Made by a program: the position numbers and the translations under genes. The notes under the pieces were generated by a model. The model saw nothing but the letters and a program-made list of their open reading frames with translations, did not search any database and had not been told where the DNA came from. 51,462 nt of DNA from Candidatus Saccharimonadota bacterium (GTDB lineage Bacteria; Patescibacteriota; Saccharimonadia; Saccharimonadales; Saccharimonadaceae). Each line of letters starts with the position of its first letter. The stretch's first letter is position 1. This document shows positions 1-51,462 of the stretch, in pieces. The DNA is taken from contig JAFWJE010000009.1 in NCBI GenBank assembly GCA_017511685.1, positions 1 to 51,462 on the forward strand. The letters run 5' to 3'.

Positions 1-142
1 AATCAGTCTGGTACGGCTCGAGTACGCGTCCCATCCGCGGCGCAGAGCCGACTAACAGACTGATTTTTGACTTGACGTGAGCAAACCGTTCAGTAAAACC
101 GATGTGAGCAAAAACCTGTGAGACGGGACCCATTTATTTTTT
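1..142. repeat. Partial hairpin element (right half), cut by the window edge
   Basis: Bases 1-10 and 56-65 are perfect inverted repeats (AATCAGTCTG/CAGACTGATT), with a second pairing 14-19/45-50 (CGGCTC/GAGCCG) inside, forming a structured centre. To the right come three GTGA-containing boxes (76-80, 103-107, 117-121). The end, GAGACGGGACCCATTTATTTTTT (split here: GAGACGGGA at 120-128 then CCCATTTATTTTTT at 129-142), matches the right arm of the element at 26270-26416 with two substitutions. I infer the left half lies upstream of the window. The central stem followed by TTTTT (61-67) could also act as a terminator for an upstream gene. Confidence 0.55.
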
Positions 143-152
143 ACTTTAGGGG

Positions 153-181
153 TTGTTTTTTATTGACGAGTGTAGTATAAT
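153..181 (+). promoter_or_regulatory. Promoter for the rplC ribosomal operon
   Basis: A TTGTTT -35 (153-158) and a perfect TATAAT -10 (176-181) are separated by 17 bp. Transcription would start near 188 and give a leader of about 125 nt before rplC. It follows directly after the right arm of the hairpin element. Confidence 0.75.
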
Positions 182-187
182 AGAACC

Positions 188-314
188 GTATATTCTAATA
201 ATTAGAGCATACATTGCTAGACGCAAGAGTAAGTCGGCGCGTTTTACCAGATAGACGCAAAGAAACTGCTCATAAGTCTAGTTTCTGTAATGCTCATAAA
301 GGGAAAGGAAACAG
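188..314 (+). promoter_or_regulatory. Structured 5' leader of the rplC operon
   Basis: The untranslated leader contains a direct repeat TAGACGCAA (218-226 and 252-260), a direct repeat TGCTCATAA (267-275 and 291-299) and a 7-bp hairpin AGAAACT/AGTTTCT (261-267/280-286) whose loop holds the first TGCTCATAA copy. Ribosomal operon leaders often bind a product of their operon. Such a role here is inference only. A good Shine-Dalgarno (GGAAAGGA) ends the leader. Confidence 0.4.
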
Positions 315-932
315 ATGCAAGTCATCATCGGCACCAAAATTGGTATGACCCAGATCATCGGCAAAGATGGTATTGTTACCCCTGTAACAGTCCTTCAAGC
401 CGGCCCAGCCACTGTGACTCAGATAAAAACTGTCGAATCTGACGGTTATAATGCAGTGCAGCTTGGTTTTGGTCAGGGTAAGAATCTGAGCAAGTCGGTT
501 TCCGGCCACGTTAAGAAGGCTGGAGAAAAACTCGCACCATCAGTTCTAAAAGAATTTAGGACTGACAGCGAGCCAGAATTAAAAGTCGGCGACATCCTTA
601 CCGTTGAGAATTTCAACCTCGGCGACAAGGTCACTATCACCGGCACTTCTAAAGGTAAAGGCTTTGCTGGTACAGTCAAGCGCTGGAACTTCAACGAGTC
701 CAGAAATACCCATGGTTTCAAGGGTAATATTCGTCGCGTTGGTTCCATCGGTTCTATGTATCCACAGAAAGTCTTTAAGGGCAAACGTATGCCGGGCCGC
801 ATGGGTCACGATCAAGTCACCGTCAAAAACTTGGTAGTTGCCTATATCGATAAAGAAAATAACCTCTTAGGCGTCAAGGGCGCAGTCCCTGGTCCTAAGA
901 AGGGTATTGTAACCGTAGAGGGAAAGGAGTAA
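315..932 (+). CDS. rplC: 50S ribosomal protein L3
   Basis: L3 is an early-assembly 23S rRNA-binding protein near the peptidyl-transferase centre. The 205-residue product has the family start (MQVIIGTKIGMTQI) and the central loop with KGKGFAGTVKRWNF and the RMPGRMGHD signature that reaches toward the catalytic site. Length matches the family (about 205-210). The start is set by GGAAAGGA seven bases upstream. It is the first gene of the operon in this window. rpsJ (S10), which usually precedes it, is not in the 314 bases upstream. Confidence 0.97.
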   Translation: MQVIIGTKIGMTQIIGKDGIVTPVTVLQAGPATVTQIKTVESDGYNAVQLGFGQGKNLSKSVSGHVKKAGEKLAPSVLKEFRTDSEPELKVGDILTVENFNLGDKVTITGTSKGKGFAGTVKRWNFNESRNTHGFKGNIRRVGSIGSMYPQKVFKGKRMPGRMGHDQVTVKNLVVAYIDKENNLLGVKGAVPGPKKGIVTVEGKE

Positions 933-933
933 T

Positions 934-1548
934 ATGGCAGAAACTACTACATTATCAAAAGATGTCTTCGGTCTAGCCGTAGAAAACCACGAACTCGTAA
1001 AACTCGCTTACGATGCCTACCTAGCCAATTCCCGCAGCTCTCACGCTAAAACTTTGAAGCGTGGTGAAGTCCGCGGTGGTGGCAAAAAACCATGGAAGCA
1101 GAAAGGCACCGGTCGCGCTCGCTTTGGCAGCACCCGTAACCCTATCTGGCGCCACGGTGGTGTAGCCTTTGGCCGCACCGGCGAAGAGAACTTTGAAAAG
1201 AAAATCTCTCGCGAGTCCAAGAAAGTAGCTGTCCGCCAGGCTCTCTCTCTTAAAAACAAGGAGAAAGCAGTTGTCGTAATTGATAATTTCACTATCAAAA
1301 ACGGCAAAACTAAAGAAGCTACCAAAATCCTAGAAAATAATAAAATTGACAATAAGTCAAATATATTGCTTGTTGTTTCCGAAAAGAGCGACCTTGTCAT
1401 TCGTGCTACTTCTAATCTAGCTCATCTCAAGGCTGTTCGCCCAACTTATCTTAATGTTTTCGACATCATGAATGCCGATAAAATCGTTATCGTAAAAGAC
1501 ACAGTTAAGCCGGTAGAAAACTGGCTACTTGGAAAGGAGAACGCATAA
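934..1548 (+). CDS. rplD: 50S ribosomal protein L4
   Basis: L4 lines the peptide exit tunnel with a long loop. In this 204-residue protein the loop is recognisable around residues 45-85 (HAKTLKRGEVRGGGKKPWKQ, then KGTGRARFGSTRNPIW). The start follows AAAGGAG by a few bases and lies 1 nt after the rplC stop. Length is usual for the family. In many bacteria L4 autoregulates this operon through the leader. Nothing in the sequence proves that here. Confidence 0.97.
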   Translation: MAETTTLSKDVFGLAVENHELVKLAYDAYLANSRSSHAKTLKRGEVRGGGKKPWKQKGTGRARFGSTRNPIWRHGGVAFGRTGEENFEKKISRESKKVAVRQALSLKNKEKAVVVIDNFTIKNGKTKEATKILENNKIDNKSNILLVVSEKSDLVIRATSNLAHLKAVRPTYLNVFDIMNADKIVIVKDTVKPVENWLLGKENA

Positions 1549-2003
1549 TGGCCGCTAAGACTACTAAAACCTCCGCCAAAGACGTCAAAAAGAATCTGGA
1601 AAAAGCTCTCGGAGTGACCCTCATTCCGCGCGTTACCGAAAAAACCTACGCTGAGCAAGCTAAGCGCACCTACGCTTTCTTTGTTCCACTAGATGCCAGC
1701 AAACAAGCTGTTAAGAAGCTAGTTGAAGAACAATTTAGCGTTTCTGTCACTGACGTTCGCGTTTTGACCAGAAAAGGCAAAGCTACTCGCTACAGTAAAG
1801 GTAAACACGCCTATCCTGGCACCACTTATCGCCGTGATCATAAGTTGGCTTATGTCACCTTAAAAGATGGCGACAAAATTAAGGTGTTTGAAGAAGAGGA
1901 AGTGAAAGAGACTGATAAGAAAGCCGATAAAAAGGCTGAAAAAGAAGCTAAAGTATCCGCAAAGGCTGCTAAAAAAGCAGAAAAGAAAGGAAACGATAAA
2001 TAA
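1548..2003 (+). CDS. rplW: 50S ribosomal protein L23 with Lys/Ala-rich tail
   Basis: L23 sits at the tunnel exit and docks trigger factor and SRP. Residues about 20-110 carry the fold, including IPRVTEKTYAEQAKRTYAFF and the KAYVTLK-like C-terminal strand (KLAYVTLKDGDKIKVFEE). At 151 residues it is about 50 longer than usual. The excess is a low-complexity tail of Lys, Glu and Ala (about residues 115-151). It overlaps rplD by one base (TAATG), implying translational coupling. The tail is not a separate domain that I recognise. Confidence 0.95.
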   Translation: MAAKTTKTSAKDVKKNLEKALGVTLIPRVTEKTYAEQAKRTYAFFVPLDASKQAVKKLVEEQFSVSVTDVRVLTRKGKATRYSKGKHAYPGTTYRRDHKLAYVTLKDGDKIKVFEEEEVKETDKKADKKAEKEAKVSAKAAKKAEKKGNDK

Positions 2004-2839
2004 TGGCAATTAAAGCATATCGTCCAGTCACCCCTGCTCAGCGCCAGAAGACTACTCAGGACTTTGATGGTATCACCACTAAGAAACCATTAAAATCCTT
2101 GACTATGGCCAAAAAGCAACAGGCTGGCAAGAATAATCAGGGTCGGATTACCGTTCGCCATCGTGGCGGCGGCGTCAAGCGTCATTATCGCATCTTGACC
2201 CATAACCTACCAAAGAATCTTACCCTCACCGTTGAGGAAATTGAATACGATCCAAACCGCAGCGCTCGTATCGCTCGCGTCAAAGATCAGAACGGTAATT
2301 TCTACTATGTAATCGCTGATACCAAGATGGAAAAAGGCAACACTTTTGCCACTGGTGATGAAGCAGCCGTAGAAGAATCCAACCGTATGCCACTAGAGAA
2401 TATCCCAGTCGGTACTTTCGTTTACGCAATCGAACTTACCCCTGGCCGTGGCGCTCAGATGGTCCGCGCCGCTGGTTCATCCGCTCAGTTAATGGCTAAA
2501 GAGGACGGCTATGCCACCCTTAAGATGCCATCTGGCGAATTCAGAAAAGTTTTAAGTGTCTGCCAAGCTAGTATTGGTACCGTTGGCAACATCCAGCACC
2601 AGAATATTAAGAAAGGTGCTGCTGGCCGTAACCGCCGCAAGGGCATTCGCCCAACCGTCCGTGGTGTCGTGATGAACGCTACCGACCACCCACACGGTGG
2701 TGGTGACGGTGGCCGTCACGGTTCCGGTAAAGCTCCACGCACCCCTTGGGGTCAGTTGACACTTGGTTACCGTACTCGTCATAATAAGCAAACTAATAAA
2801 ATGATCGTGCGTAGTCGTCACGAAGGAAAGAGGAAATAA
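2003..2839 (+). CDS. rplB: 50S ribosomal protein L2
   Basis: L2 is a core 23S rRNA-binding protein required for subunit association and the peptidyl-transferase centre. The 278-residue product has the full N-terminal OB-like domain, the SH3-like domain and the hallmark C-terminal histidine motif ([17 protein letters not shown], about residues 227-243). Length is typical. The start overlaps the rplW stop (TAATG) and follows GAAAGGAAACG. Confidence 0.98.
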
Positions 2840-3132
2840 TGAGTAGAAGCTTAAAGAAAGGACCTTTTGTAGACTACAAACTACAAAAGAAAATCGAAGC
2901 CCTCTCTGCTGATGACCGCACCGTAGTTAAGACTTGGGCTCGTCAGTCTACCATTTCCCCAGAAATGGTCGGCCGTACTATTGCCGTTCATAATGGCAAA
3001 GTCCACGTTCCAGTATTCATCAGCGAGAATATGGTTGGTCACAAACTCGGTGAGTTTGCCCCAACTCGTAAGTTCCGCCGCCACGGTGGTAAGAAAGCAG
3101 CTGAAGCCGCTGCCGCGAAAGGAGCCGCATAA
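2839..3132 (+). CDS. rpsS: 30S ribosomal protein S19
   Basis: S19 binds the 16S rRNA head next to S13. The 97-residue product begins with the family hallmark [12 protein letters not shown] and contains the [16 protein letters not shown] and [11 protein letters not shown] motifs. A short Ala/Lys-rich end follows. It is coupled to rplB by a one-base stop/start overlap and to rplV by the same arrangement. Confidence 0.97.
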
Positions 3133-3524
3133 TGGAAAATACACATTTTGCGCATGTCTATATCAAGGGAGTTGACAGTATGCCTAGAAAGACTAGCGTT
3201 GTTGCTAGCCTCGCCCGCGATCGTTACGTCGCCGACGCTCTAGTTATTCTTGAAAACACCCCTCGCCGCGCCGCTCGTGCTGTTAAAAAAGCTATTGAGT
3301 CAGCTAACGCTAACCTATTAAACAGCGGAGTCTCTATCGATCCAAAAACCGTTCGTATCGCTAGAATTTCCGTTACTGCTGGTACCCGTATGCGTCGCTA
3401 CGTTCCAGCATCCCGCGGCCGCGCTTTACCATACGAGAAAGTCTCCTCCAACATCTTTGTCGAAGTTGCTGGTGAAGAGAAAGTGAAAAAAGCTGCCGCG
3501 TCAGCTAAGAAGGAGGAAAAGTAA
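3132..3524 (+). CDS. rplV: 50S ribosomal protein L22
   Basis: L22 extends a beta-hairpin into the exit tunnel. In this 130-residue product the hairpin lies around residues 80-105 (GTRMRRYVPASRGRA). I chose the ATG at 3132, not the internal ATG at 3180. AAAGGAG precedes it at a proper distance, it overlaps the rpsS stop, and residues 5-16 supply the first strand of the L22 fold that the shorter form would lack. A short Lys/Ala tail ends the protein. Confidence 0.93.
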   Translation: MENTHFAHVYIKGVDSMPRKTSVVASLARDRYVADALVILENTPRRAARAVKKAIESANANLLNSGVSIDPKTVRIARISVTAGTRMRRYVPASRGRALPYEKVSSNIFVEVAGEEKVKKAAASAKKEEK

Positions 3525-4150
3525 TGGGTCAGAAAGTTAATCCAGGGTCCTTCCGTCTCCAAATCAGCAAAGATTGGTCCTCTAAATGGTTTACCAAAAA
3601 GAGCGATTTCAAAAAATGGCTGGTAGAAGACGATAAAATCAGAGAGACTATTGAAGAGCGCTTCAAGTCTCGCCCAACTATTGCTAAAGTTAACATTGAG
3701 AGAAGCTCCAACCTCACCACTATTACCATCGTCACCGCTAAAGCTGGTGCCGTTATCGGTAAGCAAGGTGCTGGTATCAATGAGCTCAAGAAGGAACTCG
3801 AAAAGTTCACCTCTCAACCTGTTCGCATTAACGTCGAGGAAATTAAAAAACCAGAGCTAAACGCTAAGCTCGTCGCCGAAAACATCGGCTTCCAGCTCGG
3901 CAAGCGTATGAACTTCCGCCGCGCCGTCAAAATGGCCTGCCAGTCTACTATGGCTGCCGGTGCCAAAGGTGTTCGCATCGAAGTTGCTGGTCGCTTGAAT
4001 GGCGCAGAAATGTCTCGTCGCGAAAAGTTTATTGAAGGCTCCGTCCCTCTACATACTCTCCGCGCCGACATCGATTTCTACTGCCATCACGCCCCAACTA
4101 CTGCCGGTATCGTTGGCGTCAAGGTCTGGATTTATAAGGGGGAGAAGTAA
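3524..4150 (+). CDS. rpsC: 30S ribosomal protein S3
   Basis: S3 forms part of the mRNA entry tunnel and its helicase activity. The 208-residue product has the N-terminal segment, a KH type 2 domain with its GKQG loop (about residues 85-88, in AVIGKQGAGI), and the C-terminal S3 domain with the GRLNGAEMSRRE motif. Length is near the short end of the family (about 206-235). It overlaps rplV by one base. Confidence 0.97.
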   Translation: MGQKVNPGSFRLQISKDWSSKWFTKKSDFKKWLVEDDKIRETIEERFKSRPTIAKVNIERSSNLTTITIVTAKAGAVIGKQGAGINELKKELEKFTSQPVRINVEEIKKPELNAKLVAENIGFQLGKRMNFRRAVKMACQSTMAAGAKGVRIEVAGRLNGAEMSRREKFIEGSVPLHTLRADIDFYCHHAPTTAGIVGVKVWIYKGEK

Positions 4151-4152
4151 TT

Positions 4153-4572
4153 ATGGCAATTTTAGTACCAAAGAAAACACCACACCGCAAGGTTAGAAAA
4201 GGCAAAAACGAGGGCATAGCCACTCGTCTCACCAGCGTCGATTTCGGCGACTGGGGTCTTATGTCTCTAGATAACGAGCGCGTCAATTCTAAACAAATTG
4301 AGGCTGCCCGCCAAGCCATCACCCGCTATATTAAGCGTGGTGGTAAAATCTGGATTCGCATTTTCCCACACACTCCTGTTACCAAGAAACCTCTTGATGT
4401 CAAGATGGGTGGTGGTAAAGGTGAACCACAATTCTACGTCGCTAAGGTTAAAGCTGGCACCGTGATGTTTGAAATCGCCGATGTCACTGAAGAGCAAGCT
4501 AAAGAGGCGCTTCGCCTAGCTTCTCACAAGTTACCGGTTCGTTGCAAGATAATTAAGAAAGAGGAGTTTTAG
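4153..4572 (+). CDS. rplP: 50S ribosomal protein L16
   Basis: L16 contacts the A-site tRNA region of 23S rRNA. The 139-residue product has the basic N-terminus ([12 protein letters not shown]), the [20 protein letters not shown] segment and [15 protein letters not shown]. Length is normal. rpsQ starts 1 nt after its stop. The usual neighbour rpmC (L29) is therefore missing from this position, and L16 shows no extra domain that might replace it. Confidence 0.97.
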
Positions 4573-4573
4573 T

Positions 4574-4948
4574 ATGGCAAAGTCACTCATTGGTATTGTT
4601 TCCTCTGACAAACGTGACAAGACCATTACCGTCTCAATCGTTTCAAGAGAAACTCACCCTCTCTATCGCAAGCAGTACACGAAAACTCGTAAATATACCG
4701 CTCACGATGAGAAAAACGAAGCCAAAGCTGGCGATAAAGTCGAAATCGTCGCTTGCCGTCCGTTCGCTAAGACTGTTAGCTACAAGTTAGTCAAGGTCCT
4801 AGAGAAGTCTCACGGCACCGTTACTCTAAAAGAAGATGTTACTGACGTCAAGATGCCAGAAAAAGTTGGCGCTGACGCAGAAGCTAAAGCCGCTGCTAAG
4901 GCCGCTGCTAAGGCCGAAGAAGCATCTCAGAAAGAGGTAGAGGAATAA
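4574..4948 (+). CDS. rpsQ: 30S ribosomal protein S17 with Ala/Lys-rich tail
   Basis: S17 is an OB-fold protein that binds 16S rRNA early in assembly. Residues 1-80 hold the family pattern ([45 protein letters not shown]). The product is 124 residues against about 85 usual. The surplus is a C-terminal Ala/Lys/Glu tail from about residue 90. I checked whether the tail could be a fused L29 and saw no L29-like LRxQ motif. The start is preceded by AAAGAGG. Confidence 0.95.
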
Positions 4949-4949
4949 T

Positions 4950-5318
4950 ATGATCCAACAGGAAACTAGATTAAAAGTTGCTGACAACAGTGGCGCCAAA
5001 GAGCTTGGTGTAATCCGGGTCCTTGGTGGAACTCGCGCTCGCTATGCGAGTGTTGGTGATATTGTCACTGCCAGCGTTAAAGACGCATCCCCAACTGGGG
5101 CCGTTAAGAAAAAAGCCGTTGTTCGTGCCGTCATCGTCAGAACTCGCGCAGAGGTTCGTCGTCCAGATGGTTCTACCATCCGTTTTGACGACAATGCTGC
5201 CGTTCTTATTAATGACGACAAGACGCCAAAAGGTACACGTGTTTTCGGGCCAGTCCCTCGCGAATTACGTGAACGTGGTTTTTCTAAGATTATCAGTTTA
5301 GCACCGGAGGTACTCTAA
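4950..5318 (+). CDS. rplN: 50S ribosomal protein L14
   Basis: L14 lies at the subunit interface and contacts 16S helix 14. The 122-residue product has the family start [18 protein letters not shown] and the [17 protein letters not shown] and [12 protein letters not shown] motifs. Length is exactly typical. The start lies 1 nt after the rpsQ stop behind AGAGGTAGAGG. Confidence 0.98.
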
Positions 5319-5319
5319 T

Positions 5320-5547
5320 ATGGCACAGAATCTAAAAACCGGTGATACCGTTAAAATCATTTCCGGCGATAACAAAGGCAAAACTGGTAAAATCGTCAAG
5401 ATGGACGTAAAGGGCCACAAGGCTTTCATTGAAGGCATTGAAATCCGTGAACGCCACCTTAAAAAGACTCAGTTTAATCCCGCCGGTGGCAAGAAAACTA
5501 TTCACGTCGGCATTGACCTATCTAATCTTAAGAAGGAGGGCAAGTAA
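5320..5547 (+). CDS. rplX: 50S ribosomal protein L24 (short form)
   Basis: L24 is an assembly initiator near the tunnel exit. The KOW motif is clear at residues 8-34 (GDTVKIISGDNKGKTGKIVK). At 75 residues it lacks the usual C-terminal zinc-ribbon-like extension of the 100-residue family and contains no cysteine. It overlaps rplE by one base. The short form agrees with the general compaction of this genome. Confidence 0.94.
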   Translation: MAQNLKTGDTVKIISGDNKGKTGKIVKMDVKGHKAFIEGIEIRERHLKKTQFNPAGGKKTIHVGIDLSNLKKEGK

Positions 5548-6113
5548 TGGCTGAATATACTCCAAGACTCAAGGAGCGTTACGAAAAAGAAATCGAAAAA
5601 GCTCTGATGAAAGAGTTAAATATTAAAAATGTCAATCAAGTTCCAAAATTGGAAAAGATTGTCGTTTCCGCTGGTGTTGGTAAAAAACGTGAAGATAAGC
5701 GTTTTACTGAGACGGTAGAGCTTACCTTAGCTAAAATTACCGGCCAGGCCACCACTTCTCGTCTTGCTAAGAAGTCCATTGCTACTTTCAAGATTAGAAA
5801 AGGCATGGGCGCCCCTATTGGTTACCTTACCACCCTTCGCGGTGTCAAAATGTATGAATTTGTTGACCGCTTAATCAATATTACACTTCCACACGTCCGC
5901 GATTTTCACGGCGTGCCGACAAGTAGCTTTGATAAGCAAGGCAATTATAGCCTAGGTCTAAAAGAACAGACTGTATTCCCAGAGATTACCTTTGAGGATG
6001 CTGCCGTTCTCCATGGTCTAGAAATCACCTTTATTATTAAAAATGGTTCAAAAGAAGGGAGCAAGAAGTTGCTAGAACTCTTTGGTATGCCATTTGAGAA
6101 GGAGGAGAAGTAA
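5547..6113 (+). CDS. rplE: 50S ribosomal protein L5
   Basis: L5 binds 5S rRNA and contacts the P-site tRNA. The 188-residue product has the typical start ([11 protein letters not shown]), the [13 protein letters not shown] segment, [16 protein letters not shown]-like residues ([15 protein letters not shown]) and [15 protein letters not shown]. Length is a little over the usual 180. The start overlaps the rplX stop and follows AAGGAGG. Confidence 0.97.
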
Positions 6114-6114
6114 T

Positions 6115-6384
6115 ATGGCTAAGAAATCAGCTGTCCTCCGTGATCAAAAACGGCAGAAAATGTACGACAAATATAAAGACAAGCGTGCTGCATTAAAGGC
6201 CGCTGGTGACCTTGAAGGTTTGCAGAAACTCCCAAGGAACTCCAGCCCAACCCGTCTCAAAAACCGCGATTTACTAGATGGTCGTCCTCGTGGTTATATG
6301 CGTCGCTTTGGACTTTCCCGTATTAATTTCCGTGAAAAAGCAAGCAAGGGCGAAATCCCTGGTGTAACAAAGAGTAGCTGGTAA
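6115..6384 (+). CDS. rpsN: 30S ribosomal protein S14, zinc-free long type
   Basis: S14 binds the 16S rRNA head. I placed the start at 6115 ([13 protein letters not shown]), behind AAGGAGGAGAAG. A longer frame from 6082 would overlap rplE. The 89-residue product carries [21 protein letters not shown] and the C-terminal [18 protein letters not shown]. It has no CxxC pairs, so it is the C-minus, zinc-independent type rather than the 61-residue zinc type. Confidence 0.96.
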
Positions 6385-6399
6385 GGAGAAAGGAGCAAT

Positions 6400-6801
6400 A
6401 TGTCATTACAATCTACTGATCAAATCGCCGACCTCATTACCCGCATCAGAAACGCTATTCAGGTTGGCAAAACCGAAATCCGCGTACCAACTTCCAAATT
6501 GAAAGTTGCCGTTGTGGAAGGTTTAAAGAAGGCTAACTACATTGCTGATTACGATGTCGAGAAATCCGCTCCACGCGACATTCTCCACGTTGTTATCAAT
6601 AAAGACGGTGAAGCCGCTAAAATTAACGAGATTACCAAGATTTCTAAACCAGGCCGCAGAATCTACACTTCTGCCGACGACATCCCAACCGTCAAATCCG
6701 GTCGCGGTATCGTCCTCATCTCCACCTCTAAAGGCGTGATGAACGGCAAAGAAGCTAAGAAGCTCCGCCTTGGTGGCGAAATCCTCATCCGCGTTTGGTA
6801 A
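6400..6801 (+). CDS. rpsH: 30S ribosomal protein S8
   Basis: S8 binds the 16S central domain and in many bacteria represses the spc operon. The 133-residue product shows DQIADLITRIRNAIQVGK, the central PGRRIYTSADDIP motif and the C-terminal GIVLISTSKGVMNGKEAKKLRLGGEIL signature (GRGIVLISTS then GVMNGKEAKK). Length is normal. It follows rpsN by 15 nt with AAGGAGAAAGGAG, and its final codons contain the -35 of an internal promoter. Confidence 0.97.
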   Translation: MSLQSTDQIADLITRIRNAIQVGKTEIRVPTSKLKVAVVEGLKKANYIADYDVEKSAPRDILHVVINKDGEAAKINEITKISKPGRRIYTSADDIPTVKSGRGIVLISTSKGVMNGKEAKKLRLGGEILIRVW

Positions 6802-6823
6802 AATCACCAAACTATGGTATAAT
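6795..6823 (+). promoter_or_regulatory. Internal promoter upstream of rplF
   Basis: TTGGTA (6795-6800), 17 bp, then TATAAT (6818-6823) with a TGG extension. The -35 overlaps the last rpsH codons. It would allow rplF-rplR-rpsE-rplO to be transcribed apart from the upstream genes. Confidence 0.75.
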
Positions 6824-6847
6824 ATAATAAATTAAGAAAGGAATACA

Positions 6848-7384
6848 ATGAGTCGTATCGGAAAACTACCTGTTGACATTCCAGCAGGCGTGACAATTAC
6901 GGTCGAGAGCAGTGAAATCACTGTTGCCGGCCCTAAAGGCACGCTTAAGGTTCCTGTCCAACAGAATACTACCACTAAGGTAGAAGAGAACAAAATCGTA
7001 GTTACTCGCAAAGACGACGAGCCAGATTCTAAAGCCTGGCACGGCCTCCAGCGGGCGCTACTTCAGAACGCCGTTACTGGTGTTACTAAAGGTTTCGAAA
7101 AGAAACTTGAAATTAATGGTGTTGGCTTCCGTCTATCTGGCGGCGGCAAACAGATTGAGATGGCCCTTGGCTTCTCTCACCCTGTTAAATACACCGCTCC
7201 AGATGGTATCGAGCTAAAAGTTGACAAGATGGAAATCACCGTTTCCGGCATCGACAAACAGCTCGTTGGCCAAGTCGCGGCTGAAATCCGCGCCCTTAAG
7301 AAACCAGAGCCATACAAGGGTAAAGGCATCAAATATGTTGATGAACGCATTATCCGTAAGGCTGGAAAGGCAGGTAAGAAATAA
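6848..7384 (+). CDS. rplF: 50S ribosomal protein L6
   Basis: L6 lies near the GTPase-associated centre. The 178-residue product begins MSRIGKLPVDIPAGV and has two related halves, with GVTKGFEKKLEINGVGFR in the middle and PEPYKGKGIKYVDERIIRKAGKAGKK at the end (PEPYKGKGIKY is the family signature). Length is typical. It has its own promoter 25 nt upstream and a Shine-Dalgarno AGAAAGGA. Confidence 0.98.
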   Translation: MSRIGKLPVDIPAGVTITVESSEITVAGPKGTLKVPVQQNTTTKVEENKIVVTRKDDEPDSKAWHGLQRALLQNAVTGVTKGFEKKLEINGVGFRLSGGGKQIEMALGFSHPVKYTAPDGIELKVDKMEITVSGIDKQLVGQVAAEIRALKKPEPYKGKGIKYVDERIIRKAGKAGKK

Positions 7385-7713
7385 TGAAAGCTGAGTATCG
7401 CAAAAATCGTACCCGTGCTAAAATCCACGGTACCGCCACTCGTCCACGTCTCACCGTTTACATCAGCAATCTTCATGTAACGGCCCAGATTATCGACGAT
7501 GACAAGAAAGTCACTTTGGCTTACGCTACTACTGTTGGCAGCAAAATGACCGGCACTATGACCGAAAAAGCTGCAAACATCGGCAAAGAAATTGCCGAAA
7601 AAGCCAAAAAGGCAAAAGTAAAAACCGTAGTCTTTGACCGTGGTTCAAGAGCCTACGCTGGTCGTATGTCTGCTCTCGCCGACGCCGCCAGAAAAGAAGG
7701 ATTGGAGTTCTAA
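7384..7713 (+). CDS. rplR: 50S ribosomal protein L18
   Basis: L18 binds 5S rRNA with L5. The 109-residue product has the RxRxKIHGTATRPRLTVYISN pattern (KIHGTATRPRLTVYIS), then VVFDRGSRAYAGRMSALADAARKEGLEF, the family C-terminus. The N-terminus is a little shorter than the usual 115-120 residues. It overlaps rplF by one base. Confidence 0.97.
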   Translation: MKAEYRKNRTRAKIHGTATRPRLTVYISNLHVTAQIIDDDKKVTLAYATTVGSKMTGTMTEKAANIGKEIAEKAKKAKVKTVVFDRGSRAYAGRMSALADAARKEGLEF

Positions 7714-7714
7714 T

Positions 7715-8452
7715 ATGGCAGAGAATAATAATCAACCAAAAGTAATCAACAAGTCCGGTACTCTTAAGATGACCGACGAGACCGCCGCTACCCGCAAGTC
7801 TAAAGATATCGGTGGCCGTCCGTTTGATCGCCGCAACAATCGCCGCCGCAACCAAGTTAAAGCCGACGTTGCACCAAAAGAGTTCGACGAAGTTACTATC
7901 AACATTGACCGCGTGTCCCGTACTGTGGCTGGTGGTCGCCGCATGCGCTTCAAAGCTCTTGTTGCTATCGGTAACCACAAGAACAAAATCGGTATCGGCG
8001 TCGCCAAAGGTAATGACGTAACCTCTGCTGTTGCCAAGGCTACTTCCAAGGCTAAAAAGAGCATGATTGAGTTCCCAATGGATGGTGAAACTATCTGCCA
8101 CGAGACTGAAACTAAGATCACTGGCGCACACGTTTTGATGAAGCCGGCTGCTCCTGGTACTGGTATTATTGCCGGTGGCGTAGTTCGCTCCATTATCGGT
8201 CTTACCGGTGTGAAAAACCTTATTTCTAAGTCTCTTGGCTCTACCAATAAGGTCAACATTGCTTACGCCGTCATTGAAGGTTTGAAAGCCCAGACTGCTC
8301 GCAAAGATTGGGAAACTACTAAGCTCAAGGCCGCTGACAAGCCAGCCGCAAAAGCTGCTACTAAACCTGCTGAAAAAGCTGACGCTAAGAAACCAGCCGC
8401 CAAAAAGCCTGCTACCGCGAAAAAAACCACCGCTAAGAAGGAGGCTAAATAA
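7715..8452 (+). CDS. rpsE: 30S ribosomal protein S5 with long Ala/Lys/Pro tail
   Basis: S5 helps translational fidelity and lines the mRNA entry. I set the start at 7715, 1 nt after rplR and behind TTGGAG. A frame from 7634 would run into rplR. Residues about 50-200 hold the S5 double-stranded RNA-binding fold (RVSRTVAGGRRMRFKALVAIG, GIIAGGVVRSIIGLTGV). The protein is 245 residues against about 165 usual. About 45 residues precede the fold and a Lys/Ala/Pro repeat tail of about 45 residues follows it. Confidence 0.96.
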   Translation: MAENNNQPKVINKSGTLKMTDETAATRKSKDIGGRPFDRRNNRRRNQVKADVAPKEFDEVTINIDRVSRTVAGGRRMRFKALVAIGNHKNKIGIGVAKGNDVTSAVAKATSKAKKSMIEFPMDGETICHETETKITGAHVLMKPAAPGTGIIAGGVVRSIIGLTGVKNLISKSLGSTNKVNIAYAVIEGLKAQTARKDWETTKLKAADKPAAKAATKPAEKADAKKPAAKKPATAKKTTAKKEAK

Positions 8453-8922
8453 TGAAATACAATGATTTAACTGTCACCGCTAATACTCGCCCATCCCGCA
8501 AGGGTCGTGGCATCTCCGCTGGCCAGGGTAAAACCGCTGGTCGTGGCACCAAGGGTCAGAAATCCCGTACTGGTCACCGCAAAATGCCAGCTGGCTTCAT
8601 GGGCGGTCAACGCGCTATTATGCAAGCCGTACCAAAGCTCAAAGGTTTCAAATCTATCCACGCCAAGGCCGAGGTAATCTATACTGACCGCCTAAACGAG
8701 CTCAAAGGCGCTGTAGATAACTTCAAACTCTACGAAGCCGGGTTAATTTCTACCCCATATGCTAAAGTAAAAGTTATCACTCGTGGTGATTTGACTAACA
8801 AAATCGAGCTTTCTACTCAATTTGCTAGCAAAACTGCTATAAAAGCTCTTGAAAAAGCTGGTGGTAGCTTCAAAAAAGTCGCTGTTCCAGCCCGCCAAAA
8901 AGCTGAAACGGCTGCCAAATAA
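8452..8922 (+). CDS. rplO: 50S ribosomal protein L15
   Basis: L15 is a 23S-binding assembly protein. The 156-residue product has the Gly-rich N-terminus (RKGRGISAGQGKTAGRGTKG, QKSRTG) and the PKLKGFKS element, then the globular C-terminal part. It follows rpsE with a one-base overlap. rpmD (L30), which lies between rpsE and rplO in most bacteria, is absent. That absence is a known CPR-wide trait. Confidence 0.97.
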   Translation: MKYNDLTVTANTRPSRKGRGISAGQGKTAGRGTKGQKSRTGHRKMPAGFMGGQRAIMQAVPKLKGFKSIHAKAEVIYTDRLNELKGAVDNFKLYEAGLISTPYAKVKVITRGDLTNKIELSTQFASKTAIKALEKAGGSFKKVAVPARQKAETAAK

Positions 8923-8932
8923 TCTGTATCTA

Positions 8933-8961
8933 TTGACATTTTAGCCCTTCTGTGCTATAAT
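8933..8961 (+). promoter_or_regulatory. Consensus promoter directly before a terminator
   Basis: A perfect TTGACA (8933-8938), 17 bp spacer and TATAAT (8956-8961), with a TGC extension. It is the best promoter match in the window. The predicted transcript meets an intrinsic terminator at 8976-9006 almost at once. Confidence 0.85.
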
Positions 8962-8975
8962 ATGAAGATACTAGC

Positions 8976-9006
8976 AAAAAAGTCCTGAAAAAGGGCTTTT
9001 TTGTTT
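8976..9006 (+). terminator. Intrinsic terminator between rplO and secY
   Basis: An 11-bp stem AAAAAAGTCCT/AGGGCTTTTTT (8976-8986/8992-9002, one G-U pair) with loop GAAAA is followed by TTGTTTT. It ends the rplO transcript, or the roughly 35-nt RNA from the promoter just upstream. Confidence 0.8.
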
Positions 9007-9023
9007 TAAAAAATCAAAATCTG

Positions 9024-9032
9024 TGGTATTAT
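9024..9032 (+). promoter_or_regulatory. Extended -10 promoter for secY
   Basis: TGG plus TATTAT (9027-9032), downstream of the terminator, with no good -35. It implies an 18-nt leader and independent transcription of secY and the sortase gene. Confidence 0.5.
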
Positions 9033-9056
9033 AGATAAAGTAAGATAGAGTTATAT

Positions 9057-10472
9057 ATGCATTTCAAAACAATTTTTAAATCGTTCAAGAATAAAGATAT
9101 GCTAAAGCGCATTTTAATAGTGCTTGGCATTATTGTTGCATATCGTCTCTTAGCCCACGTGCCTGTGCCACTTGGTGACGCTAATACTTTTAAAGACGCC
9201 ATTGGCAATCTTCTGGCTAAGTCTGATTTCGGTAGCTTCTTGAATCTGATTTCTGGTGGTGGTCTGACTTCTTTCTCGATTATCCTGGTAGGTCTATCTC
9301 CGTTCATCACCTCCTCTATCGTTGTCCAGCTAATTACTAAGGCTGTTCCAAAACTAGAAGAGCTATCCCAAGACGGTGAGGCTGGTCGCCGCAAGATTAA
9401 CCAATGGACCAGAATGTTGACCGTCCCTCTAGCCATCGTCCAGTCTATCGCTTACATCTTTATCTTAAAAGAATCCGCCTTGGCCAATACCGCTTCCAGC
9501 ATTGATCTTTCCACTGGCCAATGGTTCCTAGCTGTTACTTCTATGACTGCCGGCTCAATCATTCTTATGTGGCTCGGTGAGCTCATTACAGAGCAGGGCA
9601 TTGGCAATGGTATCTCTATGGTCATCTTTGCCTCTATCATCTCCCAGTTACCAACCACTCTTGCCTCACTTGGTGCCTCTCTCTTTGACACATCAAACGG
9701 TTCACTCTCCCTCTTTGGCTGGTTCAATCTACCAGTTAACCCAACGGTATTCTGGATTATGCTCGGCTTTGCCGTTGCTCTCATCATAGTTATCTACTTC
9801 CTTGTCAAGCTCAATGAAGCCCAGCGCATCATCACTATTAATTACGCTAAACGTGTCCACGGTAACAGTAGCTATGGCGGTATTAAATCCATCTTGCCAA
9901 TTAAGCTCATCGCCGCCGGCGTTGTCCCAGTGATTTTTGCCACCTCGTTCCTAGCTTTGCCAGCTTTAATCGGCCAGCTCATCCAGACTATGGATCCTGG
10001 TAATGAATTTGGTGCCGGGCTAGTCTCGCTCTTTACCGCACCTTCTGCCTCTAATTTCGCCTCGGAATATCCAGATGGCATTACTGGCAAATGGTTCATT
10101 TATCCAGCGATGTACTTCATTCTAGTAGTAGCTTTCACCTATTTCTACACTTCCATCATCTTTAACACTAACGAAATCGCCGATAACCTCCAGAAACAAG
10201 GTGGCTTTATTGAAAAAGTTCGCCCAGGCCTTGCCACTGCTAAATATCTCAATAAGGTCGTGGTCCGGCTTAACTTCTTTGGCGCCTTTGCGCTTGGCCT
10301 GATTGCCATGCTACCGTTTATTACTGACTACATCTTCATCTTAACGCTTGGCTATCCAATTGGCCTTTCTATCTCTGGTACTGGACTCTTGATCGTAGTG
10401 ACTGTGGCCCTCGAAAGCCTCCGTCAGCTAGATTCTCGCGCGCTAATGGTAACTTACGACGATTATAAGTAA
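9057..10472 (+). CDS. secY: Protein translocase subunit SecY
   Basis: SecY forms the membrane channel of the general secretion pathway together with SecE (21810-22199 in this window). The 471-residue product has ten hydrophobic segments and the family start (KSFKNKDMLKRILIVLG, then YRLLAHVPVPLGD). It also has the GISPFI-like GLSPFITSSIVVQL plug-region motif and the cytosolic loop GEAGRRKINQWTR. The ATG at 9057 gives the canonical N-terminal helix. Its Shine-Dalgarno is weak and the leader is only about 18 nt. Confidence 0.97.
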   Translation: MHFKTIFKSFKNKDMLKRILIVLGIIVAYRLLAHVPVPLGDANTFKDAIGNLLAKSDFGSFLNLISGGGLTSFSIILVGLSPFITSSIVVQLITKAVPKLEELSQDGEAGRRKINQWTRMLTVPLAIVQSIAYIFILKESALANTASSIDLSTGQWFLAVTSMTAGSIILMWLGELITEQGIGNGISMVIFASIISQLPTTLASLGASLFDTSNGSLSLFGWFNLPVNPTVFWIMLGFAVALIIVIYFLVKLNEAQRIITINYAKRVHGNSSYGGIKSILPIKLIAAGVVPVIFATSFLALPALIGQLIQTMDPGNEFGAGLVSLFTAPSASNFASEYPDGITGKWFIYPAMYFILVVAFTYFYTSIIFNTNEIADNLQKQGGFIEKVRPGLATAKYLNKVVVRLNFFGAFALGLIAMLPFITDYIFILTLGYPIGLSISGTGLLIVVTVALESLRQLDSRALMVTYDDYK

Positions 10473-11269
10473 TGGCTTTAAGGTTTGATTGGAAGAAAAA
10501 TCTTCCACGCATCATCTGGGGCGTCATTGCGCTTATCCTTTTAGGTTGCATCATCCGCGTAATGGTCTGGGAACACAATTACTATCGTGAAAAAGAAGGC
10601 AGCACCCGTGCCACCGCCGTCGCCAACACCATCGCGCCAGAAGACACCGAGGAAACCGTCAACGAAGAAGATGTTGACGAGCAAATGAAACAAGCTCACC
10701 GCGTCGCCGCCGACAAGCCGCGCTTCCTCTCTATTGAAAAGCTCGGCATTGACCGTGCTCGTGTCCTAGAAGTCGGTCTTACTAAATCCGGTAGACTAAA
10801 TACCCCAGCTGGCATTTTTGACGTCGGTTGGTACAACGCCTCTGGTAAGCCAGGTGCCGGCGGTACACTCTTAATCGACGGACATAATGGCGGACCTACC
10901 AAAGAAGGCGTATTTAAACATCTCCCCGAACTAGCCGTAGGCGATATTATCATGATTGAGCGTGGTGACGGCAAACACTACCGTTATCAAGTCGTCGAAA
11001 ACGAAGAGGTCCCGCTCTCCGAAGCCGACAGCCGTATGGCTAAAATGCTCACCTCCCCTGAGCAAGGCAAGGAAAGCCTCTCACTCATCACCTGTACCGG
11101 GGTCTGGTCCCAAGTTCAGCAGACTTATCTTTCTCGTCAATTCCTCCGCGCCGTTTTGGTTGAAGAAAATCACGACTACACCACCACCGAAATCAAAAAC
11201 GAACTCAAAGAAAAACGCGAAGCTAAAGAAAAAGAAGAGCAAGAACAAGAAAAACAAGACCAAGAGTAA
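10472..11269 (+). CDS. Membrane-anchored sortase (class F-like) transpeptidase
   Basis: Sortases cut C-terminal sorting signals of exported proteins and join them to the cell surface. This 265-residue protein has one N-terminal membrane segment (about residues 13-33). The catalytic fold covers about residues 83-232, with His138 (in LLIDGHNGG), Cys208 (LITCTG) and Arg222 (YLSRQF) as the expected triad. The GHNGGPTKEGVFKHL stretch resembles class F. The class assignment is my inference. A 30-residue Lys/Glu/Gln tail follows. It overlaps the secY stop (TAATG) and occupies the place where adk and map normally stand, so it is probably co-expressed with the translocon. Confidence 0.88.
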   Translation: MALRFDWKKNLPRIIWGVIALILLGCIIRVMVWEHNYYREKEGSTRATAVANTIAPEDTEETVNEEDVDEQMKQAHRVAADKPRFLSIEKLGIDRARVLEVGLTKSGRLNTPAGIFDVGWYNASGKPGAGGTLLIDGHNGGPTKEGVFKHLPELAVGDIIMIERGDGKHYRYQVVENEEVPLSEADSRMAKMLTSPEQGKESLSLITCTGVWSQVQQTYLSRQFLRAVLVEENHDYTTTEIKNELKEKREAKEKEEQEQEKQDQE

Positions 11270-11277
11270 TTTTTCTA

Positions 11278-11306
11278 TTGTTTTTTATAAAAAAGTATGC
11301 TATACT
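11278..11306 (+). promoter_or_regulatory. Promoter for infA
   Basis: TTGTTT (11278-11283), 17 bp, TATACT (11301-11306) with a TGC extension. The predicted start is near 11313, leaving about 7 nt before the infA ATG and no recognisable Shine-Dalgarno. Confidence 0.7.
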
Positions 11307-11319
11307 AAATAGGTAATTT

Positions 11320-11544
11320 ATGGCTAGTCAAAAGGAAGTGATTGAACTCACCGGCAAGGTCGTTGAGGCGTTGCGTGGTACCCAATTTCGGGTTGAACTC
11401 GAGAATGGTCATATTATCATTGCGCACATGAGCGGAAAGATGCGTAAAAACTACATCCGCCTAGTGCCTGGTGATAAGGTGAAAGTGGAACTAACCCCTT
11501 ACGATTTAACTAAGGGGCGTATCAGTTTTCGCCTAAAAGATTAA
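11320..11544 (+). CDS. infA: Translation initiation factor IF-1
   Basis: IF-1 occupies the ribosomal A site during initiation. The 74-residue product is a single S1-type OB fold with the family pattern [26 protein letters not shown] ([15 protein letters not shown]) and [26 protein letters not shown] ([18 protein letters not shown]). Length is typical. The mRNA leader appears very short, so initiation is probably near-leaderless. Confidence 0.97.
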
Positions 11545-11551
11545 TAGCAGA

Positions 11552-11677
11552 TGTTGTAGAAATTACGACACTTTGAAGCAATTCTTCATAGATGGCAAAA
11601 TAGTCGACTGCCGATAATGAAGTAAAAGTGTAAAAACGGTTTCTACAGCAGTAATAAGGAAAGGATTTTGACACTTT
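11552..11677 (+). promoter_or_regulatory. Structured leader upstream of rpmJ, candidate two-state RNA
   Basis: An outer stem TGTTGTAGAAA/TTTCTACAGCA (11552-11562/11640-11650) encloses ACACTTT/AAAGTGT (11568-11574/11625-11631) and small hairpins such as GGCA...TGCC. A second copy of GACACTTT (11670-11677) lies against the rpmJ ATG. AAAGTGT could pair with either copy, so the start region could be open or closed. Regulation by a ribosomal protein of this operon is inference. Confidence 0.5.
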
Positions 11678-11794
11678 ATGAAGGTTCGTGCAAGTGTTAA
11701 AAAAATCTCCCCAGATGACATTATCGTTCGCAGAAAAGGCGTTCTCCGTGTCATCAACAAGAATAAACCTAAGAACAAGCAAAGGCAGGGTTAA
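11678..11794 (+). CDS. rpmJ: 50S ribosomal protein L36, zinc-free type
   Basis: L36 is the smallest ribosomal protein. It is read here from the ATG at 11678 to TAA at 11792-11794. The 38-residue product starts [10 protein letters not shown] and ends NKQRQG, both family hallmarks. The zinc ligands of the standard form (Cys11, Cys14, Cys27 and a His near 32) are Ser11, Asp14, Asn27 and Lys/Asn. There is no Cys or His at all, so it is a C-minus type. The Shine-Dalgarno AAGGAAAGGA lies 12 nt upstream. The gene opens the rpsM-rpsK-rpsD-rpoA-rplQ run. Confidence 0.96.
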
Positions 11795-11796
11795 GC

Positions 11797-12183
11797 ATGG
11801 CAAGAATTGCAAGCGTTGTTATCCCTTCCGAAAAACAAGTCTGGATTGCTCTGACTTATGTTTACGGAATCGGACGGACAACTTCAAAAGCCATCCTTGC
11901 GGAGGCTAAAATAGAGCCTACCACTCGGGTGAAAGATCTCACCGAGGCTGAAGAAGCAAAAATCAACGAGATTATTGCAAATAATTATCGCGTTGAGGGC
12001 GATCTTCGCCGCCTCGTAACCAATAACGTCAAGCGCATTAAGGATATCAATTCCTACAAGGGGCTTCGCCATAAGGCAAAACTCCCAGTCAACGGCCAGC
12101 GCACCCGTACGAACGCACGTACTCGTAAGGGTAAAGCTATCGCAGTTGGTGGTGCACAACCAAAAGCAGCAAGTAAGACATAA
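11797..12183 (+). CDS. rpsM: 30S ribosomal protein S13
   Basis: S13 sits in the 30S head and bridges to the 50S subunit. The 128-residue product has the start [21 protein letters not shown], of which [15 protein letters not shown] fits the family. It also has the helix-hairpin-helix stretch [12 protein letters not shown], the [24 protein letters not shown] signature ([14 protein letters not shown]) and the basic tail [13 protein letters not shown]. Length is slightly above typical. It starts 2 nt after rpmJ. Confidence 0.97.
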
Positions 12184-12198
12184 GGAAAGGAGTAGAAA

Positions 12199-12657
12199 AT
12201 GGCTGAAGAAGAAATTAAGAATACTACGGCTACTAAAGCTCCTGAAGCTGCCAAGGCAGAAGAAGCTAAAAAAGCTGTAAGCAAAAAGGCTAAGAAGGGC
12301 AAACGCATTGTCACCTCTGGCCAAATGCACATTAATGCAACATTTAATAATACGATTATTAGTTTTTCCGATAAAAGTGGTGAGGTCTTAGCCGCTTCCT
12401 CCGCTGGAGCCAATGGTTTCCGCGGTAGCAAGAAAGGCACCGCCTACGCCGCTCAAATCGCCGCTGAAAAAGCCGCCGAAATCGTCAAAAAAGAACACGG
12501 CATGAACAGCGTCGATGTCTACGTTAAGGGTATCGGCCTTGGTCGCGACAGCGCCATTCGTGCCGTTTCCACTGTTGGTATGAAAATTGACAGTATCACC
12601 GATGTAACTCCGATTGCTCACGGTGGTGTCCGTCCTAAAGGAGAAAGGAAACCATAA
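12199..12657 (+). CDS. rpsK: 30S ribosomal protein S11 with N-terminal extension
   Basis: S11 lines the platform near the E site. The fold starts near residue 32 with KKGKRIVTSGQMHINATFNN and includes SSAGANGFRGSKKGT and the C-terminal DVTPIAHGGVRPKGERKP (HGGVRPKGERKP). The product is 152 residues because about 30 residues of Ala/Lys/Glu-rich sequence precede the fold. The start follows AAAGGAG. The C-terminus lacks the last residues (RRV) common in other bacteria. Confidence 0.96.
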   Translation: MAEEEIKNTTATKAPEAAKAEEAKKAVSKKAKKGKRIVTSGQMHINATFNNTIISFSDKSGEVLAASSAGANGFRGSKKGTAYAAQIAAEKAAEIVKKEHGMNSVDVYVKGIGLGRDSAIRAVSTVGMKIDSITDVTPIAHGGVRPKGERKP

Positions 12658-13274
12658 TGGCAAGAGATAAATCACCTATCGTCAAACAGAGCCGCCGCGA
12701 AGGTTATGCCCTCGCTCCAAAAGCTCACAAAGTCCTCGCCAAAAAGACTGGCGTACCTGGCCAGCATGGCGATGCGCGTCGCCGCGGTGGTAGCCTCTAC
12801 CTCACCCAGCTCCGCGAAAAGCAAAAAGTTCGCCGCATGTACGGCTTACTAGAAAAACAATTCGCCAAACTGATGAAAGAAGCTACTCGCGCCGAAGGCC
12901 TAACCGGTGAAAACCTCCTAGAATTTCTAGAACGTCGCGCCGACAATGTAGTCTATCGCGCTGGTTTCGCCACCACTCGTCGTCAAGCCAGACAACTCGT
13001 ATCTCACGGACATTTCCTCCTAAACGGTAGAAGGATCGATATCCCATCCATCCGTTTGAAACCAGGAGATGTTTTGGAGGTACGTCCAAAATCACAGAAA
13101 TCCGCATATTTCAAAAATCTTGATCAGATTATCAGCGCTGCTGCTACCCAGAGTGTCTCTTGGTTAAAGGGCGATGGTAAAAAGATGAAAATTGAAATTA
13201 CCGGTTTGCCAAAGCGGGAAGAAGCAGAGGCGGGCATTAACGAACAATTAATCGTTGAGTACTACTCACGCTAA
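12657..13274 (+). CDS. rpsD: 30S ribosomal protein S4
   Basis: S4 starts 16S rRNA body assembly and often autoregulates its operon. The 205-residue product has the N-terminal S4 domain without zinc cysteines, the family stretch RRMYGLLEKQFAKLMKEA, and an S4 RNA-binding domain at about residues 90-155 (LLEFLERRADNVVYRAGFA, RQLVSHGHFLLNGRRIDIPS). Length is typical. It is coupled to rpsK (TAATG). Confidence 0.97.
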   Translation: MARDKSPIVKQSRREGYALAPKAHKVLAKKTGVPGQHGDARRRGGSLYLTQLREKQKVRRMYGLLEKQFAKLMKEATRAEGLTGENLLEFLERRADNVVYRAGFATTRRQARQLVSHGHFLLNGRRIDIPSIRLKPGDVLEVRPKSQKSAYFKNLDQIISAAATQSVSWLKGDGKKMKIEITGLPKREEAEAGINEQLIVEYYSR

Positions 13275-13285
13275 GGAGGAAATAA

Positions 13286-14239
13286 ATGACAACTAAAGCT
13301 ATTCACGAAGCTAACCTCGAAGAGGTGAACGACCTCGGCAAAAACAGCGCAGAATTTGTTGTCCGGCCGCTTTATTACGGCTACGGCAACACTCTCGGAA
13401 ACTCGCTCCGCCGCGTCCTTCTTTCCTCTATCAAAGGTGCTGCTATCACTGCTTTTAGCATTGAAGGCTCCACCCATGAATTTGCCGCCATTCCAGGCAT
13501 CCGCGAAGACGTCGTCGATATTATGCTAAACTTGAAGAACGTCCGCATTAAATCTCACTCTGATACTCCAGTCGAGCTCTACCTAGAGATTAAGGGGTCC
13601 GACCAATCTTCAGAAAAGGATGGCGACAAACGCGTCGTCGCTGGTGATATTAAACTCCCAGCCGAAGTAGAAATCGCCAACCCTAACCAAATCATCTGCC
13701 ACATCGATGATCCAAAGTTCGTCTTAAAAATGCACTTAATCGTTGATACCGGCCGCGGTTATCTCTCTATTGAGAAATCTGGCGCTGAACGCGTCCACAG
13801 CGACATGATCGCTCTTGACGCCGTATTCTCCCCAGTTCTCCGCGTCCGCTATAAGGTAGAAAATACTCGCGTTGGTCAAGACACCAACTTGCAACAGCTC
13901 ACTCTCACCATCGACACCGACGGCACCATCACTCCACGTGAAGCCTTTGAAGAAGCTGCTGCTATTCTAGTCAATCAATATACCGCTCTTGCGGGGAACA
14001 CTATGGTCGAAAGTGCTCCAGCTCCAGGCATCAATACCGAAGAGGAAGATACTGGCCTCATGCTCCCAATCGAGGAACTTGGCCTTTCTGCTCGCACAGC
14101 TAATGCGCTCACCAACAACGACATTAAGACTGTCCGCGACCTCGTTATGCTTTCAGATTCCGATCTTAAGAATCTAAAAGGCTTCGGTGCTAAAGCTCTG
14201 GACGAAGTTAAAGAAAAGATAACGGAGTTAAATATCTAA
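13286..14239 (+). CDS. rpoA: DNA-directed RNA polymerase subunit alpha
   Basis: Alpha dimerises to nucleate RNA polymerase and its C-terminal domain touches UP elements and activators. Residues about 15-235 form the N-terminal domain (GYGNTLGNSLRRVLLSSIKG is the hallmark dimer helix). Residues about 250-317 form the helix-hairpin-helix C-terminal domain (LGLSARTANALTNNDIKTV, NLKGFGAKALDEV). The 317-residue length is typical. The start follows AAGGAGG and sits in the usual place between rpsD and rplQ. Confidence 0.98.
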   Translation: MTTKAIHEANLEEVNDLGKNSAEFVVRPLYYGYGNTLGNSLRRVLLSSIKGAAITAFSIEGSTHEFAAIPGIREDVVDIMLNLKNVRIKSHSDTPVELYLEIKGSDQSSEKDGDKRVVAGDIKLPAEVEIANPNQIICHIDDPKFVLKMHLIVDTGRGYLSIEKSGAERVHSDMIALDAVFSPVLRVRYKVENTRVGQDTNLQQLTLTIDTDGTITPREAFEEAAAILVNQYTALAGNTMVESAPAPGINTEEEDTGLMLPIEELGLSARTANALTNNDIKTVRDLVMLSDSDLKNLKGFGAKALDEVKEKITELNI

Positions 14240-14240
14240 T

Positions 14241-14618
14241 ATGCATCGTCACGGATATAAAGGCCGCAAATTCGGCCGCGAAACAGGAGAAAGGAAAGCG
14301 TTGATTCGTGGGCTCATCTGCTCCCTTATTGAACATCAATCTATCACTACCACTCTTGCTCGCGCAAAAGAAATTCGCCGCGAAGCCGAGAAGTTAATCA
14401 CTATCGCCAAAAAGGGCGGTTTAGCCAATCGTCGCATCTTGATCGCTCGTCTTGGCAGTATTGAGATTGCAGACCTCTTAATGGACCAGATCGCCCCACA
14501 AATTAAACGCGATTCTGGCTACCTTAAAATCGAGCACGCCGGTTTCAGAAAAGGTGATAACACCGAGCTTGGAACTATCTCGTTTGTTGATAGTATCGAG
14601 CTAAAGGAGGACAAATAA
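14241..14618 (+). CDS. rplQ: 50S ribosomal protein L17
   Basis: L17 surrounds the tunnel exit. The 125-residue product begins MHRHGYKGRKFGRETGERKA, with the LIEHQSITTTLARAKEIRREAEKLIT stretch (QSITTTLARAKEIRREAEKL), and ends with a short beta segment. Length is within family range. It starts 1 nt after rpoA and overlaps rplM by one base. Confidence 0.97.
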   Translation: MHRHGYKGRKFGRETGERKALIRGLICSLIEHQSITTTLARAKEIRREAEKLITIAKKGGLANRRILIARLGSIEIADLLMDQIAPQIKRDSGYLKIEHAGFRKGDNTELGTISFVDSIELKEDK

Positions 14619-15043
14619 TGAAAACTTATTCTCAAAAAGCCTCTGACATTCAGCGTGAATGGTATCTCATCGACGCTTCCACTTTACCACTTGGTAAATT
14701 GGCTGTCGTAATTGCCGATAAACTTATGGGCAAAAGCAAAGTTACCTACACGCCACATATCGATAATGGTGATTATGTCATCGTCATTAACGCTAAGAAT
14801 CTCAAGGTTACTGGCAATAAAATGACCGATAAGATGTATCATCATCACAGCGGTTTCCCAGGCGGGTTGAAATCTCTGAAACTCGAAGAAGTTCTTGAAA
14901 AAGACCCAAGCTACGCCATCAAAGAAGCCGTCAAAGGTATGCTCCCTAAGAACAAACTAGCAGCCGACCGTCTTACTCGCCTTCGCATCTTTGAAGGCAC
15001 AGAGCACACTCACGCTGCACAAAATCCAAAGGAGATTAAATAA
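14618..15043 (+). CDS. rplM: 50S ribosomal protein L13
   Basis: L13 is an early-assembly 23S binder. The 141-residue product has the start MKTYSQKASDIQREWYLIDA, then GKSKVTYTPHIDNGDYVIVINA, YHHHSGFPGGLKS and AVKGMLPKNKLAADRLTRLRIFEG, all family hallmarks. Length is typical. rplM and rpsI form the usual pair. Here they are appended directly to the alpha operon, coupled by one-base overlaps. Confidence 0.97.
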   Translation: MKTYSQKASDIQREWYLIDASTLPLGKLAVVIADKLMGKSKVTYTPHIDNGDYVIVINAKNLKVTGNKMTDKMYHHHSGFPGGLKSLKLEEVLEKDPSYAIKEAVKGMLPKNKLAADRLTRLRIFEGTEHTHAAQNPKEIK

Positions 15044-15444
15044 TGGCTACTAAGGATAAATACAATTACGGCCTCGGCCGCCGCAAGGCCGCCACGGCTC
15101 GCGCCCGCCTTTATAAAGGCAAAGGTGAAATTACCATTAACGGCAAACCTGCCCTAGAGTACCTCTCTGGCGATAAATCAAAACTCGCTGAGATTACTGA
15201 TCCACTAGCTGCTACTCAGAAGCAAAAAGATTTCGATATCTCTATTAAAGTTTCTGGTGGTGGTCTAGCTGGCCAAGTCGATGCTATTAAATTAGCTATC
15301 TCTAAGGCTCTCACTACTGATGCGCCAGACCTTCGCCCAGTCTTGAAGAAGGCCGGATTCATCAAGCGTGACCCGCGCGAAAAAGAACGCAAAAAATATG
15401 GTCTCCGCTCTGCCCGCAAGAAAGAGCAGTTCAGCAAGCGTTAA
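15043..15444 (+). CDS. rpsI: 30S ribosomal protein S9
   Basis: S9 reaches the P-site tRNA with its C-terminal tail, which here ends in KKEQFSKR with the essential terminal Arg. The 133-residue product also shows YGLGRRKAATARARLYKGKG and GGLAGQVDAIKLAISKAL. Length is typical. It is the last gene before a strong terminator and so ends the ribosomal superoperon. Confidence 0.97.
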   Translation: MATKDKYNYGLGRRKAATARARLYKGKGEITINGKPALEYLSGDKSKLAEITDPLAATQKQKDFDISIKVSGGGLAGQVDAIKLAISKALTTDAPDLRPVLKKAGFIKRDPREKERKKYGLRSARKKEQFSKR

Positions 15445-15471
15445 ACCGCTTACAGAGAAGACAAGAAAATC

Positions 15472-15497
15472 GGCCCGAGAAAATCTCGGGCCTTTTT
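15472..15497 (+). terminator. Terminator of the ribosomal superoperon
   Basis: A 9-bp GC-rich stem GGCCCGAGA/TCTCGGGCC (15472-15480/15484-15492) with loop AAA is followed by TTTTT. The next gene is convergent. Confidence 0.9.
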
Positions 15498-15505
15498 GGT
15501 ACTTT

Positions 15506-16291
15506 TTATGCGTCGTTTGCAGTTGGTCCCAATACATATCTCCGATAAAGTTTATCAATGTTTTCCGGCAGTGGTGCGTTCGGCACACAGTCGCAAAAGA
15601 CTACTGCACCATCTTCATCGTAATAATAAAAATAATTATGCTTACCATCGCCAAAAAAGCTCATAAACTCATCTGGTAAAGTCCAGTCCTCCTCAGGGGT
15701 GAAGCCATTCTTGGATAAATTCCAATATTCCAGGGCTTCGAATGCTACATCGAGAGCTTCCTGGGAAGGATTCTTCGGCAATTTCTTGAGCGATCCACCA
15801 TATTGACCAGGTTGCGCAATTACCGAACGCAAGTCGTTGGGCCACATTTCCGAATTTACGCGCGCAAGCACCGTATCAGCTATTGCACGTTTCTCCTCAT
15901 AGGAAAGGCTTCGCCCTTCTCTTGTGATTACTTGAGCCAGCAGCAATGCATCATCCTCCGAATAGTAATCTATAATCATCTCTGAGTTTTGCTTAGCAAG
16001 TACCTCATCATCAATTACTATTTCTTCTGACAAATCCGCATTATCACTGACCTCTGTAACTTCCCAGGTATCTGGCTTTAGAGCTTCATCTTCTTCTACG
16101 CAAACGTTATCTCTTGAATCAGATAGATTATCATCGGATGTTTCCTCAAGAGTAACAGTATCAGCAGCGACAGACTCAATCTCCTCGGCTGCAAGTGCGC
16201 TAGTGCTTCCATAGGTATTCATGATTAAAACTCCAATCATGCACCAATACAAAAACAACGCAGCGCACCTGCCCTTGTGTTTAGCTTCCAT
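15506..16291 (-). CDS. Secreted SleB-like cell wall hydrolase
   Basis: The 261-residue product has an N-terminal export signal (about residues 8-35, ending SALAAEE). A low-complexity acidic region (about 36-105) is followed by a domain that fits the cell wall hydrolase SleB family (Hydrolase_2). It has LLLAQVITREGRSLSYEEKR with Glu125 as the likely catalytic residue, ADTVLARVNSEMWP, and VIAQPGQYGG. SleB enzymes cleave peptidoglycan glycan strands. In an ultra-small epibiont it could remodel its own wall or that of the host. That role is inference. The start is set by a perfect AGGAGGTGA. Confidence 0.8.
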   Translation of the reverse strand: MEAKHKGRCAALFLYWCMIGVLIMNTYGSTSALAAEEIESVAADTVTLEETSDDNLSDSRDNVCVEEDEALKPDTWEVTEVSDNADLSEEIVIDDEVLAKQNSEMIIDYYSEDDALLLAQVITREGRSLSYEEKRAIADTVLARVNSEMWPNDLRSVIAQPGQYGGSLKKLPKNPSQEALDVAFEALEYWNLSKNGFTPEEDWTLPDEFMSFFGDGKHNYFYYYDEDGAVVFCDCVPNAPLPENIDKLYRRYVLGPTANDA

Positions 16292-16332
16292 ATTTCACCT
16301 CCTATATGACGCCTGTTAAAGTACCTCGGAAT

Positions 16333-16361
16333 ATTATAGCATATCAACTAAGAAAAGTCAA
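16333..16361 (-). promoter_or_regulatory. Promoter for the SleB-like gene
   Basis: On the minus strand, TTGACT (16361-16356), 17 bp, then TATAAT (16338-16333) with a TGC extension. It leaves a leader of about 35 nt that ends in a perfect Shine-Dalgarno. Confidence 0.8.
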
Positions 16362-16378
16362 TAAAATACCAAAAACCA

Positions 16379-16407
16379 TAGACGTTTTGGCAAAAATGTG
16401 CTATAAT
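16379..16407 (+). promoter_or_regulatory. Promoter for the 16454 gene
   Basis: TAGACG (16379-16384), 17 bp, then TGC-TATAAT (-10 at 16402-16407). It is divergent from the SleB promoter, with which it shares a short intergenic space. Confidence 0.6.
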
Positions 16408-16453
16408 ATAGACACTGAGGTTTTTATCTAGTACCTTTAAAGGAGGGGAAAAT

Positions 16454-16933
16454 ATGGTAGTTGTAAAGAAGAGGAAAAAAAGTATTTGCAAGCTGGTTAT
16501 CATTGGCATCTCATTGATAGCCTGTCTTGTATTGGTATTCCTCTATTCGGAAGGTAGGTTGGAAGGTAGAACCTTCATTGCTAGCTTCTCCGCCGGAATG
16601 TTCTTCATCTCTGGGGTCTTATGTACGTACGTGTTTACTACAGATCCTATAAGAGCTAAGACCATTCCCGTCGCTGTCGCAGAAGTCGCCAAGGAAAAAC
16701 CTGCCCCCACGGAAAAGCCCGTACTGAGCAAAAAAGAGGAAGAGGCCATCCGTCAAAACCTGCGGAGCAACATGATTTGTGCCGATTGCGCACGCAGGAA
16801 TGGTTGCTCAATCTTAAAGATAGCAGAGGATGAAGTTATCGAAAGAACGATAGCAAACGGCGGAAAACTAGCCGAAAATGTTGAGTTCTTTGAGATAATT
16901 TTAGACCGCTGCACCAACTACAAAAAGAAATAG
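16454..16933 (+). CDS. Small membrane protein with a four-Cys cytoplasmic tail, unknown
   Basis: I do not recognise this 159-residue protein. It has a basic start, two hydrophobic helices (about residues 11-30 and 41-62), a Pro/Lys/Glu linker (about 70-95) and a C-terminal domain with Cys109, Cys112, Cys118 and Cys153. CxxC-x5-C plus a distant Cys could bind a metal or a thiol partner. The start is well set by AAAGGAGGGG. It has its own promoter and terminator, so it is a monocistronic unit between SleB and tRNA-Ala. Confidence 0.75.
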   Translation: MVVVKKRKKSICKLVIIGISLIACLVLVFLYSEGRLEGRTFIASFSAGMFFISGVLCTYVFTTDPIRAKTIPVAVAEVAKEKPAPTEKPVLSKKEEEAIRQNLRSNMICADCARRNGCSILKIAEDEVIERTIANGGKLAENVEFFEIILDRCTNYKKK

Positions 16934-16955
16934 TCGGATTATTCCGGCTATTTTT
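16931..16955 (+). terminator. Terminator after the 16454 gene
   Basis: Stem TAGTCGGA/TCCGGCTA (16931-16938/16943-16950, one G-U pair), loop TTAT, then TTTTT. The stop codon TAG is part of the stem. Confidence 0.8.
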
Positions 16956-16970
16956 ATGCTTAATTCAAAC

Positions 16971-17046
16971 TGGTGGAGCAGATGGGAATCAAACCCACGA
17001 CCTTACGAATGCGAATCGTACGCTCTATCAACTGAGCTACTGCCCC
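16971..17046 (-). tRNA. tRNA-Ala (anticodon CGC), CCA encoded
   Basis: Read on the minus strand, 76 nt fold as a full cloverleaf. The acceptor is GGGGCAG/CTGCTCC with the G3-U70 pair that defines alanine, and the D-arm is GCTC...GAGC. The anticodon stem is TACGA/TCGTA with loop TTCGCAT (anticodon CGC), and the T-arm is GTGGG...CCATC-type. The 3' CCA is encoded (16973-16971). Confidence 0.95.
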
Positions 17047-17056
17047 AAGCAACCTC

Positions 17057-17085
17057 ATTATATCAGATATTGACTTTTTTAGCAA
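17057..17085 (-). promoter_or_regulatory. Promoter for tRNA-Ala
   Basis: On the minus strand, TTGCTA (17085-17080), 17 bp, TATAAT (17062-17057). It overlaps the plus-strand promoter at 17070-17098 on the opposite strand. Confidence 0.7.
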
Positions 17086-17098
17086 CGTGTGGTATAAT
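17070..17098 (+). promoter_or_regulatory. Promoter for the 17176 gene
   Basis: TTGACT (17070-17075), 17 bp, TGG-TATAAT (-10 at 17093-17098). A leader of about 70 nt follows and ends in GGGGAGGG before the ATG at 17176. Confidence 0.8.
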
Positions 17099-17175
17099 AG
17101 AAAAATACGAGGTATGTGTGTCTTAAAAGGCACAAGTTTTTTAACATTGTCATAAAAAGAGGGGAGGGAAAAATT

Positions 17176-17646
17176 ATGACAAATTTTTTTAGAACTAGTC
17201 CGTCAAACCAACAAAAGGTATTTATCGTCCATAAAGACGAGAGAACTCCGGTTGAAAAAATAGCAGGCAATGCAGACCTGCAAACAATCAGATTTAGACT
17301 CATCCGGCCCGAAGGCTCCAAGATAAACTCCAATTTCAAAGAGTTCATTCTGGCTATCAAGGATGCCGGTAGGAGCAACCTGTCTGTTGAGGACATCGCT
17401 GAACTCATGGCAAAACCCGACGAGACTGAGGCAGAGCTCAAGTACATCATCGCGCACAAGCGCAACGGTACTGAAATGGGCTTTGCCATTAACGGCAAAA
17501 TTGAGACAGTCTTGATACCGAAAGGACTTGGCATCGACTGCCTCATGGAAGTTTATACTTCCGATACTGAAAACGTCGACTGCTATGTCGACGCCACAAA
17601 CTCAAGAATTTTCACCCCCGACGACAGTCGTTGGGGACATCATTAA
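17176..17646 (+). CDS. Soluble protein of unknown function, 156 residues
   Basis: I do not recognise this protein. It has no signal peptide and no membrane helix. The first half (about residues 15-60) alternates hydrophobic residues like beta strands. The middle (about 60-85) is helical, and the C-terminal part has two short Cys-containing strands (IDCLMEVY, VDCYVDATN). I chose 17176 over an earlier ATG at 17116 because GGGGAGGG lies 7 nt upstream of it. The gene stands alone between promoter and terminator, near other accessory genes. Confidence 0.7.
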   Translation: MTNFFRTSPSNQQKVFIVHKDERTPVEKIAGNADLQTIRFRLIRPEGSKINSNFKEFILAIKDAGRSNLSVEDIAELMAKPDETEAELKYIIAHKRNGTEMGFAINGKIETVLIPKGLGIDCLMEVYTSDTENVDCYVDATNSRIFTPDDSRWGHH

Positions 17647-17658
17647 CCCACCTCGTAA

Positions 17659-17685
17659 GGGCGCAACTCATGTTGCGCCCATTTT
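17659..17685. terminator. Hairpin between convergent genes
   Basis: A 9-bp stem GGGCGCAAC/GTTGCGCCC (17659-17667/17672-17680) with loop TCAT, followed by ATTTTC. It probably ends both the 17176 gene and glyA, although the T-tract is weak on both strands. Confidence 0.65.
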
Positions 17686-17700
17686 CATGCTTATACTAAA

Positions 17701-19176
17701 TTAAGAAATAGCCGGAACTGGAAACTTCAGTGCCATCTCGCGCACTTCCTCGCGAATCACCTTAAGCTCGTCGTCAAACTTCGCCAACCCTTTCTCGTCG
17801 GCAGCCTTCACGCAAATCTGCACCACCGCATACATCCAGTCCGCAATCTGCTGCATCTCAGGAATTCCCATCCCCCGTGTGGTAATCGCTGGCGTACCCA
17901 GCCGCACACCACCAGGCTTAAACGCCGCCCCCTTATCGCCCGGCAGGGAATTAGCGTTTAGAGTCAGCCCTACTAAATCCAGTGCCTTCTCATAAAACTT
18001 CCCGTTAACCCCGAAAGAATCTTGAACTCGCACCAGTACTAAATGGTTTTCTGTTCCTCCCCCCTGCAAAATAAATCCGTGTTGGCTAAGACCAGCGGCT
18101 AGCGCCTTGGCATTTTCGACAATCTTCGCCGCATATTCTCTAAACGAAGGTAAAAGCGCTTCACGAAACGCCACCGCCTTCGCCGCAATCACGTGTTCCA
18201 GCGGCCCGCCCTGCGTTCCCGGAAACACAGCTTTATCAATCAAAGTTGGAATATTGGCGAGCTTTTTCTCGCATTTTTTCAGCGGCGAACTCACTACCCC
18301 GCGCGACAAAATCAAGCCACCCCTCGGCCCGCGCAGAGTTTTATGCGTAGTAGTCGTCATCACGTCAAAACCATGATCTAGAGGGTTAGGGTGGACGCCA
18401 CCAGCAATCAACCCCGCTACGTGCGCCATATCAGCCATCAAAAGCACCTCAAATCCAGCTTTTTTGGCGACTTTATCGCGAATCGCCGCCACGCGGTCAA
18501 AATCTGGAATCTTCATAAACGCCGAATACCCTACCAAAATCAACTTCGGCAGTTCCTCAAGTGCCACGCGTTCCAACTCATCGTAGTCAATATCACCATC
18601 TTCGGCCACCCCATAAGCTACGAAATTATAAATCTTGGCTGACCGTGTCACCGGTGAACCATGGGTCAAATGTCCACCATGCGCTAAATTCATCGCCAAA
18701 ATCTTGTCGCCCGGCTCACACCAAGCAAAATACACCGCCTCATTAGCATTAGCTCCAGAATGTGGCTGCACATTAGCATGATCTGCGTGAAACAGCCGCA
18801 TCGCTCTAGAAATCGCTAACCGTTCGATTCTGTCAACGTTAGCCTGCCCGCCATAATAGCGGTAATTCGGCAGAATTTCCTCAGAGATGGCCTTTTCAGA
18901 AGCCTCCAGCCCCTCAGTAACAGCACCGCTATCTACCGGCGCCACAAAGCCATCTCCGCCAGAAACCGCCTCAGAAAGGCTAGAAATCCCCTTAAACGAA
19001 GGATATCCCTCGGAATACTTATTTGTCAAAACCGACCCCATCGCTAGAAGTACCGCCTCCGAAACATAATTTTCGCTCGGAATTAGTTCTAGTCCCTCTT
19101 TTTGGCGCATTTTCTCCGCCGCGATCAACTCAAACACTGGGTCACTTTGCCCACCTTTTTTCGCTGTATTTTTCAT
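17701..19176 (-). CDS. glyA: Serine hydroxymethyltransferase with a long N-terminal insert
   Basis: SHMT converts serine and tetrahydrofolate to glycine and methylene-tetrahydrofolate, the one-carbon donor for thymidylate synthase. The PLP lysine is Lys279 (TTTTHKTLRGPRGG), and Asp249/His252 (ADMAHVAGL) bind the cofactor. The protein is 491 residues against about 415-420 usual. Most of the excess is an insert of about 46 residues (60-105) between EGYP and RYYGG, which are adjacent in standard enzymes. Long GlyA forms are known, for example in Chlamydia. The start follows AGGAGGT. It is the third gene of the thyA-folA-glyA operon. Confidence 0.95.
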   Translation of the reverse strand: MKNTAKKGGQSDPVFELIAAEKMRQKEGLELIPSENYVSEAVLLAMGSVLTNKYSEGYPSFKGISSLSEAVSGGDGFVAPVDSGAVTEGLEASEKAISEEILPNYRYYGGQANVDRIERLAISRAMRLFHADHANVQPHSGANANEAVYFAWCEPGDKILAMNLAHGGHLTHGSPVTRSAKIYNFVAYGVAEDGDIDYDELERVALEELPKLILVGYSAFMKIPDFDRVAAIRDKVAKKAGFEVLLMADMAHVAGLIAGGVHPNPLDHGFDVMTTTTHKTLRGPRGGLILSRGVVSSPLKKCEKKLANIPTLIDKAVFPGTQGGPLEHVIAAKAVAFREALLPSFREYAAKIVENAKALAAGLSQHGFILQGGGTENHLVLVRVQDSFGVNGKFYEKALDLVGLTLNANSLPGDKGAAFKPGGVRLGTPAITTRGMGIPEMQQIADWMYAVVQICVKAADEKGLAKFDDELKVIREEVREMALKFPVPAIS

Positions 19177-19185
19177 AATACCTCC

Positions 19186-19767
19186 TTATTTTTTCTTAGT
19201 GTAAAGCACGTGGGCAAAATCTAAACCATTTTCCTTTCCTTTCTTTAACACTTTGCGTGTGTACTTAGCAAAATCTACCTCTGGAAAAAACACATCCGCG
19301 GTTTCATCCACCGCATCTACCTCTGTCAAATACAATTTATCACAATATGGCAGCATCTTTTCATAAATTGACGCCCCGCCAATCACAAACACTTCCTCCT
19401 CCCCCTCAGCATGCTCCCGCACAAAAGCATCCAGGTTGTCGACAATGCAAAGCGGCTGCTCCATCCCAGTTGCGGGATCTTTGCGGCGACGGGCCGCAAG
19501 GATAGGGAGCACCCCCGCGACGGCGGGCGGTGCGACCGGTGCCCGCAACGGGATGGACAGCCGTTTAGCATTACGCGTGACCACATAATGCTTCCTCCCT
19601 GGCAGCATCTTAGGCAGACTTTCAAAGGTCTTTCTCCCCATCAAAATCGGATGTCCCATTGTCACCTCTTTGAAAAACTTCAGGTCCGACGGCAGCCGAA
19701 ACACCAACCCGCCATCCCGACCCAGCTCTCTGTTTTTACCAATCGCCGCAATTAAGGAAAAAGACAT
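19186..19767 (-). CDS. folA: Dihydrofolate reductase with an in-frame palindromic insert
   Basis: DHFR regenerates tetrahydrofolate after the ThyA reaction. Family motifs are LIAAIGKNRELG, LPSDLKFFKEVTMGHPILMGRKTFESLP, and VIGGASIYEKMLPYCDKLYLTEV. The enzyme is 193 residues against about 160-165 usual. The surplus is residues 71-103, encoded by a GC-rich block (19461-19556) bounded by inverted repeats and rich in internal hairpins. The insert falls in the surface region between the YVVTRN strand and the next helix, so activity may be kept. It lies 14 nt after thyA. Confidence 0.93.
   Translation of the reverse strand: MSFSLIAAIGKNRELGRDGGLVFRLPSDLKFFKEVTMGHPILMGRKTFESLPKMLPGRKHYVVTRNAKRLSIPLRAPVAPPAVAGVLPILAARRRKDPATGMEQPLCIVDNLDAFVREHAEGEEEVFVIGGASIYEKMLPYCDKLYLTEVDAVDETADVFFPEVDFAKYTRKVLKKGKENGLDFAHVLYTKKK
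19461..19556. repeat. GC-rich palindromic block inside folA
   Basis: Outer inverted repeat CCATCCCAGTTGCGGG (19461-19476) and CCCGCAACGGGATGG (19542-19556), complementary with a single bulged base. Inside are TTGCGGC/GCCGCAA (19481-19487/19493-19499) and CCCGC/GCGGG (19514-19518/19523-19527). Its base composition is clearly richer in GC than the flanking folA sequence. It is read through in frame and adds about 32 residues. Confidence 0.75.
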
Positions 19768-19781
19768 AAAAACCCTCCAAC

Positions 19782-20696
19782 CTACACCGACATCGGCATC
19801 TCAATCTTGCCTAGATTTTTATATCCCTCCAACCGAATATCAGATAGTGCCTTAGAATTATCAAACTTAAAGAAGTCACGCACTTCAGGATTAATCCACA
19901 GCTTCGGAGGCTCTGGCAACGTACCTTCTTTCACCGCCTTTTCATAGCGCGCAATCTGTTCACGGATGCCATCTACTTGATTTTCGTAAATATGCGCATC
20001 ATTGGTCATGAAGGTAAATTGTCCTGGTTTCAAACCCAAACAATGTGCTATTAAATAACAAAATACCGCATATTGAACAATATTGAACGGCAACCCCAAA
20101 GGCACATCAGATGAACGCGAATTAACCAACAGATTTAAACGTCCATCGGTAATATTCCACTGTGAGTTCCATACACAAGAAGGCAACGCCGCCGTCTCTA
20201 GAAACTCATTCTGCCATAGAGATAATACCATCCGCCGATTGCCCGGATCATTTTTCAGTGTATCAATCAAATTCTGTGTCAAGGCATACCGTTTCACAAT
20301 CCAACCATAAGCAGTGCCAATAGTATGCGCAAACTCAGCCGGGTCCCAATGCCGCCCCATATAATCTCCAGATTCCGGAATTTCCCATTCATCCCAAATC
20401 TTAATTCCACGCTCATGTAGCCACCTAACATCATTGCTCTGTACCTGATAAATCCACAGCATCTCAAGTACTGCTGTCTTAAACGCTACTTTCTTGGAGC
20501 ACAAAATCGGAAACTCTTCCGACAAATCAAACTGCAGCATCTGATGCGGCAACCGAATAGTCTTCACCCCGGCCTGCGCCACGTGCTCTGGTACCGCCGC
20601 ATTACCATGTGACTTCCCAGTATAATTCTGAATTTTCTGTCCCTGTTCCAAAATTCGCTTACAAAGATCAATATATTGCTCATCAAACTTCGACAT
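19782..20696 (-). CDS. thyA: Thymidylate synthase
   Basis: ThyA methylates dUMP to dTMP using methylene-tetrahydrofolate and yields dihydrofolate. The catalytic Cys is in the ALPSCVWNSQW stretch, followed by NSRSSDVPLGLPFNIVQYAV, the nucleotide and folate binding region. Other family motifs are FPILCSKKVAFKTAVLEMLW and FMTNDAHIYENQVDG. The start at 20696 (MSKFDEQY) follows AGGAGGT. A longer frame from 20798 would cross the promoter. The 304-residue length is within range. With folA and glyA it forms the complete thymidylate cycle. Confidence 0.97.
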   Translation of the reverse strand: MSKFDEQYIDLCKRILEQGQKIQNYTGKSHGNAAVPEHVAQAGVKTIRLPHQMLQFDLSEEFPILCSKKVAFKTAVLEMLWIYQVQSNDVRWLHERGIKIWDEWEIPESGDYMGRHWDPAEFAHTIGTAYGWIVKRYALTQNLIDTLKNDPGNRRMVLSLWQNEFLETAALPSCVWNSQWNITDGRLNLLVNSRSSDVPLGLPFNIVQYAVFCYLIAHCLGLKPGQFTFMTNDAHIYENQVDGIREQIARYEKAVKEGTLPEPPKLWINPEVRDFFKFDNSKALSDIRLEGYKNLGKIEMPMSV

Positions 20697-20717
20697 ATTA
20701 CCTCCTAATGTATCTCC

Positions 20718-20747
20718 ATTATACCAAGAAAAATTGCCCCTTGTAAA
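20718..20747 (-). promoter_or_regulatory. Promoter of thyA-folA-glyA
   Basis: On the minus strand, TTTACA (20747-20742), 18 bp, TGG-TATAAT (20723-20718). The -35 lies in the loop of the terminator hairpin of the upstream gene. Confidence 0.7.
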
Positions 20748-20757
20748 GAGGCAATTT
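20726..20757 (-). terminator. Terminator of the HD hydrolase gene, overlapping the thyA promoter
   Basis: On the minus strand, stem AAATTGCC/GGCAATTT (20757-20750/20738-20731), 11-nt loop, then a T-tract (TTTTTCTT) at 20735-20726. Confidence 0.7.
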
Positions 20758-20801
20758 CGGGTGAGTTTAGACGCTAGCTTGAAAGCTTCGGGCATCACAG
20801 C

Positions 20802-21647
20802 TTAAACCAAACTAGCGTATTTTTCAATAACGAACAGTTGCTGAAGCGGCTCCAAATTGAGTTCTCGTTTCTCAGCATAATTTGAAAGCCAAGATATTTC
20901 GGATGAAACGCTAGGATTAACCAACGAGGTTCGCTGCCTATAAACTGAATAGATTTTCAAGAATACTTCAGAGATATCCAAAAATTGAGCATTCCGATAA
21001 ATGTCGTCCAAAAAGGCTACCAACCAGGCATCATGCGGCGCCGGAGAAGCGATTGCGCTATTCTCCAGGTCTTTTCCAGTGCAATACCGCTTATAGAATA
21101 CGTTGCCAGCTGAGCCATTAGCGGCATAACTTAGGCCGGTCAAAAGCGCATCTGTCTTATCAGCGCAATGCAAGAGCCAACCGCGTGCCGTGCTCTTATC
21201 CTGGAACTCAATAAAGCACTTTAAAAGCCCAGCTTGGAGCTCCGCCGGATACATTAGAATCCGCTCCTGGAACACCTCGCGTTCTCTCAAATCTTCAGTT
21301 ATCCCATCTCTAGTACCGTCATCCGGTATATCTCCATCTAACTGCGCTTCTGGAGCATCGTGTAAACTCGCAACCTTCGACATGATAAAATGCTCACGAT
21401 AGTCATTCCGCATCTGCTGTGGCAAAGAATGTATGCTAGAAAGCGCTACAGGTTCCAACAACACCGAATCGACAAGCGCCCGCACCCCAGCGCAATGTTC
21501 TGCTACGCTCTGGCATCTTTCATAGTCAAAACTACCCATTTCATCGCCATCGCGACTTTTGCAAGTCCGAAACCCACCCCTTAGGGCATAGCTGGGGTCT
21601 TTCGCTTCAAAAACCCATGCCCGACAGATTTTTTGGTAGACGTCCAT
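20802..21647 (-). CDS. HD-domain phosphohydrolase, YfbR-like 5'-deoxynucleotidase
   Basis: The metal-binding HD pattern is complete: His51 (SVAEHC), His96-Asp97 (SLHDAPEAQLDGDIPD) and Asp163 (HCADKTDALL). The HDAPExxxGDxP stretch is characteristic of the YfbR/HDDC2 group, which dephosphorylates deoxynucleoside 5'-monophosphates. Its place next to thyA-folA-glyA supports a role in dNMP balance, though the substrate is inferred. At 281 residues it is longer than YfbR (about 200), with an extra helical C-terminal part. The start follows AGGAGGTGA. Confidence 0.8.
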   Translation of the reverse strand: MDVYQKICRAWVFEAKDPSYALRGGFRTCKSRDGDEMGSFDYERCQSVAEHCAGVRALVDSVLLEPVALSSIHSLPQQMRNDYREHFIMSKVASLHDAPEAQLDGDIPDDGTRDGITEDLREREVFQERILMYPAELQAGLLKCFIEFQDKSTARGWLLHCADKTDALLTGLSYAANGSAGNVFYKRYCTGKDLENSAIASPAPHDAWLVAFLDDIYRNAQFLDISEVFLKIYSVYRQRTSLVNPSVSSEISWLSNYAEKRELNLEPLQQLFVIEKYASLV

Positions 21648-21696
21648 AATCTCACCTCCTAATGTACTTAAGTAACGCCCACAATTACAACTACCT

Positions 21697-21710
21697 CTAT
21701 TGTATCACAA
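21697..21710 (-). promoter_or_regulatory. Likely extended -10 promoter of the HD hydrolase gene
   Basis: On the minus strand, TGA followed by TACAAT, about 45 bases upstream of the Shine-Dalgarno. No convincing -35 is seen. Confidence 0.4.
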
Positions 21711-21728
21711 AAAGTCAAAATAAAACCC

Positions 21729-21757
21729 TTGACTTTTATAAGCCCTTGCGCTATACT
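21729..21757 (+). promoter_or_regulatory. Promoter of secE-nusG with an overlapping palindrome
   Basis: TTGACT (21729-21734), 17 bp, TATACT (21752-21757). GACTTGACAAGTC (21759-21771), a 13-bp palindrome, covers the predicted start site. A 7-bp hairpin with a GAAA tetraloop (21767-21784) and ATTTTTAT follows, so an operator or an attenuator is possible. Confidence 0.65.
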
Positions 21758-21809
21758 TGACTTGACAAGTCTAGAAATAGACTTATTTTTATAGGTTAAA
21801 GGAGTGTAG

Positions 21810-22199
21810 ATGGCAAAAATCACTAGAATTAAGGCAAGCGACCCTGGGAAATCCCCGGAAAGCTCCGAAAAAGCGCCAAAAACCGTCAAAAAGGTCAAAA
21901 AAGACAGCCCTGCGACGGAAAAACCGCTAAAAACCGCTAAAAAGGCCGAAAAACCTGCAAAATCCACAGATTCTGCAAAATCAGCCGAAAAAAAGCCGTT
22001 TATCCTGATTCGTCCGCTAGTTTATCTTGGCCGTTACATCAGAGATTCCTGGAAAGAGCTACGCCTCGTCCGCTGGCCGACCAGGAAAGCCACCTGGAAG
22101 CTAGTTCTTGCAATTTTCATCTACACCGCTCTCTTTATCGCAATTATTATGCTTCTCGATGCATTATTCACATGGTTATTTAATATCGTTATAGGTTAA
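21810..22199 (+). CDS. secE: Protein translocase subunit SecE with long charged N-terminus
   Basis: SecE clamps SecY in the membrane. Residues about 72-129 hold the SecE domain (IRDSWKELRLVRWPTRKATW amphipathic helix, then a membrane helix FIYTALFIAIIMLLDALFTW). Residues 1-70 are a Lys/Ala/Pro/Ser repeat region that single-helix SecE proteins usually lack or have much shorter. The start follows AAAGGAG. It precedes nusG by 13 nt, as in most bacteria. Confidence 0.95.
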   Translation: MAKITRIKASDPGKSPESSEKAPKTVKKVKKDSPATEKPLKTAKKAEKPAKSTDSAKSAEKKPFILIRPLVYLGRYIRDSWKELRLVRWPTRKATWKLVLAIFIYTALFIAIIMLLDALFTWLFNIVIG

Positions 22200-22212
22200 A
22201 AGAAAGGAAAAT

Positions 22213-22758
22213 ATGGCAGTAAACCGTTATGACGACACCAGAGCTTGGTACGCAATCTCTACCTACTCTGGCTACGAAGACAAAGTCGCAGACAGCATCA
22301 ACCAACGCGTCGGCGGCGCCGAGATGAAGGGCAAAATTTTCAGCGCTCTTGTCCCTAAAGAAAAGCAAATAGAGATTAAAAATGGCAAACGTAAAGTAGT
22401 AGATAAAAAAATCTTCCAAGGATATGTTCTCGTCGAGATGAAACTCTCAGATGAAACTTGGTATATCATCAGAAACACTCCTGGCGTTACCGGTTTTATC
22501 GGCACCGGCACTCAACCTACACCTGTTTCCGAAAAGGAAATCACCAAAATTAAAAAACGCATGGGCGTCGAAGATCCTAAATTCCAGGTTAATTATTCCG
22601 TTAATGAAGTCGTTTCTATCACCGATGGCCCATTCAAGGGCTTTGACGGCACCATCTCTGAAATCGACTCAGTCAAGGGCAAACTCAAAGTTATGGTTTC
22701 TATGTTTGGTCGCGAAACTCCCGTTGAACTTGATGCTCTTCAAGTTAAAAAGATTTAA
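22213..22758 (+). CDS. nusG: Transcription antitermination factor NusG
   Basis: NusG binds the RNA polymerase clamp and couples transcription to translation. Residues about 10-115 are the NGN domain (WYAISTYSGYEDKVADSI, IFQGYVLVEMKLSDETWYII). Residues about 130-180 are a KOW domain (VVSITDGPFKGFDGTISEID). Length 181 is typical. It is followed by a terminator, unlike the usual nusG-rplK linkage. Confidence 0.97.
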   Translation: MAVNRYDDTRAWYAISTYSGYEDKVADSINQRVGGAEMKGKIFSALVPKEKQIEIKNGKRKVVDKKIFQGYVLVEMKLSDETWYIIRNTPGVTGFIGTGTQPTPVSEKEITKIKKRMGVEDPKFQVNYSVNEVVSITDGPFKGFDGTISEIDSVKGKLKVMVSMFGRETPVELDALQVKKI

Positions 22759-22770
22759 CATCTTAACATG

Positions 22771-22799
22771 AAAAAGCCGCTTACGAAAGCGGCTTTTTT
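22771..22799. terminator. Terminator of secE-nusG, likely bidirectional
   Basis: Stem AAAAAGCCGCTT/AAGCGGCTTTTT (22771-22782/22787-22798) with T-tracts on both strands. The next gene is convergent. Confidence 0.9.
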
Positions 22800-22804
22800 G
22801 TGAG

Positions 22805-23398
22805 TTACTCAGAAGCTTCAATTTCAAGGTACTTGGTAAGAACTGCAGCTTGAAAACGATAGTCAGACAATCGTTTATTATCGTGCTTCAAATGCTCGTT
22901 CACCAAATTATTAATTCGCCGGTCACGCTCTTTCGCATTTTTTTTGCGTTCGAAAGCGGCCAAAACCGCCATTGAAAAGATTAAAACCAACGATAAAATT
23001 GCCACTATCGTAAAAATTACTTTAAGACTCGGTACTTTTACAATTATGGCTAACGCCGTACCTAATACTGTCATCAACAGACAAAGTATTGTGGTTGGCG
23101 TATCTGCGCTAAGCTCCAATTCGGCAGAATTAGAGAACGTTTCTCTCCAATATTCCTTGGCTCTACCAGAACTGATAAAATCGCTCAGCCCTTCAATTTC
23201 ACCTTCGCATCTTTCCAATTTTTCCCGCGCAATTTGTCTAAAATCGCATACTAACTCTTCTTCCAAATCACGCATAGTGTTGGCGGCTTCTTCTATGCAT
23301 TCTGCTTCGTCCAAATCTTCCGATGAGGCCCGCATATAGGCCAAGGAAGATTGATACATAGCGCCAATGAAGACGTCTTGTAAATCTTCTTTTAACAT
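22805..23398 (-). CDS. Two-helix membrane protein, unknown
   Basis: I do not recognise this 197-residue protein. Residues 1-95 are acidic and helical with three Cys. Two membrane helices follow (about 103-120 and 127-148), then a basic, Asn/Arg-rich helical tail. The frame opens at GTG 23404, but GGGAGGT sits 6 nt before the ATG at 23398, which I take as start. It lies with rplK on the minus strand inside the otherwise plus-strand nusG-rplA region. Confidence 0.75.
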   Translation of the reverse strand: MLKEDLQDVFIGAMYQSSLAYMRASSEDLDEAECIEEAANTMRDLEEELVCDFRQIAREKLERCEGEIEGLSDFISSGRAKEYWRETFSNSAELELSADTPTTILCLLMTVLGTALAIIVKVPSLKVIFTIVAILSLVLIFSMAVLAAFERKKNAKERDRRINNLVNEHLKHDNKRLSDYRFQAAVLTKYLEIEASE

Positions 23399-23441
23399 AA
23401 TCACACCTCCCTCTTATGTTAATGTAAAACTCACCCCATCT

Positions 23442-23469
23442 ATTATACATAAAAAAACTTAAAAATCAA
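23442..23469 (-). promoter_or_regulatory. Promoter of the 22805-23398 gene
   Basis: On the minus strand, TTGATT (23469-23464), 16 bp, TATAAT (23447-23442), just after the rplK terminator. Confidence 0.6.
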
Positions 23470-23471
23470 GC

Positions 23472-23499
23472 AAAAACCGCTAGGATTCTAGCGGTTTTT
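23472..23499 (-). terminator. Terminator of rplK
   Basis: Stem AAAAACCGCTAG/CTAGCGGTTTTT (23472-23483/23488-23499) with loop GATT. On the minus strand it follows the rplK stop and ends in a T-tract. Confidence 0.85.
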
Positions 23500-23523
23500 T
23501 AAGTTGTCACTTATTTTAGATGC

Positions 23524-23955
23524 TTAACCTTCGACTTCCACACCCATTGAGCGTGCAGTACCGGCCACTACCTTCACGGCGCCATCCAAATCAATAGCAT
23601 TAAGCTGTTCCATTTTCTTCTTAGCAATCTCCTCAAGCTGCGCCCGAGAAATCTTACCAACTTTTTCTAGATTTGGCTTACCGGAGCCTTTTTTCAGATT
23701 GATAGCCTCGCGAATCAAATCATCAACTGGCTGTCCTAAACAGACCCAATCAAAAGTCCTATCCTCATAAACTTTAATGTGAACAATCACATTTTTACCC
23801 ATAAAATCTTTAGTAGCCTCATTAAACGGATTGATGAAATCCATCATATTAAGACCCCACTGACCAAGGGTAGAACCTACCGGAGGACCAGCCGTAGCCT
23901 TACCGCCGGGGATACGTAATTTTAGATTTCCGATACATTTTTTGGCTTCTGCCAT
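23524..23955 (-). CDS. rplK: 50S ribosomal protein L11
   Basis: L11 forms the GTPase-associated centre with L10 and L12. The 143-residue product has LRIPGGKATAGPPVGSTLGQ (the Pro/Gly-rich N-domain), MDFINPFNEATKD and the C-terminal GTARSMGVEVEG. I set the start at 23955 (MAEAKKCIG) behind AAAGGAATATA. The longer frame from 24003 has no signal. It is on the minus strand, divergent from rplA, although rplK-rplA is an operon in most bacteria. Confidence 0.97.
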   Translation of the reverse strand: MAEAKKCIGNLKLRIPGGKATAGPPVGSTLGQWGLNMMDFINPFNEATKDFMGKNVIVHIKVYEDRTFDWVCLGQPVDDLIREAINLKKGSGKPNLEKVGKISRAQLEEIAKKKMEQLNAIDLDGAVKVVAGTARSMGVEVEG

Positions 23956-24035
23956 ATTATATTCCTTTCGATTAGCGTTGCTTAAAAAGAAGCTTAGCAA
24001 CAAAATCGTGCGTAACTATTTTATTTTATCACATA

Positions 24036-24064
24036 TTGCCAAAAAGCACAAGATGCGGTATAAT
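24036..24064 (+). promoter_or_regulatory. Promoter of rplA
   Basis: TTGCCA (24036-24041), 17 bp, TATAAT (24059-24064). The 63-nt leader ends with AAAGGA before the ATG at 24128. A minus-strand promoter for rplK should lie in the same 170-bp gap (AT-rich TAAAAT repeats at 24018-24028), but I cannot fix it. Confidence 0.75.
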
Positions 24065-24127
24065 AATGACAACAAAATTAATTTGTTGGGAGAGCGTCCG
24101 CTCGTTATCACCACAGAAAGGAATTAC

Positions 24128-24979
24128 ATGGATGAGGAAAAATTTGCCAAATCTGGCAAAAAATCCAAAAAACACATTGAGGAAGTCAAGGCCGAGGAAG
24201 CTCGCCAAGAGAGAAAAGCTGAGAAAGCCGCCGCCGATGCGGAAGCTGCTAATAAACCAAAAGGTGAAGCCCCTAAGGTCCGCCCACTCCTAGAGCGCCG
24301 CGGCAAAAAATACCAAGAGGCCCATAAACTAGTCGATAAATCCAAAGTCTATACCCTAAAAGATGCTATCGAACTAGCCGCTAAGACTAGCCCTGTCAAA
24401 TTCGACGCTAGTTTGGAAGCTCACGTTCGTCTTGGTGTTGACCCACGTCAGGCCGATCAAAACATCCGCACTACTATCGTTTTGCCAAACGGCAACGGTA
24501 AGACTGTTCGCGTCGCCGTTTTTGCTCCGCTAGACGAGGTTAAAAAAGCCAAAGCCGCCGGCGCCGACATCGCTGAAGACGAGGAGTTCTTGAAGCGTCT
24601 TGAAAAGGGCGAAATCGCCTTTGATGTACTGATTTCTACCCCTCAGTACATGCCAAAACTCGGTAAATACGCTCGTACCCTTGGTCCAAAGGGTCTCATG
24701 CCAAACCCTAAAGCTGGTACCGTTACCACTGACGTCGAAAAAGCCGTCAAAGAAGCCAAAGCTGGTAAAGTTGAATATCGCGTCGATAAGCAATCTATTG
24801 TCCACATCGGTCTCGGCAAGCTTTCTTTCGGCTCAGATAAACTCTTACAAAACGCCAATGCTTTCTTTGACTCTCTAAAGAGCCAGAAACCAGCCTCGTT
24901 AAAAGGCCAATACGTTAAGTCAGTATTTATCACTACTACGATGGGCCCATCCATCGCCGTAGAAAATCTCTACAACTAA
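24128..24979 (+). CDS. rplA: 50S ribosomal protein L1 with charged N-terminal extension
   Basis: L1 forms the stalk at the E site and can repress its own mRNA. The start at 24128 follows AAAGGA. The frame from 23942 runs through the promoter and is excluded. Of 283 residues, about the first 60 are Lys/Glu/Ala-rich. The L1 fold follows ([61 protein letters not shown] of which [14 protein letters not shown] is the signature). It ends with a strong terminator. Confidence 0.97.
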
Positions 24980-24991
24980 TTTAGCAGATCC

Positions 24992-25027
24992 AACAAAAAA
25001 CTCTTGTATTTTCAAGAGTTTTTTGTT
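24992..25027 (+). terminator. Terminator of rplA, with the rplJ promoter embedded
   Basis: A perfect 15-bp stem AACAAAAAACTCTTG/CAAGAGTTTTTTGTT (24992-25006/25013-25027), loop TATTTT. Confidence 0.9.
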
Positions 25028-25032
25028 ATAAT
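25004..25032 (+). promoter_or_regulatory. Promoter of rplJ-rplL
   Basis: TTGTAT (25004-25009) lies in the stem and loop of the rplA terminator. TATAAT (25027-25032) follows after 17 bp. Transcription would start at about 25039, just before the L10 leader. Confidence 0.7.
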
Positions 25033-25040
25033 AAATAACA

Positions 25041-25131
25041 GTTACCAAAGACAGCGACGGGAGTTATCCTTAATCATGTCGCCGAGGCAGCTTAAGCAAT
25101 GCGTCTTGAGCATCTTACATAGATTGGTAAC
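25041..25131 (+). ncRNA. Ribosomal protein L10 leader RNA
   Basis: The closing stem GTTACCAA/TTGGTAAC (25041-25048/25124-25131) and the internal AGACAGCGAC...GTCGCCGAGG (25050-25086) match the conserved L10 leader (Rfam L10_leader), including its kink-turn. The L10-L12 complex binds such leaders and represses rplJ-rplL. Placement directly before rplJ supports the call. Confidence 0.88.
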
Positions 25132-25180
25132 GATGTTTAACAATTCGACCAATCTTTATCAATCTAACTAAAGGAAACTT

Positions 25181-25702
25181 ATGGCTATTTCAAAAGATAA
25201 GAAACAGACTTTAGTTGCTGATTTAACTGAACTCTTAGACAGCTCTAGGATGACTGTTTTTGCCCGCTATCAAGGCCTCACCGTAGCTGAGCTCCAAGAA
25301 CTCCGCCGCGCCGCCCGTGAAAACGGCGTCAAAATCAAAGTCGTCAAAAACCGTCTAGTCAAAGTCGCTATGGGTGAAATCGCCGTCTACAAAGACACCG
25401 ATACCACCGGCCTCACTGGCCAGCTTCTCTACGCTATCTCTGATAGCGACGAAGTTGCCCCAGCCAAGGTTCTAGCTAACTTTGCCAAAGAGCACGAGGC
25501 TCTGCAGATTGCCGGTGCATTTAACGATACCGGTAGCAATCTTTCTGAAGATGAGATTAAGGCTCTTGCCGCTCTCCCATCCAAGAACGAGCTCATCGCT
25601 CAGGTCGTGGCTCAACTTCTCTCGCCAGTCACCGATTCTATCTCCGGTCTTTCCGGCGGTCTTTCCGGTATTATCTCTGGCCTAGAAGCCCACGCTGCTT
25701 AA
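25181..25702 (+). CDS. rplJ: 50S ribosomal protein L10
   Basis: L10 anchors the L12 stalk to 23S rRNA. The 173-residue product starts MAISKDKKQTLVADLTELL. It has FARYQGLTVAELQELRRAAR and KVVKNRLVKVAMGE, the rRNA-binding part, and a C-terminal helix for L12 dimers ending in a Gly/Ser-rich stretch. Length is typical. The start follows AAAGGAAACTT. Confidence 0.97.
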   Translation: MAISKDKKQTLVADLTELLDSSRMTVFARYQGLTVAELQELRRAARENGVKIKVVKNRLVKVAMGEIAVYKDTDTTGLTGQLLYAISDSDEVAPAKVLANFAKEHEALQIAGAFNDTGSNLSEDEIKALAALPSKNELIAQVVAQLLSPVTDSISGLSGGLSGIISGLEAHAA

Positions 25703-25739
25703 CCCAACAGTTAACCAGTAACTTTTTATTAATTAATCA

Positions 25740-25823
25740 GAGCCAAAGCCGCGACATGTGCGTGGCTTTGGCTCCATAATCAAAAGGAGAGTTGGAGAGG
25801 AGAATGTGTCTCCTCTCCACTCC
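25740..25823 (+). promoter_or_regulatory. Two stable hairpins between rplJ and rplL
   Basis: Hairpin one: GAGCCAAAGCC/GGCTTTGGCTC (25740-25750/25764-25774), 11 perfect pairs and no T-tract. Hairpin two: GGAGAGGAGA/TCTCCTCTCC (25794-25803/25809-25818) with an outer GGAG/CTCC, ending next to the rplL Shine-Dalgarno. They probably shape rplL mRNA processing or stability, since L12 is needed in several copies per ribosome. This is inference. Confidence 0.6.
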
Positions 25824-25837
25824 GAAGGAGAAAAATT

Positions 25838-26221
25838 ATGGCTGCTGACATTAAAAAACTCGCTGAAGAGCTTACTAAACTAACCGTTCTCGAAGTTAAC
25901 GAACTCAAGAACGTCCTTAAAGATGAATATGGCATCGAGCCAGCTGCTGCCGCCGTTGCAGTTGCCGGCCCTGCCGCCGCCGATGGTGGTGCTGCTGCCG
26001 CCGACGAAAAATCTGAGTACGACGTCGTATTAAAAGATGCTGGCGCTCAGAAAATCGCTGTCATCAAGGCTGTTAAAGAGGCCACCGGCCTTGGTCTTGG
26101 TGAAGCCAAAGCTATCGTTGATGGTGCTCCTGCTACCGTCAAAGAGAAAGTTGCCAAAGACGAAGCCGAAGCTCTCAAGAAATCTCTTGAAGAAGCTGGC
26201 GCTACCGTCGAACTCGCTTAA
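25838..26221 (+). CDS. rplL: 50S ribosomal protein L7/L12
   Basis: L12 dimers form the flexible stalk that recruits GTPase factors. The 127-residue product has the N-terminal dimer domain ([20 protein letters not shown]), an Ala/Gly hinge (about residues 38-55) and the C-terminal domain ([41 protein letters not shown]). Length is typical. The start follows GAAGGAGAAAA. Confidence 0.97.
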
Positions 26222-26269
26222 GTTAAATCTCCCCACCCGATTGGCCGAATTGTCATAACCTAGCAAATT

Positions 26270-26416
26270 AAAAAAAATAAATGGGTGTCGAAACGTGTGT
26301 TTTGCGCGACATAAGCTTGGCCATCCCGCCCCTTGGGACGCGGCGAGCGCGAAGCGCGACGCGGCCTTGAGCGGTCGCGCAAAACACATGTGAGACAGGC
26401 CCCATTTATTTTTTTT
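26270..26416. repeat. Long hairpin element, copy 1
   Basis: Outer arms of 16 bp, AAAAAAAATAAATGGG/CCCATTTATTTTTTTT (26270-26285/26401-26416), then GTC/GAC. An internal loop GAAACG (26290-26295) faces TGTGA (26389-26393). Inner arms of 15 bp, TGTGTTTTGCGCGAC/GTCGCGCAAAACACA (26296-26310/26374-26388), enclose a GC-rich centre with GAGCGCGAAGCGCGA. The A/T arms make it a bidirectional terminator after rplL. The same loop recurs at 33985-34165 with unrelated arms. Confidence 0.85.
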
Positions 26417-26424
26417 GATATAAT
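26416..26424 (+). promoter_or_regulatory. Extended -10 promoter of rlmH (leaderless)
   Basis: TGA-TATAAT (26416-26424) abuts the hairpin element. The -10 ends 6 nt before the rlmH ATG, so transcription would begin at the start codon. Confidence 0.7.
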
Positions 26425-26430
26425 ATTATT

Positions 26431-26862
26431 ATGATCAAAATCATCGCCGGCGGCAAAAAATCCAAAGATTGGATTAAAGAAGGCCAAGCAGAATATGAAA
26501 AACGTCTTAAAAAACCTTACGACGTCCATTTTGACTACTACGAAGATGCTAAAATCGCCGCATTTGCCTCTAATTGGCCATTTAAGGCCGATGAATATGT
26601 TATCCTACTAGATGAGCGGGGTCAAAATATCTCCTCGCCGGAGCTCGCTTCACGCCTTGAGAATGCCTTCAATTCTAGTAAAAAAGTGGTTTTCATTATC
26701 GGCGATGCCTTCGGTGTCAGCCCAGAAATTAGAGAAAAATCTGATTTTATATGGAGTTTTTCTAATTTAGTATTCCCACATGAGCTCATGCGCATTATGC
26801 TTACCGAGCAAATCTATCGCGCCCAAGAAATCAACAGAGGTGGAAAATATCATCACGTCTAA
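26431..26862 (+). CDS. rlmH: 23S rRNA pseudouridine-1915 N3-methyltransferase RlmH
   Basis: RlmH is a SPOUT methyltransferase that modifies helix 69 of 23S rRNA. The 143-residue product has the family layout: KIIAGGKKSKDWIKEGQAEY, EYVILLDERGQNISSPELA, VVFIIGDAFGVS in place of the common GGADG form, and the C-terminal LPHQLxRxMLxEQxYRA pattern (FPHELMRIMLTEQIYRAQEI) ending RGGKYHHV. Length is close to the usual 155. There is no Shine-Dalgarno. The promoter position implies a leaderless mRNA. Confidence 0.93.
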   Translation: MIKIIAGGKKSKDWIKEGQAEYEKRLKKPYDVHFDYYEDAKIAAFASNWPFKADEYVILLDERGQNISSPELASRLENAFNSSKKVVFIIGDAFGVSPEIREKSDFIWSFSNLVFPHELMRIMLTEQIYRAQEINRGGKYHHV

Positions 26863-26933
26863 CAATAAAACCATAAGCGCAATTTGTCAAAGTCAGCTTT
26901 ACAACATTTTTAGCTCCATATCTGTAAAAATCG

Positions 26934-26989
26934 TGGAAAACTTTTCCAAAAATCACCTTGACAAAAAAATAGCGTTGATATACTATAAT
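26934..26989 (+). promoter_or_regulatory. Promoter of the 27024 gene with an upstream palindrome
   Basis: TGGAAAACTTTTCCA (26934-26948) is a 15-bp palindrome 9 bp before a perfect TTGACA (26958-26963). The -10 is either TATACT (26979-26984, spacing 15) or TATAAT (26984-26989, spacing 20). The palindrome is a plausible operator. The rest of 26863-26957 shows no gene. Confidence 0.5.
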
Positions 26990-27023
26990 ATTAATACTAT
27001 ATTTAACAGACAGGATTGCGAGG

Positions 27024-27542
27024 ATGTCTGAATTACCAGAAAAACAAATAAAAAGACTTAGGAGTCTTATCCAAGAGGCTGAGACTAATTTGGCTGCCGC
27101 CAAAGAGCTTCTAATTTCCGTCTTAGGCGACGGTGAAGCTATTACTGCTCCTCGCGACGTTGTTTTAGACACCCCTGAAGGCAAAATTATCGAAGGCGTT
27201 TTCGATGGCCAAATCATGATTGACCAAGAAGGTAAAAATTACCCTGTTCCTGCCAACTACGCCTCCAAGTCCAAGCTCGTTGAAGGTGACATCATGAAGC
27301 TCACTATTACTCCCGAAGGCAAATTCCTCTATAAGCAAATCGGTCCAGTTGAAAGAAAGACCGTCATCGGCACCCTTACTCATCACGACGATAAATATTA
27401 CGTTGAGGTCTCTGGCAAAGAATATGAGGTCCTCTATGCTTCCGTTACCTATTTCCACTTAAAAGAAGGCTCCCAGGTCGCCGTTATCATCCCAGCTAAC
27501 AACGAAAACGCCACTTGGGCCGCCGTTGAAGCTGCTTTATAA
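27024..27542 (+). CDS. Conserved-looking soluble protein, unknown
   Basis: I do not recognise a named family. The 172-residue product has a helical, coiled-coil-like N-terminus (about residues 4-32, EKQIKRLRSLIQEAETNLAA). Two beta-rich segments follow: about 45-110 (VVLDTPEGKIIEGVFDGQIM, KLTITPEGKFLYKQIGPVER) and about 113-172 (IGTLTHHDDKYYVEVSGKEY). The second half resembles an OB-like or SH3-like barrel. There is no signal peptide or membrane segment. A short G-A-G-G before the ATG is the only ribosome-binding signal. It has its own promoter and terminator. Confidence 0.75.
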   Translation: MSELPEKQIKRLRSLIQEAETNLAAAKELLISVLGDGEAITAPRDVVLDTPEGKIIEGVFDGQIMIDQEGKNYPVPANYASKSKLVEGDIMKLTITPEGKFLYKQIGPVERKTVIGTLTHHDDKYYVEVSGKEYEVLYASVTYFHLKEGSQVAVIIPANNENATWAAVEAAL

Positions 27543-27545
27543 ATC

Positions 27546-27591
27546 AAAATCCAAAAAGCGTGGGTTTCTGCGAGTGGTTTTTTGGATTTTT
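27546..27591 (+). terminator. Terminator after the 27024 gene
   Basis: Stem AAAATCCAAAAA/TTTTTGGATTTT (27546-27557/27579-27590) with a 21-nt loop, ending in a T-tract. Confidence 0.75.
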
Positions 27592-27604
27592 ATCCCATAA
27601 AACA

Positions 27605-27613
27605 TGCTACAAT
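27605..27613 (+). promoter_or_regulatory. Extended -10 promoter of dnaX (leaderless)
   Basis: TGC-TACAAT (-10 at 27608-27613) ends 8 nt before the dnaX ATG. No Shine-Dalgarno is present. Confidence 0.6.
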
Positions 27614-27621
27614 AGTACTAA

Positions 27622-29049
27622 ATGAAGGCATTATATCGTAAATATCGTCCTACTAAATTGTCGGATGTCATTGGCCAAGATCAGGTCGTAAAACCTCTCA
27701 CCGCCAGCTTAAAATCCGGTAAAATTTCCCATGCCTATCTTTTTACTGGCCCACGCGGCTGCGGCAAGACCTCTGTCGCACGCATTTTTGCTCATGAAAT
27801 TAACCATTTTGACTATCAAATAGAAGATGAATATACTGACATTATTGAAATCGACGCCGCCTCTAATACAGGAGTAGATAACATCAGGGAATTAAGAGAG
27901 AAAGCCTGCGTAGCCCCTACTAAAGGCAAATATAAGGTCTATATCATCGACGAAGTCCATATGCTCTCAAAATCTGCTTTCAACGCCCTCTTAAAAACCT
28001 TAGAGGAGCCGCCAAAGAGTGTTGTTTTCATTATGGCTACCACCGACGCTTACAAAGTCCCCGTCACTATTACTTCGCGCGCCCAAAATTACGCCTTTAA
28101 TCTCGCCACCCCTGATATAATGCTAAAACATCTTGAAAATATCGCAAAGCAAGAAAAAATCGCCATAGAAAAGCCCGCACTCGAGGTTATCGTTAAAAAA
28201 GGTGGTGGCAGCTTCCGCGACACCATCTCACTTTTAGATCAAATTTCCACTATAACATCCAATGAAATCAAAAAAGCTGATGTTATCTCAATTTTGGGTT
28301 TACCAAATGATGACACTATAAAAGATCTCCTCTTAGCCTACAAAACTGGCGATGTCGCCAAAATCACACAAAAACTAAAAACTGTCTTAAATAGTGGCAC
28401 AAAACCAGAGATTTTAGCTGAGAATCTCATTTCTGCCATCATTGAAAATCCCGAGCCGGAACTTTTACCGCTGTTAGAAGAACTACCAAAAGTCAGCAGC
28501 CCATTCGAGGAGGCCAAAATCCTCCTTGCTTTCCTTGAACCCGCTAAAAAAATCCCTAATTTTCACTTCAATAGCTCCCTCGGCCACAATGCCGTCACCG
28601 CCTCAACAACTTCAACGGCTTCAACCGCCTCAACTACTCTAGTCACTCCAGTGACACCAGCTACCAAAGCAACTTCGACAATACCAATAGAATCAACAGA
28701 TAGCACTTCTAGCCTTAATTCTAAAGCTACCGGAGCACCTATAGCCCTTGATTGGTCAGCCTACATCGAAAACGCCAAAAAAAGCAATCTCATCGTCGGT
28801 AACATCCTCGAAAAATCTGGATACGAACAAATCGGCAACGAACTCCACCTGTACCCTGAGCGCAAAATCCACATCAGTATCCTAAAATCAAAAAATAACC
28901 TCGAACTTCTAAATAAATTCCTACCACCTGGAATCTCAGTTATCATTGAGAACAGTGCCAAAAAGCCTCAAAAAGACGACAAAATCGACCAAATTTCTGA
29001 TATAATGGGAGCAGTACAGGAGGTAAATAATAATGGAGTCCCATTCTAG
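27622..29049 (+). CDS. dnaX: DNA polymerase III clamp-loader subunit gamma/tau, zinc module missing
   Basis: DnaX is the ATPase of the clamp loader. Walker A is GPRGCGKTS (residues 43-51), Walker B VYIIDEVHML (106-115), and sensor-type TITSRAQ follows. Between IFAHEI and IEIDAASNTG, standard DnaX has a four-Cys zinc module. Here there is only a short HFDYQIEDEY stretch with no Cys. Residues about 320-375 are a Ser/Thr-rich linker. A short C-terminal domain follows, with no clear tau extension. The last 17 bases overlap dnaB, which suggests coupled expression of the two replisome proteins. Confidence 0.95.
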   Translation: MKALYRKYRPTKLSDVIGQDQVVKPLTASLKSGKISHAYLFTGPRGCGKTSVARIFAHEINHFDYQIEDEYTDIIEIDAASNTGVDNIRELREKACVAPTKGKYKVYIIDEVHMLSKSAFNALLKTLEEPPKSVVFIMATTDAYKVPVTITSRAQNYAFNLATPDIMLKHLENIAKQEKIAIEKPALEVIVKKGGGSFRDTISLLDQISTITSNEIKKADVISILGLPNDDTIKDLLLAYKTGDVAKITQKLKTVLNSGTKPEILAENLISAIIENPEPELLPLLEELPKVSSPFEEAKILLAFLEPAKKIPNFHFNSSLGHNAVTASTTSTASTASTTLVTPVTPATKATSTIPIESTDSTSSLNSKATGAPIALDWSAYIENAKKSNLIVGNILEKSGYEQIGNELHLYPERKIHISILKSKNNLELLNKFLPPGISVIIENSAKKPQKDDKIDQISDIMGAVQEVNNNGVPF

Positions 29050-30400
29050 TGATGAACTAGCCGGAAATGCTAGGATTACACCACAAGATGAAAATGCTGA
29101 GAAATCTTTGCTTGGCGCCATTTTATTATCTGATAATATTTTTCCAGATATCCTAGAGCGCGTTAGTGAAAATGATTTTTACGATGATAAACACCGCAAA
29201 ATCTACGCCGCAATGACCACGCTCTATAATTCCCATCGCCCCATAGATCTTCTTACTCTCACCTCTGAGCTTCGCGCAGCAAAAAATCTTAAACAGGTCG
29301 GTGGCGCTACTTACCTTACCGCTCTTACTAACTTCGTCCCCACCGCCGCCCACGCTTCAGCCTACGCCGATATTATTGCTGAATGTGCTATCCGTCGCCG
29401 CTTAATCACCGCCGGCACCAATATCGTTCAGAAAGCCTACGATGGAAAAAGCAGCATTACAGACCTCGTCGGTTCCGCTGAAAAGGACCTCTTCGCCGTA
29501 TCTGATAACACTGTAAAATCTGACTATTCCTGCCTTTCCGACCTCTTAGCTGACGCCTACGACCGCATCGAAGATTTACACAAAAATAAGGGCGCGCTCC
29601 GTGGCCTCAAAACCGGTTTTAAGGACTTAGACAAAAAGACTGCTGGCTTCCAAAAAGGTGATTTTATTGTCATCGGTGCTCGCCCAGCCATGGGTAAAAC
29701 CACCTTGGCTCAAAATCTAGCCTACAATATTGCCACCATTAATAACCGCGGCGTGCTATTCTTCTCTATGGAGATGTCCTCGAATGAAATCGTTGACCGC
29801 ATGGTCTCTGACGTCTCCGGCATTGATAACTGGAAAATCCGCACCGGCAACGTCTCTGATGAGGATTTTGCTAAAATCGGTGACGCCTTCGGCGAAATGG
29901 ATGAAGTCCCCATCTATATCGATGACACTTCTGCCATGACGGTCCTAGAGCTCAGGAATAAAGCCCGTCGCGCCGCCCATGATCACGACATTGGGCTAGT
30001 TATTATTGACTATTTGCAGCTCATCTCTGGTTCAGATCGCTATGCTGGCCAACGCGTCCAAGAAATCACTGAAATTTCCAGAGGCTTGAAACAGCTTGCC
30101 CGTGAGCTAGACATCCCGGTCATCGCCCTTGCCCAGCTCAACCGTGGCGTCACCAATCGCGACGATCCTCGTCCAGTCCTATCCGATCTCCGTGAATCCG
30201 GCTCCATTGAGCAAGACGCCGATCTCGTTATGATGCTCCACCGCCCAGATTATTACCACCAAAACGAGGAGGGCTACGAGGAAACTCATATCACAGAACT
30301 TCTCATCCAAAAACACCGCCATGGCAGCATCGGTAAAATTGATCTCTACTTCCATCCAGAACTTTTGCGCTTTATGTCACTAGACAAAACCCACGAATAA
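29033..30400 (+). CDS. dnaB: Replicative DNA helicase DnaB
   Basis: DnaB unwinds DNA at the fork. Residues about 15-115 form the N-terminal domain (PQDENAEKSLLGAILLSD). The RecA-like domain has Walker A IGARPAMGKTTL (214-225), DYLQLISG as Walker B and the DLRESGSIEQDADLVMML motif. The 455-residue length is typical and there is no intein. The start follows AGGAGGT inside the end of dnaX. Confidence 0.97.
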   Translation: MESHSSDELAGNARITPQDENAEKSLLGAILLSDNIFPDILERVSENDFYDDKHRKIYAAMTTLYNSHRPIDLLTLTSELRAAKNLKQVGGATYLTALTNFVPTAAHASAYADIIAECAIRRRLITAGTNIVQKAYDGKSSITDLVGSAEKDLFAVSDNTVKSDYSCLSDLLADAYDRIEDLHKNKGALRGLKTGFKDLDKKTAGFQKGDFIVIGARPAMGKTTLAQNLAYNIATINNRGVLFFSMEMSSNEIVDRMVSDVSGIDNWKIRTGNVSDEDFAKIGDAFGEMDEVPIYIDDTSAMTVLELRNKARRAAHDHDIGLVIIDYLQLISGSDRYAGQRVQEITEISRGLKQLARELDIPVIALAQLNRGVTNRDDPRPVLSDLRESGSIEQDADLVMMLHRPDYYHQNEEGYEETHITELLIQKHRHGSIGKIDLYFHPELLRFMSLDKTHE

Positions 30401-30401
30401 A

Positions 30402-30410
30402 TGTTATACT
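30402..30410 (+). promoter_or_regulatory. Extended -10 promoter, leaderless GTG start
   Basis: TGT-TATACT (-10 at 30405-30410) ends 6 nt before the GTG at 30417. The overlapping ATG at 30415 is followed at once by TGA and cannot be the start. Confidence 0.6.
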
Positions 30411-30416
30411 GGTTAT

Positions 30417-31865
30417 GTGAGAAAGATTATTATCTCAAGGCTTTTTCTGTACCGCCATCGGTACGTGATAGGCTACACTTTATTATTCCTGGCATTTTCC
30501 GCCTTGATTTTTCTGATACCGATGCTCAGTCCCGATGGCCTCTCTAAAGCCGAAATGGAATCCGCCACCAGCTCACACGCGCTTTCTTTCGAAAGTGCTA
30601 TGAAAGGCGGCGTCGTAGATTTACCTTACCACGCCCTCCAGAAACTTTCTCTCAGCTTATTCGGACTTAGTGCCTACTCTATCAAATTACCTAGTATCAT
30701 CATCGGCTTACTCCTCGGCGTCATTCTAGTTCTACTATTAAACCGCTGGTTCAAAAACAATGTAGCTATTATCGCTTCCATCTTGACCGTCCTCTCTGCA
30801 CCTTTCTTATATCTTTCCGGCACCGGCACGCCTCTGATTATGCTCGTATTCTGGCCAACGCTCCTGCTCTGGCTAGGTTCCAAGATTAACGGCAAAGCCC
30901 TAAAAAAAGCTTTTTACGCCTTCATCTTTGCCGGCTGTCTCTTACTCTCGCTATTTACGCCCTATCTTATCTATTTTGCAGTTTTTATCGTCATCTACGC
31001 CATTTCTCACCCGCATCTCCGTTTTATGGTCAAATCACTGCCTAAAGTACCTTTCATCTTCACTGCCATTCTCGGCATCGCCTGCCTTGGTGCCTTAATT
31101 TTCGAAATCGTAAAATACCCAGAAGCCGTTCGTGAAATTTTCTTCATGAAAGATTTTTCTTGGGACGCCTATTTCACTAACATTAAAAACGGCTTTTTGC
31201 CACTATTTTCTTGGAACGGCACTACAGAATCCACCTTCTTGTCACCAATGATTGGTCTTGCCTCGCTTGCACTTGCCGTTTGCGGTCTCATTTCCACCGC
31301 CCATGGCTTCTTTGCTTCTAGGAATTCCATCGCCTCCATTTTTATCGTCTTTACTATCATTATTTCCGGCTTCCGCGCCGATTGTTCCGTGCTAATTATC
31401 TTACCTTTTGCCATCTTGACCGCTCACGGCATCCGTTACATCCTAGAAAAATGGTATGGATTATTCCCAGAGAACCCTTATGCTCGCATTTTTGGCCTCA
31501 TTCCAGTTTCTACTATCCTCGGTATCATGATCATTACTAGCTTAACGCACTATGTTTACGGCTATCTTTATAATCCGACCGTCGCCAGGGAATTCCAAAA
31601 TGATTTAGCCCTCATCTATGATAACGTCGAAAAAGGTAGTACTATTCTTATTCCTGCCGGTACCTATACTTACGATTTTTACAAAATTTTAGACGATAAG
31701 GGTCTCTATAAAGTTACTTCCAACACTCCGTCCACTAACGACAAAGAAACTATCAAACACCTTGCCACTCTTGGCAAATGGCCAGCCAAATTGCCATATG
31801 ACCTGCATCGCATTATCACCTCGCCAAAATCGACAGATTCTGATAGAATATACTTATATGAATAA
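30417..31865 (+). CDS. Multi-pass membrane protein, GT39/ArnT-like glycosyltransferase
   Basis: The 482-residue product has about ten membrane helices. The early layout fits the PMT/ArnT (GT39, GT-C fold) pattern. An acidic motif (KAEMESATSS) lies in the first outer loop, then LPYHALQKLSLSLFGLSAYSIKLPSIIIG, of which LSLFGLSAYSIKLPSII is characteristic. Such enzymes transfer sugars from polyprenyl phosphate to surface targets. The first-loop acidic residue is Glu where Asp is common. The C-terminal outer domain is short. Donor and acceptor are unknown. The start is GTG. Confidence 0.65.
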   Translation: MRKIIISRLFLYRHRYVIGYTLLFLAFSALIFLIPMLSPDGLSKAEMESATSSHALSFESAMKGGVVDLPYHALQKLSLSLFGLSAYSIKLPSIIIGLLLGVILVLLLNRWFKNNVAIIASILTVLSAPFLYLSGTGTPLIMLVFWPTLLLWLGSKINGKALKKAFYAFIFAGCLLLSLFTPYLIYFAVFIVIYAISHPHLRFMVKSLPKVPFIFTAILGIACLGALIFEIVKYPEAVREIFFMKDFSWDAYFTNIKNGFLPLFSWNGTTESTFLSPMIGLASLALAVCGLISTAHGFFASRNSIASIFIVFTIIISGFRADCSVLIILPFAILTAHGIRYILEKWYGLFPENPYARIFGLIPVSTILGIMIITSLTHYVYGYLYNPTVAREFQNDLALIYDNVEKGSTILIPAGTYTYDFYKILDDKGLYKVTSNTPSTNDKETIKHLATLGKWPAKLPYDLHRIITSPKSTDSDRIYLYE

Positions 31866-31879
31866 TTAGGAGAATCAAA

Positions 31880-32176
31880 ATGGGTCAAACTATGGATCAA
31901 ATGAAGATGCTAAATCAGCTCAGAAAAGCCCAAAAAGAGCTTAAAAACGAAATCGTAGAAGTCGAAGCCGGCGACGGCGCTGTTGTTGTCCAAATCAATG
32001 GTGAACTCAAAGTTAAGAAGGTTACTATTGACCCAGAAAAAGTAGACTTAGATGATATTCATGAACTAGAACGCTGGATTGAAAACTGCTTCCGCGATGG
32101 CTATGCCAAAGCTCAAGAAATTGCTACTGATAAAATGAAGCCCCTAATGGGAGCTCTAGGCAACTTAGGGATGTAA
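31880..32176 (+). CDS. ybaB: YbaB/EbfC nucleoid-associated protein
   Basis: A small dimeric DNA-binding protein. The 98-residue product has MDQMKMLNQLRKAQKELKNE (N-terminal helix), VVVQINGELKVKKVTIDPE (central strands) and a C-terminal helix ending GNLGM. Length is typical. The start follows TAGGAGAATCAAA. It overlaps recR by one base. ybaB-recR downstream of dnaX is a widespread gene order, interrupted here by dnaB and the membrane protein. Confidence 0.92.
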   Translation: MGQTMDQMKMLNQLRKAQKELKNEIVEVEAGDGAVVVQINGELKVKKVTIDPEKVDLDDIHELERWIENCFRDGYAKAQEIATDKMKPLMGALGNLGM

Positions 32177-32784
32177 TGCTTCCCAAATCTCTCCAAGCTG
32201 CCATTGATGCTCTATCGGCTCTCCCTGGCGTTGGCCCACGCACCGCTGAACGCTACGCCTACTACCTTTTTCGCGCCAATCCAGCTTTATCTCAGGCTCT
32301 ATCCTCAGCCTTGTCAGACCTCCATTCCGGGGTTAAATCTTGCCCTGTCACTTTTGCATTAATTGACGCCAAAGAGGACAAATCTCCACTTTATACCGAC
32401 CCTACGCGTGACAAAACTACCATTTTAGTTGTTGAGGAGCCGCTAGACATTTACGCCATTGAATCCACCCACGGCTACAAGGGCACTTACCACGTCTTAG
32501 GCGGTGCCATCTCGCCGATTGACGGTATCACTGCTGACGAGCTTCATATCAAAGAACTACTCCTCCGGGTCGAGCAAGACGGCGTCAAAGAAGTAATTAT
32601 CGCCACTAATCCATCAGTCGAAGGGGAATCAACCGCTCTTTTGATTTCCAAACTTCTCTCCGAAAAATTTGGCAAAAATCTCAAAATTACCCGCTTAGCC
32701 CGCGGCCTGCCTCTAGGCGTCGACCTCTCTTATGCCGACCAAATCACCCTCTCAGCCGCTCTAGAAAATCGCACCGACTTATAA
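32176..32784 (+). CDS. recR: Recombination protein RecR lacking its zinc finger
   Basis: RecR works with RecF/RecO to load RecA at gaps. The helix-hairpin-helix (LSALPGVGPRTAERYAYYL, residues 13-31) and the Toprim domain (TTILVVEEPLDIYAIEST, GTYHVLGGAISPIDGI) are clear. The standard four-Cys zinc finger between them is degenerate: Cys56 is the only cysteine in the VKSCPVTFALIDAKEDKSPL region. The 202-residue length is normal. So the fold is kept without the metal site. Confidence 0.95.
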   Translation: MLPKSLQAAIDALSALPGVGPRTAERYAYYLFRANPALSQALSSALSDLHSGVKSCPVTFALIDAKEDKSPLYTDPTRDKTTILVVEEPLDIYAIESTHGYKGTYHVLGGAISPIDGITADELHIKELLLRVEQDGVKEVIIATNPSVEGESTALLISKLLSEKFGKNLKITRLARGLPLGVDLSYADQITLSAALENRTDL

Positions 32785-33978
32785 CTACTCTACGTCAATT
32801 TTTCCGATTAGTTTTTTAGATGCCTTTTCCGGTAATGCCTCTACGTCTTTTAATTTTCGCTCAATCACACGCGAAGTTGTTGCCGCTGATTCAATCTTGT
32901 TGGCAGACTCAATCAGTTTCTTATGTGTAGCATCTAGTAAATCGCCAAACTTACCAAATTGCGATTTCACCGCACCCAACACTTGCCAGACCTCCGATGA
33001 GCGTTTTTCGATTGCTACCGATTTAAAGCCCATCAAGAGCCCATTTAGTGCTACCGGCAAGGTAGAAGGACTTGTAATAGAAACGTGATACTTCTGTCGT
33101 ATCTCATCGGAAAGCCCCGAAATGCGTAAAATCTCCGCATATAGCGACTCTGTTGGAACAAACATCATCCCAAAATCCGTAGTAGCCGGCGGGTCTAAGT
33201 ATTTCGTGCTAATTTTCTTAGCCTGCTCTTTTACATCGGCAGCCAAAGCCTTAGAGAATCGTTCTATATCCTCTTTACTGCCACTATCATAAGCCGCAAT
33301 CAGTCTCGAATAATTTTCTACCGGAAACTTACTATCAATTGGTAGATATACCGTACTCTCATCATCTTTTCCCGGCATTTTTATCGCAAATTCCACTCTA
33401 TCTGTACTATTTTTCTTAGTAATCACGTTCTCATCATACTGCGAAGCATTTAAAATATCCTCAATGATGCTTGAAAGCTGTACTTCGCCATAAATCCCCC
33501 GCGTTTTTACGCCTTCCATCACTTTCTTAAGGTCACCTACACCAGTAGCTAAGTTTTTCATTTCACCTAACCCCTGATAAACTTGCGTTAATTGCCCGGA
33601 AATCGTCTTAAAGCTCTCGTTAAACCGTTTTTCTACGCTAGCCTTCAACTTTTCGTCCACAGTTTCGCGCATCTCCTCCAACTTTTTAGTATTTTCCTCT
33701 TGAAGATTCTTTACCCTATTATCTACTGTCCTTTGGATTGTCTGCAGATTGTCCGAAATTTCCTTGCGGTTATCCCGAAACTCCGAACTAATCTTTGGCG
33801 TCAACTTATCCACTTCCGACTCAATCCGAATCATCCTCTCATCTAACTTTTTAGTATTTTCTGCGATGTTTTCTGCCAACTTTTCCAAATTTTCACCCCC
33901 CGCCTTTGGCTTTTTAACCAAAAGCACTAAAAGTAACACTAAATTCACCGCCCCCAAAATAATCATAACAACTTCCAT
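32785..33978 (-). CDS. rmuC: DNA recombination protein RmuC
   Basis: RmuC proteins are nuclease-like factors that limit DNA inversions. The 397-residue product has an N-terminal membrane helix (about residues 4-24), a long coiled coil (about 30-160) and the RmuC core. The core has TRGIYGEVQLSSIIEDIL, VEFAIKMPG, PIDSKFPVENY, PPATTDFGMMFVPTESLYAEIL and SPSTLPVALNGLLMG. I set the start at 33978. A minus-strand TATAAT ends 6 nt before it, so the mRNA should be leaderless, and the longer frame to 34101 runs through the hairpin element. Confidence 0.93.
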   Translation of the reverse strand: MEVVMIILGAVNLVLLLVLLVKKPKAGGENLEKLAENIAENTKKLDERMIRIESEVDKLTPKISSEFRDNRKEISDNLQTIQRTVDNRVKNLQEENTKKLEEMRETVDEKLKASVEKRFNESFKTISGQLTQVYQGLGEMKNLATGVGDLKKVMEGVKTRGIYGEVQLSSIIEDILNASQYDENVITKKNSTDRVEFAIKMPGKDDESTVYLPIDSKFPVENYSRLIAAYDSGSKEDIERFSKALAADVKEQAKKISTKYLDPPATTDFGMMFVPTESLYAEILRISGLSDEIRQKYHVSITSPSTLPVALNGLLMGFKSVAIEKRSSEVWQVLGAVKSQFGKFGDLLDATHKKLIESANKIESAATTSRVIERKLKDVEALPEKASKKLIGKIDVE

Positions 33979-33984
33979 AACCGT

Positions 33985-34165
33985 ATTATAACATAGAAAC
34001 CTAAAAAACACGAAACGTAAGTTTTTGTCCGTCTGACAATTAGATTTGAACTTCAAAAATGTATATTCCTGACGCGAGCGAAGCGAGCCAGTGTATGACA
34101 TTTTTGAAGTTCAAGTCGAGGACAAAAACTTATGTGAGTGTTTTTTAGATTTCTTATGGTATAAT
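33985..34165. repeat. Long hairpin element, copy 2, with a promoter in each arm
   Basis: Outer arms 33995-34011 and 34138-34154 (AGAAACCTAAAAAACAC against its complement with one mismatch) extend outwards to mirror-image -10 boxes (33985-33990 minus, 34160-34165 plus). The internal loop GAAACG (34012-34017) faces TGTGA (34133-34137), as in copy 1. Inner arms TAAGTTTTTGTCC/GGACAAAAACTTA (34018-34030/34120-34132) and a third stem TTGAACTTCAAAAATGT (34046-34062) with its perfect complement (34098-34114) follow. The centre holds CGAGCGAAGCGAGC. It fills the gap between the divergent rmuC and DHH genes. Confidence 0.88.
34157..34165 (+). promoter_or_regulatory. Extended -10 promoter of the DHH gene (leaderless)
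   Basis: TGG-TATAAT (-10 at 34160-34165) ends 6 nt before the ATG at 34172. The mirror minus-strand box TGT-TATAAT (33993-33985) serves rmuC. Confidence 0.75.
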
Positions 34166-34171
34166 ACAGAT

Positions 34172-35197
34172 ATGTACAACACTTTTTCTGATTTTTTAAA
34201 AGACAAACATTCTCTTTGTATCATCCAAGCCGAAAACCCTGACGGCGATTCTTTAGGTTCCGCCCTTGCCCTAGACTACCTTTTAAAAGACCATGAAATC
34301 TCCCTTTATTGCCCAGTAGAAATCCCTAAATATCTCCGTTATTTTGACGATTGGTCCAGAGTATCATTAGAATTTGATTTTAACGCTGGTGGATACATTA
34401 TTGTTGATACCGCCGCCGAAATCCTCCTGTCTAAGCTCTTAGATGATCCTGCTATTAAAAATAAGCTCTACGCTAGTCCGGTTTTTGTACTAGACCACCA
34501 CGAAACCGAAGATAACCTCACCTTTGCTCATCAGGGCCTAATTCAGACCTTACCAGCTTGCGCTGATTTAATCTATAAAATCGCTAAGGAACAAGGCTTC
34601 TTATCTACAGATTTTGAAAAATTAGACGACACTGAAAAAGCCCGCGAAAAACGAGCCTGCGAATACATTTACTACGGCATTTTGTCTGACACTCTTGGCT
34701 TAGTCTCTAGTTCTACCACCGCTGATACTTTTACTACCATTGCCGATCTTGTTTCTCGTGACCTTGACGTCGCCAAACTAGATGAGCATCGTCGCGAATT
34801 TAGCAAGAAGACCCCTCGCATCCTTGATTACAAAGCCGATCTTATCAAACGCCTTGAATATTTCTTAGACGGCAAGCTCGCTACCGTCCATATTACCTGG
34901 GAAGATATCCAAAATTATTCCGATGAATACAATCCTAATGTCCTCATCTTAGAAGAACTCCGCATGGTTGAAGGCGTTAAAATAGCCGTCGCTATCAAAA
35001 CCTACCCCGATGGCAAAGTTACTGGCAAAATCCGTACAGACAGTGAGTTTCCTCATGCCGACAAAATCGCTGAATATTTTGGCGGTGGTGGCCACCCTTA
35101 TGCTGCTGGTTTTCGCACTTACGATTTATCTTACGAAGATACCGTCCATGAACTTATTACCGCCATTTCAAGTATAGAAAAGGAGGAAACTAAATGA
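34172..35197 (+). CDS. DHH-family phosphoesterase (NrnA-like)
   Basis: DHH/DHHA1 proteins hydrolyse nano-RNAs, pAp or cyclic dinucleotides. The 341-residue product has NPDGDSLGSALALDYLL (DxD motif), the DHH signature VLDHHETEDN, YYGILSDTLGLVSS, and the C-terminal DHHA1 glycine motif GGGGHPYAAGF. The substrate cannot be told from sequence. NrnA-type nano-RNase/pAp phosphatase is the nearest fit. The start at 34172 is set by the promoter. The stop TGA overlaps the cysS ATG (ATGA), so the pair is co-translated. Confidence 0.88.
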   Translation: MYNTFSDFLKDKHSLCIIQAENPDGDSLGSALALDYLLKDHEISLYCPVEIPKYLRYFDDWSRVSLEFDFNAGGYIIVDTAAEILLSKLLDDPAIKNKLYASPVFVLDHHETEDNLTFAHQGLIQTLPACADLIYKIAKEQGFLSTDFEKLDDTEKAREKRACEYIYYGILSDTLGLVSSSTTADTFTTIADLVSRDLDVAKLDEHRREFSKKTPRILDYKADLIKRLEYFLDGKLATVHITWEDIQNYSDEYNPNVLILEELRMVEGVKIAVAIKTYPDGKVTGKIRTDSEFPHADKIAEYFGGGGHPYAAGFRTYDLSYEDTVHELITAISSIEKEETK

Positions 35198-36537
35198 AAC
35201 TCTACAACCGTCAAAAAAAGCAGTTAGAAGATTTTAAGCCACAAGACAAAAATAACGTCAAAATCTACACCTGCGGTCCTACCGTTTACAGCTATGCTCA
35301 CATTGGTAATTTCGCCTCTTATATTTACTGGGATTTACTAGTCCGCACCCTCACTGCAAACGGCTACAAAGTTAACCGCGTACTTAACCTTACCGATGTT
35401 GGTCATCTCTCGTCCGACGCCGACGATGGCGAAGACAAGCTAGAAAAAGGCGCCAAAAGAGAAGGTAAAACCGTCTGGGAAATTGCCGACAAATACATCG
35501 AAGCCTTTTTCAAAGATTATAGAGCCTTGAATCTTACCGAGCCTACCAAAATTGCCCGCGCCACCGATTATATTGAGCAAGATATCGCACTAGTTGATAC
35601 CCTCACTGAAAAAGGCTACACTTACGAAACCACCGACGGCATTTATTTCGATACTAAAAAATTCAAAAAATACCCAGATTTTGCCAAATTAGATTTAGAC
35701 AAGATGCGTGCTGGCGCTCGTGTCGAATTTAGTAGCGAAAAACACAATGTTTCCGACTTCGCCGTCTGGAAATTTATTAAAGAAGGTGAGAACCACGCTA
35801 TGCGCTGGGATTATCTTGGCCGCCCTGGCTACCCTGGCTGGCATTTAGAGTGTTCCACCATTATCCATACTCTACTCGGTGAACCTATTGATATCCACAC
35901 TGGTGGCATTGATCATATCCCAGTTCACCACACCAATGAAATCGCTCAATCCGAAGCCGCTTTTGAAAAAACTCTAGCTAACTTCTGGCTGCATGCCAAT
36001 TTCTTAACTGTAAACGGTGAAAAAATCTCCAAATCTCTTGGCAATACCTATACTTTAGCCGACTTGAAAGAGCAAGGCTTTTCTCCTTTAGACTTCAAAC
36101 TCTGGGTTTTGCAAGGACATTACCGCGGTGAAAGAAATTTCAGCTTCAATGATTTAGAAGCCGCCAAAACTCGACGCCTAAACTGGCGAAACCGCCTCGC
36201 TTTCTGCTACCAAATTAACCCAGAATCTACTTTTAGCCAAGAATATGCCTTAGAGCTTGTCTCAAATGACCTCAATTCTTCTGAAGTTTTGGCTTATATC
36301 GACAATTCTACCTTAAATCTTGACGATTGGCACTTTGTTGACCAACTTTTAGGCCTCAATCTATCTGAAACCACCCCTCAAGTCTCCACTCAAATTCTAG
36401 AAAAAATCAATCTTCGCGAAACCGCCAGAAAATCCAAAGATTACGCCACTGCTGACAAATGCCGTGATGACCTCGCCGCCGCAAATATCACTGTTCTAGA
36501 TACTAAAGACGGCCCAATTTGGCAATATTTAGCCTAA
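35194..36537 (+). CDS. cysS: Cysteinyl-tRNA synthetase
   Basis: CysRS charges tRNA-Cys. The class I HIGH motif reads HIGN (AHIGNFASYI) and KMSKS reads KISKS (GEKISKSLGN). Zinc ligands are kept: Cys in YTCGPTVY, Cys in WHLECSTI, and His/Glu in HHTNEIAQS. The 447-residue length is slightly short of the usual 460, with a reduced anticodon-binding end (SKDYATADKCRDDLAAANI). The start follows AAAGGAGG inside the DHH gene. Confidence 0.96.
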   Translation: MKLYNRQKKQLEDFKPQDKNNVKIYTCGPTVYSYAHIGNFASYIYWDLLVRTLTANGYKVNRVLNLTDVGHLSSDADDGEDKLEKGAKREGKTVWEIADKYIEAFFKDYRALNLTEPTKIARATDYIEQDIALVDTLTEKGYTYETTDGIYFDTKKFKKYPDFAKLDLDKMRAGARVEFSSEKHNVSDFAVWKFIKEGENHAMRWDYLGRPGYPGWHLECSTIIHTLLGEPIDIHTGGIDHIPVHHTNEIAQSEAAFEKTLANFWLHANFLTVNGEKISKSLGNTYTLADLKEQGFSPLDFKLWVLQGHYRGERNFSFNDLEAAKTRRLNWRNRLAFCYQINPESTFSQEYALELVSNDLNSSEVLAYIDNSTLNLDDWHFVDQLLGLNLSETTPQVSTQILEKINLRETARKSKDYATADKCRDDLAAANITVLDTKDGPIWQYLA

Positions 36538-36538
36538 A

Positions 36539-37144
36539 TTATAGCTGAAATAGCTTTGAAAGTTCCGCAAATATATCTTCAATAGTACCGCTAGCATCTA
36601 CTACTGGAATATTGAACTCTTTTGCAATTTTTGGATAGGCGTTGTTTACTTTTTGTTGGAATTCTGATGGCTTAGCCTCAAAAGTCTCCTGCTTTTTACC
36701 ACGTCCTTTTTGGCGCTCCACCCGCACTTTATCAGAAACCGTCAAAATCGCCGCACAATCCGGTGAAACATAATTATCTGGCAATAATTCTTTAGTAATC
36801 CTGATGATTTTAGACCGCGAAACTCCTTGCCCGTACCCCTGATAAGCTAATGTACTCCACCAGTTTCTAGCCGAAATCACCACTCCGCCACGACTTAGCA
36901 CCGGCTCTGCTAATTTTTTCCACAATTCTAATCGTGCTGCCGTAAAAAGTAGCACATTGGACATTGGTAAAAAGTCAAATCCGCGTGTCAAAATTACATC
37001 ATGCAACTCATGAGCCTCTGATAAATCACCATCTGGCTCATCCATCACTAGTACTTCCTTTCCTAGTTTCTCAAAATGTGATGCTAAAAGCCGTGCCTGC
37101 GTAGATTTCCCAGTCCCATCTTGCCCTTCAATCACAATATACAT
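36539..37144 (-). CDS. tmk: Thymidylate kinase
   Basis: Tmk phosphorylates dTMP to dTDP. The P-loop is EGQDGTGKST (residues 6-15), followed by MDEPDG (the DxP/EP motif) and SARNWWSTLAYQGYGQG in place of the usual DRYxxSxxAYQ. The lid has RVERQKGRGKKQ. The 201-residue length is typical. It begins right after the tdk stop (TAG-ATG) behind AAGGAGC, so tdk and tmk form a thymidine salvage pair. Confidence 0.93.
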   Translation of the reverse strand: MYIVIEGQDGTGKSTQARLLASHFEKLGKEVLVMDEPDGDLSEAHELHDVILTRGFDFLPMSNVLLFTAARLELWKKLAEPVLSRGGVVISARNWWSTLAYQGYGQGVSRSKIIRITKELLPDNYVSPDCAAILTVSDKVRVERQKGRGKKQETFEAKPSEFQQKVNNAYPKIAKEFNIPVVDASGTIEDIFAELSKLFQL

Positions 37145-37735
37145 CTATTTGCTCCTTCCTATCATTTTATAGTAGCAATCCGGACAAAACGCCTTGTACT
37201 TCACCTCTGTCTTGCCATCATCAATCACTACCGCTTCTCCCTCAGTCATTAACACCCCATTGAGAAAGCGCAGATTCCGCGTAGCCTTTTTGCCGCAATC
37301 GCAAATCGTTTTTAATTCTTCTATTTCATGTGCCAACTGCAACAGTCTCGTTGCTCCTTCAAATCCACTATCATTCTGCTTAAAATTCAATCTTAAACCA
37401 TAGCAAATCACCGGAATATTAAGCAACGATGCTACTTCGCTAAGTTCATCAGCCTGTTTTGGAGTCAAAAACTGCGCCTCATCTACTAGCACACAGTTCA
37501 CTTTTGCATAATGTTCTTTAATCTTAGAGAATAAATTATCATCCCGAGAAAATACAAAGTCAGTATCTCTAGACAAGCCAATCCTGGATAGCAATTTTTT
37601 ATCATTTTTCGTATCAATTGCTGGCTTTATTACGCAAACCTTCTGTCCACGTTCCTCATAGTTAAAAGCTACCACCAAAAGCTGCGCTGTTTTGCCACAC
37701 CCCATTGCCCCATATCTAAAGTAAAGTTTTGCCAT
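37145..37735 (-). CDS. tdk: Thymidine kinase
   Basis: Tdk phosphorylates thymidine and so salvages it. The P-loop is GAMGCGKTAQLL, the Walker B-like motif VLVDEAQFL, and the lid and zinc parts include CDCGKKATRNLRF and FCPDCYYK, with all four Cys kept. At 196 residues it matches the type II family. I set the start at 37735 (MAKLYFRYG). A minus-strand TATAAT (37747-37742) ends 6 nt before it, so the longer frame from 37756 is not transcribed. Confidence 0.94.
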   Translation of the reverse strand: MAKLYFRYGAMGCGKTAQLLVVAFNYEERGQKVCVIKPAIDTKNDKKLLSRIGLSRDTDFVFSRDDNLFSKIKEHYAKVNCVLVDEAQFLTPKQADELSEVASLLNIPVICYGLRLNFKQNDSGFEGATRLLQLAHEIEELKTICDCGKKATRNLRFLNGVLMTEGEAVVIDDGKTEVKYKAFCPDCYYKMIGRSK

Positions 37736-37741
37736 ACTTAA

Positions 37742-37747
37742 ATTATA
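37742..37747 (-). promoter_or_regulatory. -10 box of tdk-tmk (leaderless)
   Basis: A minus-strand TATAAT immediately after the ung stop codon, ending 6 nt before the tdk ATG. Confidence 0.6.
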
Positions 37748-37749
37748 GA

Positions 37750-38397
37750 TTACCACTCAATTTCTGGCAAGCCATGCTCTTTCAAAAATTGGTTGCACTT
37801 AGAAAAATGCTTGCATCCAAAAAATCCATTATAGGCCGATAGCGGCGACGGATGCGGCGCTTCTAGTACTAAGTGCTTAGACTTATCAATCAGGCCGGCT
37901 TTAGACCTAGCGTCCCGCCCCCAAAGCAAAAACACCAGATGTGGCCGCGTTTCATTTAGATATTTAATTACTGCCTCTGTAAAAATCTCCCAACCTCGCC
38001 CCCGATGCGAACCAGCCCGATGCGCCTCCACGGTGAGTACATTATTCAAAAGTAGCACTCCTTGACTTTGCCACGGTGTCAAATTACCAGTTTTATTCAC
38101 ATGCCGACCGATGTCATTATCGATTTCTTTATAAATATTTACAAGCGACGGCGGCACCGGCTGGCTATTTGGCACTGAAAACGCTAGTCCGTGCGCCGCA
38201 CCTGGAGTATGATACGGATCTTGCCCCAAAATCACCACTGTTACCTTATTAAGATCGGTTGAAAACGCCCTAAACACCTGTATTTTAGGTGGGAAAATTT
38301 GCTTAGTCTCATATTCTTGATGTAAAAAATTAGAAAGTTCAACAAAATACGGCTTATCAAATTCCGCCTTTAAAAAAGCCTTCCAACTTTCATCCAT
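37750..38397 (-). CDS. ung: Uracil-DNA glycosylase
   Basis: Ung removes uracil from DNA. Family 1 motifs are complete: ILGQDPYHTPGAAHGLAFS (catalytic Asp in GQDPYH), LLLNNVLTVEAHRAGSH, FLLWGRDA and APHPSPLSAYNGFFGCKHFS (catalytic His in HPSPLS). The 215-residue length is typical. I set the start at 38397 (MDESWKAF), not 38415, because a minus-strand TATAAT (38409-38404) ends 6 nt before it. Confidence 0.95.
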   Translation of the reverse strand: MDESWKAFLKAEFDKPYFVELSNFLHQEYETKQIFPPKIQVFRAFSTDLNKVTVVILGQDPYHTPGAAHGLAFSVPNSQPVPPSLVNIYKEIDNDIGRHVNKTGNLTPWQSQGVLLLNNVLTVEAHRAGSHRGRGWEIFTEAVIKYLNETRPHLVFLLWGRDARSKAGLIDKSKHLVLEAPHPSPLSAYNGFFGCKHFSKCNQFLKEHGLPEIEW

Positions 38398-38403
38398 ACA
38401 CTC

Positions 38404-38409
38404 ATTATA
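38404..38409 (-). promoter_or_regulatory. -10 box of ung (leaderless)
   Basis: A minus-strand TATAAT ending 6 nt before the ung ATG. It is divergent from the helicase promoter 50 bp away. Confidence 0.6.
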
Positions 38410-38455
38410 AAACAATTTTCTATAAAAATGTTTTTAAAAAAGCACCTGCTTATGC

Positions 38456-38483
38456 TTGCAAAAACCAAAATTCTCGTTACAAT
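38456..38483 (+). promoter_or_regulatory. Promoter of the SF1 helicase gene
   Basis: TTGCAA (38456-38461), 16 bp, TACAAT (38478-38483), ending 7 nt before the ATG at 38491. The -35 region (38436-38460) is nearly the same as 40668-40693. Confidence 0.6.
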
Positions 38484-38490
38484 TCTTGCT

Positions 38491-40086
38491 ATGGGCTCCT
38501 TAGAAAAGGAGATCAAAACGTGGTTTACAAACCACGTCAAAGATGACGGCCATCCGTATTCCCTTGACAAACACCAGGCCGCCATTATTGCCGATAGCCA
38601 CAAAAATACTCTCGTCACCGCTCGTGCCGGCTCCGGCAAAACCAGGACTATTGTCGCTAAAATCGTCTTTTTATTGGCACACGAACATATTGAGCCTGAA
38701 AAAATCATCGTTTTTGCCTTTAATCGCAAAGCCAAAACTGAAATCAACGAGCGTCTTACTAAAATTACCTATAATAACCGCCCGCTTTTTAAGAAGCCAC
38801 CCCATCTTGCCACCACTTTCCACGCTTTTGCCTACCAAATTCTAGGCGGCAAAAAAATCCTAGATGGCAAAATTATCACCGAGTCACAGGAAAATACTAT
38901 TTTAAGGAATATCACTAAAAAATACCTACTGGCCAAAACCGATTTTGCCACTTTAGCTCATCAGTCTCAAATTGCCAAGCAATTTATTATCAAAACTGAA
39001 CAAAAATTTTTCAAAAATTATGCCGAGTTAGATCAAAAAATCGAAATCGAAAAAAATACCGAATTACAAACTCTAAACCGCATTTTTAAAGATTATCAAA
39101 GGGAACTAACGGCTAAAAATCTTATCAATTTCAATCAAATGATGGAGAAAGCCTCGTCTTATCTCGAAATCTTAGCGAGAGACGCCACCACCGATAAAAC
39201 AACGCCTACTGTCACTAAAAATCTTAACTTTTCCTATATTTTCGTCGATGAATATCAAGATTTTTCGCTACTTTTTCTCAATCTCATCCAATCTCTCCGC
39301 CAAATCTGCCCAGATTCCCATCTCTTAGCCGTCGGTGACGACTGGCAGGCCATCAATCGTTTTGCCGGCTCCGATGTTGAATACTTTTTACACTTTGAAA
39401 ACTATTTCACAGAGGACTGTGCCAAATTATTTATCCCCACCAACTACCGCTCTGGTAAACAAATCGTAAAAAACGCCAACTTTTTTATGGGCCAAGCCCT
39501 AAAAGATTATAATGGGTGCAAATCCGGAAATAAAAATAAAGCCGCAATCTATCTCAAAAACATTGCCTACCACCAAAACACCACCGAAAAAACCAATAAA
39601 ACACCGCTCCTCCTCAAAAATTACCTAGAAACCATCATTCAGATCATCAAAGAAAACACCGGCAAAACCGTTAAAATCCTCCATCGGAACAATGTTCTAA
39701 GTTTTAGAAACTGGTCGCTAGAAAAATTCGTCAATTTAGTCAGGGAGCAAGTCGTAAGAGAGCATATTTTGACCGAAAATGCTGCTTCTGCCCTCATCTC
39801 CGAATCTACTATCCACCGCTCCAAAGGGCTAGAGGCCGACGTCGTCATTTTACTTGAAATTGATGCCGAAAAATTCCCAGGAAAAGATAAAACCGGCGGA
39901 CTATATCACATTTTCGGTGAAACTGAGCAAACTTTATTCTCGGATGAAGCACGTTTATTCTATGTCGCTTTAACTCGCCCTAAAGAGAAACTCTACATTT
40001 TAAGCAAAACTACCAAAATCGTCAAAGAAACCAAAAAATACAATTTCTTAAGTTATCTAAATGAGGATTGGCTAAACCCACTTTAA
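38491..40086 (+). CDS. UvrD/Rep-type SF1 DNA helicase (short form)
   Basis: A 3'-5' SF1A helicase by motifs: SLDKHQAAI (Q motif), TARAGSGKTRTI (Walker A near residues 46-51), FVDEYQDFS (motif II), VGDDWQAINRFAGSD (motif III), HRSKGLEADVVILLE (motif V) and YVALTRPKEKLYIL (motif VI). At 531 residues it is shorter than UvrD (about 720), mostly in the 1B/2B insertions. I chose the ATG at 38491 from the promoter position. An upstream frame from 38428 would cover the promoter. The 3' end overlaps the convergent deaminase gene by 15 bases. Confidence 0.9.
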   Translation: MGSLEKEIKTWFTNHVKDDGHPYSLDKHQAAIIADSHKNTLVTARAGSGKTRTIVAKIVFLLAHEHIEPEKIIVFAFNRKAKTEINERLTKITYNNRPLFKKPPHLATTFHAFAYQILGGKKILDGKIITESQENTILRNITKKYLLAKTDFATLAHQSQIAKQFIIKTEQKFFKNYAELDQKIEIEKNTELQTLNRIFKDYQRELTAKNLINFNQMMEKASSYLEILARDATTDKTTPTVTKNLNFSYIFVDEYQDFSLLFLNLIQSLRQICPDSHLLAVGDDWQAINRFAGSDVEYFLHFENYFTEDCAKLFIPTNYRSGKQIVKNANFFMGQALKDYNGCKSGNKNKAAIYLKNIAYHQNTTEKTNKTPLLLKNYLETIIQIIKENTGKTVKILHRNNVLSFRNWSLEKFVNLVREQVVREHILTENAASALISESTIHRSKGLEADVVILLEIDAEKFPGKDKTGGLYHIFGETEQTLFSDEARLFYVALTRPKEKLYILSKTTKIVKETKKYNFLSYLNEDWLNPL

Positions 40087-40623
40087 GAGCCGTTTTTTCT
40101 CCTCTGACCCATCCTCATAGGAATCTAAGATATCCTCAATATAAGTCTTGCCATTGGTCAGATTCAAAGTCTCCACTTGCGGCATAGAAGCCAACATCCG
40201 GATAATCGCCTCGTCCGTATCTATATTAGTCATTGATTTTGCGGAACCATTTTTATGCGAATTGACTCTCAGCTCCTTATACACAAACCGCGTAATCCCC
40301 GCTTGTAAACAATACTTTAGACAATTTTCACAAGTCGCCATTTTATTATACAAAGTACAGCCCGCTACATCCCGATGCGCAAAAATCAACGCATTCATCT
40401 CTGAATGAATCGCAAAATAATACTTCATCGGCCGCTCAGTTAAAGTCATTTTACTCTCGTCTGCCCCCTGAAGTAACCCGTTATAGCCAAATGACACCGG
40501 ACGATGTTTGGCATCCACAATCACGCACCCATTTTGTGACGACGGATCTTTACTCCGCTTAGCGACTTCCTCAGAAATCCCCATAAAATACTCATCCCAC
40601 GTCAGTTGTTTACGCTCAGTCAT
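40072..40623 (-). CDS. dCMP/cytidine-type deaminase
   Basis: Zinc-dependent deaminase motifs are clear: AIHSEMNALI (HxE, here His-Ser-Glu) and ATCENCLKYC (PCxxC-like). With TWDEYFMGISEEVAKRSKDPSSQNGCVIVD the best fit is deoxycytidylate deaminase (ComEB-like), which makes dUMP for ThyA. The 183-residue length suits this group. The C-terminal 60 residues are helical and unassigned. The start follows GGAGG. The gene completes the dCMP-to-dTMP route in this window. Confidence 0.85.
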   Translation of the reverse strand: MTERKQLTWDEYFMGISEEVAKRSKDPSSQNGCVIVDAKHRPVSFGYNGLLQGADESKMTLTERPMKYYFAIHSEMNALIFAHRDVAGCTLYNKMATCENCLKYCLQAGITRFVYKELRVNSHKNGSAKSMTNIDTDEAIIRMLASMPQVETLNLTNGKTYIEDILDSYEDGSEEKKRLLKWV

Positions 40624-40667
40624 AAAACCTCCATTTTTCTTATTTTACCACAAGACCAACTTTTTTG

Positions 40668-40693
40668 AAAAAAGTCCCTCGCTTATGCTTGCA
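40668..40693 (+). repeat. Upstream promoter motif shared with 38436-38460
   Basis: AAAAAAG then CCT and GCTTATGCTTGCA occur at both places with few differences, each ending at the -35 of a promoter. A shorter version (GCACCGCTTATG) occurs at 47043-47054 before the large surface protein gene. Confidence 0.45.
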
Positions 40694-40718
40694 TTTTTAA
40701 TTATGAGTACGCTATACT
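40689..40718 (+). promoter_or_regulatory. Promoter of the cutinase-VWA gene
   Basis: TTGCAT (40689-40694), 18 bp, TATACT (40713-40718). AAGGAGGT follows at 40735-40742, close before the ATG at 40745. Confidence 0.6.
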
Positions 40719-40744
40719 GGAAAAATACATTAAAAAGGAGGTAT

Positions 40745-42795
40745 ATGAAAAGATTACCTTTTCAATCGGAGCCGTCAGTGCTGTAGCCTTCACTGCCGTC
40801 TGTCTCCCCTTAGCTACGCCGTCATCCGCCCTAAGTTGCGATGACGTACAATTTATTTTTGCCCGCGGTTCAGGCCAAAATTTAAATGCCGCGGAGTACT
40901 CGGAATTCAAAACTAACATAGAAACTGAACTAGCCAAACGAAAATCCACCCTAAAATACAGTTTCTATGAGCTAGGTTCTAAAAGTTACGGCGGAGCAAA
41001 ATATCCAGCCGTAGAATTAAACACGCTAGTCGTACTTGGCGCCAAAATCTCCGCTGGCACCGCTTTTTCCTTTGGAAAAAGCGTGGAACAGGGAATGATC
41101 GAACTACAGAACTACATCGGCTCAGTTAGCTCCAACTGCAAAAATACCAAATTTGTCCTTAGCGGCTATTCGCAAGGCGCCATGGTGATTACCAACACCA
41201 TTCCCAGCCTAGACCCCAATAAAATCACCTACGTCGCTAATTTTGGCGACCCTAAACTCTATTTGCCAGAAGGCAAAGGACTCATCCCTGACGCCTGTAA
41301 AGGCAAAAATCTCTCACCTTACCGAGAATATGCGCCAAACTGCCATACTTCCGCCGGCTCGCTTGGCGCCAAAAAACCGTATCAAGAATCTGGTTGGGCT
41401 GGCAAAATCGGCCTCTGGTGTCGCGATAAAGATATTATCTGTGGCGCCGGCGTAAAAATCACTAAAAATTCCTCTACTAGTGCTTCCGAGGGTATCATTG
41501 GTAACGCTATAGCATCTCACGTCTCTTATGTAAAAGAGGGTCAAGTTAAAGACATCGCCGAGACTATCGTTAAAAAACTCGAAAAATCCTTCAAGAGCCA
41601 AGTCCCCGTTAAAAATACCGTCGCATCCACAAACCGTGACACGATTATTTTAATAGACGTCTCCAATTCTATGGACTCGCACATCAACTCATACAAATCC
41701 GAAGCCAAGCGGCTTGCCAAACAGACTATTGATGCCGGCGGTCGCGTGGCACTCTTCACTTACAACGATTTACTCTATGATCGACCAACCAAACTAACCG
41801 ACTTTGGCTCGTCCTACGACGAATTTGTTGCAGCCATTAACGACATAGAGACCTATGGCGGCGGTGATGCTCCAGAGGACACGCTCTACGCTGCGCTTTA
41901 TGCCATGGACACTGTTAGCTGGCGAGCCGGCGCCACTAAAACTATCGTAATCATCACTGACGCCGGCTATCATGATCCGGACCGCTACGGTAATACTACC
42001 AAAAAAGTCATTGAACATTCTCTGGAAATCGACCCAGTTAATATCTACGTAGTTGGCGATCGTAATAACGAGCTCCAATATACCGAGCTGATCTCTGGTA
42101 CTAATGGTGGGTTTTATAATATCTCAAGCGATTTAGCTCCAAGCACCGACATGCTGCTTACTCGCCCTAGTGTCGTTTTTCCACTAGACGAATATCAAGG
42201 TGTCCCTGGCGACGAATTTACCTTCTCCGCCACCGTTACCGGCGAAATCGCCAGTTATGCCTGGGACTTAAACTTTGACGGTATTTTTGAAACCATTTCA
42301 GCCGGTCCAGAAATCTCCAAGACTTTTACATCTGAAGCTAGTGGCTTTATCCAGCTTAAAGTTACTGACGTGAACGGTAATGTTAGCACCGGCTCTGCCA
42401 AATTAACCGTCTCTAGTAGCTTAGCCGTAGAGCCAACTTTATTCAATATCCATACCAATAGCGCCCCCGGTGAGCTTTCTATCAGCTATAGCCTCGGCGA
42501 AAACACCGCCGCCGTCCTTGTTCAAATCGGCGACGCCGGGATAGGTATCACCTCTGAAACCCAGCTCTATATTAGCGATATTATTGAAGATACCACCATC
42601 TCTCTTGTACCGATATCATACGATGGCACCTACGGCACACCGCTTAATATTACTACAAATGGCAACGTTAAAAACCTCGGCCTAGGTGGCACCACCACTT
42701 CAAGCGGCGATAAAAGCACTATAACTAACACCACCACTAGTAATGATGTCGCCTCACCAGCCGTTCCGCTCGCTCCAAACAGTGGTAAACGCTAA
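40745..42795 (+). pseudogene. Secreted cutinase-VWA-PKD protein, frameshifted after the start codon
   Basis: From ATG 40745 the reading frame closes after 13 codons. One more A in the AAAA at 40748-40751 would give MKKITFSIGAVSAVAF, a perfect signal peptide, joined to a long open frame to 42795 (about 684 residues). Domains: a cutinase-like hydrolase (about 30-280) with DDVQFIFARGSG, Ser near 143 (GYSQG), Asp near 230 (RDKDIIC) and His near 259 (ASHVSYV); a VWA domain (about 300-480) with the MIDAS motif DVSNSMDS; a PKD-like domain (about 485-565); and a C-terminal beta region with a Thr/Ser linker ending PLAPNSGKR. It may be a true mutation, phase variation or a sequencing error. An internal ATG at 41083 would lose half the hydrolase. 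Confidence 0.75.
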
Positions 42796-42800
42796 AAACA

Positions 42801-42995
42801 CTACCTCGACGACAAATGCCAATGATCGCCATATTCACACTTATACACCGATAACTCTGGGGCGCCGTGATCATGCTCCGCCACTTTAGCGGCTACTTCC
42901 GCCTCCTCCTTAGTGTCATAACAAACTTTGTGGGCCTCGCCCACCCAGCATCTTTTTGGCTCATATTGTGTATTTTGGTTCAATTTTCTAGACAT
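42801..42995 (-). CDS. Small Cys/His protein, unknown
   Basis: The 64-residue product has Cys16, Cys25, Cys53 and a terminal HWHLSS. The pattern YKCEYGDHWHLS resembles small zinc-ribbon-like proteins ending in a Cys-x-x-x-x-His-x-His form, found in actinobacteria and phages. The helical middle (DTKEEAEVAAKVAEHDHG) is conserved-looking. It could bind zinc. A minus-strand TATAAT (43008-43003) ends 7 nt before the start, another leaderless design. It is convergent with the cutinase-VWA gene, 5 nt away. Confidence 0.7.
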   Translation of the reverse strand: MSRKLNQNTQYEPKRCWVGEAHKVCYDTKEEAEVAAKVAEHDHGAPELSVYKCEYGDHWHLSSR

Positions 42996-43073
42996 ATCAA
43001 TTATTATACCCCAAAAACTTCTACTTGTGGAAAAATGTTGTAAAAATTACATGCAAAATAACCATATTTAGTA

Positions 43074-43127
43074 TTGACACCCCACATTTAGTGTTTTACA
43101 ATGGTAACCAGACACTAAATATAGCGT
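43074..43127 (+). promoter_or_regulatory. nrdD promoter with two NrdR-type boxes
   Basis: TTGACA (43074-43079), 17 bp, TACAAT (43097-43102). Box 1 (43079-43094) matches the NrdR consensus ACACwATATaTwGTGT at about 12 of 16 positions and lies between -35 and -10. Box 2, ACACTAAATATAGCGT (43112-43127), matches at about 14 of 16 and covers the start site. They are 33 bp apart, near three helical turns, as usual for NrdR. A weaker third match lies at 43059-43074. Confidence 0.8.
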
Positions 43128-43186
43128 CCAGCCAAATTAAACACCAAAATAATAAAAACCATACATTTAAGGAGGTAATAGTTTTT

Positions 43187-45577
43187 ATGTTCAAGAAAAT
43201 CAAGAAGCGTGACGGTAAAATCGTCAACTTTAACCCAGAAAAAATCACCGACGCCATCGCCGCAGCCGGTGCAGCTACAGAGGAATTTAAATATGATCGT
43301 GCCAAGCAGCTTTCTGACAAAGTCTTAAAGAAAGCCGAAACTGAGATCAAAGAGCGCACTCCGTCCGTTGAACAAATCCAGGACTTAGTAGAGCAAGTTT
43401 TGATGGAATCTAGCTTCAAGCGCACCGCTAAGGCTTACATCACTTATCGCCAAGAGCGCAACCGCACCCGTGAAGCCAAGTCTAACCTCATGAATATCTA
43501 CAAGACTATTTCCATCGCCGACGCTTCCGAAGATTCCGATGTTAAACGCTCCAACGCTAACGTTGACGGCAACTCTGCCATGGGCAAAATGCTTCAATTC
43601 GGCGCCGAAGGTTCCAAAGTCTTTGCTAAAACCCTCCTCATGAAACCTGAATTTGGCTACGCACATGATAACGGTGACATCCACATCCATGATTTAGATT
43701 TCTACGCCACCGGTACTCTTACTTGCTGCCAGACCGACCCACTTAAATTATTCGCCAACGGCGGCTTTAATACTGGTCACGGCCATCTTCGCACCCCTAA
43801 CTCTATCGGTTCCTACGCTGCACTTGCCGCCATTATTCTTCAAGCCAACCAGAACGAACAACACGGCGGCCAGTCTATCCCAAATTTCGACTACGCTATG
43901 GCTCCGGGCGTTGATAAATCTTTCAAAAAGGCCCTAAAGAGCAACCTCGAAAAGTACAATAAATACTCCGGCAAGAAACTAGATATTAAAATTCCAGACA
44001 GCATCAAATACGGTGACGAAAAAACCTTAAAGAAGCTCAAAATCCCAGAAGTTGTTATCGAGACTTCTAACGAAGATGTTGAAAAACAAACTTTCCAAGC
44101 TATGGAAGGTTTTATCCACAATCTCAACACCATGCATTCTCGTGCCGGCGCTCAGGTACCATTTACCTCTATCAACTTCGGTACTGACACCTCTCCATCC
44201 GGCCGCCTAGTTTCTAAATATCTCCTAGAAGCCACTATGAACGGGCTTGGCAAAGGCGAAACTCCAATTTTCCCAATCAGCATTTTCAAGGTTAAAGAGG
44301 GAATCAACTACAATCCAGAAGATCCAAACTACGATTTATTCAAACGCAGTATGGAAGTCTCCGCCAAGCGCCTCTTCCCAAATTTCTGCTTTATCGATGC
44401 GCCATTTAATCTCCAGTATTACAAACCAGGTGATTACCGCACCGAAATCGCCACCATGGGCTGCCGCACTCGCGTCTTTGGCTCCATTTTCCCAGAGTCC
44501 GACGGTATCGTTACCGGTCGCGGCAACTGTTCTTTCACTACCATCAACCTTGTCCGTCTTGGTATCAAGCATGGCATCTGCTTGAAAGAGCGCAAAGAAG
44601 CTGACTGGTCTGGTTTCTACAAAAACCTCGACGAAATGATGGATCTTGTAAAAGATCAGCTCTTGGAGCGCTACGAATTTCAGGCTAACCAACACGTCAG
44701 AAACTTCCCATTCTTGATGGGTCAAGGCAACTGGTTCGGCTCCGAAAAACTCGGTTGGAACGACAAGCTCCGCGATGTCATCAAGCACGGCACCCTCTCT
44801 ATCGGCTTCATCGGCCTTGCCGAATGTCTCAAAGCCATGATTGGTGAGCATCACGGCGAATCTGACGAGGCCCAGGAACTTGGTCTAGACATCATCACCC
44901 ACATGCGTGAACGCTGCGATGAATATAGCAAGAAATACAAGCTCAATTTCTCCTTACTTGCCACCCCAGCCGAGGGTCTCGCCGGCCGCTTTACCAAGAT
45001 TGACCGCAAAGAATACGGCAAAATCAAAGGCGTCACCGACAGGGATTTCTATACCAACTCTTTCCACGTCCCGGTTTACTACCCGATTTCCGCTTTTGAT
45101 AAGATCGAAAAAGAAGCTCCATACCACGCTCTCTGCAACGCTGGCCACATTAGCTACATCGAGCTAGACGGCGACCCTTCCGACAACATCGAAGCCTTTG
45201 AAGCCGTCATCCGCAAAATGCACGACTGCGGCATCGGCTACGGCTCCGTCAATCACCCAGTTGATCGCGACCCGGTCTGCGGCTTTGCCGGCATCATCAA
45301 AGGTAATCGCTGCCCATCCTGTGGCCGCATCGAAGACGACGTTCTCTTTGAACGCCTCCGCCGCATCACCGGCTACCTCGTCGGCTCTCTAGAGCGTTGG
45401 AATGACGGCAAAAAAGCCGAGGAAGCCGCCCGCGTCAAACACAATGTCAGTTGCGACGATATCAAATCCGAACAAGAGATTGCCAAAAATCACAAGAATG
45501 GTGTATACTCTAAGAAAGAAAAGGCCGAGCGCGAAGCCAAAAAAGCCTCTGCTAAATCGGCATTAGGAAAGGAGTAG
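43187..45577 (+). CDS. nrdD: Anaerobic ribonucleoside-triphosphate reductase
   Basis: Class III RNR makes deoxynucleotides from NTPs without oxygen. The 796-residue product begins with an ATP-cone (MFKKIKKRDGKIVNFNPEKI, about residues 1-95) and then the NrdD barrel. Near the C-terminus it has the zinc Cys pairs (DPVCGFAG, RCPSCGRI) and the glycyl radical region RRITGYLVGSLERWNDGKK. I set the start at 43187 behind AAGGAGGT. The frame from 43025 runs through the NrdR boxes. It shares an operon with nrdG. Confidence 0.96.
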   Translation: MFKKIKKRDGKIVNFNPEKITDAIAAAGAATEEFKYDRAKQLSDKVLKKAETEIKERTPSVEQIQDLVEQVLMESSFKRTAKAYITYRQERNRTREAKSNLMNIYKTISIADASEDSDVKRSNANVDGNSAMGKMLQFGAEGSKVFAKTLLMKPEFGYAHDNGDIHIHDLDFYATGTLTCCQTDPLKLFANGGFNTGHGHLRTPNSIGSYAALAAIILQANQNEQHGGQSIPNFDYAMAPGVDKSFKKALKSNLEKYNKYSGKKLDIKIPDSIKYGDEKTLKKLKIPEVVIETSNEDVEKQTFQAMEGFIHNLNTMHSRAGAQVPFTSINFGTDTSPSGRLVSKYLLEATMNGLGKGETPIFPISIFKVKEGINYNPEDPNYDLFKRSMEVSAKRLFPNFCFIDAPFNLQYYKPGDYRTEIATMGCRTRVFGSIFPESDGIVTGRGNCSFTTINLVRLGIKHGICLKERKEADWSGFYKNLDEMMDLVKDQLLERYEFQANQHVRNFPFLMGQGNWFGSEKLGWNDKLRDVIKHGTLSIGFIGLAECLKAMIGEHHGESDEAQELGLDIITHMRERCDEYSKKYKLNFSLLATPAEGLAGRFTKIDRKEYGKIKGVTDRDFYTNSFHVPVYYPISAFDKIEKEAPYHALCNAGHISYIELDGDPSDNIEAFEAVIRKMHDCGIGYGSVNHPVDRDPVCGFAGIIKGNRCPSCGRIEDDVLFERLRRITGYLVGSLERWNDGKKAEEAARVKHNVSCDDIKSEQEIAKNHKNGVYSKKEKAEREAKKASAKSALGKE

Positions 45578-45583
45578 ATAAGA

Positions 45584-46150
45584 ATGAGCGATAGTATGAC
45601 CTCTTTCGAAGGGTCTAAGACTCGGCCGAGCGGCCCGAAGCAGCCAGAGAAAGATGGTCATACATCACTCATTCGTCTATCCGGCCCCATTGAGCATGAC
45701 AATATCGTGAACGGCTACGGCCTCCGCGCCGTACTCTGGACTCAAGGCTGCTGGCGCCACTGCCCTGGCTGCCAAAACCCTGAAACTTGGGATTTTGACG
45801 GTGGTTTTGAAGTCGACATAGAAGAAGTTAAGTCTCGCCTTGCCGCTTTAAAAGGTCAGGCCGGTATCACTTTTTGCGGCGGAGAACCATTTGAGCAGCC
45901 AGAAGCCTGTCTTGAAATTGCCAATTTCTGCCGCAAAGAACTGGGCTGGAACATCTGGAGTTTCTCTGGATACACCTACGAGGAGCTTAAAAAAGCCGGC
46001 GGCGCCAAACTCGCCTTCTTAAAATCTCTAGACGCTTTGATTGACGGTCCTTTTATCTTAAAAGAACGCGATTTGACACTAAAATTCCGCGGCTCCCGCA
46101 ACCAACGCCTCTTACACCTAAAAAATGGGGAAATAGAAAGCGTAGAATAA
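45584..46150 (+). CDS. nrdG: Anaerobic ribonucleotide reductase activating protein
   Basis: NrdG is a radical SAM enzyme that makes the glycyl radical on NrdD. The CX3CX2C cluster motif is WRHCPGCQNPE with the first Cys in TQGCWRHC. FCGGEPFEQPEACLEIA is the glycine-rich SAM motif. The 188-residue length is slightly above usual, with about 25 extra N-terminal residues rich in Ser/Pro/Lys. The start follows AAAGGAG and lies 6 nt after nrdD. Confidence 0.95.
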   Translation: MSDSMTSFEGSKTRPSGPKQPEKDGHTSLIRLSGPIEHDNIVNGYGLRAVLWTQGCWRHCPGCQNPETWDFDGGFEVDIEEVKSRLAALKGQAGITFCGGEPFEQPEACLEIANFCRKELGWNIWSFSGYTYEELKKAGGAKLAFLKSLDALIDGPFILKERDLTLKFRGSRNQRLLHLKNGEIESVE

Positions 46151-46200
46151 CAGAAGTGTAGAAAAACAAGGACTTAAATACTAAAAATACCAGAAATGAC

Positions 46201-46224
46201 AAACCGCCCCTTTCGGGGCGGTTT
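46201..46224. terminator. Hairpin between convergent nrdG and lipoprotein genes
   Basis: A 10-bp stem AAACCGCCCC/GGGGCGGTTT (46201-46210/46215-46224) with loop TTTC (GAAA on the minus strand). T-tracts are short, so it is a likely bidirectional terminator. Confidence 0.8.
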
Positions 46225-46231
46225 AAGGTGC

Positions 46232-46954
46232 TTACTTGTAATTTCTCTTGAAATGATTTACGACATTCTTAAATGAATAAGTGTCGATAAAACCATTATC
46301 ATCATACTCTGGTTGACAATCAAACGTATCCATAGCAAATGATACACCTGATATATCCCAACTTATCGGATCTAAGTTTTTACCCGTTGCTACCTCCTCA
46401 ATAGCCGTCATTTCTGCATTAAGAAAATAGCTTGAATTCTCCTCAGTTACCCCTGCGGTAACAATCTTACATTCTGGCGTAAAATCTGGAGCTAAACGCT
46501 CATTTATAAACACGCAGTAGCAATTGTTACCATCGGTCCAAGACACCGTACAGGTATCCCATGTGGTATAGACATAATATTCTATGCCATAGTGACATAT
46601 AGAGAATATCTCTTCTACGCCATTTGGGCTCTCGTAAAGAGTGTATCCTAATTGCCTAGCATACTCTCTCGGATAGAAAGTCGTCCCATCCACGAGATAC
46701 TTACTCTCGTCTAACGTTAGTGACTCCTCCGATTCCCCCGGCTCCGCAACGTCTGCTTCTGCAGTTTCAGCAGATTGCTCTATCTCAAGAGCTGCTTCGT
46801 TTTCTACTTCAACCGTTTCCGGAATAGCTTCTACTTTTGGGGCGGCAACAGTATCAGATGTGGCATTATCATCTCCACAGCCAGTAAAAATACTGGCCAG
46901 GAATATTACCATAAATACCTTTGATATTAAGTTACGATATTTCCTCATATTCAT
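46232..46954 (-). CDS. Lipoprotein of unknown function
   Basis: The 240-residue product has a lipoprotein signal: basic start, hydrophobic core (about residues 9-22) and lipobox FTGC with Cys26. An acidic, Glu/Ala-rich linker (about 30-85) follows, then a compact domain of about 150 residues. That domain has six Cys (SICHYGIEYY, TWDTCTVSW, NNCYCVF, ECKIV, FDCQPEY), which suggests disulfides outside the membrane. I do not recognise the domain. The start is set by AAGGAGGG and its own promoter. Confidence 0.75.
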   Translation of the reverse strand: MNMRKYRNLISKVFMVIFLASIFTGCGDDNATSDTVAAPKVEAIPETVEVENEAALEIEQSAETAEADVAEPGESEESLTLDESKYLVDGTTFYPREYARQLGYTLYESPNGVEEIFSICHYGIEYYVYTTWDTCTVSWTDGNNCYCVFINERLAPDFTPECKIVTAGVTEENSSYFLNAEMTAIEEVATGKNLDPISWDISGVSFAMDTFDCQPEYDDNGFIDTYSFKNVVNHFKRNYK

Positions 46955-47004
46955 ATTTTTACCCTCCTTAAAATTTAATGAGAAATATACTACCTATACC
47001 TACT

Positions 47005-47033
47005 ATTATACCACACTTTCCCGAAAAAATCAA
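47005..47033 (-). promoter_or_regulatory. Promoter of the lipoprotein gene
   Basis: On the minus strand, TTGATT (47033-47028), 17 bp, TGG-TATAAT (47010-47005). Confidence 0.75.
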
Positions 47034-47054
47034 TAGTTTACAGCACCGCTTATG

Positions 47055-47065
47055 TATAATATAAT
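47055..47065 (+). promoter_or_regulatory. -10 boxes of the large surface protein gene
   Basis: Two overlapping TATAAT boxes (47055-47060 and 47060-47065) lie 10-15 nt before the ATG at 47076. An in-frame ATG at 47052 is inside or before the -10, so it cannot be used. Confidence 0.5.
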
Positions 47066-47075
47066 AATAAGCAAT

Positions 47076-50000
47076 ATGGATGATGAAGGGTCAGAGCAAA
47101 GCTCGGGGGGCTTATATGATGTTAGCCCAGATTTTTCTCCAGACTTTTTGAGCAGCAATGCCCAAGACGAAAACTCCGCCGAAAATACCCTGCGAAACAA
47201 CGAGGACGCCGCCGCATCGGCACCCAGTGGCTTTTATGAAGGTGCAAGAGATCGCGAAAACAATGTCAAAAAAGATGGAAAAAGTCAAGAAAAAGCCGAC
47301 AGCGCCTCAAAACTCGCCGAAAAAGGCGGGGCAAAAAAGCTCGGTGGCGCTGGCTCCAAGCTCAAAATGCTCGGCATGTCCAAAGCCGCCATCCCCATTA
47401 TTATCATCGTACTAGCACTAATCATTGTCTTTGCGGTCTTTCTATTCCTCGGCCAAAGCTCCTTCGCCAAAAACTTCAAAGCTCTACAAATGATCGATAG
47501 AAACTCCACTGCTGACGCTAACGCCGTTATCACCGACAACATGATCAACGGCCCGCAACTCTGTGGCGGCGAAAGCTCCGGATACGGTGACGTAGCCTAC
47601 AACAACATGGATCTCACTTCCGAACAAATCCAAGATTTTGAGGACGCTGGTTTCAAATACTCCGAATCCGAAAAGACTTTGTCGCTTGAGCTTGGCAACG
47701 GCACTACTGAAGTTATCACCTGCGATACCCGAGTTGGCAAAACCAAAACCGGCGAAAGCCTAGCCATAGGCGGCTCATCAGTCACCGACGTAGATGACGG
47801 CGTTGACTACGAAGCCGTAAAATCCGAAATTATCGCAAATCTTGGTCTAAATCCAGACACCAGCGAAGTCATTGGCTTTTCCGAAGCCCTAGATAACTCC
47901 ACCGTCAAAGAAAAATACATGATTGCTACCCGCGCCTACCGCGGTGATATATCCGGCTGGTTTACACCCGTCGCCGACATCATGGTAGAGCGTCTTGGCG
48001 TATCCAGAGACTTTTTCTCCGATTTTGAAAAATCCGGTAGTGCCGATAAGGACCGCGAATACGTTGATAACCTCGTCGAAGCCCGCACCGGTTCTAATGA
48101 GGGTGAAGACACTAGCGAGTCCTTAGAAGAACGCGTCAACCAAATTGCCGAAAACTCAGAAGAAGATAACTGTGGTGCCATTTCCGCTTTTAATGATATA
48201 GAGGGTATCACCGCTGCTGACCAAACCTACAAGCAAATCCTCATTTCTGCCATGTATCTAGAGTCCATTGATAAAACTACCGCCGGTTATGGTACAGAAT
48301 CGCCAATGGCTACTTTCACCACTATGTTCATGAAAAACGGCGCCGCCAGTTCAAAGTATATGCAGCAACTTTTCGGTGGCAAAGAATTAGAACAAGGTGA
48401 CTCCACTATCAAAGATGTCGTTGCCCAAGCTAGCGGCGCCGATGTCGACTGGAGCGCCGGCGTCGACGAGGATACTTACAGAAGTTGCGCCTATGTTGGT
48501 AATACTACAGTTTATGATAATGCTGGCTTTATTTCAACTATTACTTCATTATTTCAAAAAGTCTGGAGCTCTATAAAAAATTGGCTCTCATTCGGAACCA
48601 AAAACAGCACAGAAACTGTTGCCACCGCCCTCGCCCCCCAAATCGCCCAATTCGAAAAAATGAAAGCCAACAAATACTACGGTGACGACATCGACGGCGA
48701 AATCCAGGGCAATGGTATCGGCTTTGTCACCGAACGCTACTTTGGCGAGCATTCCAAATCTGCCGGTCAAAACATTGGTAATACTGAAGCCACTCTTGCC
48801 TTCAAACATATCCACGACGAAGTCGTCGCCGAACGCGCTTGGTATGATCAACAAACCAAAAGTCCGTTTGACACCTCGTCGCCATACACTTTCTTAGGCA
48901 GTATTGTTAAAAGCCTCACTCCACTCGCCGTCAGTACGCCATCACTCAATCTCACTTCCACCGCCACCCAGCTTGGCAACATCGTTTCAGGCTCCGTCAC
49001 TAGCCTCCTACCAACTTCCAGCGCTCTTTCCGACGCCGAAATCATCGGCGACCAAGAAAACTGCGTCATCGGCAACTCCACCACCGGCACTGCCAACAAC
49101 GGTTGCAATTCTTACTACGTTTCCGACCCATCCATCCTCGGTAACAATTCCGTTCAAGCCTTCGACAATGCCGCTAATATGCGCTACGACACCGAAGGTA
49201 CCTATATCGGCGGCTATGCTTACGATGATAGCAAAAATGGCGCCGCTAGCCCTACCGGCTACGCTGTTGACAACAAAGCCGATGTCGCAAAGCGTAGTAC
49301 TTCCGACCCAATGTATCGTGACGGCCCGGTCAATTCCGAGGAGGCTAATTACGAGCATCATTGGCCAGAGGTCAAAGAGCAAGTACTAGAAAGCCTCGGC
49401 GAGGATGTTGTCGCCGTTGGCACTCCACACGGCTGCGAAAGTAACTGGTATCACGAAACTCGTTACAAAGTATTACCAAACGGCACAATCGACTACTCCA
49501 AACAAGAAAAATGGATTAATTTTGACTGGCCAATTGAGTGGAAATATTCCCGCGGCCCTACCAACTTTGAATACGCTGGCTACGAATCCGGTTGGCCAAA
49601 TGTTTTAAGGAATGGCAGCGTCGGCCAAGAACTCGCTGAAAACGACGAAGCCCCAGGCGAATGTATGTTGGACTTTTACATCGACGAACAAAAGCTCCCT
49701 GTCATTAACGATAATAGCGCCCTTGCCCTCTACCAAATCGCCAGCGGTCAACGCAGTTCCGAATGGGGCTCGGCCGACGACGCCAATGTCAAGTGGCTCG
49801 CCAAATCCGATTTTACCCAAGGACGCTTGCACCCTTGTACTGTTAATCTTAACAAAGAAGGCGACTCATCCGACTACGATAAATACTGCCAACCTTACAT
49901 TGATAACTGGGAATGGGGGCCAAATCCAAAATACCCGGACAACATGGAGCAAGCTGTGGCTAATAGCAAGACCATGTCCCGCTGGATCAGTGGCTCCGCC

Positions 50001-50489
50001 TTCACCATCACTTCCGGTAACACCACCGGCGGCGTCAATGTCGGCACTGTCACCGATAACTTCAATCTCCGTTTTGAGGACCCAACTCGCGGCAATGCCA
50101 ACTTCTGGGAAGAGCAAAAGTACTACCAGTCCTTCTCCGAAATGCAAGAATGGCTCGATAGCGCCGGATTCTTCAAAGACAAAGATTCACCGACCGCCAG
50201 CCTACTCGCCCGATACTACGACGAAAACCCGCTAGATCAATCTTATGAGGGCATCCTCGCCCGCTACTCCGGCAAGAGCAAAGAGCAAGTCATAGCCGTC
50301 CTAGACCTCTTAGACTACGCCGAATTTCTAGCCAACTATAACCCGGCCGACCTCTACCCACTTGCCCCTACCGATGAACAAATCATCTACGAAAGCGAAA
50401 CCGTCATCGCCGACGCCAGAGCTGAAAACGCCGTCCTAGAAAAAGAAATCATTTACGACGAAATCAGAAATCGCGCCGTTACAGTCTAA
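47076..50489 (+). CDS. Large single-pass surface protein, unknown
   Basis: I do not recognise this 1137-residue protein. Residues 1-100 are acidic then Lys/Gly-rich and should be cytoplasmic. One membrane helix (about 104-126, IPIIIIVLALIIVFAVFLFL) follows, and about 1000 outer residues come after it. The outer part has scattered Cys (for example PQLCGGES, ITCDTR, DNCGAIS, RSCAYVG, ENCVIGN, NGCNSYY), a Thr/Ser-rich hydrophobic stretch (about 610-660) and many Asn/Tyr/Trp residues. Size and shape suit a cell-contact or secretion-apparatus protein. That is inference. The downstream 50521 gene has a matching single-pass layout. Confidence 0.8.
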   Translation: MDDEGSEQSSGGLYDVSPDFSPDFLSSNAQDENSAENTLRNNEDAAASAPSGFYEGARDRENNVKKDGKSQEKADSASKLAEKGGAKKLGGAGSKLKMLGMSKAAIPIIIIVLALIIVFAVFLFLGQSSFAKNFKALQMIDRNSTADANAVITDNMINGPQLCGGESSGYGDVAYNNMDLTSEQIQDFEDAGFKYSESEKTLSLELGNGTTEVITCDTRVGKTKTGESLAIGGSSVTDVDDGVDYEAVKSEIIANLGLNPDTSEVIGFSEALDNSTVKEKYMIATRAYRGDISGWFTPVADIMVERLGVSRDFFSDFEKSGSADKDREYVDNLVEARTGSNEGEDTSESLEERVNQIAENSEEDNCGAISAFNDIEGITAADQTYKQILISAMYLESIDKTTAGYGTESPMATFTTMFMKNGAASSKYMQQLFGGKELEQGDSTIKDVVAQASGADVDWSAGVDEDTYRSCAYVGNTTVYDNAGFISTITSLFQKVWSSIKNWLSFGTKNSTETVATALAPQIAQFEKMKANKYYGDDIDGEIQGNGIGFVTERYFGEHSKSAGQNIGNTEATLAFKHIHDEVVAERAWYDQQTKSPFDTSSPYTFLGSIVKSLTPLAVSTPSLNLTSTATQLGNIVSGSVTSLLPTSSALSDAEIIGDQENCVIGNSTTGTANNGCNSYYVSDPSILGNNSVQAFDNAANMRYDTEGTYIGGYAYDDSKNGAASPTGYAVDNKADVAKRSTSDPMYRDGPVNSEEANYEHHWPEVKEQVLESLGEDVVAVGTPHGCESNWYHETRYKVLPNGTIDYSKQEKWINFDWPIEWKYSRGPTNFEYAGYESGWPNVLRNGSVGQELAENDEAPGECMLDFYIDEQKLPVINDNSALALYQIASGQRSSEWGSADDANVKWLAKSDFTQGRLHPCTVNLNKEGDSSDYDKYCQPYIDNWEWGPNPKYPDNMEQAVANSKTMSRWISGSAFTITSGNTTGGVNVGTVTDNFNLRFEDPTRGNANFWEEQKYYQSFSEMQEWLDSAGFFKDKDSPTASLLARYYDENPLDQSYEGILARYSGKSKEQVIAVLDLLDYAEFLANYNPADLYPLAPTDEQIIYESETVIADARAENAVLEKEIIYDEIRNRAVTV

Positions 50490-50514
50490 AAGTTTAAACT
50501 TTTTATGCTATAAT
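50488..50514 (+). promoter_or_regulatory. Palindrome and -10 box of the 50521 gene
   Basis: AAAAGTTTAAACTTTT (50488-50503) is a perfect 16-bp palindrome covering the -35 region. TGC-TATAAT (-10 at 50509-50514) ends 6 nt before the ATG at 50521. Confidence 0.6.
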
Positions 50515-50520
50515 AAAACC

Positions 50521-51378
50521 ATGAGCGAAGTTTTTAATTTTAATTCTAATGACATCAAGCCAAATGACGGTTTTGGCCCTCAATCTTCATCCACGCAGCA
50601 GCCTCAATCTGCGCAGCCCCAGTCTCTACCTCAGCCTGAACAGCCTCAGCCACCAATCGCTCCACTAGCCACAAACGCTAGTCCTAAAAACACTCTTATT
50701 TTTATCATCGTCGGTCTTGGCGTTTTAACACTTGTTCTTGCTACTGTCTGCGTCTGGCTTATCGTTGACAAAACTAAAACTACCACTCCGGAAATCGCCG
50801 CCACTAAAACTTCCGAAACCACCACAGAATCTACCGAAATCACCGCAAAAACTCTTGGCTTTTTCCCAAAAAAGATTAAAAATCCTGCCGATGGCGTCAC
50901 CTACCGCCTCGGCGTCCACCGCACCAATAGTAGCGGAAACGGCGTCTTTGGCGCTTATATCAATACCGAAAACTCCGGGGTAGAACTCTATATCTACTGG
51001 GAATTCATCGGAAATTATTACGGCGTTGATACTGGAGGAAAAACTAATCGCCAGCTTGCTCACATCGCATTTGACCAGCCTATCGCCGACATTACTCTTG
51101 GTGAAAGTGGCCAGACTGTTGGCGGCGACGTCTTACTATTCTTAATGCAAGACGGCTCCGTTGAATATATGCCTATCGTTAAAGCCTTACGGGAAAATCG
51201 CTTTGAAAGCTACGGCAAGATGGGCGGCTTATCCGATATTGTTAAATTTTATCGCACCGACGCCATTGACGGAAATGGCGATTTCTCTGGCTACATTACT
51301 ACTCTAGCCCAAAAAACCAACGGCGAAATCATCGACCTCCAAGGTTTCCTCCGCTCCGCCGTCACACCATCCGAATAG
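50521..51378 (+). CDS. Single-pass membrane protein, unknown
   Basis: The 285-residue product has a Gln/Pro/Ser-rich cytoplasmic N-terminus (about residues 20-50), one membrane helix (about 58-82, TLIFIIVGLGVLTLVLATVC), a Thr-rich linker (about 85-105) and a globular outer domain of about 180 residues. That domain has several Gly/Tyr-rich strands (GVTYRLGVHRTNSSGNGVFG, GVELYIYWEFIGNYYGVD) and no Cys. I do not recognise it. It sits 31 nt after the large surface protein gene with its own promoter. A leaderless start is likely. Confidence 0.75.
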   Translation: MSEVFNFNSNDIKPNDGFGPQSSSTQQPQSAQPQSLPQPEQPQPPIAPLATNASPKNTLIFIIVGLGVLTLVLATVCVWLIVDKTKTTTPEIAATKTSETTTESTEITAKTLGFFPKKIKNPADGVTYRLGVHRTNSSGNGVFGAYINTENSGVELYIYWEFIGNYYGVDTGGKTNRQLAHIAFDQPIADITLGESGQTVGGDVLLFLMQDGSVEYMPIVKALRENRFESYGKMGGLSDIVKFYRTDAIDGNGDFSGYITTLAQKTNGEIIDLQGFLRSAVTPSE

Positions 51379-51421
51379 CACCAATTAAAGCTTTTAGGTT
51401 CTAGTAAAAACCAACTTTTTG

Positions 51422-51430
51422 TGCTAAAAT
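51422..51430 (+). promoter_or_regulatory. Promoter -10 of the partial tRNA
   Basis: TGC-TAAAAT (-10 at 51425-51430) ends 8 nt before the predicted tRNA 5' end. No good -35 is seen. Confidence 0.5.
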
Positions 51431-51438
51431 AGTCTTAT

Positions 51439-51462
51439 TGGGTCGTCGCCAAGTGGTAAGGC
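51439..51462 (+). tRNA. tRNA 5' part, probably tRNA-Gln, cut by the window end
   Basis: TGGGTCG (acceptor strand), TC, GCC, AAGTGGTAA, GGC fit the first 24 bases of a tRNA with a three-pair D-stem. U at position 1 and the TCGCCAAG-type D-arm are typical of bacterial tRNA-Gln. The anticodon is outside the window, so identity is provisional. Confidence 0.65.

Follow-up and report, generated by a model that had tools for sequence, protein, structure and literature searches.

A putative mobile palindromic element inserted in frame in folA and other genes of one Saccharibacteria genus

The folA gene of this Candidatus Saccharimonadota bacterium carries an in-frame palindromic insert that we read, with a probability of about 0.8, as one copy of a non-autonomous mobile element of a single Saccharibacteria genus, whose in-gene copies are translated and whose outer arms probably arise by template switching. 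Copies are dispersed within and between genomes. Those in genes sit in frame and avoid one closed reading phase, and their arms are locus-specific. Below, the window denotes the whole 51,462-nt stretch of DNA analysed; the insert and its parts lie in it as follows:

19186..19767, (-) strand: folA (dihydrofolate reductase, DHFR; 193 aa), with in-frame insert
19474..19544, (+) strand: putatively mobile core of 71 nt (GGGATC...GGTGCCC), antisense to folA, shared with the genome's other copies
19477..19503, (+) strand: inner hairpin A (ATCTTTGCGGC / GCCGCAAGGAT)
19509..19533, (+) strand: inner hairpin B (GCACCCCCGC gacg GCGGGCGGTGC)
19460..19476, (+) strand: left outer arm (TCCATCCCAGTTGCGGG)
19542..19557, (+) strand: right outer arm (CCCGCAACGGGATGGA)
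19444..19458, (+) strand: stretch that prolongs the left arm outward into folA codons, partner 19558..19572
19558..19572, (+) strand: stretch that prolongs the right arm outward into folA codons, partner 19444..19458

The original prediction described a palindromic, GC-rich block lying in frame in folA, and the block bears this out. It forms one long stem with two inner hairpins, as had been proposed, at 19477-19503 and 19509-19533, and its GC content is 67–70%, against about 35–52% in most of the flanking sequence. The RNA fold of 19440-19576 reaches -83.1 kcal/mol, against a mean of -53.7 (sd 3.75) for shuffled sequences (z -7.85), and none of 200 shuffles folds as well. A 15/16-bp inverted repeat had been taken as the boundary; the arms (19460-19476 / 19542-19557) do pair, with one bulge, but the stem reaches beyond 19461-19556 to 19444 and 19572, through a further 15-nt arm pair (19444-19458 / 19558-19572) that is 87% complementary. 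Among copies, hairpin B shows compensatory changes at six of its nine consensus pairs. DHFR, predicted to exceed its usual length by about 30 residues, is in fact some 34–36 residues longer than both the PDB DHFRs and the protein of its nearest relative; the insert adds about 34 residues in the loop behind strand C, after residue 67. The element has no match in Rfam at the gathering score or at E values up to 5.

Other copies of the block are present in its own genome and throughout the genus. The own-genome search, in a 524-kb draft that is 78% complete (the other genomes are also drafts), yielded four further places, a partial copy and three full ones, the latter 86–100% identical across the 71-nt core. 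Their hosts, named from their sequences, are TsaD, the linker of an RNase HII-YraN fusion, the tail of a DegT-like aminotransferase, and a membrane protein. All four copies lie in open frames, and the orientation of the core relative to the reading direction varies. A covariance model of the core matched 57 of the 60 same-genus genomes (at most 25 matches per genome), two of 122 genera across the order, and one of the 209 genera sampled across the phylum; its E-values are rough, and the inspected copies are nonetheless of one common architecture. In that phylum-wide sample the family is restricted to one Saccharibacteria genus, where its host genes include aminoacyl-tRNA synthetases, GTPases, TsaD, GatA/GatB, and DHFR. 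In a direct hairpin scan of sampled stretches, the density of long hairpins per 100 kb was 7.4 for the own genome, 6.6 for G021, and 2.5 and 1.7 for two further genomes of the genus; two genomes from other families had 0 and 3.3. Part of these hairpins belong to other, AT-rich spacer families. A tRNA origin of the element was rejected, with no tRNA found at the insertion sites. The lone matches that many genomes gave to query positions 11-35 (e.g., L129) were set aside as a conserved segment distinct from the element, one that we take to resemble RNase P RNA.

The window holds several other repeats. A spacer hairpin at 26270-26416 (147 nt, dG -75.9, ends TAAATGGG / CCCATTTA) has related repeats at other places of the genome (L216, L223) and a related 33-nt end at 110-142. 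An AT-rich hairpin of 185 nt at 33983-34167, between two divergent genes, is a palindromic spacer element of another family, and the N-terminus of an NrdG-like radical SAM protein carries an in-frame hairpin (45582-45674) of another insert family. The contig itself starts within a repeat (1-142) that recurs at 96–97% identity at several places in the genome (L218, L221), which makes an assembly break at this repeat probable.

The outer arms of the element are locus-specific in most copies and do not form a fixed family terminus. An arm pairs with its own partner at a median score of 27, compared with 12 for the arms of other copies, and in 52 of 71 copies this score exceeds the 99th percentile of the between-copy control. 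Several arms extend into host codons. At TsaD site 1, the downstream arm enters the conserved FPLL codons in eight of 18 inserts; in the clearest case (L168), the upstream arm holds 23 nt that are the reverse complement of the FPLLSLVI codons. Likewise, TTCTGGCGCC in the empty YchF site of G178 is identical to the downstream arm of the insert in G078, whose upstream arm is an inverted copy of that sequence; about 10 bp of the inner stretch are unaccounted for by inverted copying. In folA, divergence of the nearest relative at this point is too great to distinguish the native arm from its copy; nor do the G000/G033 comparisons in TsaD and ArgRS distinguish the two, as the empty site is diverged or itself a small quasi-palindrome. 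The arms are not always made anew: they moved together with the core in L002/L005 and between the two TsaD sites of G016 and, likewise, of G078.

Fold-back synthesis on the target strand is, we infer, the simplest single account of these arms. A two-hairpin structured core of some 70 nt would insert into genes and spacers with long inverted arms; DNA synthesis from the target would probably fold back and copy the adjacent host strand (template switching), producing the arms and leaving inverted host codons around the core. Template switching creates and repairs hairpins by one-step inverted copying (PMC8794818). It is also conceivable, if unlikely, that the arms are not templated, and that the core inserts alone while later selection for a longer stem shapes both arms. 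Orthologous copies differ by a few compensatory changes in their arms (IleRS L313/L319; spacer L279/L285), which fit such a course, and selection on pairing could be their source. Arms of 20–50 nt that match conserved host codons, such as the 23 nt of L168, are hard to reach through point changes, whereas such stems are known to be both formed and maintained by single-step template switching (PMC8794818). A separate AT-rich spacer family (GGGACTTG...CAAATCTGGTCTAAATCTCATTA; L236:6180-6323, L239:19446-19584, L225:16104-16235, and L226:12484-12610) has locus-specific arms of 22–31 bp, some of which overlap the 3′ end of the upstream gene. Its arms behave as those of the studied family do, and its core is unrelated.

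The element could instead be of the MITE or REP type, moved by a transposase in trans and bounded by ordinary terminal inverted repeats. Its size, palindromy, and copy number suit this description, and a different insert family (in YchF of G005, G029, and G255, and in G021) seems more constant-ended (GGGTGACGC..GGCAGGACCCGTC). In the studied family, however, the terminal repeats are locus-specific in most copies and not conserved family-wide as in a MITE, and the transposase domain of a REP/REPIN-RAYT system is missing: Y1_Tnp (the RAYT/IS200 domain), the only enzyme class sought, is absent from all 22 same-genus genomes searched and present in seven of 14 other-genus genomes of the order. The compared target sites show no clear direct duplication, a comparison to be read beside a transposase search of that one domain. 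Given the locus-specific terminal repeats and the missing Y1_Tnp domain, we consider a MITE or REP origin rather improbable. As for the agent that would move the core, we tentatively propose that insertion of the hairpin goes hand in hand with copying of the target strand, with each copy drawing its arms from the host gene and with no recognisable transposase, and perhaps with an RNA- or transcription-linked step that would explain the sense-strand bias described next.

Coding copies of the element are held in frame. Among the 71 distinct copies read, 59 lie inside ORFs of at least 120 aa and 12 are non-coding. All 59 coding copies sit in an open frame; eight of the 12 non-coding copies have no open frame at all, and no coding copy is of that kind. 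The coding copies comprise 21, 29, and 1 in the three sense phases and eight in antisense. The avoided sense phase is the one that stop codons close in nearly all cores (it is open in two of 59); it is used by one of 51 sense copies against about 17 expected (binomial p about 3e-8), with copies of one insertion in related species counted separately, so that the counts are not fully independent. Reading phase would be irrelevant to a segment that was removed or skipped, and the in-gene copies are therefore apparently translated as protein segments and not excised, as judged from their sequences. The predicted translation of the folA insert includes APVAPPAVAGVLPILAAR. In-gene copies would survive only where they are a multiple of three bases long, free of stops, and placed in surface loops or linkers.

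The sense strand is strongly favored: 51 of the 59 coding copies are in sense orientation, compared with 23.4 +/- 3.6 expected, and the cores have more open frames in antisense. The folA copy belongs to the antisense minority (8/59). Candidate causes of the bias are an RNA-linked mechanism, targeting of purine-rich coding strands, and selection acting on the peptide or the message. Together with the strong stem and the presence of the element in essential enzymes, the bias might also suggest that the element is removed at the RNA level or bypassed by ribosomes, in the manner of an intron or translational bypass, leaving a protein of normal length. Undecoded inserts of this kind are free in stops and phase, yet here the closed phase is avoided, every coding copy has an open frame, and both orientations and several frames occur. 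We regard removal or bypass as very unlikely.

The insertion into folA is recent. Among 30 aligned same-genus folA genes, only those of the own genome and of G021 are long at the insert site, and G021 has a different hairpin in the same loop. In 28 of the 29 other genes read the site is empty, including that of the nearest relative, G033 (159 aa); the nearest named relatives of this folA are mostly Saccharibacteria of goat, sheep, and other guts (mostly ruminant). The TsaD site is likewise empty in G033, whose TsaD is 89% identical across the aligned stretch. A second hot spot lies in TsaD, and all 18 inserts read there are in frame. In YchF, 17 empty sites form a three-residue turn, and ten genes are filled at that same turn by several unrelated insert types, all in frame. 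An ordinary lineage-specific extension of the DHFR loop, palindromic by chance, may be dismissed: DHFR loop length does vary, but near-identical copies sit in unrelated genes, 28 relatives have an empty folA site, and the fold has a z of -7.85.

Two further observations concern the Der GTPase and YchF. Der has inserts at roughly the same position in both G019 (antisense, L117:996-1067) and G030 (sense, L260:1501-1588), which are likely independent insertions at one hot spot. In YchF, two genomes (L269 and L270) have the flank and element in common and differ in sequence beyond, through either recombination between element copies or misassembly at the repeat.

Structure prediction is consistent with a tolerated insert. 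The modelled DHFR keeps its fold, superposing on B. subtilis DHFR over 157 residues with Z 21.6 and rmsd 1.9, and its PDB relatives align on either side of the insert. All residues invariant in the genus folA alignment lie outside the insert, and residues 71-100, the insert loop, have a pLDDT of 48–64. The proposed placement in a surface region of DHFR agrees with this model, in which the fold is predicted to be intact around a disordered, low-confidence loop, and the added loop is structurally plausible.

The original prediction likened the block to Rickettsia palindromic elements (RPEs), a comparison that is apt as to behavior. RPEs and their Wolbachia equivalents are palindromic, about 100–150 bp long, and of several families; they occur in spacers as well as, in frame, within genes for core enzymes, and their positions are reused by different families (PMC10969869, PMC4316617, PMC3767692). 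The Saccharibacteria element is likewise a repeated palindromic unit of about 100–150 bp, found in frame in existing genes as well as in spacers, at hot spots shared by different insert families. It differs in its host phylum, Saccharibacteria instead of Rickettsia or Wolbachia, its range having been searched within its own phylum, and in having outer arms specific to each locus and made up in part of copied host codons; for the Saccharibacteria element the sense-strand bias has also been quantified. We do not claim RPE membership, because the phylum is another one and the arms behave differently; the likeness drawn here is one of behavior.

Other systems share single features. REP/REPIN elements with RAYTs are short palindromic repeats in many copies, as is the Saccharibacteria element, and REP super-families have been described (PMC3733652). 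They are mostly extragenic, unlike the element, and their RAYT partner domain is absent from the genus. In Nematomorpha mitochondria, long inverted repeats inside genes encode functional protein; both arms there encode conserved protein, and the abstract of that report describes no mobile core (PMC6649704), whereas in Saccharibacteria the arms lie on either side of an inserted core. Template-switch hairpins resemble the element in that one-step inverted copying makes and repairs their stems, but they are not mobile and have no shared core (PMC8794818).

In-gene translated palindromes were previously known mainly from Rickettsia and Wolbachia. Such elements had been thought undescribed for this group, and the open literature searched, which leaves most subscription papers outside, contains no earlier report of palindromic elements in Saccharibacteria or candidate phyla. 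Protein-coding palindromes recur here in very small Saccharibacteria genomes, with empty and filled sites spread across dozens of species. These sites make testable both the movement of such elements and the one-step origin of new protein segments. The inverted copies of host codons, a feature absent from the RPE descriptions compared, may be a footprint of the insertion mechanism.
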